From contig CALAJP010000122.1 in assembly GCA_937922815.1 (NCBI GenBank), forward strand, positions 1 through 40,937: a stretch of 40,937 nt of DNA, in the 5' to 3' direction. Shown here piece after piece: positions 1 to 40,937 of this stretch (position 1 is its first letter; each line of letters opens with the position of its first letter). The notes below the pieces were generated by a model. The model ran no database searches, was not told the origin of the DNA, and worked only from the letters and a program-made list of their open reading frames with translations. Both the position numbers and the translations under genes were made by a program. This DNA is from an uncultured Saprospiraceae bacterium. GTDB lineage: Bacteria > Bacteroidota > Bacteroidia > Chitinophagales > Saprospiraceae.

Positions 1-1
1 T

Positions 2-316
2 TTGACAGAAATTGATGAAAATACGAAGAACATATCCCCTGAATTGCTCAAATTACAAGAAATCAAAAAAGCTACTGAGTTAGTTGAAAATGCTGCTTTT
101 TCAGATGAAGAAAGAAGAGCCTACGATAAGTATTGGGATACCGTTCGTGTAGAAAAAACGTTGATTGATGATGCTTTTGATAAGGGCGAACGAAGTGGAG
201 AATACAAAAAAGCTAAAGATGCTGCCTGCAAAATGAAAAAAAGAAATATGGACATTGCACTTATATCAGAAGTAACAGGACTAAGCATAGCAGAAATAGA
301 ACAACTGGACTGCTAA
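2..316 (+). CDS. Rpn-family recombination-promoting nuclease/putative transposase, C-terminal part (5' end outside window)
   Basis: The open frame runs in from the left edge. The TTG near the edge is probably not the true start. The visible 104 residues match the C-terminal part of Rpn/PD-(D/E)XK 'putative transposase' proteins. They show an acidic helical region with a DEERRAYDKYWD segment at about residues 35-46, then a charged stretch with a short GERSGEYKKAKD repeat where family members usually carry long KGxEEG repeats. The protein ends in the typical tail MKKRNMDIALISEVTGLSIAEIEQL. The nuclease core lies upstream of the window and cannot be assessed. Known Rpn proteins are DNA endonucleases that promote RecA-independent recombination, and phage defence has been proposed for some. 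The family is recognised from the tail alone; activity is unknown. Confidence 0.8.
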   Translation: MTEIDENTKNISPELLKLQEIKKATELVENAAFSDEERRAYDKYWDTVRVEKTLIDDAFDKGERSGEYKKAKDAACKMKKRNMDIALISEVTGLSIAEIEQLDC

Positions 317-340
317 ACTGATGGGTAAACATCGTTTTGT

Positions 341-368
341 CTCCGTACACGTAGCTACAGGTACGGAG
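341..368. repeat. Nested inverted repeat (hairpin) downstream of the Rpn gene
   Basis: CTCCGTAC (341-348) and GTACGGAG (361-368) are perfect 8-bp inverted arms. The 12-base interior itself contains the palindrome GTAGCTAC, so the 28 bases are a near-perfect palindrome interrupted by two mismatches. It lies 25 bp after the Rpn stop codon. There is no T-run, so a simple intrinsic terminator is unlikely. It could be a REP-like or miniature element, or a protein-binding site. The rest of the 317-568 gap is AT-rich and has only a short CTCCTTGGAG palindrome at 540-549. Confidence 0.5.
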
Positions 369-568
369 TTCGCCAAAATCTTGTATGGAAATAGGATGTT
401 TTGTATCATTTCTTGCTTTTCTCTTTTTTCAAAGATGCAAAGAATAAATTGATATATTTTTAAAGTTAGGCTTTTGTGTTTGGTTTTTGAAATATGGTTT
501 TGTTTTAGAAAATTAGAAGCATTTAGAAACAGGGAATATCTCCTTGGAGGAGGATGTTAACTAAATAA

Positions 569-985
569 TTAAAATATTGGTGCTAAGTATCCTAAACTAT
601 CTAATTTTTTAATAGAATATACAGAGTCTAAACAAGCTCCGACTTCATAATCTACTTCGTAAGTAGTTACAGTATAGTTGCTAGGATTTCCATTTTCATA
701 AATCAATAAGTAACAATTATTTTTTTTGAAGTTAGATTTAAAAATAGAAAAAGAAATAATTTGTTCTTTGTTTTCTATAATTCCTTTAAAATCAAAAGTA
801 AAACTACCAGTAGCTGCAGGAGTTTTTTCTAAATATTCAATTACTGTAATTTTTGGGTTTTTTAAAATTTTTTCTCTTTTATAAAGATTGATGAAAAACG
901 AAAAAACACTAAATAATATAGCTCCACATACCCCAAGGATAAACTTTTTATCTTTCTTCCAAAACAACTTTATCTTATTCATCAT
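569..985 (-). CDS. Hypothetical single-pass membrane protein, 138 aa
   Basis: I do not recognise a family. The N terminus is basic (MMNKIKLFWKKDKK) and leads into one hydrophobic segment at about residues 14-34. The remaining ~100 residues should lie outside the cytoplasm (positive-inside rule, inference). Two soluble cysteines (about C91 and C117) could form a disulfide. The start codon lies inside the 3' end of the upstream minus-strand gene, with an 11-base overlap, which indicates translational coupling. The very low GC content and accessory setting (next to an Rpn gene, with no housekeeping partner) fit a recently acquired or lineage-specific gene. An immunity-type role for the upstream protein is only a guess. 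Confidence 0.6.
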   Translation of the reverse strand: MMNKIKLFWKKDKKFILGVCGAILFSVFSFFINLYKREKILKNPKITVIEYLEKTPAATGSFTFDFKGIIENKEQIISFSIFKSNFKKNNCYLLIYENGNPSNYTVTTYEVDYEVGACLDSVYSIKKLDSLGYLAPIF

Positions 986-1325
986 CTATTGCCTTTTTTA
1001 TTCCAAATTTAGAGTATCCACTTCGAAATCCAGTACCAAAATCATTAAACCCATGTATTATTTTTCTTGATATTATAGAATTTTTCAACAAATTTATTTT
1101 GTTATCATAGTCAGTAATTATCCTGTAAATAGGTTTGTATGGTCTTACTTTATGGTTAATAAAAATCCCTAAGTTAGCTGGAAGAACCTTAGGTATCATA
1201 TCTCGTAGAACCCCTCTTGTCACTTTTGCACTACTTAATTGGTTTGATAAAATATCAGTATTAGATTTAAACTTACCTAACAATAAACCTATTGATAACT
1301 CAACAGATGCTTCTCCAATTACCAT
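975..1325 (-). CDS. Hypothetical protein, 116 aa; probably the mature part of a frameshifted lipoprotein
   Basis: No family is recognised. As annotated, the frame begins at an ATG and encodes a mixed-charge, glycine-containing protein ending KKAIDDE. It has no signal peptide of its own. Immediately upstream in another frame is a 37-codon segment encoding a clean lipoprotein signal peptide (1328-1441). One extra base in the run of four A's at 1334-1337 (T's on the coding strand) would join the two into a 155-residue lipoprotein, through a DAKGFYVEMVIGEA junction. The gene is therefore either truncated by a real mutation, affected by a sequencing error, or truly starts at this internal ATG. It overlaps the next gene by 11 bases. 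Confidence 0.5.
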   Translation of the reverse strand: MVIGEASVELSIGLLLGKFKSNTDILSNQLSSAKVTRGVLRDMIPKVLPANLGIFINHKVRPYKPIYRIITDYDNKINLLKNSIISRKIIHGFNDFGTGFRSGYSKFGIKKAIDDE

Positions 1326-1327
1326 TT

Positions 1328-1441
1328 CTACATAAAACCTTTAGCATCAAATTTTTGAAAAGAATTGCATGATAAGATAGAGCATAATAAAATTAGTATA
1401 AAACAACAACTGAGATTTAGATGAGTCTTGGCATTAAGCAT
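1328..1441 (-). pseudogene. Orphan lipoprotein signal peptide, likely 5' part of the gene at 975-1325
   Basis: The minus strand encodes 37 codons from ATG (1441-1439) to TAG (1330-1328). A basic N terminus (MLNAKTHLN) is followed by the hydrophobic core CCFILILLCSI and a lipobox LSC, then NSFQKFDAKGFM and stop. This is a complete signal-peptidase-II leader with almost no mature protein, so it makes sense only as the start of a longer gene. The next frame resumes 2 bases after the stop. A single-base insertion in the adjacent 4-base homopolymer (plus-strand A's, 1334-1337) restores one continuous reading frame. The leader is seen directly in the sequence; the frameshift is inference. Confidence 0.6.
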
Positions 1442-1504
1442 TTTCTTCTTTATTATTTCGACAAAATTAAAATAGCAACAAAAACTAACCCACAATTCTC
1501 ACCC

Positions 1505-2620
1505 TTACTGAAGCACCCCACTTTCTCTCAACCAAACAATCAATAAAATAATAGAAATAGCGAAAAGGATAGCAAAAGCAATTTTAACATACGAAAGCGG
1601 TTTTTCACCAGTTACTTTTCCAGTTTGTCCATTGATTTCGAAATGATAAGTGTTGTTGTTATAAATATAGGTACAAATCCAAAGAGGGAGGATAAGTAGT
1701 TTGTAAGTATGATCCCATTTTTTGGACTGAACATATAGGTTACGTTGGGTATCACCACCTAATCGTGCTGAACACATTTGTCTTAGGCGATGATCCATGA
1801 TTATTTCACCTTTTTGATGACCTTGATTAAGTTCTATTTGATAAACCTCGGCTTCCCAACCGATAACCAATTTGGGATCAAAATTAATGACCTCATTTAG
1901 ACGGTACGGAAATATTTTTTGAACGGTAGATTGCTTCAAAATACTGCTGGCAAGAATTAAAATATCATCAAAAAAATGTCTAAAATTTCCACTCCTTCGT
2001 TCCCATCGGGTATGTCTTCTTCGTTGAGTGGTCATTCTACCATTTACCCGAACTTGATGAGTCGTGTAGTAATAAAATCCTGCATCACCAGACCAATGTG
2101 CTTCAGACTGGGCATCGAAAGTCCAAAAAGGCACATAAACACCATGGAGGTTTTCAATTACAGATAGTTTTTTGAGTTTGTTGGGATGAAACCAACCTTT
2201 CTTTATCCAATCCTCAAATTGTTTAGCCGCCTCTTTTTTTGAAATATAAAAAGGAAGCATTCCGTGTGGTTCAACAAAACGCTGTTCGTAGGCACTGGGA
2301 TTCACATTTTTGGAACCACAATATCCACAATTTGCCTGAACCTCATCATGCAATTGAATAAAAATAGCCCCACAATTCCCACAATTAAATTGAACCTGTT
2401 CTAATTTGGGAGGCTGATACGTTCTCAGTTTTTGTAAACTCTCATTTAGGTTTTGTTCAACAACTTTATCGTTAGAAGTGTCTAATTCTTCTTTGAATCC
2501 GCAGTAACCACAAGAAAGTTTTCGATGTTCGGCTGAATACTTCAAACCTGCACCACAAGAAGGACATTGATTTTCGAGTGGTGCAGCTTCGGTTGAATGA
2601 TTAGAAATATCAGTACTCAT
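1505..2620 (-). CDS. Double zinc-ribbon protein with C-terminal membrane anchor, 371 aa
   Basis: Two zinc ribbons are visible. The first uses C19-x2-C22 and C37-x2-C40, the second C80-x2-C83 and C98-x2-C101. Each has the CGYCG-type knuckle seen in TFIIB-like and 'primosomal N-prime-like' zinc-ribbon proteins. The middle (about 115-330) is rich in aromatic residues and includes a YVPFWTFDAQSEAHWSGDAG stretch. A single transmembrane helix lies near residues 346-365, followed by a short tail. I infer a tail-anchored protein with the ribbons in the cytoplasm. The SPFH-SHOCT gene lies 37 bp upstream on the same strand; such zinc-ribbon/SPFH pairs occur in other bacteria (for example the Bacillus ydj region). 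The biochemical function is not established, but membrane quality control or stress response is a reasonable guess. Confidence 0.75.
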   Translation of the reverse strand: MSTDISNHSTEAAPLENQCPSCGAGLKYSAEHRKLSCGYCGFKEELDTSNDKVVEQNLNESLQKLRTYQPPKLEQVQFNCGNCGAIFIQLHDEVQANCGYCGSKNVNPSAYEQRFVEPHGMLPFYISKKEAAKQFEDWIKKGWFHPNKLKKLSVIENLHGVYVPFWTFDAQSEAHWSGDAGFYYYTTHQVRVNGRMTTQRRRHTRWERRSGNFRHFFDDILILASSILKQSTVQKIFPYRLNEVINFDPKLVIGWEAEVYQIELNQGHQKGEIIMDHRLRQMCSARLGGDTQRNLYVQSKKWDHTYKLLILPLWICTYIYNNNTYHFEINGQTGKVTGEKPLSYVKIAFAILFAISIILLIVWLRESGVLQ

Positions 2621-2657
2621 ATATTAGAAATGGATCATGAAATTTTACAAAAGAGAA

Positions 2658-3656
2658 CTATAATCGTGCTAATAATTCTTTTTTCTTAGTTTCAAACTCT
2701 TCTTTCGTAAGAATATCAGCTTTGAAAAGTTCGCCTAATTCTTTAAGCGTTTTCATGATGTCATCTTTCGATTCTTTGGGTTGATTATTATTGTTTTGTT
2801 GTTGCTGATTTTGATTGACCATCATATTTGCCATGCCAAAACCCATGCCCATACCCATGCCTTCAGAACCACCGCCATTAGGGTTTTCTGCAGCTTTTTC
2901 CATTGCATTAGACATCTGAAATTGCTGATATTTGTTCATGTTTTCGACCATATTCATATTGGTCATTTTATCATAAAAGTCTTCCACTTCTTTCGGTAAC
3001 GAAGTAGAGGAGATAACGAATTTTTCTAACGAAACACCAAATTTATCCAAGTCTGCCTGAATCATAGGAGCAATTTTCTCACCCAATTCAGTGTAATTAC
3101 TGACCATATCTAAGACTGAAACTTCTGCTTCTGCTAAACATTCCGCAAAACGAGGCGAAATAATATCTCTCAATGCCTCTTCTACTTCCGAAATCGTAAT
3201 TTGTCTTTTTGTTCCTCCAAACTCCGTAAAGAAGGTTTTTACATCACTAATTTTAATGAAATAAGTACCGAAAGCCTTAACTCTAACTTGTTTGAATTGA
3301 GGATCTCTTAAAATGATAGGGTTTGCCGTTCCCCAGTTCAAACCTGTAAATGTTCGAGTACTGAAAAAATATACATCACAAAGAAAAGGAGATTTGAAAC
3401 CTTTGTCCCAGTTACGAAGCGAAGTTAATAAAGGCATATTTCGAGTAACCAATTCCGTTCTGCCTGGTTCATAAACATCGGCAAATTCGCCTTCGTCAAG
3501 AAATAAAGCGAGTTGAGATTCACGAACAGTTAATTGAGCTCCATATTTAATATTGGCATCGGCATCAGGGAATTTCCAACACATGGTGTCTTTGTCATTC
3601 TCAACCCAGTCGATGACTTCAATTAATTCTCCTTTTATAAAATCAAATAATCCCAT
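2658..3656 (-). CDS. SPFH-domain protein with C-terminal SHOCT domain (YdjI/virion-core-like), 332 aa
   Basis: The protein starts MGLFDFIKGELIEVIDW, the usual opening of the bacterial 'virion core protein-like' SPFH family. Residues 1 to about 245 are the SPFH/band-7 fold, containing the segments YFFSTRTFTGLNWGTANPI and FGVSLEKFVISS. A low-complexity Met/Gly then Gln/Asn-rich linker follows (GMGMGMGFGMANMMVNQNQQQQ, about 265-290). The last ~35 residues are a SHOCT domain (LKELGELFKADILTKEEFETKK). SPFH proteins form membrane-associated oligomeric rings; SHOCT is a short oligomerisation or interaction motif. No transmembrane helix is obvious, so peripheral membrane association is likely. It lies just upstream of the zinc-ribbon gene and is probably cotranscribed with it. 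Confidence 0.88.
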   Translation of the reverse strand: MGLFDFIKGELIEVIDWVENDKDTMCWKFPDADANIKYGAQLTVRESQLALFLDEGEFADVYEPGRTELVTRNMPLLTSLRNWDKGFKSPFLCDVYFFSTRTFTGLNWGTANPIILRDPQFKQVRVKAFGTYFIKISDVKTFFTEFGGTKRQITISEVEEALRDIISPRFAECLAEAEVSVLDMVSNYTELGEKIAPMIQADLDKFGVSLEKFVISSTSLPKEVEDFYDKMTNMNMVENMNKYQQFQMSNAMEKAAENPNGGGSEGMGMGMGFGMANMMVNQNQQQQNNNNQPKESKDDIMKTLKELGELFKADILTKEEFETKKKELLARL

Positions 3657-3742
3657 TTTATGATATAGTTTTTTAGTTAAATAAGAATAAAACGCTGTTA
3701 TTCTGACGAATTAATAAATCCTAAGTTACTTAATTATTTTAT

Positions 3743-4720
3743 TTATTGCTTCATTATCTTTCTTTGAAATACTTGATTGCCATCTGAATACATTAAAAAG
3801 TAAATGCCTTGTGCCAAAGTTGATAATTGAATTTTATTATCAGAAGGAAAGGAGTTTTGTTGAACTAATTGCCCTTTGGTGTTATAAATTTGATAATATT
3901 TAATATTTCTATTCGATTGAAAGTAAATATAATCATAGCTTGGGTTCGGAAAAATGTGCGTTTTTTCGTCAGCAATAAATTGATTGTGAGTAGAAATAGA
4001 ATCATTAAAAGCCAAAGAATTAATTTGCTCTGGAGTCAAAACTATATCGAAAATTTTGATTTCGTCTAATGTTGCTTTTAAGTAAGAAGGACTATTATCA
4101 AACATATCAGTGCCAATAGTGAGCGGGTAGGGGCGAGTAGAAATTTTAGTTTTGATACTATTAAATTTCTCAGATTTTAGTTCTCCATCGATAAACAATT
4201 TTAAAGAATTACCATCATAACTACTGGCTACATGATACCATTCTCCTGCTGTCATATCAACATCAACTTCCGTACATCGTTGACAAACAATAGATCCATT
4301 AACGCAAGTATCGGGTTCTATGCAGAATGAAATTGTTTTTTGATTTTGTAGCCAAATCCCATATCTAGAGTGACCGTCTAATTCATCAGCACTTTGTTCT
4401 ACGAGCGAATAATAACTGCCATTAGAGGCTTGTTGTTGGTGTTGATACCAAAGAGAAATCGAAATAATGCTATCTATAAATAGATTTTCGTTAGATGGAA
4501 TTTCTAAAAAAGCCTGAGAATTTATTAATTGTAATCCAGAATCTATTTTTCCTGCGCCCCAATTGGCTTCATGATTAATAATACTGTGTTGGTATTGAGA
4601 TTGATCTACAAACGGAAATTCTTCGAAATTAAGATCAAGAATGATATTTTCTGATGGAATTTGAGCGAAAAGAGTAGATTGGAAAATAAATAAAGTAACG
4701 ATTAAGGCGATATGTTTCAT
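3743..4720 (-). CDS. Secreted LamG-fold protein with T9SS type A sorting domain, 325 aa
   Basis: A Sec signal peptide (MKHIALIVTLFIFQSTLFAQ) leads into a LamG/concanavalin-like jellyroll at about residues 25-235. Its hallmarks include ISISLWYQHQ, GEWYHVASSYDGNSLKLFIDGEL and TLDEIKIFDIVLTPEQIN. The C-terminal ~70 residues are a T9SS type A sorting domain with the motif IFPNPSYDYIYF, then QIYNTKGQLV and LAQGIYFLMYSDG...RKIMKQ. It is therefore expected to be exported by Sec, moved across the outer membrane by T9SS and attached to the surface or released. LamG domains usually bind carbohydrates or proteins. Four cysteines cluster at about 137-148 (EPDTCVNGSIVCQRCTEVD). No catalytic domain is seen. 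It is separated from the receptor gene upstream by a strong terminator. Confidence 0.88.
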   Translation of the reverse strand: MKHIALIVTLFIFQSTLFAQIPSENIILDLNFEEFPFVDQSQYQHSIINHEANWGAGKIDSGLQLINSQAFLEIPSNENLFIDSIISISLWYQHQQQASNGSYYSLVEQSADELDGHSRYGIWLQNQKTISFCIEPDTCVNGSIVCQRCTEVDVDMTAGEWYHVASSYDGNSLKLFIDGELKSEKFNSIKTKISTRPYPLTIGTDMFDNSPSYLKATLDEIKIFDIVLTPEQINSLAFNDSISTHNQFIADEKTHIFPNPSYDYIYFQSNRNIKYYQIYNTKGQLVQQNSFPSDNKIQLSTLAQGIYFLMYSDGNQVFQRKIMKQ

Positions 4721-4761
4721 AGTCTTTTAATAGTGAAAGTATGAAATTAATTGAAATAAGA

Positions 4762-4796
4762 AAAGGCTTGTTACGACAATTCGTAACAAGCCTTTC
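4762..4796 (-). terminator. Perfect 15-bp stem-loop terminator after the TonB-dependent receptor gene
   Basis: Arms at 4762-4776 and 4781-4795 are exact reverse complements around a 4-base loop. On the minus strand the stem is followed by TCTTATTTC, a weak U-tract. It lies 25 bp past the stop codon of the receptor gene and upstream of the LamG gene, so it should end receptor transcription. The plus-strand reading also has a T-rich flank, so it may act in both directions. Confidence 0.85.
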
Positions 4797-4820
4797 TTGT
4801 ACCTTCTGATTAGAGAAGAT

Positions 4821-7800
4821 TTAGAAGTTATATCTTAATCCTAATTGCATTTGCCATCTTGATGACAAACTAAAATCATTTTGATAAGTATTTGTTCTAT
4901 CCGTATTGAATGTGTATGTTGGTGTTCCGTCAGCAACGGTAACGCCTAACGGTTGTACTAACCCAGTATTAGTCGCATTTTGACGAACGCCCCAATTAGA
5001 GTTGATTAAGTTTCCAAGGTTTAGGATATCTAAACTGATTTGGATATTATCATTTTCTAATACTCCAACTTCGTACATCAATCTTGCATCTATTTTAGTA
5101 TACCAAGGGTTGATGGAAGCAAACTTTTCAGCAAACGAACCTCTATTCTCACTCAAATATTCATCTTGCTCAATAAAACTATTGAAAGCTGTTCTTTCTG
5201 CATCTGATGTGAAATTCATTTCATTCAATTCAGTATTAGTTGGAATGTAAATTAAATCATTCAAGGTAGAACCATCATTATTAATGTCTCCAGAATAGGT
5301 AAAGCTATATCGACCACCTTTAACGGCTTCGGCAAAGATTGCTAAATGTAACCCTGATTTTTCGTTGAATTTGAACATTTTATAAAATGAACCTACAAAA
5401 CGATGTTGATTACCATATAGTGATTGAGAAAGTTCAGGTGTATTTGTGTTTTGAATATTAGCAGGATTTCTTTCGAATGCATCAGAAGAAATTTCGGCAT
5501 CAATAGAAGCTGCATCTTGAGAGTCTAAGAAATTATAAGCAAGGCTTGCATTAATACCATTGGTAAATTGTTTTTTAAGGGTGAAAGATAGATTGGTACT
5601 TCTCCCTTCATTAACGTTTGTGAAAACATAAGCATTATTTGACCCCTTGTCAGCAGCTAAATAGATTGGTCTGCTTCCTGGACCATCAAGTGTACCCGAT
5701 GGCGTTGCATTTCCAAAATTTCTAACCATAGCTCCTTGAATATCTTGAGTATATATGAAGTCAGCAGAAAACTCCCAGCCTTCTCCAAAAGATTGATCAT
5801 AACCTAAATTAGATCTCCAAACTTGTGGAAATTTGAAATCAGGGTCTGTAGTTACATAAAAGAATGAGTTAGGATTTGCGATTTGGTTTCCTATCCATAC
5901 GAATGGTAAACGACCTGTAAACAAACCAGAACCTCCTCTTAATTGAGATTTTTCAGACAAATCGGCATTAAATCCTAAACGTGGAGAGATTAGTGGTTTA
6001 GAAGAAGGCAATTCTAAACTGTTTAATTTTATAGAATTTCCGTCTTTATCAAAGTAGTCGTTGTCTGGACTATAGCAACAGTTTCTATCGATACTTTCTT
6101 GCATTTTTGTTTCCGTATCAAAATATAGTGGTTTGTCAATTCTTAGCCCTAAGGTTAGTCTTAACTTATCAGAAATACTAATTTCATCTTGGATATAGAA
6201 TGCCAATTGACCAATATTCAGTTCAGCTAATGCCCAGTTATTGTTAGCATTATTCGCTGTAAAAGTTGAATCTGCAGCGTTTACTTCTGCTCTAAATCCA
6301 TCAGAAGTAAGAACTGCAGCAGCATCATTTATGTCAATATCTGGAAAGAAAACTCTTGCCCCATAACCTGTTAGGTTAAATGAATTATTAAAAGCAAATC
6401 TTTCAAATGATACCCCTGCCGTGAACGTATGATTCTTCGTATAATAATTAAAGTTGTTCGTTAATTGTATTACGTCTTGGTCTAACACGTTGTTTATCGA
6501 AAATGGCTCATGACCCGCAATGATATATCTTACCCCTTCTTTACCTATATTAACCACAGGGAAAGGAGAACTTTTAGGAGTTCTCTTATCTCTAAATTGC
6601 GTGTAACTTGCTTGGAATTTGTTAGAATATTTACTACCAAATAGAGAGTTTAGTTCTGCTTTTACGGCTTGTATATTATTGTTAATAGCATATCCAGCAT
6701 TTTCGAATTGTAGTGTTTGTAAATCTGGTCCTCGACTACCTATTGCAGATGGATGAGCAGGTAAATCTCTTGAAGCCCTCAAGAAATTATAAGTTACAGC
6801 TAATTTGTGAGCATTACTGATATTAAAGTTTAGTTTGAATAGACCTTTTTCGTTATCAGTATTATGCTTAAAGCCAGAAATATCTCCAGTTTCATAACCA
6901 TATTCATTTCTTAATAGGGTAGAAATAGATTCCATATCCGAAGCTAAAACTCTTGATATATTTGCTCCATTAGTTCCTCTGTTCGGTTCAAAATACGAAC
7001 CCAAATCAGAACGTCTTTCCATTTCGAAATTGGCGAAGAAGAAAATTTTATTTTTAACGAATGCACCACCTAAGCTGGCACCCAACTGTAATTGACTTAA
7101 ATCTCCTCGATTTACTTCGGTTCCAGCAACTTTTCCACCTGTCATATCAGAATTACGGAAATAAGAAAAAACAGACCCTTTTATTTCATTAGTACCTGAC
7201 TTGGTTACGGCATCAATGGATGCACCTGTAAAACCTGCTTTGGTAACATCATAAGGGGCTAAAGAAACAGAAACTTGTTCTATCGCATCTAAAGAAATAG
7301 GTTGTGCACCTGCCTGTCCTCCAGGTGTAGCAGCATCTAAACCAAATGGATTATTGAAAACAGAACCATCTAGTGTGTAATTATTGAATTGGTCATTTCT
7401 TCCTCCGAAAGACCCACCTTCTGCTGACATAGGGTTTAGTCTAGTTAAATCAGCTGTAGAACGAGTAATGGTAGGCAAAGTTTGTAATTGTTCTAACGAA
7501 ACAACAGAACCTGCTCCTGTTTTGTCAGGATTAATCAAAGCTCCTTTCTCTCCAGAAACAATAATTTCTTCTAATTCAACACCCGAATTTAAAGTAATAT
7601 CAACTGTTTTTCGTTCACCTAATTGTAATTGAAGTCCCTCGACTTTATAGTCTTGAAATCCAACATAGGAAGCTTCAACAGAATAAGGTCCACCAATACG
7701 CATATTGGGGATGAAAAATGTACCATCTACTTCTGTTACAACTCCGTATGAAGTTCCTGATGGTTGATGAGTTGCTAAAATGGTAGCTCCAATAACATCT

Positions 7801-7931
7801 TCTCCAGTATCGTCAATCACCTTTCCTCTGATAGAAGAAGTGGTGACTTGAGCAAAAGTTGAGAAGGTTGAGAAAATAAGCAGGAAAAAAAGAACCATTT
7901 TCCCTTTTTTTTGTAAAAATTGTCGATTCAT
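4821..7931 (-). CDS. Oar-like TonB-dependent outer-membrane receptor, 1036 aa
   Basis: A signal peptide (ending STFSTFAQ) is followed by a carboxypeptidase-regulatory-like beta-sandwich at about 28-112 (SSIRGKVIDDTGEDVIGATI, then PYSVEASYVGFQDYKV). A plug domain spans about 118-250 (IIVSGEKGALINPDKTGAG, DQFNNYTLDGSVFNNPFG, VSVSLAPYDVTKAGFTGASI), and a long 22-strand-type barrel ends in the outer-membrane C-terminal signature MQLGLRYNF. The plug wording is characteristic of the Oar/'TonB-dependent receptor, carboxypeptidase-like' group rather than SusC (no SusD partner is next door). Members import large substrates or act in adhesion and protease export; the substrate here is unknown. Start: ATG 7931 gives a proper signal peptide. 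A possible Bacteroidota -7 element (TACTTTTG) lies about 53 bp upstream. Confidence 0.9.
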   Translation of the reverse strand: MNRQFLQKKGKMVLFFLLIFSTFSTFAQVTTSSIRGKVIDDTGEDVIGATILATHQPSGTSYGVVTEVDGTFFIPNMRIGGPYSVEASYVGFQDYKVEGLQLQLGERKTVDITLNSGVELEEIIVSGEKGALINPDKTGAGSVVSLEQLQTLPTITRSTADLTRLNPMSAEGGSFGGRNDQFNNYTLDGSVFNNPFGLDAATPGGQAGAQPISLDAIEQVSVSLAPYDVTKAGFTGASIDAVTKSGTNEIKGSVFSYFRNSDMTGGKVAGTEVNRGDLSQLQLGASLGGAFVKNKIFFFANFEMERRSDLGSYFEPNRGTNGANISRVLASDMESISTLLRNEYGYETGDISGFKHNTDNEKGLFKLNFNISNAHKLAVTYNFLRASRDLPAHPSAIGSRGPDLQTLQFENAGYAINNNIQAVKAELNSLFGSKYSNKFQASYTQFRDKRTPKSSPFPVVNIGKEGVRYIIAGHEPFSINNVLDQDVIQLTNNFNYYTKNHTFTAGVSFERFAFNNSFNLTGYGARVFFPDIDINDAAAVLTSDGFRAEVNAADSTFTANNANNNWALAELNIGQLAFYIQDEISISDKLRLTLGLRIDKPLYFDTETKMQESIDRNCCYSPDNDYFDKDGNSIKLNSLELPSSKPLISPRLGFNADLSEKSQLRGGSGLFTGRLPFVWIGNQIANPNSFFYVTTDPDFKFPQVWRSNLGYDQSFGEGWEFSADFIYTQDIQGAMVRNFGNATPSGTLDGPGSRPIYLAADKGSNNAYVFTNVNEGRSTNLSFTLKKQFTNGINASLAYNFLDSQDAASIDAEISSDAFERNPANIQNTNTPELSQSLYGNQHRFVGSFYKMFKFNEKSGLHLAIFAEAVKGGRYSFTYSGDINNDGSTLNDLIYIPTNTELNEMNFTSDAERTAFNSFIEQDEYLSENRGSFAEKFASINPWYTKIDARLMYEVGVLENDNIQISLDILNLGNLINSNWGVRQNATNTGLVQPLGVTVADGTPTYTFNTDRTNTYQNDFSLSSRWQMQLGLRYNF

Positions 7932-8396
7932 CTACAATAGTTTTAAATAAATTTTTTAGAATAAAGCGGTAACTTAAAGGAGACAAAAGTAAAAAACTTA
8001 ATCTCTTTTTATATACCCTAAAATACCAATATAGACCCAATTATAACTTAGTGTAAATGTTAATTTACGTAGAGTTAACAAAAATTGTCTTGTAACTTAG
8101 TTTTTTATGAAATGATATAAAATTTATATGTTTTTATAATATATGTTTAATCTTGTTAATTAAGTATTTTTTGAATCTAAAGCATGAAAACAAATAATAA
8201 TTTTTTGTGAAATTTTTTACATTTTTTTGTAGTTAGATATGAAGCTACCTTTTGAATTAATTGAAGATAATGAGGAAGTGAATTTATACTTTTTTGCTTT
8301 AAAAATTATACAAGATATTTGTATCATTTTTATTACTTACCTACTAAAACTGTATATTTACGTTTTCTTTGAAAACCTCTATAAAATAAAAATTCG
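7932..8396. promoter_or_regulatory. 465-bp divergent intergenic region between the receptor gene and purL
   Basis: This very AT-rich stretch separates two divergent genes and must hold both promoters. On the minus strand, 7984-7991 reads TACTTTTG, matching the Bacteroidota -7 consensus TANNTTTG at a suitable distance from the receptor ATG, but I see no convincing -33 TTG at the right spacing. On the plus strand, TATATTTA at 8353-8360 is a weak -7 candidate for purL. A 60-codon open frame (8239-8421) overlaps purL and looks like chance. No riboswitch-like conserved fold could be recognised by eye. Confidence 0.4.
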
Positions 8397-10628
8397 ATGT
8401 CTCAACAACTACCTAATGTAGAAACGGCAATCCAATTAGGATTAACAGCAGATGAGTTTGAATTGGTGAAGAAACATATGGGAAGGCAGCCCAATTTTAC
8501 AGAATTAAGTATTTTTTCTGTGATGTGGTCTGAACACTGTTCATACAAAAATTCCATAAAATATTTAAAAACACTGCCCCGAAAAGGAGAAAAATTACTG
8601 GTTGAAGCAGGGGAGGAGAATGCAGGGTTGGTAGATATAGGGGGAGGTATGGCATGTGCTTTCAAAATTGAATCTCACAACCATCCCTCTTTTATTGAGC
8701 CATTTCAAGGTGCAGCTACGGGAGTAGGTGGAATTCATCGAGATATTTTTACTATGGGAGCGAGACCTATTGCCGCTCTAAATTCACTTCGTTTTGGTAA
8801 ACTAAACACCTCGAAAATGAGGCGTTTGGTCGCTGGAGTAGTTGATGGAATTAGTAGTTATGGTAATTGTTTTGGTGTACCAACGGTAGCAGGAGAAACG
8901 TATTTTCATCCGTCTTATGATCAAAATATTCTAGTCAATGCGATGTCTGTTGGAATCGTAGAGGTAGGGAAAACTTTATCTGCGACGGCTGATGGCCCAG
9001 GAAACTCCGTTTTTATTGTGGGTTCTGCAACGGGAAAAGATGGGATACACGGAGCTACTTTCGCATCTGCGGACTTGACGGAAGAATCTTCGGAAGACTT
9101 GCCTTCTGTTCAAGTAGGAGATCCGTTTCAAGAAAAACTATTGCTTGAAGCATCTTTAGAATTAGCAAAAACAGACGCTATTATTGGTATGCAGGATATG
9201 GGGGCAGCTGGAATTATTTGTTCTACTTCCGAAATGAGTGCGAAGAGTAAGACAGGAATGAAAATCGATTTGGACAAAGTTCCTACTCGACAAGCCAATA
9301 TGAAAGATTGGGAAATTTTGCTTTCAGAAAGCCAAGAAAGAATGTTGGTGGTTGTGAAGAAAGGAAGAGAGCAAGAAGTATTAGATATATTTGATAAATG
9401 GGATTTGGAATGTAAAGAGATTGGAGAAATAACGGATACTCAGCATTTAGAGTTTTACCAAAATGGAGAACTTTGTGCACATGTTCCTTGCGAACCTTTA
9501 GTTTTGGGAGGAGGAGCACCTGTTTATGATAGAGAATATGAGCGACCAACATATTTAGATAAGATTGATAAGTTTGATGCTTCAAAAGTTGATGAACCTA
9601 ATAATCTAATGCATGTGGCTAAAAAATTATTAGAATCACCTAATATTGCTTCCAAAAAATGGATTTCTGAGCAATATGATTCTATGGTTAGGCTGAATAA
9701 TGCCAATACAAATATGCCTTCGGATGCGGCTATTATAAGACTAAAAGACTCTTCTAAAGCACTATTGGCGACTACTGATTGTAATTCTAATTATGTATAT
9801 GCTGACCCCGAAAAAGGAGCTATGATTGCGGTTTCAGAAGCAGCAAGAAATATCGTTTGTTCGGGTGGAGAACCTGTTGCTATCACAAATTGTCTGAATT
9901 TTGGAAACCCTTATAGTCCAGAAGTCTATTACCAATTCGTTAATGCCATAAAAGGGATGGGAGCAGCCTGCGAAAAATTTGAAACGCCCGTAACAGGAGG
10001 AAATGTTAGTTTTTATAATCAATCGAATATTGATGGAAATACAGTTCCTGTCCAACCAACGCCAACCATTGGGATGTTAGGAATTATGGAAGATGTGGAA
10101 AATAGAATGGGATTAGCTTTTCAGAACGAAGGAGATGTTATTGTTCTATTGGGGCCTATCAATAATTGCATCAATTCATCAGAATATTTAAGAATTATAC
10201 ATAAAGAAAATTATTCTCCAGCACCTTATTTTGATTTAGAAATGGAATATCAAGTTCAGCGGTGTATTTCTAAGTTAATTACTGAAAAACTACCAACTTC
10301 TGTTCATGATGTATCTGACGGGGGATTGTTTTTTAACCTTTTGGAGAGTGGAATGGTTAATAAGTTAGGTTTTGAACTGAATGTTTTTCCTAAAAGGATA
10401 AGAAAAGATGCTTTCTTGTTTGGTGAAGGGCAATCTCGTGTTGTCATATCTTTGTCAAAAGAGAAACTAGAAACACTACAAAATATAGCGGAAACGTTTG
10501 GAGTAGATAGTTTAGTGATTGGTGAAGTTAAAGAAAGAAACATCGTTATTAATAAAAAAGACTTCGGAGCAGTTAATAAATGGAAATATTCTTTCGACCA
10601 CCGATTGGGTGAACTTTTAGGAGAATAA
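8397..10628 (+). CDS. purL: Phosphoribosylformylglycinamidine synthase subunit PurL, 743 aa
   Basis: PurL is the ATP-dependent synthetase subunit that converts FGAR plus ammonia to FGAM, the fourth step of de novo IMP synthesis. The ~740-residue length identifies the small PurL, which needs separate PurQ (glutaminase) and PurS subunits; neither is in this window. Recognisable motifs are [14 protein letters not shown] (about 41-54), then [19 protein letters not shown] and [20 protein letters not shown] (nucleotide and metal site). Mid-protein there is [15 protein letters not shown], and in the second half [10 protein letters not shown] and [21 protein letters not shown] lies near the C terminus. 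The start ATG at 8397 gives the expected N terminus. A TlpA lipoprotein gene follows 68 bp downstream. The pathway's next enzyme, PurM, is encoded elsewhere in the window (27369-28544, opposite strand). Confidence 0.97.
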
Positions 10629-10696
10629 AGTTGTCTAATTAATTAGAGTGCTTTACTTACTTTATAAAATCTAACAATTTTTAGAAACATATTTTT

Positions 10697-11788
10697 ATGA
10701 AATCATTTTTTTATCTTTTTTCATTTTTATGCATTGCTGTTTTTGTTCAATGCGATTCTTCAAAAACGAATAATTCGGCTTCGAATCAAGCCAAAAGTAG
10801 TGGAAAAACCATTAAATTGGACGCTAATATTCAAGGCTCAGGCGACTTGAAGGCTTTTGTAGATATGAATTTATTAGTACAGAAAAAATACGAATCGGTA
10901 TCCAATATTACTATTCCTTCTAACGGTAAATTCTCTTTAGATATTCCTGCTAATGAACCAGGTTTCTATCGTTTAAGAATTGGTGCAGTTAAGTATTCTT
11001 TTGCTTTAACAGGAAAAGAAAAAAACCTTTCATTGAAAGGTACATTAGAAGAAATGAAAGCAGGTTCTTTAAAAATGGAAGGCGCTCCTGAGAATGAAAA
11101 TGTGGCTAAAATTCAAGAATTACTTGAAAATAGAAAATTAAATATAAATTCTGTTGGCGAAATTATTAATAATAATGATTACGCCGTAGTTACGAAACTA
11201 TGGACTTTATTACAAATTACTCCAATGACAACTGCTTTGCCATTATACAAAAAAGTAGAAAATCAATTGAGAAATGAAATGCCTAACTCTACTTATACTA
11301 AAGCATTTGCACAAAGAACAGGTTTGCTAGAGGCAGAATTGAAAAGACAAGCTTCTTTACAAAGCTTGCAAGTAGGTAAAGTTGCTCCCGATTTAGCGTT
11401 TAACAACCCTGATGGAAAAGAAATGAAGTTGAGTGATTTGAAAGGGAAAGTGGTTTTATTAGATTTTTGGGCATCATGGTGTGGACCTTGTCGTAGAGAA
11501 AACCCTAGTGTTGTTAAGGTTTATGATAAATACAAAAGTAAAGGTTTTACGGTTTATAGTGTTTCGTTGGATAGAAGCCAAGAAAAATGGGTAAAAGCTA
11601 TTGAAAAAGATAAATTGTCTTGGAATAATCACGTTTCAGACTTGAAAGCTTGGCAATCAGAAGCAGCTAAAATTTATAATGTTCGTTCTATTCCTGCTAC
11701 ATTTATGTTAGATAGAGAAGGGAAAATTGCAGCTACTAACCTAAGAGGAGCGCATCAAATCGAAGCTGAATTGAAAAAACTTTTATAA
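10697..11788 (+). CDS. TlpA-family thioredoxin-like lipoprotein, 363 aa
   Basis: A signal peptide runs to a likely lipidated Cys19 (CIAVFVQCDSS; Gln at -1 is an unusual lipobox residue). Residues ~35-130 form a DUF4369-like beta domain (GFYRLRIG, FALTGKEKNLSLKG), residues ~135-220 are helical, and the C-terminal ~145 residues are a TlpA/ResA-type thioredoxin fold. The active site is C262-G-P-C265 within DFWASWCGPCRRENPSV, followed by the cis-Pro segment VRSIPATFMLD. Such proteins are anchored in the periplasm and act as thiol oxidoreductases, often reducing disulfides. The gene begins 68 bp after purL and ends 9 bp before trpD, so it is probably cotranscribed with trpDC. Confidence 0.9.
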   Translation: MKSFFYLFSFLCIAVFVQCDSSKTNNSASNQAKSSGKTIKLDANIQGSGDLKAFVDMNLLVQKKYESVSNITIPSNGKFSLDIPANEPGFYRLRIGAVKYSFALTGKEKNLSLKGTLEEMKAGSLKMEGAPENENVAKIQELLENRKLNINSVGEIINNNDYAVVTKLWTLLQITPMTTALPLYKKVENQLRNEMPNSTYTKAFAQRTGLLEAELKRQASLQSLQVGKVAPDLAFNNPDGKEMKLSDLKGKVVLLDFWASWCGPCRRENPSVVKVYDKYKSKGFTVYSVSLDRSQEKWVKAIEKDKLSWNNHVSDLKAWQSEAAKIYNVRSIPATFMLDREGKIAATNLRGAHQIEAELKKLL

Positions 11789-11797
11789 GACAAGTCT

Positions 11798-12790
11798 GTG
11801 AAGAAAATATTAAACCAACTATTTGATCAACATCCTTTGTCTAGGCAACAAGCTGCTGAAGCTTTGGATTCTATATCTAATGGCAATGAAAATGATGCTC
11901 ATATTGCAGCCTTTCTAACGGCTTTTAGAATGAGACCAATCAAAGCTGAAGAATTATTAGGTTTCAGAGATGTGATGTTAGAAAAGGCGAAACCTATTTC
12001 TTGGAATGGTGAATCAACAATTGATATTGTTGGGACTGGAGGTGATGGGAAAAATACGTTTAATATTTCAACTTTGACATGTTTTGTGGTTGCTGGTGCA
12101 GGTTATAAAGTTACTAAACACGGTAATTATGCCTCTTCTTCACACTGTGGTTCTTCGAATGTATTAGAGTCATTAGGCTATCAATTTACGAATGATGAAG
12201 CTGTACTAAAAAGACAAATTGATGAAGCTGGAATTTGCTTTTTGCATGCTCCTTTGTTTCATCCCAGTATGAAATACGTTGCTGGAGTTCGAAAACAACT
12301 AGGTTTTAGGACATTTTTCAATTTATTAGGACCTATCGTTAATCCTATTCAACCAAGCCACTCATTATTAGGTGTTTCTACAATAGATCAAGGAGATTTA
12401 TATCAACAGGTTCTAAGTGATGATAAAGAAAGAAATTTCAAAATAGTTCATGCCATTGATGGCTATGATGAAATTTCGCTGACAGGCGATAGTGTTATTT
12501 GGGATTCAAAGGCTAAACAACATCTCAGTCCAAATGATTTTGGTTTGAAAAAAGTGCAAGCCAGCGATATTTTTGGTGGTGAAAGGGTAGAAGATGCCAA
12601 AAACATATTTTTAGATATAATTAGTGGAAATGGTACTTCAGCCCAAAATTCTGTGGTAATAGCGAATGCGGCTATGGCAATTCAATGTATGGACAATACA
12701 AAAGATGTTAGTACTTGTATTGAAGAAGCTAAACAGTCCTTATTGTCAAAAAGGGCATTTGAAGTATTAAAATCTGTAACCTCGAATTAA
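11798..12790 (+). CDS. trpD: Anthranilate phosphoribosyltransferase TrpD, 330 aa
   Basis: TrpD transfers phosphoribose from PRPP to anthranilate, the second committed step of tryptophan synthesis. The PRPP loop is G79-T-G-G-D83 followed by GKNTFNIST. The K107-H-G-N110 segment continues YASSSHCGSSNVLESLG. FNLLGPIVNP and the acidic metal site DGYDEIS (about 225-231) complete the family pattern. The length is standard. The start is GTG at 11798, 9 bp after the preceding stop; no ATG in a better position is seen. trpC follows after 9 bp, so the two are clearly one operon. TrpE, TrpG, TrpF, TrpB and TrpA are not in the window. Confidence 0.96.
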   Translation: MKKILNQLFDQHPLSRQQAAEALDSISNGNENDAHIAAFLTAFRMRPIKAEELLGFRDVMLEKAKPISWNGESTIDIVGTGGDGKNTFNISTLTCFVVAGAGYKVTKHGNYASSSHCGSSNVLESLGYQFTNDEAVLKRQIDEAGICFLHAPLFHPSMKYVAGVRKQLGFRTFFNLLGPIVNPIQPSHSLLGVSTIDQGDLYQQVLSDDKERNFKIVHAIDGYDEISLTGDSVIWDSKAKQHLSPNDFGLKKVQASDIFGGERVEDAKNIFLDIISGNGTSAQNSVVIANAAMAIQCMDNTKDVSTCIEEAKQSLLSKRAFEVLKSVTSN

Positions 12791-12799
12791 ATTTGCTTG

Positions 12800-13588
12800 A
12801 TGAATATTTTAGAAAAAATTGTTGCCAGAAAACAAGAGGAGAATAAAATTAATGAAGCAAATATCAGTATTGAAAAACTTCAGAAATACCTTCATTTCAA
12901 TAGGAAAACAATTTCTCTTACTAAGAGATTAAAAAATAGTGATGATTTCGGAATCATTACTGAGTTTAAGAAAAAATCGCCTTCTCAGTCCAATATTAAT
13001 TTGGAAGCTAAGGTTGAAATAGTAACCGAAGGATATACTCAATTTGGAGCAGCAGGATTATCCGTATTAACGGATCAAGATTTCTTTGGTGGACATAATC
13101 ATTATTTGACGGTAGCTAGGAATATTAATCAAATTCCCATCCTTCGAAAAGATTTTATTGTTTCTGAATATCAAGTATATGAAGCGAAAGCAATTGGTGC
13201 GGATGTGATTTTGTTAATTGCTGAATGTTTAACGGCTCAACAAGTGGATAAATTGTCAGCTTTGGCACATGAATTAGGGATGGAAGTTTTATTAGAAGTT
13301 CATACGGCTGACCAAGTATCGAAACGCACCAAAAATGTGGATATACTGGGGATAAACAACCGAAATCTAAAAACTTTCGAAACCAGTATTCAAACGTCAA
13401 TTGATATTGTTAAAAACCTAAGCATTCCTTCGGATGTTGCCATTATATCAGAAAGTGGAATAGAATCTCCCGAAGCAATACATAAACTGAGAAAAGTTGG
13501 TTTTGATGGGTTCTTGATTGGCACCTATTTTATGCGTCAAGAATCACCTGAAATTGCTTTTAAAGAGTTTGTTGAAAGTTTACAGTAG
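12800..13588 (+). CDS. trpC: Indole-3-glycerol-phosphate synthase TrpC, 262 aa
   Basis: This TIM-barrel enzyme closes the indole ring (CdRP to indole-3-glycerol phosphate). Its catalytic motifs are present: E55-F-K57 in ITEFKKKSPSQ, SVLTDQDFFGG, PILRKDFIVSEYQVYEAKAIGAD, LLEVHTADQ, LGINNRNLKTFE and ISESGIESPE, ending with the phosphate-binding GFLIGTYFM. It is a stand-alone TrpC, not fused to TrpF. I use the ATG at 12800 rather than the TTG one codon earlier. It is 9 bp downstream of trpD. A 109-bp gap separates it from the next gene, and I see no clear terminator there. Confidence 0.96.
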   Translation: MNILEKIVARKQEENKINEANISIEKLQKYLHFNRKTISLTKRLKNSDDFGIITEFKKKSPSQSNINLEAKVEIVTEGYTQFGAAGLSVLTDQDFFGGHNHYLTVARNINQIPILRKDFIVSEYQVYEAKAIGADVILLIAECLTAQQVDKLSALAHELGMEVLLEVHTADQVSKRTKNVDILGINNRNLKTFETSIQTSIDIVKNLSIPSDVAIISESGIESPEAIHKLRKVGFDGFLIGTYFMRQESPEIAFKEFVESLQ

Positions 13589-13697
13589 AAATATTTCGAG
13601 TATCTTATCTATAATTAATGTTGTGAATACAACTTGAATGAATGAAATGGTATCATTATAGCGTACCTTTTTTAATTCATAATGACGCATTAGAACT

Positions 13698-14255
13698 ATG
13701 AAGAAACCTTTCAATGCTTTCCTTTTTTTTCTATTATTTATTTTTTCGGTAGAAACCAATGCTCAAAAATATACGGATATGGTGGAAGGGTTCGAGATAT
13801 TTCTTCCAGAGGGTACTTTTGATACTAAAATTGATACCATAGAAACAGAATTAGGAGAGATAATTTATAAAAATTATTATGCGGCTAAGCCAATGCCAAG
13901 TGACACCTTAGGTGAAAATTACTTTTATAGTCTGGGTATTTGTTCGTACCCCGAACAATTTGATGTTAGCGATACGGCAACAGTAAATCTTATTATAGAT
14001 CAATCCATCAAAGAGTTGACTTTTAACATGAACGGAAAACTTTTTTATCAAGCTCAAGATGATTACTATGATAATTTTGGTAAAATTTTTCGTATTGTTT
14101 ATAATAAAGGAAATGCGATTCTGAAGGGCAAAATATTCTTAATAGAAAAAAAATTATACGTATTGCAAGTTGCGACGATTAGAAAATATTCACTAAATAG
14201 AAAGATGGATAGTTTTTTAGACTCGTTCAAAATATTAGAAAAAACTAAGAATTAA
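13698..14255 (+). CDS. Secreted hypothetical protein, possibly PsbP-like fold, 185 aa
   Basis: A signal peptide (MKKPFNAFLFFLLFIFSVETNAQ) precedes a ~160-residue domain. The order of motifs (FEIFLPEGTFD near the start, a central YFYSLGICSYPEQFD, then GKIFRIVYNKGNAILKGKIFLIEKKLYVLQV and a final FLDSFKILE) resembles small secreted Bacteroidota proteins with a PsbP/DUF1795-like alpha-beta fold. That resemblance is by eye only, and no function can be assigned. The patatin gene starts 7 bp downstream, so the two are probably translated from one transcript. Confidence 0.75.
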   Translation: MKKPFNAFLFFLLFIFSVETNAQKYTDMVEGFEIFLPEGTFDTKIDTIETELGEIIYKNYYAAKPMPSDTLGENYFYSLGICSYPEQFDVSDTATVNLIIDQSIKELTFNMNGKLFYQAQDDYYDNFGKIFRIVYNKGNAILKGKIFLIEKKLYVLQVATIRKYSLNRKMDSFLDSFKILEKTKN

Positions 14256-14262
14256 ATTCAAA

Positions 14263-15048
14263 TTGAAATCAGAAGCTAAGGATTTTAAGGTTGGTGTAGC
14301 TTTTTCGGGTGGTGCAATGAGAGGAATTGCCCATATAGGAGTTCTCGCTGCCTTAGAAGAAGAAAATATTGAAATTGATATAGTTTCTGGAATCAGTGCA
14401 GGGTCTATTGTCGCAACACTTTATGCGGCAGGGTTCACGGCCGAAGAGATGTTGAATATTGTAAAAAAACATTTAGGCATAAAAGCAATTAGACCAGGAG
14501 TACCTAAGTTGGGTTTTTTTAGCTTATCATATTTAGGCAATACCTTAAAAAAATATATCCCTCACAATTCTTTCGAAGCTTTAGAGAAACCGATTTGGGT
14601 AGGAGCAACGAATATTAATACAGGGCATTTGGAGTATTTCAACACAGGTTCGCTTGACGATAAAATAATGGCAAGTTGTGCAATGCCAATTGTTTTCAAA
14701 CCCGTTCAGATAGAAGACGATTTATATTTAGACGGCGGAGTTGTTGGAAATTTACCTGCCAGAATACTGAAAAATAAGTGTGATGTGTTGGTGGGCGTTA
14801 ATTTGATTTCTACGCTAAACGACTACAATAATTCAGTAAATAATATCGTTACTTTAGCGTCGAGAGCGTTCGAAATCGCCGTTTTTCAGAACGCTGTTCA
14901 AGATGTGAGCGTTTGTGATTTGGTTTTAGACCCACCTAATTTAAACCAAATACAGGTATATGATGTTTTTAAAGTAGATCAGATTTTTGAATCAGGATAC
15001 AAGCATACAAAAGATAAGATAGAAGCGATAAAAAAACTTGTTTTTTAG
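14263..15048 (+). CDS. Patatin-like phospholipase, 261 aa
   Basis: This is a patatin-family acyl hydrolase (phospholipase A2/lysophospholipase type). The oxyanion-hole glycine loop is SGGAMRG (15-21), the nucleophile elbow G43-I-S45-A-G47, and the catalytic aspartate D157 in the DGG motif (LYLDGGVVGNLPA). The Ser-Asp dyad is therefore intact. The protein is short, covering the core patatin domain with little extra, and has no signal peptide, so it is likely cytoplasmic or membrane-associated on the inner face. The start is TTG (14263); the first in-frame ATG lies within the GGAMRG loop and would remove it, so TTG is preferred. It lies 7 bp after the preceding secreted-protein gene. Confidence 0.92.
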   Translation: MKSEAKDFKVGVAFSGGAMRGIAHIGVLAALEEENIEIDIVSGISAGSIVATLYAAGFTAEEMLNIVKKHLGIKAIRPGVPKLGFFSLSYLGNTLKKYIPHNSFEALEKPIWVGATNINTGHLEYFNTGSLDDKIMASCAMPIVFKPVQIEDDLYLDGGVVGNLPARILKNKCDVLVGVNLISTLNDYNNSVNNIVTLASRAFEIAVFQNAVQDVSVCDLVLDPPNLNQIQVYDVFKVDQIFESGYKHTKDKIEAIKKLVF

Positions 15049-15263
15049 ATTTATTTATCGAATAAACCAAATATAATACTTGAATAGAGTATAAACTTAT
15101 ACTTTTTGCTATTATTTTCATTGATTTCTAAACGAAAATACTGTAATTACGTATTTTATGGCTAGATAATTGACGGTCTTACGAAGACCAATGTACTAAA
15201 ATTAGTGCTATGCTTTATTCGAAAAACAAAAAATAGAAATTGTAAATCCAGACCCAACTTTAA
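15049..15263. promoter_or_regulatory. Leader region upstream of the 1582-aa T9SS protein
   Basis: The gap is AT-rich. It contains a small hairpin, GGTCTT-acg-AAGACC at 15175-15189, about 75 bp before the ATG. It could be a regulatory hairpin in the 5' leader. I cannot point to a confident promoter, and no gene is seen. Confidence 0.3.
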
Positions 15264-18200
15264 ATGAAAAAAATATCCTACATATTAACTCTAATTCTTG
15301 TTAGCTTACTTGGAGATCTTGTTGCTCAACAACATTTTGAATTAGAAAGTAATACAGGAAAGTTTAAAGTTGCAAACATATCGGAGGGCATAACGATATG
15401 CGGCTTAGAACCTACAAAAGCGTATAGAGTTCAAATTCTGAAAGATAGATATAAAGACAAGAACAGTTACCGGTTTTTGCGTACTAACCTTACCGATAGT
15501 TTATTAGTAGCCTCTACAGATTGTCATCGTTTTAGTTTAGAAACTATTAATGAGTTCGATGCAAAAAGCTTTAAGAAAAATGACGTTTATATAAATGTGG
15601 CTCAACCTTCGACTAAAGCTGCCTCGAGAATGCCCATGAGCATTGCTTCTCAGCAAGACGGATTAGCACTTGTACAGCAGTTTGTAGGAGATGTTTGTGG
15701 TGATATAGTTGAAGAAAGTATTCGTGTATCGGGCTGGTTAGGAACTTTTACAGGGGCAGATAATATCTTAGGCTTTGATGATGGGATTGTGATGGGAACT
15801 AATGATATTCAATATTCTGCAGGAAGCAATAATAACTCTGGAATAGATAGAACTCAAAACCCTCTTCCTACGAGAGAAGATGATTTGCAAGCATTGGTGG
15901 GCGGAAGTCTATGGGAAAATAGACAAGGCGTTTTTGATGTTACGACCATTGAGTTTGACTTTGTTCCTACATCAAGTCGAATTACATTTGAATATGTTTT
16001 TGCATCGAAGGAGTATTGTGAATTTGTAAATGAATTTAATGATGCTTTTGGATTCTTTCTAAGTGGTCCTGGAATAGCAGGGAACTTCACCAATGCGGCT
16101 CAAAATATTGCATTGGTTCCTAATTCTAATGATTTTGTATCTATCAATAATATTAATCATTTAAAAAATACAGAATTTTATATCAATAATATTCCCAACA
16201 GTAATACCCATTCGGAAGAATTTGGAGATTGTGGTGCATATATTTTAAATAACCCTGCGGTCAATGATAGAAACTTTAGAATGGATGGATATACCATTCC
16301 TTTGGTTGCAGAAGCAGAAGTGATTCCTTGTGAAACTTATCATATTAAACTTGTTATTGGTGATGCCTTTGACGATGGTTTTGACTCTGCGGTATATCTT
16401 CGTTCTAAATCGTTTCGCTCGACAGGAGATGTATATGTTGAGTTTGATTTTCCAAATTCAGACTCTATTCTTTACGAAGGTTGTGACCAAGAGGGAATTA
16501 TTCGCTTTGTGAGAACGGATGATGGACAAGAAGATTTGATTGTTGATGTACAAAAATTAGGTACTGCATTAGAAAACCAAGATGTAGAATTTTCATTTCA
16601 AGATGAAGTAGTAATTCCTCCAGGGGGAGTTTTAGAAGAATTTGTCTATATCATTGAAGATAATGAAGACGAAGAAAGAGAAAGTGTTATTATAGATATA
16701 GGTGTTGCTTGTAATTGCGATAGACCGTTTTATGAATTTTATATTGAAGACGTAAAACCTATTACAGTATCGCTGAATGATACCGTTCATTGTCAAAATG
16801 AAGGAGATTTACTGTTAATTCCAACTATTACAGGCGGATTACCTGCGGTAAACTCTAGTATCGATTATATCTATGAATGGTCGGACGGTGTTACAACAGC
16901 AAGTCATGGTTTTCAACCTGGTTTTAACGATGTTCTTCAATTGAATGTATCAGATGGGTGCAAGTCGAGTAACGAAACGGTTTCTGTTCAGGTAAGAGAG
17001 GAGATAACAGGAACATTGGTAGGGCCGCCTCCTACTAGTTGTTCAGATTCTATTAATACTAGCCTAAGTATTGTGTTTACGGGAGAAAAGCCCTATTATT
17101 TTCAATATTCGGTAGATGGCGTATTATCCGAATTGATAGCAACTACCGAAAATAATTATGAACTACCCATTGATAAAATAGGCAATTATAAATTAGAAAA
17201 TGTAGCTAACGACTATTGTGTAGGTTCTGTATCTGGCGAATTAAATATAGAATTTATCCCTATTCAAGTAAATACAGAAGTAATAAAAGTTACCTGCCAC
17301 GATGCTACCGACGCTAGTATTTTGATAAATAATCCTAATGATGTAGAATATACATATTTGTGGAATACAGGAGCAATAACGGCTAATTTAGAAAATATAG
17401 GAGCAGGTGATTATTCAGTAACGATTAGTTCTCCGACTTGTAATATTTCTAGGTCATTTACAATCGAAACGCCGCCAGCTTTAAGCCTAAATACTAGTAT
17501 TTTGAGTATTCCTGATTGTGTCAACTTTCAAAACGGAAGTATTGAACTGACTATTACAGGTGGAGTAGAGCCTTATAACACGCTTTGGTCACCTATGTTT
17601 GGAGATAGAACTAGATTGTTAGTTGATAATCTAAGTACGGGAATTTATACAGCAAGGGTAACAGATGATAATGGATGTATTAGGGATATAGATACGGAAT
17701 TGGTGCCTGCAGATGGTATGCCTACCATTAATATAGTTTCGGGGCGACCGATTAGTTGTGTGGATTTTAATTCCAATTTAGACGCTAGTTTATCTACTCA
17801 GGGAGATAGTATTACATTTAATTGGCAGACTCAAGATGGAAATTTTGAAACGGGAGAGAATACACTTCAACCAACAGTTGATGTACCTGCGGTTTATCAA
17901 CTAATATTAACAAATACGAATAATAATTGTACCAATGCGGGTTTTGCAGAAATTGCTGATGGGCGGGTTTTTCCAGCGATTTTGCCCATTGAAGATAAAG
18001 AATTTTTCTGTAGATTTTCTGATATTTCATTTACGCCAACAGTCAGTAATCTTTCAGATATAAATCCTAGTTATAATTGGTCAACGACGGACGGAAATAT
18101 AGTAAACGGTAGAAATTCATCGACTGTTGGGGTCAATCAACCAGGTACCTATCGTTTTAGTGTAACCAATACAATTTCGGGTTGCGAAACTTCTGCCAAC

Positions 18201-20012
18201 GCTTTGGTTAATTATAATTTAGCATTGCCTAGTGTTGATGCAGGAATAGATTCTGTTTTAAATTGCTATGAAGATGAAATTTGGATAGGTTCAGAAAGTA
18301 ATGGAAATCAAGATGGTACAACTATTCAGTGGTATCGAAATAGTTCTCCTTTACCGTCCTTTGATTCAACTCATATTTTAGTGAATACACCTAATTTTTA
18401 TTCTGTTAGAGTCACTGAGAATGTAAGCGGTTGTTTTTCTGAAGATGAAGTTTTTATTGACGAGGATAAAGCGATTCCTTTAATATCTGCAGGGGTAAAT
18501 GATACCTTTTCGTGTACCAAAAACTTGATTCCTCTCGTGGGGCAAAATTTGTCATCATCGAGAAATATTGTATTTGAATGGTTTTCTAACAATGGAGTTA
18601 TTACAGGTAGTACGAATACTCTTGTTTCAGAAGCCAATTCGCCAGGAGATTTTCAATTAACTGCCTTAGACGTTGATAACGGTTGTTCTACTACGGATTT
18701 AATGAGAGTTATTCCAGATCCTAATTTACCTTTTATTCAATTTTCTGAATCAGGTATTCTGACATGTAGTAATCCAGAACAAATGCTAAATTTCAGCACT
18801 GATATTGGAAATGCAATGACACTTGAATTTCCTAATGGCACCATTCAAAATTTTAATACTTCTTCTTCTAATATAGCGGCGGTTGATTCAGGAATATATA
18901 TTTTGGAGGTTCAAAGAAGTTCTGACAATTGTATTAATAGAAGTTCTGTATATTTAGACTTAGATAAAGAAATTCCTTCGGATTCTTTATTACCTTTTGA
19001 AGAATTGTTTTGTAACCAACAAAATGAAACACTTAGGTTAGCAAATTCTACCAACCAAGACTTTACCTTTAATTGGGAAACTACGAATGGAAATATTGTA
19101 GGAAGTAATAGACAACCTTCTGTCTCTGTCGAAGGGGCAGGGAATTACGGTGTTACGATTACTCGTAAAAGAAATGGGTGTACCTTGAGAATTGACACAA
19201 TGGTGGTTGATTATTTAAATGTACCTACCTCTTTTGATGCTAGTATTTTGCAACCCGTTTGCCCTGGAGAGGGCGGTTCTATAGCATTCCAGTCTGTTGA
19301 TGGGGGAGAAGCACCTTATAGATTTAAAATATTCACCAATGCGGAGTATCAAATCCAAAGAAACTATTTTGATTTAAGTGCTGGAAATTATCAACTGCAT
19401 ATTACGGATGCTAATGGTTGTGAATTGATGCAAAATGAAATAATTAATGCACCTCGAGAAATTGATTTTTCTGCAACAGAACAAGAAATTATAGAATTGG
19501 GGGATGAATACACCGTTTCTTTGAATACGAATGTACCTGTCTCCGAAATTGATACTATTATTTGGTTTCCAAATCTCATAGAACCTTCTTGTGATAATTG
19601 CTTAAATCCGACTTTTATACCTACCGTATCGACGAACCATCGAATTGAGTTAGTAGATACATTTGGTTGTAGAGCATTGGCTACCTTGCCTATTTTTGTA
19701 GATACGAATGTTGATATTTTTATACCTAACGTGTTTAGTCCTTTGGCTACCAATGAAGTGAATACTTCGGCTCAAATATTTGCAAAAAGTGAAGCGATTA
19801 ACAATATTAAACGTTTTGCTTTATATGATAGGTGGGGAGGATTGGTTTATGAGTCTAAAAACTTTTCGCCAGGAGATAATGGAAGAAATCAGTGGGCAGG
19901 AGTTTTTAAAAATAATAGCCTAAATAATTCTGTTTTTGTATATGTCGCTGAAGTTGAATTTATAGATGGAGTCGTAAAAGTATTTACGGGAGATATTACA
20001 CTATTAAATTAG
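15264..20012 (+). CDS. Giant T9SS type B secreted protein with choice-of-anchor-L domain and tandem Ig-like modules, 1582 aa
   Basis: A signal peptide ends near DLVAQQ. Residues ~130-390 form a choice-of-anchor-L domain (RVSGWLGTFTGADNILGFDDG, then TIEFDFVPTSSRITFEYVFASKEYCEF and AFGFFLSGPGI). After a PKD/SprB-like section (about 390-819), residues 820-1321 contain six tandem modules of ~84 residues. Each has an early Cys, a central aromatic strand with Trp in most copies, a GxY strand and a late Cys, with Pro at the boundary. One SprB-like repeat (SILQPVCPGEGGSIAF) and a linker domain lead into the T9SS type B (gliding-motility-associated) CTD at ~1486-1582: FIPNVFSP, FALYDRWGGLVYES, FKNNSLNNSVFVYVAEV. 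It is probably exported by T9SS and surface-attached; an adhesin role is inference. Confidence 0.9.
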   Translation: MKKISYILTLILVSLLGDLVAQQHFELESNTGKFKVANISEGITICGLEPTKAYRVQILKDRYKDKNSYRFLRTNLTDSLLVASTDCHRFSLETINEFDAKSFKKNDVYINVAQPSTKAASRMPMSIASQQDGLALVQQFVGDVCGDIVEESIRVSGWLGTFTGADNILGFDDGIVMGTNDIQYSAGSNNNSGIDRTQNPLPTREDDLQALVGGSLWENRQGVFDVTTIEFDFVPTSSRITFEYVFASKEYCEFVNEFNDAFGFFLSGPGIAGNFTNAAQNIALVPNSNDFVSINNINHLKNTEFYINNIPNSNTHSEEFGDCGAYILNNPAVNDRNFRMDGYTIPLVAEAEVIPCETYHIKLVIGDAFDDGFDSAVYLRSKSFRSTGDVYVEFDFPNSDSILYEGCDQEGIIRFVRTDDGQEDLIVDVQKLGTALENQDVEFSFQDEVVIPPGGVLEEFVYIIEDNEDEERESVIIDIGVACNCDRPFYEFYIEDVKPITVSLNDTVHCQNEGDLLLIPTITGGLPAVNSSIDYIYEWSDGVTTASHGFQPGFNDVLQLNVSDGCKSSNETVSVQVREEITGTLVGPPPTSCSDSINTSLSIVFTGEKPYYFQYSVDGVLSELIATTENNYELPIDKIGNYKLENVANDYCVGSVSGELNIEFIPIQVNTEVIKVTCHDATDASILINNPNDVEYTYLWNTGAITANLENIGAGDYSVTISSPTCNISRSFTIETPPALSLNTSILSIPDCVNFQNGSIELTITGGVEPYNTLWSPMFGDRTRLLVDNLSTGIYTARVTDDNGCIRDIDTELVPADGMPTINIVSGRPISCVDFNSNLDASLSTQGDSITFNWQTQDGNFETGENTLQPTVDVPAVYQLILTNTNNNCTNAGFAEIADGRVFPAILPIEDKEFFCRFSDISFTPTVSNLSDINPSYNWSTTDGNIVNGRNSSTVGVNQPGTYRFSVTNTISGCETSANALVNYNLALPSVDAGIDSVLNCYEDEIWIGSESNGNQDGTTIQWYRNSSPLPSFDSTHILVNTPNFYSVRVTENVSGCFSEDEVFIDEDKAIPLISAGVNDTFSCTKNLIPLVGQNLSSSRNIVFEWFSNNGVITGSTNTLVSEANSPGDFQLTALDVDNGCSTTDLMRVIPDPNLPFIQFSESGILTCSNPEQMLNFSTDIGNAMTLEFPNGTIQNFNTSSSNIAAVDSGIYILEVQRSSDNCINRSSVYLDLDKEIPSDSLLPFEELFCNQQNETLRLANSTNQDFTFNWETTNGNIVGSNRQPSVSVEGAGNYGVTITRKRNGCTLRIDTMVVDYLNVPTSFDASILQPVCPGEGGSIAFQSVDGGEAPYRFKIFTNAEYQIQRNYFDLSAGNYQLHITDANGCELMQNEIINAPREIDFSATEQEIIELGDEYTVSLNTNVPVSEIDTIIWFPNLIEPSCDNCLNPTFIPTVSTNHRIELVDTFGCRALATLPIFVDTNVDIFIPNVFSPLATNEVNTSAQIFAKSEAINNIKRFALYDRWGGLVYESKNFSPGDNGRNQWAGVFKNNSLNNSVFVYVAEVEFIDGVVKVFTGDITLLN

Positions 20013-20047
20013 ATTTTTTCAAATTATTTTTTGTATCATGGAAATTG

Positions 20048-20068
20048 AAACTCTCAATAAGAGTTTTT
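20048..20068 (+). terminator. Probable intrinsic terminator after the 1582-aa protein gene
   Basis: AAACTCT (20048-20054) pairs with AGAGTTT (20060-20066) around a 5-base loop and runs into further T's. The stem is only 7 bp with moderate GC, so the call is tentative. It lies 36 bp after the stop codon. Confidence 0.5.
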
Positions 20069-20139
20069 ATGATGTAAATCGATATTGATAAAATAAGGAT
20101 AGAGAGCAGAGGTTAAAGTAGTTTGAATTAATAATCGTA

Positions 20140-20802
20140 ATGAACAAGTTACATAAAATAGGGATAATTGGTTCTGGGGATGTTGGAATTTCATTAGCTA
20201 AAGGCTTTCTGAAATACGGATACGAGACTACTATAGCTTCGCGTTCTGGGGTAAGAAGAGACGAGTTAGAAGCTGAAATTGGTGAAGGAATTATGGTGAA
20301 CACACCAAGGTTGACTGCCCTGAATAACGATATTATTATTTTTGCGGTCAAGGGAAGTCAAGCGATGTCTGCCCTCGAAAATTTAGATATCGAAAACATA
20401 AAGGGTAAAATTATTATTGATACCACAAATCCTATCGCTGAGTTACCTCCTGAAGATGGCGTACTACGTTATTATTCTCAAATTAATAAATCATTGATGG
20501 AAGAGCTTCAAAGCTATGCGACGGAGTCATTTTTTGTCAAAGCTTTCAGTTGTGTGGGAAGTAATCATATGGTTAACCCTGATTTTGATGACAAACCAAC
20601 CATGTTTATTTGTGGTAATAATGACGAAGCCAAACGGATTGTCACAGAGATACTTTCTCTGTTTGGTTGGGACACTGAAGATTTGGGGAACACCGTAGCG
20701 GCAAGGGCAATAGAACCTTTATCTATGCTGTATTGCATACCTGGTTTACGAGATAATACTTGGAATCATGCATTTAAATTGATGAGGAAAAAAGAGAAAT
20801 AA
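20140..20802 (+). CDS. F420H2:NADP oxidoreductase-like (NAD(P)-binding) protein, 220 aa
   Basis: The N-terminal Rossmann fold has IGIIGSGDVGISLAKGF (about 7-23) and the second-strand segment TTIASRSG, typical of the NADPH-dependent F420 reductase-like family, where S/R residues bind the NADP phosphate. FAVKGSQAM, GKIIIDTTNPIAE and FVKAFSCVGSNHM complete the core, and the C-terminal half keeps the family's ARAIEPLSMLY helix. Bacteroidota are not known to make coenzyme F420, so an NADP-dependent reduction of another substrate is more likely. It is preceded by a 127-bp gap and followed within one base by a hairpin terminator shared with the convergent minus-strand gene. Confidence 0.85.
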   Translation: MNKLHKIGIIGSGDVGISLAKGFLKYGYETTIASRSGVRRDELEAEIGEGIMVNTPRLTALNNDIIIFAVKGSQAMSALENLDIENIKGKIIIDTTNPIAELPPEDGVLRYYSQINKSLMEELQSYATESFFVKAFSCVGSNHMVNPDFDDKPTMFICGNNDEAKRIVTEILSLFGWDTEDLGNTVAARAIEPLSMLYCIPGLRDNTWNHAFKLMRKKEK

Positions 20803-20848
20803 AAAAGCCCCAACACGAATCAATACGTTTTGGGACTTTTCTTTTTTA
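20803..20848. terminator. Bidirectional hairpin terminator between convergent genes
   Basis: Arms 20803-20817 and 20826-20840 pair at 13 of 15 positions around an 8-base loop. Each arm is flanked by A-runs or T-runs (AAAAAAG on the left, CTTTTCTTTTTT on the right). It therefore works as an intrinsic terminator for both the plus-strand reductase gene (stop at 20802) and the minus-strand PLP enzyme gene (stop at 20868). Confidence 0.85.
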
Positions 20849-20867
20849 TAAAGCGAAAGGTATTATT

Positions 20868-22103
20868 TTAAGACATAACCATCTTTCCATAAACACCTTG
20901 TTCTAGTTTTACTCTTATTTCTGAGAATGCATCTAAAGTGATTTGAATATCCTCGGCAGTATGTACTGATGTCGGAATTAATCTTAGTAATAACATTCCT
21001 TTAGGAATAACAGGATAAACAACAATTGAACAAAAGATAGAGTAGTTCTCTCTTAAATCTCTTACCAAAGGCATTGCATTTTCTTCTGTTCCTTTCAAAT
21101 AAACAGGAGTTACGCACGAACTTGTTTTCCCTATATCAAAACCTCTTTCTTTAAGACCAGACTGAAGCATGTTTACGTTTTCCCAAAGTCTATCCTTTAA
21201 TTCTGGATATTTTTTCAGTAATTCCATCCTCTTTAACATTCCAATTACGAATGGCATAGGTAAAGATTTTGCGAACATTTGCGAACGCATATTGTAACGC
21301 AAATAATCAATTACTTGTTCCTTGGCAGCAAATACGGCTCCGATACCCGCAAAAGATTTAGCGAATGTAGTAAAGTAAACATCAATTTCATCTTGAACAC
21401 CTTGCTCAAAACCTGCACCACGTCCTCCTTCTCCAAGTGTACCGAATCCATGTGCATCATCAACAAATAATCTAAATGGATATTTAGATTTGAAAGATAC
21501 TATTTCTTTAAGTTTTCCTTGTTCTCCTCTCATACCGAAAACCCCCTCAGAAATAACCATTACTCCACCACCTGTTTTTTGAGCTAAATTATGTGCTCTT
21601 TTCAGATTGGTTTCAAAGCTTTCCATGTCATTATGAAGGAACGAAAAACGCTTACCGAAGTGAAGTCTTACGCCATCAATAATACAGGCGTGACAATCTT
21701 TGTCATATACGATAACATCGTTTTTGTCAACCAATGTGTCTATCGCCGAAACAATACCTTGGTAACCAAAGTTAACCACAAAAGCGGCTTCTTTGTCCAA
21801 AAATTCAGCAAACTCTTTTTCTAACTCTTCATGTTTAGCAGTCTGACCAGACATCATTCTAGCTCCCATTGGGTATGCCAACCCATATTCTTCGGTTGCT
21901 TTTGCATCAGCTTCTCTAACTTCAGGGTGGTTTCCCAATCCTAAATAATTATTTACTGACCAACAAATAACTTCTTTCCCTTGGAATTTCATTCGGTTAC
22001 TTAAGGGCCCTTCTAGTTTAGGGAATACAAAATATCCTTCTGCTTGACTTTTGAAATCACCTATTGGTCCCAAGCCAGCTTCAATTTTTTTAAAAATATC
22101 CAT
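20868..22103 (-). CDS. Alpha-oxoamine synthase: cysteate/serine acyl-CoA condensing enzyme (candidate sulfonolipid CFAT), 411 aa
   Basis: This fold-type I PLP enzyme belongs to the AONS/KBL/serine palmitoyltransferase family, which joins an amino acid and an acyl thioester with loss of CO2. Visible residues include ICWSVNNYLGLGNHPEV (48-62), H138 in DKDCHACIIDG (ring stacking), D216 and H218 in FVDDAHGFG, and the Schiff-base Lys249 in TTFAKSFAG. The length (411) suits the family. The sequence differs from classical Bacteroides serine palmitoyltransferase and has the conserved YPMGARMMSGQTAKHEELE block. From memory, a relative in Flavobacterium johnsoniae makes capnine from cysteate (cysteate-fatty acyltransferase). 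The upstream neighbour, a cysteine-synthase-like PLP enzyme on the same strand, could supply cysteate. 2-Amino-3-ketobutyrate ligase or another AONS activity cannot be excluded. Confidence 0.82.
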   Translation of the reverse strand: MDIFKKIEAGLGPIGDFKSQAEGYFVFPKLEGPLSNRMKFQGKEVICWSVNNYLGLGNHPEVREADAKATEEYGLAYPMGARMMSGQTAKHEELEKEFAEFLDKEAAFVVNFGYQGIVSAIDTLVDKNDVIVYDKDCHACIIDGVRLHFGKRFSFLHNDMESFETNLKRAHNLAQKTGGGVMVISEGVFGMRGEQGKLKEIVSFKSKYPFRLFVDDAHGFGTLGEGGRGAGFEQGVQDEIDVYFTTFAKSFAGIGAVFAAKEQVIDYLRYNMRSQMFAKSLPMPFVIGMLKRMELLKKYPELKDRLWENVNMLQSGLKERGFDIGKTSSCVTPVYLKGTEENAMPLVRDLRENYSIFCSIVVYPVIPKGMLLLRLIPTSVHTAEDIQITLDAFSEIRVKLEQGVYGKMVMS

Positions 22104-22192
22104 TGATCTGTGTTTGTTTAATCTTAAAAGAACGTAAATATAGTCAAACTATATAGGTTTTTGAGAATAATTGTTGTTATTCTTAGCTTAAA

Positions 22193-22212
22193 ACCTTAGG
22201 TATTTAGAATAA
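22193..22212 (-). promoter_or_regulatory. 20-bp motif upstream of the oxoamine synthase gene, repeated upstream of its partner
   Basis: On the plus strand 22193-22212 reads ACCTTAGGTATTTAGAATAA. It is 18/20 identical to 23482-23501 (ACCGTAGGTATTTAAAATAA). This copy is 90 bp upstream of the oxoamine synthase ATG; the other is 164 bp upstream of the cysteine-synthase-like gene. It may be a shared operator. Chance similarity in AT-rich DNA is possible. Confidence 0.35.
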
Positions 22213-22256
22213 CTATTTAGTCTTAATGTATGAAGTTGTTTAACTAATTTTATCAG

Positions 22257-23318
22257 TTAAAATATTTGAAAACTATCGCTGTTTATGTTAGTTGGGGATT
22301 CTTCTGTATATCTTTCGTCCATTGGCTTCATAAAGCCTTCTTGAACCATCCAATTATCAGAATAAACTTTTTCCATGTATCGAGAACCGTGGTCTGGAAA
22401 AATAACAACTACTTTATCGTTAGGTTTGAATTGAGTTCTTAGTTGTTTTAGTGCTTGTAACGCAGCACCACTAGTATATCCCAATAACATGCCTTCTGTC
22501 ATGGCTAGTTCACGGGTAGCCCAAGCACTATCTTTATCCGTTACTTTGATAAACTTGTCAATATATGAGAATTTAAGAGCACCAGGAATTAAGTTTTTAC
22601 CTAAGCCTTCTATTTTGTAAGGGTATATTTCATCAGGATCTAACTCTCCTGTTTCGTGATATTTTTTAAGTACCGAACCGTAGGCATCAACACCTATTAC
22701 TTTTATATTTGGGTTTTGTTCTTTTAGGTATTTGGCTGTACCTGAAATTGTACCTCCTGTACCACTACATGCTACAAGGTGAGTGATTTCACCTTTTGTC
22801 TGATTCCAAATTTCTGGTCCCGTTGACCGATAATGAGCTTCTGTGTTCAAGTCATTAAAGTATTGGTTGATATAGATAGAATTTGGAGTTTCTTCCGCTA
22901 TTTTTTTAGCTTTAGAGTAATAAGAATTTGGGTGGTCGGCGGGTACATTCGCTGGGCAAACATGCACCGTAGCACCTAATGATTCTAAAAACCGTATTTT
23001 GTCAGGCATGGTCTTAGAACTAACTACCAAAATACACTTGTATTTTTTTAGAATAGAAACCATTGCTATACTGAACCCCGTATTTCCTGAGGTAGTTTCT
23101 ACAATCGTTGAGCCTGGTTTCAACAGTCCTTTATCTTCTGCACATTCAATAATGTATTTCGCAATACGATCTTTTGCTGAGTGTCCTGGGTTGAAACATT
23201 CCACTTTAGCATAAACTGAACACGGAAAATCTTCTACAGACTTACCTAGTTTTATCATTGGAGTATTTCCAATAAGATCTAAAATTGATTCGTGAATATT
23301 AGAATTGTTTACTGCCAT
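22257..23318 (-). CDS. Cysteine-synthase/CBS-family PLP enzyme, candidate cysteate synthase, 353 aa
   Basis: This fold-type II PLP protein has the Schiff-base Lys49 in [11 protein letters not shown], the substrate loop T76-T-S-G-N-T-G81, and the phosphate-binding GTGGTISG (186-193). The central block [27 protein letters not shown] is more like cystathionine beta-synthase than CysK, but the regulatory CBS domains are absent. The enzyme should catalyse beta-replacement on serine, phosphoserine or acetylserine. Next to a cysteate/serine acyltransferase-like gene 153 bp downstream, use of sulfite to make cysteate is an attractive inference; cystathionine or cysteine synthesis is the default alternative. 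The start is ATG at 23318 ([10 protein letters not shown]). An upstream in-frame ATG at 23372 would add 18 hydrophobic residues not usual for the family and overlap the candidate -7 element. Confidence 0.85.
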
Positions 23319-23369
23319 ACTAATTGATATTGAATCAAAAAAATATATAATATATGAGTTGATAAAGTA

Positions 23370-23377
23370 CAAATATA
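23370..23377 (-). promoter_or_regulatory. Candidate -7 promoter element for the cysteine-synthase-like gene
   Basis: The minus strand reads TATATTTG, an exact match to the Bacteroidota sigma-ABfr -7 consensus TANNTTTG, about 52 bp before the ATG. I do not see a good -33 TTG at 19-21 bp spacing, so confidence is limited. Confidence 0.4.
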
Positions 23378-23477
23378 ACCATATTTTTTTACTGTTCTGT
23401 AAAAAAAAGTTATCTCATTATTAAATTAATACGCTAAAACTTTAACTATAATCGTCATTTTGTTTGGATGACTAGGC

Positions 23478-23501
23478 ACCTACCGTAGGTATTTAAAATA
23501 A
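23478..23501 (-). promoter_or_regulatory. Palindromic site overlapping the second copy of the shared 20-bp motif
   Basis: ACCTACCGTAGGT (23478-23490) is a palindrome around a single central base, the shape expected of a dimeric repressor site. It runs into the TAGGTATTTA-AATAA element also found at 22193-22212. It lies 8 bp past the stop of the outer-membrane barrel gene and 164 bp upstream of the cysteine-synthase-like gene. Confidence 0.3.
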
Positions 23502-23508
23502 GAAACCC

Positions 23509-24153
23509 TTAAAAGTTATAGTTAATACCAGGTCTGAATAGTAAACTTTTTCGGTTGTTATTCAAAGACATAGCTTGTAGTGGATCCGTTTCTGCAAATC
23601 CCGCAAATTCAAATAGCATGAGAATCTCGAACCCAAACAAACCTGTAGATATATTATACCCGATACCTGCTCTTGGAATTATATTAGAAAATGATTGTTT
23701 TTGTCGCAAATCAATATTAAATGTGGTTAAAGAAATGCTATTGCGTTCGTACACCATTTCTCCATGAACAAAAAATAAATTATTAATCTTGAATCGAGAA
23801 AATGCACCCAATTTTAATTGATTAATGGTTTGTCTTTGATTGGTGCTTTTAGCATTTTGAAAAGTATAACCAATATGTGGTCCAATAGAAAAACGATCAC
23901 TTATTTTATAGCCTGTGTTGGTCAACAAACCAATTTGGAAAACACCAGGGTTGAAAAACAAATCCACATTGCCACCGTACCATAATCTTGACTTTAGAGT
24001 CCCACCCGTTTCGTCAAAGTATTTATCTTTGCTTGTTTTACTCTTTTTGCTTTTAGACTTTGAAGATTTAGGTTTCTTTCGATATTGAGCTTCCGTTTCC
24101 GTTGGTATAAAACAAATAAACAAACTCATTAATATGATCCCAATTACTCTCAT
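23509..24153 (-). CDS. Outer-membrane beta-barrel protein, 214 aa
   Basis: A signal peptide (MRVIGIILMSLFICFIPTETEAQ) is followed by a lysine/serine-rich linker (KKPKSSKSKSKKSKTSK, about 26-42). About 170 residues of alternating amphipathic strands come next: LWYGGNVDLFFNPG, FSIGPHIGYTF, LKLGAFSRFKINNLFFVHGEMVYERN, IIPRAGIGYNISTGLFGFEIL, then RPGINYNF. The terminal aromatic residue is the usual barrel-assembly signal. The pattern fits an 8-stranded OmpW/PorT-like barrel. The basic linker before the barrel is unusual and may sit in the periplasm and contact peptidoglycan or lipids. It is upstream of the cysteine-synthase-like gene with a 190-bp gap, so a joint transcript is possible but not shown. 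Confidence 0.8.
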   Translation of the reverse strand: MRVIGIILMSLFICFIPTETEAQYRKKPKSSKSKSKKSKTSKDKYFDETGGTLKSRLWYGGNVDLFFNPGVFQIGLLTNTGYKISDRFSIGPHIGYTFQNAKSTNQRQTINQLKLGAFSRFKINNLFFVHGEMVYERNSISLTTFNIDLRQKQSFSNIIPRAGIGYNISTGLFGFEILMLFEFAGFAETDPLQAMSLNNNRKSLLFRPGINYNF

Positions 24154-24325
24154 AATAGAAGGTTTTTTGATACTCTGTGTTGATTTTTATTAAAATAGTA
24201 GATTTATAGAAGATAACAAAAAAAATATGCTTTTGTTAGAAAATTATTTGCTTTCTATCTAATAAGAATAACGTTTGCCTTCTGTGTCTTGTTGCATAGC
24301 AATGATTTGTAGATAGACAATAGTT

Positions 24326-27300
24326 TTAATATTCATTAGAAAGCAAGGCTTCTATTTGAGTTCTAAGCATGGGGCTACTAGGACTGTAGGTTTTTTTGAA
24401 TGCAATCTTACCTGCTTTATTAATTAAATAATAGGTCGGCAGATTTTTTACTTTATATAATTGAGCGATTTCGGACGAAAATCCAACATTTTTAGAACTT
24501 CCATGAACCTGAACTCCAGGCAAGTTTTGTTGAAAAACGAAGGGCTCCCAAAGAGATTTATCTTCATCTAGAGAAATAAAAACGAAAGCTATATCTTGAT
24601 TTTCATACTCTTTTACAAGCTTTTTGGCGTGAGCTAAAGAACGTAAACAAGGCATGCACCATGTCGCCCAAAAATCCAAATAAACAACTTTTCCTTTCAA
24701 ATTAGCTAACTCAATTGGTTTTTTATTGATATCGAATAACTTGAAATTTGGGGCATCTGCTCCTGCCAAAAGCCCTACCTCTTCGGTATATACGGTTCGC
24801 AACAAATCGTTGTAGTCTTCATAAGGCGATTGAATAAGGTGATTTTTAATATCTAGACTTTTTGTTTTTGCCTGTCCTTGTTTGCAAGCAATGGCAAACG
24901 ACTTTGTTTCCAGAAAAGCTAAAGGTTTGCCTTCGAAATAATTACTTCTTTGATATTCTTTATTAAGCTTATTGCTAAAATATTTTTCGAAACTAGTCAG
25001 AAAAGAGGCATATTCCAAGCCAACTATTAGAGGCGATACTAACTTTATTTGATGAAGAACTTCTTGTTCTATTTTTTCTTTCATCGTTTTAGAAGCTGCT
25101 AAGTTACTTGAACTTATTGCCTCAAGGGTCTTGATAAAAAGAGATAAATGTTTCGCCTTTATTTCAGATAAAATAGTTTTATAGAAAGAAACATCTAGTT
25201 TAGATTTAAAACTAGTTAGAAAACGCTCTTCTTTTTGTAGGTTTTGTTTGATTAAATTGAAGTTTTCTAAAGCACTATTATTCTTAGCATATACGAATTT
25301 AGGTAGTTTTTGATATTTGAATAGAAAATCATTTTCATTTTTATAATATCCTTCAAAAGAAAAAGTATGATTATTATTTGATATTGTTAATTTTTGTCCA
25401 GGAGATAAATAGATAAGTTGTTGTTGATTGTCTGACTTTAAATTAGCAAATACAGGGTCTGATAATGAAATTGTTTTTATTAATTCTCCATTAGTTTTCT
25501 TTTCAAATGTATTTAAATTAAAAATAGTATTTCTTTTGAAAATTAATTCTCCATGAACTACTAATTCTCCTACCGAATTATCTTTTAAAACAATAGCTGT
25601 TTCTTGAAATGGTCTTACTTTTTTCGTATCCGAAAGGTCAATAATATCCGATTCTGTAACATCCATCAATAGTTGAGAGGAAGCATGTGTACTATTGGGC
25701 GAGGTGTTTCTTTTTTCTCCTCGAATAAATAAGTTTTTGATTGATGAATATTCGTAACTAGCTATTGTTTCTTTATCGCCGCCTAATTTATTTAACTGAA
25801 CGACATCTATTGCTGCTCTAATTAATTTTTTTAAATCAGTATAAGGGTTCTCCGCTTTAAAATCAGCGATTTCAATTTGTAAAGCTTCTAATTTTTTTTC
25901 TTTAGCAGACCAATAAAGACTTTTGGCCAATGTGTAATAGAGTGCTTTGTTTTTTAAATATTTATCGGCATCAGTTGTGTTGGTTAGGGGAGATAGAAAC
26001 TGGGTTGTTCCAGAGGTTTTTATAGTTCTTTCTTTTAGTGACACCAAGTGTTTAGGAATCCAACCATACTCGCCATTGTGAATTTCTACTTTTAATAGGT
26101 AATCTTTCGTGATTACATTTTTATGTTTGAATGTAACGGGTTCAGATGTTTTGAGTTGTAAATATTTGAGTTGAACATCTTTAGGAAGTATATATTTTGG
26201 GCCATCAGAGGCTAGATAAGCATCCTCAAATATTGGCGTTTCATTACTTCTAGTTTGAACGAAAAAATCAACCTTGGCAACGGTGGGAGTGTACCACTGC
26301 TTGGATTCAATTTTTTCTGATGGGGCATAAGTTTTTAAGTCATCAGCAAAAGCATAACCTTTGTCCCCTGTTTCTGTTTCTACATAAAGCCACTGATTTT
26401 CTTGTGCATCTATATTCTTTGGATAAGAGCGATTCAGGTATTTTAATATTGAATGTGGTTGAACCTTTGTTACTAATTTTCCCACTAACGGTTTGGTGAG
26501 TAGGTTGATTGAGTTTTTATTGGAATACAAAATGTCTTTACTCTTGAAATCATCAAATGTAAACTTAGTTTCTCGTCTAAAGTTTAGGTATAGTTCTAAG
26601 AAATTAACATAATAGGGCGATAAAAAAGCATCATCGTTAGAGATTTCGATTAGATTTAGAAAATCATAAAATGAGGGTTTTATAAGGTCAAAATCGGGAC
26701 TTTTTTTAATTAATTTCTCGTGTCGGTATTGAAGTAGGTGATAAGCCCACCAATAATCAATTTCGGCACGAATGAAGTTTACAAAGTTTTTAGACAGGCT
26801 TAAATCAAATTCTTTAGTGTAATTTTTGATGAATTTTAGTTTCTGTCGACGAATATTGTTTAGTTTTTCTTTAAATAGAATAGGAGTAGAAACTTCAATT
26901 TCGTATAATATATTTTGAGCATTCCAAGAGTTGAATTTGCTGTACAAAGCATTCAACATCATATTTTCATCGCCTAAATCTCCTTCGAATAGAATATTTT
27001 TTTCATGATGAATGTCCAAGCTAAGAAGCTGGTTGGGCTCCATATAGACGGCTATTTTCTGCGAACCTAATTTTATCGTAGCTATTTGAGGGTTGTCGAT
27101 AGAACAGTTCCAACCAAATTTATTTTTTATTACAGGAAGTTCTCTTTCCATTACTTTTAATGAAATAAAGTCTTGAACATATGACAACGATATATTATTA
27201 TCTTCTTCGTTCAAAAAATGTCCATTAAGTACAAAGTTAGATTTTACTTCATACAAGGTATCGGCTACATTTTCAGTAATAGACTGACAAAATAATGGCT

Positions 27301-27346
27301 TTCCTGAAATGGAAAAGAACAGAATGAGTGTTAAAAAGAATTTCAA
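24326..27346 (-). CDS. Large secreted SH3-like/TlpA thioredoxin fusion protein, 1006 aa
   Basis: A signal peptide (MKFFLTLILFFSISGKPLFCQ) is followed by a ~230-residue helical/DUF4369-like region. Next come two SH3-like segments, about 285-345 (LNRSYPKNIDAQENQWLYVETETGDKGYAFADDL) and about 350-435 (ending GEYGWIPKHLVSL). A middle region with a second DUF4369-like beta domain (about 590-690) and long helices follows. The C-terminal ~150 residues are a TlpA thioredoxin fold with active site C897-M-P-C900 in DFWATWCMPC and the cis-Pro segment VKNLPTYYLIN. TlpA proteins are usually 170-400 residues, so this is an unusually long fusion. It is probably periplasmic. The start is TTG (27346), needed to keep the signal peptide, 22 bp after purM on the same strand. 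Confidence 0.82.
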   Translation of the reverse strand: MKFFLTLILFFSISGKPLFCQSITENVADTLYEVKSNFVLNGHFLNEEDNNISLSYVQDFISLKVMERELPVIKNKFGWNCSIDNPQIATIKLGSQKIAVYMEPNQLLSLDIHHEKNILFEGDLGDENMMLNALYSKFNSWNAQNILYEIEVSTPILFKEKLNNIRRQKLKFIKNYTKEFDLSLSKNFVNFIRAEIDYWWAYHLLQYRHEKLIKKSPDFDLIKPSFYDFLNLIEISNDDAFLSPYYVNFLELYLNFRRETKFTFDDFKSKDILYSNKNSINLLTKPLVGKLVTKVQPHSILKYLNRSYPKNIDAQENQWLYVETETGDKGYAFADDLKTYAPSEKIESKQWYTPTVAKVDFFVQTRSNETPIFEDAYLASDGPKYILPKDVQLKYLQLKTSEPVTFKHKNVITKDYLLKVEIHNGEYGWIPKHLVSLKERTIKTSGTTQFLSPLTNTTDADKYLKNKALYYTLAKSLYWSAKEKKLEALQIEIADFKAENPYTDLKKLIRAAIDVVQLNKLGGDKETIASYEYSSIKNLFIRGEKRNTSPNSTHASSQLLMDVTESDIIDLSDTKKVRPFQETAIVLKDNSVGELVVHGELIFKRNTIFNLNTFEKKTNGELIKTISLSDPVFANLKSDNQQQLIYLSPGQKLTISNNNHTFSFEGYYKNENDFLFKYQKLPKFVYAKNNSALENFNLIKQNLQKEERFLTSFKSKLDVSFYKTILSEIKAKHLSLFIKTLEAISSSNLAASKTMKEKIEQEVLHQIKLVSPLIVGLEYASFLTSFEKYFSNKLNKEYQRSNYFEGKPLAFLETKSFAIACKQGQAKTKSLDIKNHLIQSPYEDYNDLLRTVYTEEVGLLAGADAPNFKLFDINKKPIELANLKGKVVYLDFWATWCMPCLRSLAHAKKLVKEYENQDIAFVFISLDEDKSLWEPFVFQQNLPGVQVHGSSKNVGFSSEIAQLYKVKNLPTYYLINKAGKIAFKKTYSPSSPMLRTQIEALLSNEY

Positions 27347-27368
27347 AGTATAGTTTGTTTGTTATAGC

Positions 27369-28544
27369 TTAATGATATGCTATTTCAGTGCCATCGTTAG
27401 TGGTTAAAGTAATTTGTTTTGGTCCATCTACGACTTTTCCTATGATTTTAGCATCTATGTTAAACGATTTGGAAATATCTATTATTTCGTTGGCATATTC
27501 TTCTTTAACATAAAACTCTAATCGATGCCCCATATTAAATACTTCATACATTTCACGAGGATTCGTATTAGATTCTTTTTGAATGAGGTCAAACAAAGGA
27601 GGAGGAGTAAATAGGTTATCTTTAATGATATGAATATCATCAACAAATTTCAATACTTTGGTTTGAGCCCCTCCTGTACAGTGAATTAGACCGTTAATTT
27701 TATTTGGAGAAATATGGTCAAATACTTTCTTAAGTACAGGTAAGTAGGTACGTGTAGGGGATAGCACTAACTTTCCGATAGGAATATTATTTCCTTCTAT
27801 AGTAATAGTGTCGGTAAGTTTTTTACTTCCACAGTATACGACAGAATCGTCCAAACTTGGTTCGAATGATTCGGGGTATTTTTTTGCTAATTCATGGCTA
27901 AACACATCATGTCTTGCGGAGGTTAATCCGTTAGACCCCATACCTCCATTGTATTCATTTTCATAGGTAGATTTCCCATAGGATGCCAGTCCAACGATGA
28001 CATTTCCTGGTTGTATGTTATTGACTAATAGTTGGTCTCTTTTTATTCTCGCAAATGCAGTAAAACCAACATCAATAGACCGTACGATATCACCTACATC
28101 GGCTGTTTCTCCACCTGCTAGGTGCAAATTAACACCATGAGACGCCATTGTATCTTTGAATTCCTCGGCGGCATGAATAATGGTTTTGATGACTTCGCCA
28201 GAAATGTACTTTTTATTTCGACCTATAGTAGAAGAAAGGACAATGTCTTGAATGCAACCCACACAGGCCATGTCGTCCAAGTTCATAACCAAAGAGTCTT
28301 GAACAATTCCTTTCCAAACAGATAAATCACCAGTTTCCTTCCAGTAAATATAAGCTAGGCTAGTTTTAGTTCCTGCGGTATCGGCATGCATAATGTTGCA
28401 AAATGCTTGGTCTTTTGCAATTACATCGGGTAATATTTTACAAAATGCTTTGTCAAACAAACCTTTATCTAAGCCTTTAATTGCTTCGTGAACTTCGTTT
28501 TTATCAGCAGAAACTCCACGTTTCTCGTATTTAGAAAGTGCCAT
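27369..28544 (-). CDS. purM: Phosphoribosylformylglycinamidine cyclo-ligase PurM (AIR synthase), long Bacteroidota form, 391 aa
   Basis: PurM closes the imidazole ring (FGAM to AIR, step five of purine synthesis). MALSKYEKRGVSADKNEVHEAI opens the protein, followed by MHADTAGTKTSLAYIYW (ATP site), VMNLDDMACVG, HLAGGETADVGDIV and GLASYGKSTYENEYNGGMGSNGLTSARHDVF. LSPTRTYLPVLKK and GLIHCTGGAQTK lie further on, and VFNMGHRLEFYV near the C terminus. At 391 residues it is longer than the ~345-residue E. coli enzyme but normal for Bacteroidota. I start at ATG 28544; the frame can extend 4 codons to a TTG. A TlpA-type gene follows within 22 bp. purL is about 17 kb away on the other strand. Confidence 0.95.
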   Translation of the reverse strand: MALSKYEKRGVSADKNEVHEAIKGLDKGLFDKAFCKILPDVIAKDQAFCNIMHADTAGTKTSLAYIYWKETGDLSVWKGIVQDSLVMNLDDMACVGCIQDIVLSSTIGRNKKYISGEVIKTIIHAAEEFKDTMASHGVNLHLAGGETADVGDIVRSIDVGFTAFARIKRDQLLVNNIQPGNVIVGLASYGKSTYENEYNGGMGSNGLTSARHDVFSHELAKKYPESFEPSLDDSVVYCGSKKLTDTITIEGNNIPIGKLVLSPTRTYLPVLKKVFDHISPNKINGLIHCTGGAQTKVLKFVDDIHIIKDNLFTPPPLFDLIQKESNTNPREMYEVFNMGHRLEFYVKEEYANEIIDISKSFNIDAKIIGKVVDGPKQITLTTNDGTEIAYH

Positions 28545-28630
28545 TTTTTTTTTCAAAATTACTAAAAAAGTGCTTTTAAATACTAAAAAAAGATTTTTTT
28601 TTCTAAAACGTCGAACTTGTACTTAAACGA

Positions 28631-30706
28631 TTAGACTAACGAAACATTGGTATTCGGTTCTTTAAGGGTAGAGGTTAGAGGTCTATTTTTACTTTCTAGA
28701 CGATTGGAATGGGGGATGTTAATAGTAAATTCGGTGCCAATGTCTGGTTTTGAATTTATTTTTATTTTTCCATTATAATGGTTTACTAATATTTCAACGG
28801 CAGATAATCCTAATCCAGGAGTTTGAATTTTAGTAGAATTCAATTTATAAAAAGGTTGGAAAATTTTATTTATTTTATCTTTTTCAATTCCAATGCCATT
28901 ATCTAGTACGGAGATACTTATTTCGTATTCTTTTTTCTGTACGGAGACTATAATTTTGGGTGAAATGTCTTCTTTGGAAAAAATGAGTGCATTTTTGATA
29001 ATGTTTTCGAAAATGGTGATGAAATTGGTATAACAAAACTCGAAGGGTTGATTTTCACTTCCTTTCCATTCTATCTTTGCGTTCTTATCTTCGATTAAGT
29101 TTTTTAGATTAAATAGGGCAGTTTGATAGGCATCATAAATATTGATTTTTTTAAAATGGTTTTTATTTAAATCTAAACAAGCAAATTTAAGGTAGGCATC
29201 TACGACTAAATTCATGTTTTCTAGTGTATCATCTATTAATACTTTATATTCACTATTGCTGGGGTTTGATTGTAATTCGTTTACAAAAATTTTGATATTT
29301 CGAAGCGGGGATTTAAAATCATTCGACAGAGAAAAAGATAAATCCGTCATTATTTGGTTGGCTCTTTTAACCTGTAAGTATTTTTGTTCCAGTAGGTTTT
29401 GATTGTTTAATAACTGTTTATTAAGTTTCGATTTTTCTTGGTTTGATTTTCTTACAGACCTCAAGTGTTTAACGAGTGCCAAAAAAAGTATAAAGATTAA
29501 GAAAGAAGTTATCGTTAACCAGCGAGATTTTTCTTTAAAAAATATACTTTGCTGTTCTGTTAATGCTAATTGTTGATCTAACTTTTCGATTGTTCTTATT
29601 TTATCGAAAGCCATTTTTTTATCATTGGTTTTTTCTTGATTTATTTTTGCTAGTAAATCTTCTATTTTTTTTAGTGTAATAGATAAGCCATCATAATCTT
29701 TAGTTTTCTTTTGGTACTCCGAGGCACCCTTAAGGATGGATAAAGAATAAGTATTGGGCAATTCAGCTACTATTAGATTAAGGTGGGTTAAATATTTTTT
29801 TTCGTTAAAGTTGAATATAGCTCTATAATCTTTACTGTCTTCGTTAAACAATAGAGATATTAACATATCTGCTATGTTAACATTAGTATTTAATGAATTA
29901 TGTTGATATTCTTTAGAGAGAAGAAATTCAGTAAATAAACTATTATTTTCATAAGGAGGGCCATCGAAATTAGATTTAAAAACTCTTTTCCATATTTCGA
30001 CCATAGCTATAATGTAGTCTTCAGTGTAGTTTTTGTTACGATTAAGCTGTTGGGTGAAATAATCTAATTCTTCTTTTTTTCCAGAATAAGTAGTCGCTAG
30101 GAATACTATATATTTAGGTTGTTGTTCTAATTGATGAAGCGTGTTTTTGGTTAGGGCGTCAGTTATGGTTTTTTCTTTAAATTGCTTTAAGTTACTTTTA
30201 TTAATATAGTTGATTGCGTACATTGAAGTACTTATAAAATAGACTTTTAAATTATTTTGTTCTAACGATTTAGAGATTGCTATAAGGTTTAGATTTTCTC
30301 CTTTAGCTTTTTTTCCTAATTCGTGATAAAATATGCTAAATAAATGTGTAGTACGGACTTCGTCGTCTATAAATGGAAGTATTTCATCCATTAATGAAAG
30401 TGTATTTTTACTATCATTCGAAAAATAATATAATGAAGCTAAATTAGTACCATGCCAAACTATGGATCTATGGTCGGGAGTTTCTTTTGCTTTTTGATAT
30501 TCTTTATGATGGTAATAGTAAAGTGCTTCGGAATTACTTTGGCAGAATTGAATGTTAGCAATTATTAAAGGAATTTCTTTTGCCCTTAACTCTTCTTCTA
30601 ATTCAAAATAGTGCTGAAGGTTACGAATTTCATAATGTTCGGGCGAGGCTATAAGTAATGAGCCATAAAGTAAGAATATTAATGTGGTAAGTTTTGAAAA
30701 ATTCAT
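28631..30706 (-). CDS. Sensor histidine kinase-like protein lacking the phospho-acceptor histidine, 691 aa
   Basis: A signal peptide (MNFSKLTTLIFLLYGSLLIAS) precedes a ~370-residue helical sensor domain outside the cytoplasm. A transmembrane helix (WLTITSFLIFILFLALV), a short coiled coil, a DHp-like region and a HATPase_c domain follow. The H-box reads SLSNDFKSPLRN: the position normally occupied by the autophosphorylated His is Asn, codon AAT at 29321-29323. The ATP lid motifs look intact: N-box ENIIKNAL, G1 DNGIGI, F-box FQPFYK, G2 GLGLSAVE. It may thus be a pseudokinase that binds ATP and acts allosterically or in a heterodimer. I chose ATG 30706; ATG 30718 adds four residues. No response regulator is nearby; another orphan kinase gene lies upstream. 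Confidence 0.88.
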   Translation of the reverse strand: MNFSKLTTLIFLLYGSLLIASPEHYEIRNLQHYFELEEELRAKEIPLIIANIQFCQSNSEALYYYHHKEYQKAKETPDHRSIVWHGTNLASLYYFSNDSKNTLSLMDEILPFIDDEVRTTHLFSIFYHELGKKAKGENLNLIAISKSLEQNNLKVYFISTSMYAINYINKSNLKQFKEKTITDALTKNTLHQLEQQPKYIVFLATTYSGKKEELDYFTQQLNRNKNYTEDYIIAMVEIWKRVFKSNFDGPPYENNSLFTEFLLSKEYQHNSLNTNVNIADMLISLLFNEDSKDYRAIFNFNEKKYLTHLNLIVAELPNTYSLSILKGASEYQKKTKDYDGLSITLKKIEDLLAKINQEKTNDKKMAFDKIRTIEKLDQQLALTEQQSIFFKEKSRWLTITSFLIFILFLALVKHLRSVRKSNQEKSKLNKQLLNNQNLLEQKYLQVKRANQIMTDLSFSLSNDFKSPLRNIKIFVNELQSNPSNSEYKVLIDDTLENMNLVVDAYLKFACLDLNKNHFKKINIYDAYQTALFNLKNLIEDKNAKIEWKGSENQPFEFCYTNFITIFENIIKNALIFSKEDISPKIIVSVQKKEYEISISVLDNGIGIEKDKINKIFQPFYKLNSTKIQTPGLGLSAVEILVNHYNGKIKINSKPDIGTEFTINIPHSNRLESKNRPLTSTLKEPNTNVSLV

Positions 30707-31013
30707 TATTAAAACCATTTAATGAAATTAGTAAGGTTGAGTACATTATATATGGTTTGTGTTTGTAATATGTAAAATCAAAACTTGTGCCAATAGACCG
30801 ACTTTTTTTATAAAACAAATATTTTTTTACAACTGGGGAATATAATAGACTTTATTACGAATGAATTCATATGGATTAAAAATGTTCTTTTTACTTCACT
30901 CTTCGTCAAGTATTCATCTTAATACCTATGGGTATTAGATTTCGTGCTTTCCTTGATTGAAATAAAAATTCCTGTTTTTTCTCTCATACAATCTAATTCG
31001 TAATAATATCTAT
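30707..31013. promoter_or_regulatory. 307-bp gap between the two sensor-kinase genes
   Basis: No gene is visible. The stretch holds a 7-bp inverted repeat, TAATACC-tatg-GGTATTA at 30920-30937, which could be an operator or a weak structure. The sequence is otherwise AT-rich and should contain the promoter of the histidine-less kinase. I could not identify a full promoter. Confidence 0.3.
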
Positions 31014-33125
31014 TCATTCTACAGTACCATGTGTCTGGTTTTTAATAAGAATTTGGTTAGAATCATTTGCAGCTGCTTTTATTTTTATGTGGAAAGTGGT
31101 GTAATGGTTAAGTTTAGATTCAACCCAAATTTTACCATCCATACTTTCAATAATTTTAGCACATGACGAAAGCCCTATTCCTGAACCAGGATACTCGGAC
31201 GAACGGTGAACTTTTGTGAAGAGATTGAAAATGTCATCTAAATATTCATTTGCTATACCAATACCATTATCGGTTATACTTATTTGAATCCAACCATTAC
31301 CTAAGTCCTTATGAGAAATGTTAATCTCTGGGCTTGTATGAGGTCTACTGAATTTTAGAGAATTGGAAAGTATATTTTGAAACAAAACAGATATTAAAGT
31401 GAAATCACCTAATATTTTGGGTAAGTTTTTATAATTTATTGTCGCATTACTTGTTGTGATCGATGAAGACAAATTGTGTATTACGATGAATAACACATTT
31501 TCTAAAGAAACGACACCCATCTTTTTCTTAGTTCCTGCTATTTTTGAAAATTCTAATATATCATCAACTAATCGAATTAGGTAGAGGCAACTATTTTGAA
31601 TCATTAAAAATATATCTTTATCTTCTGCTTTTACTAAAGGTAGGTATTTGTCATTAAGTATTTCGTTTAGTGTTTTTATAGTACCAAGGGGTGATTTTAA
31701 ATCGTGGGCAGCTACATAAGCAAAAGAAGACAAGCTTTGATTTGCTTTTTCTAGTTTTGCGTTTGTTTTAGTCAATTCATGTTGTTGGAATTGAATAGTC
31801 CTCATTTTTTCTGAAATATCTTTATTCAACAAGACTAATTTTTTATTTGACTTTTCTTGCCGTTTTAACAGTCTATACCCCCATATACTTACAATTAACA
31901 ATATTACGGCAAGTATGGAGAAGAAAATAGTGTAGAATTTTTGTTTTAATAAAGTAATTCGATACTGTGATTCTTCAGCTTTTAGTCTATTGTTTTCGAT
32001 TGTTTTATCTACAATCCATTGTCCTTGTTCTATCCATGTATTTTGTCCTACTCTTCTTAATGTACCTACAATATCTTTTAGGTAACTTTTTTTTCGTTGA
32101 ATCTCTAACTCTTTTTTTATATTGTTATTTCGAGCATAGTATTCGACCAATAAGTTTGATATTCTAATACCTTCGTCTAATATTTGATTTTCTATACAAA
32201 GAGAAAGTCCTTTTTTGGCCCACTCTTCCATCAATTTCTTATTTCCTAAATTTTTATAGCTTATAGATTTGAGTAAGTAAGCCCTTGCAATTAAACTAGG
32301 GCTAGCTAATGTAGACAAGGAGGGTAACATTTGATCGAGCTCTGTAATAGCTGTGTTAGGATCAGTGACACTAAGTATTTCATTGGCTATTAAGGTAGTA
32401 TTTACTTTCCCTCGAACGAAGTTGATAGAATCCCAATGTTTAAAAGCGATTTGACAATATTCTAACGCTTTGTCATAATTACCTACTGCAAAATAGGCAT
32501 AAGCTAGACCATTAGCGGACCAACCGATATTTTCTACAAAAAGATCTTCTTCTAACGATAATTTAAAGGATTCTTCGGCTTTAAGTAATGCTTTGTCGTA
32601 ATCACGAAGTTTTATATAGGTAACAGCAAAGTTCGTTAACGATTCCATTATCCAGTTGCTGTTTCCTGCTTTAATGGCTATGTCGTTAAATTTTTGATTA
32701 TAATATAATGATATTTCGTATTGACGAAGTTCTGTATAAGAAAGGTTTAGAAATGTATAACTTCCCGCCAATAGTTCATCTCTATTTAGGCTTATAGCTA
32801 ATTGTTCACTTTTATTAAGCTTTTTTATCGCATTGGTATAGTCTCCCGTAAAATAGTAATATAAGCCTAACTCCATTAATGACCTACATTCACCATATAT
32901 ATACCCTATATCTTTACTTTTTTTCAATGCGGGTTTGATGAAAAAAGGCATTGAATCTACATTTAATGCTCTGTGTTTTTCTGCTATTTTGATTAACGAA
33001 TCCACTTCATTCGCTCCTTTGGGGCGAAAATCGCCATCTTGAGTTTTCGCGGTCTGACCGAAAACCAATAAGAGGGTAACGATACAATGAAGGGGTAAGA
33101 ATATATTTAGAAATCTTCCACGCAT
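31014..33125 (-). CDS. TPR-containing membrane sensor histidine kinase, 703 aa
   Basis: A signal peptide (MRGRFLNIFLPLHCIVTLLLVFGQ) is followed by a ~350-residue array of tetratricopeptide-like helices (GLYYYFTGDYTNAIKKLNKSE, GLAYAYFAVGNYDKALEYCQIAF). A transmembrane helix follows (FYTIFFSILAVILLIVSIWGY), then a coiled coil (KLVLLNKDISEKMRTIQ...LEKANQS). The DHp H-box AYVAAHDLKSPLGTIKTL has the phospho-acceptor His at codon 31704-31706. HATPase motifs are NILSNSLKFS, DNGIGI, LFTKVHRS and GSGIGLSSC. It autophosphorylates in response to an envelope or cytoplasmic cue; the cue and response regulator are unknown, since none is encoded nearby. The start at 33125 gives a clean signal peptide. An upstream in-frame ATG at 33209 would add 28 basic residues. 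A TAAATTTG -7-like element lies at 33194-33201. Confidence 0.92.
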   Translation of the reverse strand: MRGRFLNIFLPLHCIVTLLLVFGQTAKTQDGDFRPKGANEVDSLIKIAEKHRALNVDSMPFFIKPALKKSKDIGYIYGECRSLMELGLYYYFTGDYTNAIKKLNKSEQLAISLNRDELLAGSYTFLNLSYTELRQYEISLYYNQKFNDIAIKAGNSNWIMESLTNFAVTYIKLRDYDKALLKAEESFKLSLEEDLFVENIGWSANGLAYAYFAVGNYDKALEYCQIAFKHWDSINFVRGKVNTTLIANEILSVTDPNTAITELDQMLPSLSTLASPSLIARAYLLKSISYKNLGNKKLMEEWAKKGLSLCIENQILDEGIRISNLLVEYYARNNNIKKELEIQRKKSYLKDIVGTLRRVGQNTWIEQGQWIVDKTIENNRLKAEESQYRITLLKQKFYTIFFSILAVILLIVSIWGYRLLKRQEKSNKKLVLLNKDISEKMRTIQFQQHELTKTNAKLEKANQSLSSFAYVAAHDLKSPLGTIKTLNEILNDKYLPLVKAEDKDIFLMIQNSCLYLIRLVDDILEFSKIAGTKKKMGVVSLENVLFIVIHNLSSSITTSNATINYKNLPKILGDFTLISVLFQNILSNSLKFSRPHTSPEINISHKDLGNGWIQISITDNGIGIANEYLDDIFNLFTKVHRSSEYPGSGIGLSSCAKIIESMDGKIWVESKLNHYTTFHIKIKAAANDSNQILIKNQTHGTVE

Positions 33126-33270
33126 GAAAAAACGAGATTTATGGTTTTTATATGATTTACGACATTTATCAAAAATTGTTATTGTTAAAGAACCAAATTT
33201 ACTAAACATCCCCTATTTTTTGATATCGTAAGGAAGGTTTTTTATGTTGTTTTAAAATTAAACACCCCCT

Positions 33271-33888
33271 TTAAAAAGGAATAATTTCAGCCCAAAGGTA
33301 TTTTAATGTATTAGGAGTTAAAATGCCTAATAGTAAATTTGTGAAAACAAAACCAAAAATAGCTCCCCAAAAATGAGTATTGTGTTCAATGTTGTCATTG
33401 TTTTGCTTTTCCATGTAACTAGAGTACCATAAAAATGCAGGACCTAATAAAATACCAGGCATAGGAGGAAATAAAAACCATTCCCATGGATAAAAAAGAA
33501 TATAACTAAACACTAATGCTGAGGTTGCACCCGATGCACCTAATGCACGGTAAGCAGGGTTGTTGATATGCTTAAAGTATGATGGTATACTAGATAAAAT
33601 AACAGAAAGAATAAAAAACAATAAATAGAAGACTTTACCTTGTGCATCTCCAAAAATAGCGATGAATTGATATTCTAATCGTTCTCCTATGATGTACATT
33701 ACATAGCAATTCATGAATAGATGCATGTAGTCAGCGTGTACAAACCCACAACTTAGAAACCGCCAGTACGAACGGTCAGAACGCATTAAATAGGGATAGA
33801 ATAAGTATCTTTCACGGAGATTGTTATCTTGGAACGCAAGAATAGAAAACCCCATGATTGCCATGATTAAAATTAGTGTTAAGCTCAT
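33271..33888 (-). CDS. Rhomboid-family intramembrane serine protease, 205 aa
   Basis: This polytopic protein (about six transmembrane helices) cleaves helices within the membrane. The catalytic Ser119 lies in LGASGATSA, and the partner His172 in THFWGAIFG. The upstream HxxxxHLxxN motif (H51, H56, N60 in VHADYMHLFMNCYV) builds the oxyanion hole. It is the short core rhomboid type without a soluble N-terminal domain. It begins 6 bp after rlmH on the same strand, indicating one transcript. Substrates cannot be deduced. Confidence 0.92.
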   Translation of the reverse strand: MSLTLILIMAIMGFSILAFQDNNLRERYLFYPYLMRSDRSYWRFLSCGFVHADYMHLFMNCYVMYIIGERLEYQFIAIFGDAQGKVFYLLFFILSVILSSIPSYFKHINNPAYRALGASGATSALVFSYILFYPWEWFLFPPMPGILLGPAFLWYSSYMEKQNNDNIEHNTHFWGAIFGFVFTNLLLGILTPNTLKYLWAEIIPF

Positions 33889-33894
33889 AGTTTG

Positions 33895-34362
33895 TTAGCC
33901 TTCGTTGTGGTAAGGTAAATGATTAATTATTGAATATGCACGATATAGTTGTTCTACAAATAGTAAACGAATCATCTGGTGTGAAAATGTCATTTTTGAT
34001 AAAGATATTTTTGCAGTTGCAATTTGATAAATAGATTCGTCAAAACCATAAGCTCCACCTACCAAAAAAACTAAATTAGAATGCGAAAATTGTAGCTTTT
34101 CAATTTGTAAAGACCATTCTTTTGAAGAAAACTGTTTACCTCCTTCATCTAATAATGTAATATGTTTTTTCGCCCCTATCGCATTTTTCAGAACTTGAGA
34201 TTCTGCTTTTCTTAACAAATCTACGCTCTTTTGTTTAGGAACATCTTTTATTACCGTCATTTTGAAATTCACGAAACGCCTTAGACGCTTTGTATATTCT
34301 TTTATACCATCTTCAAGGTACAACGCTTTCGTCTTTCCTATACATATCAATTCTATATTCAT
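33895..34362 (-). CDS. rlmH: 23S rRNA (pseudouridine-1915-N3)-methyltransferase RlmH, 155 aa
   Basis: RlmH is a SPOUT (trefoil-knot) methyltransferase that modifies pseudouridine 1915 in helix 69 of 23S rRNA. The start is MNIELICIGKTKALYLEDGIKEYTKRLRR. The SAM-binding knot includes LVFLVGGAYGFD, and the C terminus has the family signature KMTFSHQMIRLLFVEQLYRAYSIINHLPYHNEG. The length is the standard 155 residues. The gene is divergent from the large T9SS protein gene. A -7-like TACTTTTG sits at 34388-34395. Confidence 0.96.
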   Translation of the reverse strand: MNIELICIGKTKALYLEDGIKEYTKRLRRFVNFKMTVIKDVPKQKSVDLLRKAESQVLKNAIGAKKHITLLDEGGKQFSSKEWSLQIEKLQFSHSNLVFLVGGAYGFDESIYQIATAKISLSKMTFSHQMIRLLFVEQLYRAYSIINHLPYHNEG

Positions 34363-34779
34363 TCTAGGATTTAAAATTTTTTATACTCAAAAGTATAAAT
34401 TTAATTACGGTTTTTATAATGCTCAAACCTCAATTTTCGACACTGAGGAATCCTTAAGTTTTTAATATTCTTTTATTTAGATGGATTCAGTTTTAATTTT
34501 TCCAACATTGAATAAAATAGAGAGTGTTAGCATCTTTATAAGATTTCTATTATCTTCGTTTCTAAAATTTTAAAATCGTTTTACTTATTCAGTTTTAATG
34601 AGTAAGAAGTAAAATTTATAGACGTTAAAGTAAATAATAATTCAATATTTTTAGTTCTTTGTTCGTTTGAAAAACATTATTATATAAACCCTGTAAGCTT
34701 TTGTGTCGAATTTTAGACCCTAAAACTTCTAAGGTTGATATTAGTTTTTAATTTAATACGAATTATATTAATCAATATT
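34363..34779. promoter_or_regulatory. 417-bp divergent region between rlmH and the P-domain T9SS protein
   Basis: No gene is seen. For rlmH (minus), 34388-34395 reads TACTTTTG, matching the Bacteroidota -7 consensus. For the plus-strand gene, TATCTTCG at 34551-34558 lies 20 bp after TTAG (34527-34530), close to the -33/-7 arrangement used in this phylum. It would give a leader of roughly 215 bases before the ATG at 34780, long enough for post-transcriptional control. All of this is by-eye matching. Confidence 0.4.
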
Positions 34780-37700
34780 ATGATTTTTAGTCGGTTTCTG
34801 TTTTCTCATATTAGAATATTTTCAATTCTCTTTCTTAGTTTTTTATTTTCCATACAGCTGTATAGTCAATGTGTCTGTACGGATTGTGGAATTAGTATAG
34901 CTGATCAAGCTAATGAAAGACAATCATTATATGTTAATTATTTAGCCAATGAGGATTTGGGCGTTAACCAAACACTTTCAGAAATAAAATTGGTTATTCA
35001 ACATGATTATATCGCAGACCTTAAAGTAACTTTAATTTCGCCTTCTAATGATGAAATCACATTAATAGGGAAACCTGATAACTTGAACGATGAATTTAGA
35101 ACAAGAGGAACTATTTTTGACGTGTCTTTTATTCCTTCAACCAGTGTAGCTCAACCCGCTGAAAATTTTGACGCAACATGGACAAATTCGAATTTATTTG
35201 GTTCTAATAAAACCATAGAAGGAAGTTACTACCCCTATGATGGTGATTTGTCAGCTTTGACGGGTGTAGCTAATGGATTATGGCAGTTAGAGTTTGAAGA
35301 TTTTAATCCACAAGACTCGGGTAGACTCGTAATGTTTGAATTGGTGTTTTCCAATAACGAACCTGTTGCGGGCTTTGACAAAGCAATATGTGCGACCAAC
35401 GCTTGTAATATGTTTTTTGTGGACGATTTTAATGGAATGCCAATATGTTCTGATGCAGAACTGAACATTAAGTTTACTAATCAAAACAATATTGGTTCTA
35501 TTCAGTGGACTGGGACTAATGGAGGTTCTGTAGAGAGTGGTGCAACTACGAATAATGTAACACTAGAAGGGGGAGGCGATTATGAAGTCGCTATTTCTGA
35601 TCCTACTAACACTTGTGAAGAAAAAGTAGTATATAATATTACGGAGGTTAACACTCCAGCCTCTGCAACCACAGATACTGAAAATAGACTTACTTGTTCG
35701 CAAACCAATTTAAACCTTGATGTTCCTAGTGATTTACCTAACGATTCCTATTCATTTGAATGGAAAGATGAAAAGGATCAGCCCCAAGGAACACAAAGAA
35801 CTTTAAATGTAAATACGGCTCAAGTGTATTCTTTAGAAACTACACACCTTGCTAGCGGTTGTGTTGCTGTTGCAGATTATACAGTCTCGATGGATACCGT
35901 TACGCCCAAAAATATTTTACTTGAAGAAGTAGTAACGGAAAAAAACTGTACGGAACCACACAAGTTAACACTATTTGCTCTCAAAGAAGATTTAAGTGCT
36001 TTTACACCAGTTTGGTATTTGCCAGATGGAAGTAGAATCAGCGCCGATACTTTAATCTCTAATTTAGATGGTACTTTTGAGTTTGCTTTGTTAGCCGATA
36101 ATGGTTGTGAGGGAGCAAAATTCTCATACGTGTCAGAAATTGATACTCAAAAATTGGACTTTAAGGTATCGGTTGAGAATAATGAAGAATTGGGTTGCGA
36201 AATTAGTAAAGTACAAATTAGAGCTGATATTAATACTGATGAAAGAAAAGGATTTAAGTGGACAGGACCTAGTAATTTTGAATCTACAAATCTATTTGAT
36301 AGCGTAGGGTTGCCTGGAATCTATACGGCTGAAGTAATAGGCAACAATAATTGTGTTTCAATGAAAAGCATTGAAGTCAAAAACGACCCTTCTATCCCAA
36401 GTGTACAAGTCGACTTGGGCACAAAAACGGCTTGCAATACGGAATTATTAAAAGCTACAATCACAGGAAATACAAATGGTTACGCGAGAGAATGGACTAA
36501 TTCGTTAGGAGACGTGGTTTCTTCAGATACTGAGTTTGAAGCTGATAAGTCTGGACTTTATACTTTTACTTTAACTGATGGTTCATGTACCTTGGTTGAT
36601 ACTAGAAATGTATTAATTAACGATACAAAACCTGTTGCTAGGCCCGAATCTTCAAGTAAATTAGATTGTTCAAATCAAAATACAGGTATTATTTTATCAG
36701 GTAGAACATCAACAGGTGTTTTAGGAACAGCAGGCTTAAACTATAAATGGTTAGATCAGAATGGTGTTAATCTAGCGAATCTTCAAGATATTACGATTAC
36801 AGAAGCAGGAAGTTATAACTTAATCGTAATAGATAGAAGCAATTTTTGTGCTGATACCACTCAAATTGATATTCAATCAAGTACGGATTTACCAACATTT
36901 ACTTTTATGGATATTCAATTGCCATTGGATACGGTAGATTGTTACCAACCTGTTTTATTGCCTTATTTAGACGGAATTACAGTAGCAAATATCACGATAG
37001 GTTGGTTCAGGAATGATGTAGAAATAGGTAGTTCGTCACAACAAGCTATAGACCAAGAAGGCAAATACAAGGCAGTCGTTACTAATAATTTAAACGGATG
37101 TAGTTACGAAGAATCCTTTGAAGTTACTGATACTCGCGAATTTCCTATTTTAGTCATCTCTGAAAGAACTTTGCCTGTAGTGAGTTGTCGAAACCCCGTT
37201 GCAGAAATTCCCATTGAACGATCTATTCATCAGCCCAATCATTCTTATTTATGGACAGGGCCTGTTGACGGAATAGTCAGCGGTGAAGATTCTTCTGTTG
37301 TGATGGTCAAAACACCTGGAACTTATACTATAACACTTACCAATACAGATAATGGCTGTAATGATATGGAAAATATCGAAGTAAAAGGCGATTTGGATAT
37401 TCCTGATGTTTATGCTGCAAAAACGGGAAATTTAGACTGTAAAGATACTATTGTAAGAATTACGGGATCTGAACAAAAGGTTGGATTTAACTTTAGGTAT
37501 TCTTGGACAGGACCTAATAATTTTGAAAGCTTTAGTTTTAATAATGCGGTTAATGAACCTGGCGAATATAATTTAAGAGTTTTGGATGTAGGGAGTGGCT
37601 GTGACACAACGACTACCATTGAAGTTGAGCGAATTGAAAATACGTTTACTTCATTGAATGCTATTTCTAAATCGCCCACTTGTTGGGAAGGAGAAAACGG

Positions 37701-38433
37701 TACTATAACATTAAATACGCCTCTTGGAGGAACCGCCCCGTTTACGTATCTTCTTGAAGATATAGACACCATTAATACTTCATTAATTGATTCTCTTACC
37801 CCTGGAACATACAAAGTTAAAGTTATAGACAAAGGGTTTTGTGAATTAGAGGAGAATGTAACTGTATTTAACCCTACTTTTTTTGAGTTAGATATTACAG
37901 GAAAAAAAGAGATTAATTTAGGAGAGGAATTAGTCTTATCTCATACCTCTAATTATATATTAGATACGCTTTATTGGGAAGGAGTGAGTTATCAAGATAC
38001 CTGTGTGTCTGTCTGTGGAGATATAAGTTTTTTCCCAACACGTTCTCAAAGTTTAAAATTAACGGCCATTTCTGATTTGGGTTGTGAACAATTTGCTTTT
38101 CATACTATCGAAGTAGATGATAGTAGTTTAGATGTGAACTATGCCAACGCACTATCGTTGAACGGCAAGCGAGACGTTAACTTTCAATGGGAAGCTCATT
38201 TTGGAGCCTCGGTTAAAAGGGTAGAAGACTTATCTATTTTCAATCGCTGGGGAAACTTAATGATTCAAAAAAACTCTTTTCCCGATGAAAGTACCAACAA
38301 AACAGAATTGATGATATCGAAAGATGAACTAATAAACCTAGGCCTTCAACCTGGGGTATATCTATTCCAAATGAGTGTTGAATATATTGATGGTAGAAAA
38401 AGCACCGTTACAGGAGATTTTATGGTTTTCTAA
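34780..38433 (+). CDS. T9SS-exported protein with N-terminal P-domain and nine tandem Ig-like modules, 1217 aa
   Basis: A signal peptide (ending FLFSIQLYSQ) leads to a short Cys-rich stretch and a proprotein-convertase P-domain at about 67-190 (SEIKLVIQHDYIADLKVTLISP, DFNPQDSGRLVMFELVFSN). No protease domain accompanies it. Residues 195-954 hold nine modules of ~84 residues with an early Cys (LxC), mid Trp, GxY and late Cys (GC), like those in the 1582-residue protein. A SprB-like repeat (TCWEGENGTITLNTPLGGTAPFTYLLE), a pre-tail domain (INLGEELVLSH) and a type B-like T9SS tail follow (LSIFNRWGNLMIQ, LGLQPGVYLFQMSVEYIDGRKSTVTGDFMVF). The tail lacks the usual PNVFSPNGDG opening. Probably surface-exposed, with adhesion a guess. 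The start at ATG 34780 avoids an extra 15-residue stretch from TTG 34735. Confidence 0.87.
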   Translation: MIFSRFLFSHIRIFSILFLSFLFSIQLYSQCVCTDCGISIADQANERQSLYVNYLANEDLGVNQTLSEIKLVIQHDYIADLKVTLISPSNDEITLIGKPDNLNDEFRTRGTIFDVSFIPSTSVAQPAENFDATWTNSNLFGSNKTIEGSYYPYDGDLSALTGVANGLWQLEFEDFNPQDSGRLVMFELVFSNNEPVAGFDKAICATNACNMFFVDDFNGMPICSDAELNIKFTNQNNIGSIQWTGTNGGSVESGATTNNVTLEGGGDYEVAISDPTNTCEEKVVYNITEVNTPASATTDTENRLTCSQTNLNLDVPSDLPNDSYSFEWKDEKDQPQGTQRTLNVNTAQVYSLETTHLASGCVAVADYTVSMDTVTPKNILLEEVVTEKNCTEPHKLTLFALKEDLSAFTPVWYLPDGSRISADTLISNLDGTFEFALLADNGCEGAKFSYVSEIDTQKLDFKVSVENNEELGCEISKVQIRADINTDERKGFKWTGPSNFESTNLFDSVGLPGIYTAEVIGNNNCVSMKSIEVKNDPSIPSVQVDLGTKTACNTELLKATITGNTNGYAREWTNSLGDVVSSDTEFEADKSGLYTFTLTDGSCTLVDTRNVLINDTKPVARPESSSKLDCSNQNTGIILSGRTSTGVLGTAGLNYKWLDQNGVNLANLQDITITEAGSYNLIVIDRSNFCADTTQIDIQSSTDLPTFTFMDIQLPLDTVDCYQPVLLPYLDGITVANITIGWFRNDVEIGSSSQQAIDQEGKYKAVVTNNLNGCSYEESFEVTDTREFPILVISERTLPVVSCRNPVAEIPIERSIHQPNHSYLWTGPVDGIVSGEDSSVVMVKTPGTYTITLTNTDNGCNDMENIEVKGDLDIPDVYAAKTGNLDCKDTIVRITGSEQKVGFNFRYSWTGPNNFESFSFNNAVNEPGEYNLRVLDVGSGCDTTTTIEVERIENTFTSLNAISKSPTCWEGENGTITLNTPLGGTAPFTYLLEDIDTINTSLIDSLTPGTYKVKVIDKGFCELEENVTVFNPTFFELDITGKKEINLGEELVLSHTSNYILDTLYWEGVSYQDTCVSVCGDISFFPTRSQSLKLTAISDLGCEQFAFHTIEVDDSSLDVNYANALSLNGKRDVNFQWEAHFGASVKRVEDLSIFNRWGNLMIQKNSFPDESTNKTELMISKDELINLGLQPGVYLFQMSVEYIDGRKSTVTGDFMVF

Positions 38434-38455
38434 TTTTTTGCGAAAATGTAAAACG

Positions 38456-38495
38456 AAGAGCCACAATGACTATAATGTTGTTGTGGCTCTTTTTT
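38456..38495 (+). terminator. Strong intrinsic terminator after the P-domain protein gene
   Basis: AAGAGCCACAA (38456-38466) pairs perfectly with TTGTGGCTCTT (38481-38491) and is followed by a T-run. This is a textbook rho-independent terminator 22 bp after the stop codon, insulating the receptor gene downstream. Confidence 0.9.
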
Positions 38496-38651
38496 GTTAA
38501 AGTTTAATTTTTTGAAATGCAACTCCTTAAAAACGAGTTTTGTCATTAGAGTAGTTTCGTAGTGTAATGGTATTGTTTTATCGAAAATACCCGTTAGTGT
38601 TCATCGATAACTAATACTTTCAAGTACAATAATATCAAATAAATCAATTTA

Positions 38652-40937
38652 ATGAGAACAAACAGTATTAACCCATTTACAACAAAAACTTACTTTTTAT
38701 TAACACTATACATTTTACTAGCCCATCTTGTAACAGCACAGAATAGTTTAATAGGTGTTTTGAAATCAGAGACAGGAGAACCTGTTGAATATGCGAATGT
38801 CGTACTTTATCAACAAAATGAAGTGGTAGAAGGTGTATTTTCAGAAGTCAATGGAGCTTTTGAAATTAAAGACATTGCGGTTGATTCTTATCGCTTAGAA
38901 ATTTCATATGTCGGTTATGAAAATATTGATACTCTAATTAACATTACGGAGGGGATTAACGATTTAGGTATTTTTTCTTTTGGTAATGAAGGCCAAATGT
39001 TGGAGGGCGTTGTTGTGACGGAGTTCAAAAACCAGATGAAAAGTGGAGTTGATAAAAAGACTGTTAATATTTCAGAAGGCATGAAAAAGAGTAACAATAA
39101 TGTGTCTGAATTATTTGAAAAAATAGCACTTATTCAAATGGATTTCGAGGGAAATCCTTCTTTGGCGGGGCGTACGGGGGTTGTCGTTTTAGTGGATGGA
39201 AGACCTCCCCGAATTAGAGCAAATGACGTAGCTACTGTTTTGCGTTCTTTACCTTCGGATAATATTGAGCGAATAGAAATATTATCTAATCCACCAGCCA
39301 AATATAGAAGTGGTAACAAAGCGGTAATAAATATTGTGACTACAGATGCACCTCAAAAAGGAGTATTGGCGAACTTTTGGTCTAATTATAATTCTCTTCA
39401 TGCTAAAAGTATAGGAGGCAATTTTACTATTAAAAACGGAAAGTTTTCTCTTTCTTCATGGGGAGGGATTTGGCAATGGAGGAACAAAAGAGAAAGGTCG
39501 AGCGAAAGAGAAAACTTATTGAGCGAAGAAAATAGATTTTTTAATTCTAAAGATGAATATACCCGTAATAATCAAGGTTTTTATTTTGGAATTTCTCCCG
39601 AATACGAATTTAACGAACACAATACGCTTTCTTTTTTTGTAGGAGGATATCGTTATTCAGGAGAGTCTGAAAATCTTACTAATGCGAGTATTCAAGATTT
39701 TACTCAAATGTTGGTTGACCAATATCAAATATTAGGAAATAACAGCTGGGAAGGAGGTGAAAATTATACAGGGTTACAATATTTTAAAACGTTCAAAAAC
39801 TCAGATGCGGAGTTGGAGTTCGAATTGGAATCTAATTTTCAACAAATAGATAGAGGAGATGATTTGTCAACACAAACTACAAATAATACTACTACGGTCA
39901 GAAAGATGCAAAATAGAACCAAAAATGCTGTTATTTCGCCAGGTTACTCATCGGCTCTAAACTTTTTCTTGCCTCTTGATTCCACAAGTAATCTAAACTT
40001 TAATGTGGCATATAATTATGATGGAAAGAATGAAAATAAAATCCGACTTTATGATGGGATTTCCAGAGGTCAGTTAGTCGAAAATTCAAGATTTTCAACA
40101 GATGAAATTACAGAAACAGACGATTTTACAGGAAGTATCTCTTTTCAGAAAAGCATTAAAAAAAGCACATTAAAATTAGATTTGGGATATACTCGTGAAC
40201 ATGTCAAAGCAACGTTTAATAATTCTCAAATCGTTGATAGAAATTTTGAATATTGGACACCCACTTTATCTTTTAGTCAAAAAATAAAAGAACATGAGTT
40301 AGGGCTATCTTATAAGTTTAGTTCAGAATCTCCAGAGTCTTATAATTTCAACCCCATTGAATCGCCTTCGGTGGATGGTTTCTCAGTAAGGACTGGAAAT
40401 CCGAATTTAGATTTAGAAAGAAAGCATAGAGTTGAGTTTTCACACTCTTTTTTCAAAGGAGCTTTTAATTATGGAACCGTTTTATTTTATGAAAATAGCG
40501 ATAACCAAATTGGTAATGTCTCTCAAGTAAATGATGCGGGCGTTCGATTAACTACTTATGAAAATATAGGCACTCAACAAGATGTTGGTGTTGAATTTAG
40601 TCTCTCAGGTGCCATAAAAAAGAAATATAGAATTAATCTTTCTACCAGTATTTATGATAGCAAAGTTCAAAATCAAAATGTTGAATCTAAAACATTCACC
40701 TACAGTGGAAAAGTGAATGTAAGTGCTCCAATATTTGCAGGAGTTACAAGTACTTTAGTAGTAAATGTGAATGGACCTAGTATTGTTTTTCAGCAGGAAA
40801 TTGATCCTTATCAAACGGTATCTTTAAATTTCAGAAAGTCAATTCTTAAAAATAAAATAAATCTAACGTTATATTTTAGCGACCTATTCAGAAGTGATAT
40901 TCAAAATACAACATTTATAGATGATACATTTCGTTCT
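38652..40937 (+). CDS. TonB-dependent receptor / outer-membrane beta-barrel family protein, N-terminal 762 residues (3' end outside window)
   Basis: The frame is open from ATG 38652 to the window edge. A signal peptide (ending LLAHLVTAQ) leads to a carboxypeptidase-like regulatory domain (NSLIGVLKSETGEPVEYANV, DSYRLEISYVGYENIDT). A plug domain follows, with SELFEKIALIQMDFEGNPSLAG, VVVLVDGRPP, LRSLPSDNIERIEILSNPPAKY and SGNKAVINIVT. The barrel strands come after it. The RIEI-NPPAKYxxxGxxAVINIV wording is typical of the 'outer membrane beta-barrel family' TonB-linked receptors (without SusD). The ligand is unknown. The gene stands alone behind a strong terminator, about 218 bp after the previous stop codon. 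Confidence 0.9.
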   Translation, partial: MRTNSINPFTTKTYFLLTLYILLAHLVTAQNSLIGVLKSETGEPVEYANVVLYQQNEVVEGVFSEVNGAFEIKDIAVDSYRLEISYVGYENIDTLINITEGINDLGIFSFGNEGQMLEGVVVTEFKNQMKSGVDKKTVNISEGMKKSNNNVSELFEKIALIQMDFEGNPSLAGRTGVVVLVDGRPPRIRANDVATVLRSLPSDNIERIEILSNPPAKYRSGNKAVINIVTTDAPQKGVLANFWSNYNSLHAKSIGGNFTIKNGKFSLSSWGGIWQWRNKRERSSERENLLSEENRFFNSKDEYTRNNQGFYFGISPEYEFNEHNTLSFFVGGYRYSGESENLTNASIQDFTQMLVDQYQILGNNSWEGGENYTGLQYFKTFKNSDAELEFELESNFQQIDRGDDLSTQTTNNTTTVRKMQNRTKNAVISPGYSSALNFFLPLDSTSNLNFNVAYNYDGKNENKIRLYDGISRGQLVENSRFSTDEITETDDFTGSISFQKSIKKSTLKLDLGYTREHVKATFNNSQIVDRNFEYWTPTLSFSQKIKEHELGLSYKFSSESPESYNFNPIESPSVDGFSVRTGNPNLDLERKHRVEFSHSFFKGAFNYGTVLFYENSDNQIGNVSQVNDAGVRLTTYENIGTQQDVGVEFSLSGAIKKKYRINLSTSIYDSKVQNQNVESKTFTYSGKVNVSAPIFAGVTSTLVVNVNGPSIVFQQEIDPYQTVSLNFRKSILKNKINLTLYFSDLFRSDIQNTTFIDDTFRS

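Follow-up and report, generated by a model that had tools for sequence, protein, structure and literature searches.

The sensor kinase-like protein P0001, encoded in the window (the whole stretch of 40,937 nucleotides analysed here, from an uncultured Saprospiraceae bacterium), has an asparagine at the site where HisKA-type kinases carry their phospho-acceptor histidine. We lean towards reading it as a pseudo-histidine kinase of the DivL/RetS kind, signalling by binding other kinases or response regulators. The genome as a whole has accumulated His-less sensors: they represent 6 of its 33 HisKA-type kinases, and four of the six lie inside an expansion that is confined to this genome among those searched.

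Table 1. Coordinates of the features discussed; positions are those of the window unless a contig is named
Feature	Position	Strand	Basis or remark
P0001, sensor kinase-like protein, 695 aa	28631-30718 (protein: 28634..30718)	-	open reading frame
HATPase_c domain of P0001	28709..29020	-	75.3 bits in the genome search, above the Pfam cut-off
Thr633 of P0001, first position of the G2 box	28820..28822	-	core alignment
Ile579 of P0001, N-box Lys position	28982..28984	-	core alignment
Ser470 of P0001, H-box position +4 (Thr/Asn in the E/DxxT/N phosphatase motif)	29309..29311	-	core alignment
Asn466 of P0001, codon AAT (ATT on the + strand), replacing the phospho-acceptor His	29321-29323	-	alignment
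P0002, TPR-type sensor kinase with a normal H-box	31014-33209	-	longest open reading frame; lies upstream, 295 nt from where P0001 starts
C193a (His) and C193b (Ser), natural active/inactive pair	L102:2337-6274 (G000:C193)		overlapping as ATGA, 4 bases

The H-box of P0001 is SLSNDFKSPLRN. Asn466 falls in the acceptor column by alignment, and its codon is one base away from CAT; both points had been made in the first-pass annotation and were borne out. The column is occupied by His in all 28 outside loci (L034-L061) taken from a longer list of matches, and in three further outside loci (L340-L342). It is His as well in 43/43 comparison rows of the core alignment, by construction: the 29 outside rows were selected with a His-containing pattern, and the 14 rows from the same genome are those with His. 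An alternative acceptor histidine was looked for in the dimerisation helices (residues about 440-513) and none was found there; from residue 395 onward, P0001 has His solely at 418, which adjoins the membrane, and at 521, 647 and 670. Given Asn466, helices without His and a predicted kinase core, P0001 is not expected to become phosphorylated at the usual site, which supports, as an expectation, the earlier claim that the protein cannot autophosphorylate there.

From N- to C-terminus, P0001 is made of a putative signal peptide, an extracytoplasmic region some 370 residues long, one transmembrane helix (near 398-418), HisKA-like helices and a HATPase_c domain, the signal peptide and the membrane helix being read by eye from the sequence. 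In a Pfam search of the protein, HATPase_c scores 71 bits for a cut-off of 26.4, and no PAS domain is matched. The HisKA profile PF00512 gives no match either, at E 0.1 on the protein or at E 0.001 in the genome search, but this absence alone says little, since six His-bearing kinases of the genome (C302, C280b, C35, C193a, C258 and C226) also escape it at E 0.001. The frame is open over 695 codons, where about 56 stops are expected in a random sequence of the same composition. In a structure model built from an alignment of eight rows, residues ~400 to 670 fold well (pLDDT blocks 73-95), while the sensor half is poor (mostly below 70), its N-terminal part being helical with low confidence. 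Foldseek matches of the core include HK853, YycG and DivL, and according to the model this core is a confidently predicted histidine-kinase core. Scans for promoters and terminators gave no signal above shuffles, and the region ahead of P0001 contains no match to a Bacteroidota promoter pattern.

The four ATP-site boxes had been described as intact. This holds for most positions (N572, N576, D606, G608, G610, F620, F623, G635, G637 and L638 are kept), but not for the first Gly of the G2 box and the Lys of the N-box, which are replaced by Thr633 and Ile579. Among His-bearing comparison rows, the column of Thr633 is Gly in 41/41 of those with a residue (two have a gap), and that of Ile579 is Lys in 40/43, with one Thr, one Tyr and one Ile.

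We then counted HisKA-type kinases by way of their ATPase, that is, through their HATPase_c domain. The genome has 39 HATPase_c matches: 27 belong to HisKA-type kinases with the acceptor His, six to HisKA-type kinases without it, and six to other ATPases or kinase types. The six His-less kinases carry Asn (P0001 and C150a), Ser (C193b), Gln (C181), Phe (C295) and Lys (C3) at the acceptor site; in C150a, C193b and C295, the most divergent, the acceptor column rests on the alignment. The five other than P0001 are 667-727 aa long, with a long N-terminal part, a hydrophobic segment (seen by eye) and the kinase core. Their sensor sequences differ from that of P0001, and the ATP site is degraded in C150a and C295, and partly in C193b.

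Three further kinase matches, C10, C271 and C282, fall outside the 39 ATPase matches and hence outside the count of 33; C271 and C282 carry the acceptor His, and C10 does not. C10 (L113:3263-5287) is a hybrid with receivers, whose H-box GFHLRTPM places Phe in the acceptor column, with His as the next residue; its ATPase part is degraded, PF00512 does match it, and it is possibly a seventh pseudokinase, of another type. C271 (L114:4260-6308), a 683-aa sensor, has a normal H-box (SHDIRQPLR) and no recognisable ATP-binding boxes, so that it is the RetS-like opposite of P0001.

As controls, we used four genomes of the same family, which we chose for similar size and good completeness and which hold 139 HATPase_c matches. 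Left out were masked rows (L240, L283), incomplete ones (L273, L332), ATPases without a clear dimerisation domain (L291, L317), and GyrB-, ParE-, MutL-, HtpG-, LytS-, HisKA_2-, HisKA_3- and anti-sigma-like matches. A single one of the 82 HisKA-type kinases in these genomes, L233 (G006:C8, around 89297-89605), is a kinase-like protein without a recognisable H-box His. The difference between 6/33 and 1/82 (Fisher p 0.0022) is to be taken as descriptive, as are the other census tests given here, because the kinases are mutually related, the controls were chosen by us, and residues were read by different means: by alignment in the genome under study, by pattern and eye in the controls, where 4 of the 81 His-bearing kinases (L227, L268, L277 and L278) were recognised by eye and not by the pattern. 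With matches of at least 50 bits alone, the counts become 3/30 against 1/80 (p 0.061); adding two unclassified control ATPases to the His-less kinases gives 6/33 against 3/84 (p 0.015). In a published survey, His is missing in 722 of 76,471 HisKA domains, or 0.9% (PMC12632262), and at that rate the binomial probability of 6/33 is 6e-7. In our genome, PF00512 (E 0.001) recovers 21 of the 27 kinases with His and none of the six without it, so that censuses based on HisKA profiles may undercount, and the published 0.9% may be too low.

Part of the His-less kinases belongs to an expansion of sensor kinases defined by a shared N-terminal part. This set, A2, comprises 14 kinases (12 rows of an alignment and the close copies C119a and C280b), with the acceptor His in 10 and without it in 4. 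When the A2 sensor profile was searched in 398 genomes of the same family (four best candidates scored per genome), no full-length kin was found outside the genome itself, the short matches reaching at best 2.3e-8; within the data searched, the expansion therefore looks restricted to the genus. The P0001 sensor has no more than weak matches to the others, the best being C303 (phmmer E 0.00038, set of 21 sequences), and the trees place P0001, with its long branch, between the expansion and kinases from outside.

A quick tree (49 rows) requires at least 4 changes between His and non-His, and a careful one (32 rows) at least 5; the longest branches are those of His-less rows. Joins between long branches were flagged as possibly false for C3/C295, C150a/C193b and C181/L035 on the quick tree, and for C3/C295 and C193a/C193b on the careful tree, where C3 and C295 are sisters with support 98/95. 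The sensors of C3 and C295 are each other's best match (32% identity, E 7e-59).

Two of the six His-less kinases stand in tandem with a His-bearing one. In addition to the C193 pair, C150a (Asn) stops 45 nt short of C150b (His), after which comes C150c (His). The genome has 29 receiver-domain matches. With the exception of C193, where the distance to C193b is some 25 kb, the contigs that carry P0001 and the 14 A2-set kinases are free of them. Several contigs end beside kinases, leaving neighbourhoods incomplete, and for the C280, C119 and C35 kinases partner genes may thus be cut off. Elsewhere in the genome, two open frames of 120 and 135 aa (G000:C197:22280-22612 and G000:C216:14176-14535) consist of little beyond a receiver domain; these receivers could be shared partners of the kinases that have no response regulator of their own.

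The kinase gene next to P0001 had been put at 31014-33125 and described as having a normal H-box. The H-box is indeed normal (AAHDLKSPLG) and the start of the range agrees, but the longest open reading frame reaches 33209, position 33125 corresponding to a start at Met29. It had also been named as a candidate for a heterodimer with P0001, and here the data lend no special support. The two cores are 29% identical and show no special similarity, P0002 groups with other kinases, apart from P0001, in both trees, and five His-bearing paralogues elsewhere in the genome outscore it against the P0001 core; a P0001-P0002 heterodimer may occur, but was accordingly not favoured. Also encoded in the window are putative secreted proteins of very large size (15264-20012 and 34735-38433); by eye, their C-termini resemble those of gliding/type IX-secreted proteins.

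Orthologues of P0001 were sought at several depths, in genomes that are samples of larger groups. A scan of GTDB r220 gave none and returned three distant kinases, and none was found among 60 relatives (up to 19 best candidates scored per genome). In 398 same-family genomes (four best candidates each), the N-terminus has, besides itself, short weak matches in five genomes (best 7.1e-4), and in 396 same-order genomes (two best candidates each), kinase-core matches occur in seven other genomes at no more than 33% identity, for an E cut-off of 1e-27. Scoring was limited to the top few candidates of each genome, so that a weak orthologue may have escaped. Within the genus, none was available to be found, the genome being the sole member in the data searched.

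Three known systems help to place P0001. DivL of Caulobacter has Tyr550 in place of the acceptor His, has neither kinase nor phosphatase activity and reads the regulator DivK in its phosphorylated form (PMC4211667). P0001 resembles it in its HisKA-type core, where a residue other than His takes the acceptor site, and this core matches DivL in Foldseek (4q20_B, TM-score by target 0.77). It differs in its sensor, which has PAS domains in DivL and is a different, predicted helical extracytoplasmic part without PAS match in P0001, in the residue itself (Tyr versus Asn) and in its distribution: DivL is conserved in alphaproteobacteria with DivK and CckA as partners, whereas P0001 has no orthologue found in the genomes searched. 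RetS of Pseudomonas aeruginosa is incapable of autophosphorylation and controls GacS in three ways (PMC5992135). Like P0001 as read here, it is a sensor kinase without autokinase activity (a presumed property for P0001), and it offers a model for the control of another kinase. RetS is a hybrid with receivers that keeps its H-box and lost its ATPase side, whereas P0001, devoid of receivers, has lost the His and retains the greater part of its ATPase side. Finally, a laboratory-evolved ChrS pseudokinase of Corynebacterium glutamicum depends on its intact paralogue HrrS (PMC9491836). It is an inactive kinase, as P0001 presumably is, whose effect needs an intact paralogue; it arose through a laboratory frameshift in the ATPase domain, and its His is retained but unused (PMC9491836). 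Judging by titles and the start of abstracts, with most of the subscription literature outside reach, we found among the papers listed no report on pseudo-histidine kinases in Bacteroidota.

A pseudo-histidine kinase is characterised by a kinase fold that is kept and by loss of the acceptor His or of the ATP site; P0001 has the fold, as predicted, and has lost the His. It would then be a membrane sensor that does not phosphorylate itself at the usual site, and that most likely transmits the state of its sensor through binding. P0001 might pair with the cell's own His-bearing sensor kinases or dock onto them, or it might hold a response regulator, as RetS and DivL do. This reading is supported by Asn466 with no other His in the dimerisation helices, by Thr633 and Ile579, by the intact frame, the confident core model and the presence of DivL among the structural matches, and also by the excess of His-less kinases over the control genomes, the two tandem pairs and the scarcity of receiver domains on the contigs concerned. 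Against it count the lack of an orthologue in the genomes searched, the weak sensor matches and long branch of P0001, the smaller excess when matches under 50 bits are dropped, and the truncated neighbourhoods. Kinase-dead alleles can also arise by plain decay.

Four other explanations are considered. That P0001 is a decaying paralogue, disabled recently or neutrally and without function, we hold to be unlikely. The single base that separates AAT from CAT fits such decay, as do the lack of an orthologue that would show constraint in the genomes searched, the loss of much of the ATP site in C150a, C295 and C271 of the same genome, and the long branches of the His-less rows. Against it stand a reading frame free of stops and a core fold that is coherent in the model, as well as the recurrence of the His-less state on both trees, and the pair formed by C3 and C295, both His-less, which have full frames and sensors that match each other best. 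That a single base of a normal kinase was misread or misassembled is conceivable in a draft assembly of 308 contigs, but we give it hardly any credence: Thr633, present in no His-bearing comparison row, and Ile579, present in few, argue against a slip in a kinase that is normal elsewhere, and the G2 change above all makes a single-base error unlikely as the whole explanation; the genome also has five other His-less kinases.

The two remaining explanations grant P0001 a catalytic role. It may be a phosphatase-only sensor, which would dephosphorylate a response regulator through the remaining D467xxS470 and never act as a kinase; this is possible because, according to the survey, HisKA phosphatase activity can do without the conserved His (PMC12632262), and Asp467 and a hydroxyl residue at +4 do remain. 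However, the classic motif is E/DxxT/N (PMC5727384), with Thr or Asn where P0001 has Ser. Moreover, position +4 is mostly Glu in the comparison rows (26/43, with 8 Ser and 2 Thr), so that phosphatase activity may not be a habit of such kinases, and the survey argues that it is not general in pseudo-histidine kinases (PMC12632262). We judge this role slightly less likely than decay. Less likely again, and in our opinion improbable, is a kinase acting in trans, its ATPase domain still binding ATP and, within a heterodimer, phosphorylating the partner's His. Both N-box Asn residues and the D/G1 and F boxes are kept, and HATPase_c is matched at 71-75 bits, but the first Gly of G2 and the N-box Lys are lost, the closest cores in the genome are only about 30% identical, and no partner was identified.

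If P0001 is a pseudo-histidine kinase, its genomic context would give this state a wider bearing. DivL, RetS and the evolved ChrS are single cases among the pseudo-histidine kinases met in the literature here. A genome with six His-less kinases, two of which adjoin an intact one, would point to repeated origins of the state. A broader scenario, which we put forward as speculative and would not bet on, is that the private expansion of kinases lacking response regulators has been turned into a network in which active kinases are joined by His-less sister receptors that evolved repeatedly. The sisters, sometimes derived from translationally coupled pairs, would be ligand-gated modulators of a few shared active kinases, like the receptor pseudokinases of animals, and would have been overlooked as fast-evolving proteins outside the usual HisKA profile. 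The tandem arrangements would provide natural pairs in which a kinase-dead sensor lies beside a live one, and the presence of six His-less sensors in one genome hints, as far as their sequences tell, that this bacterium may use 'dead' sensors as regulators.
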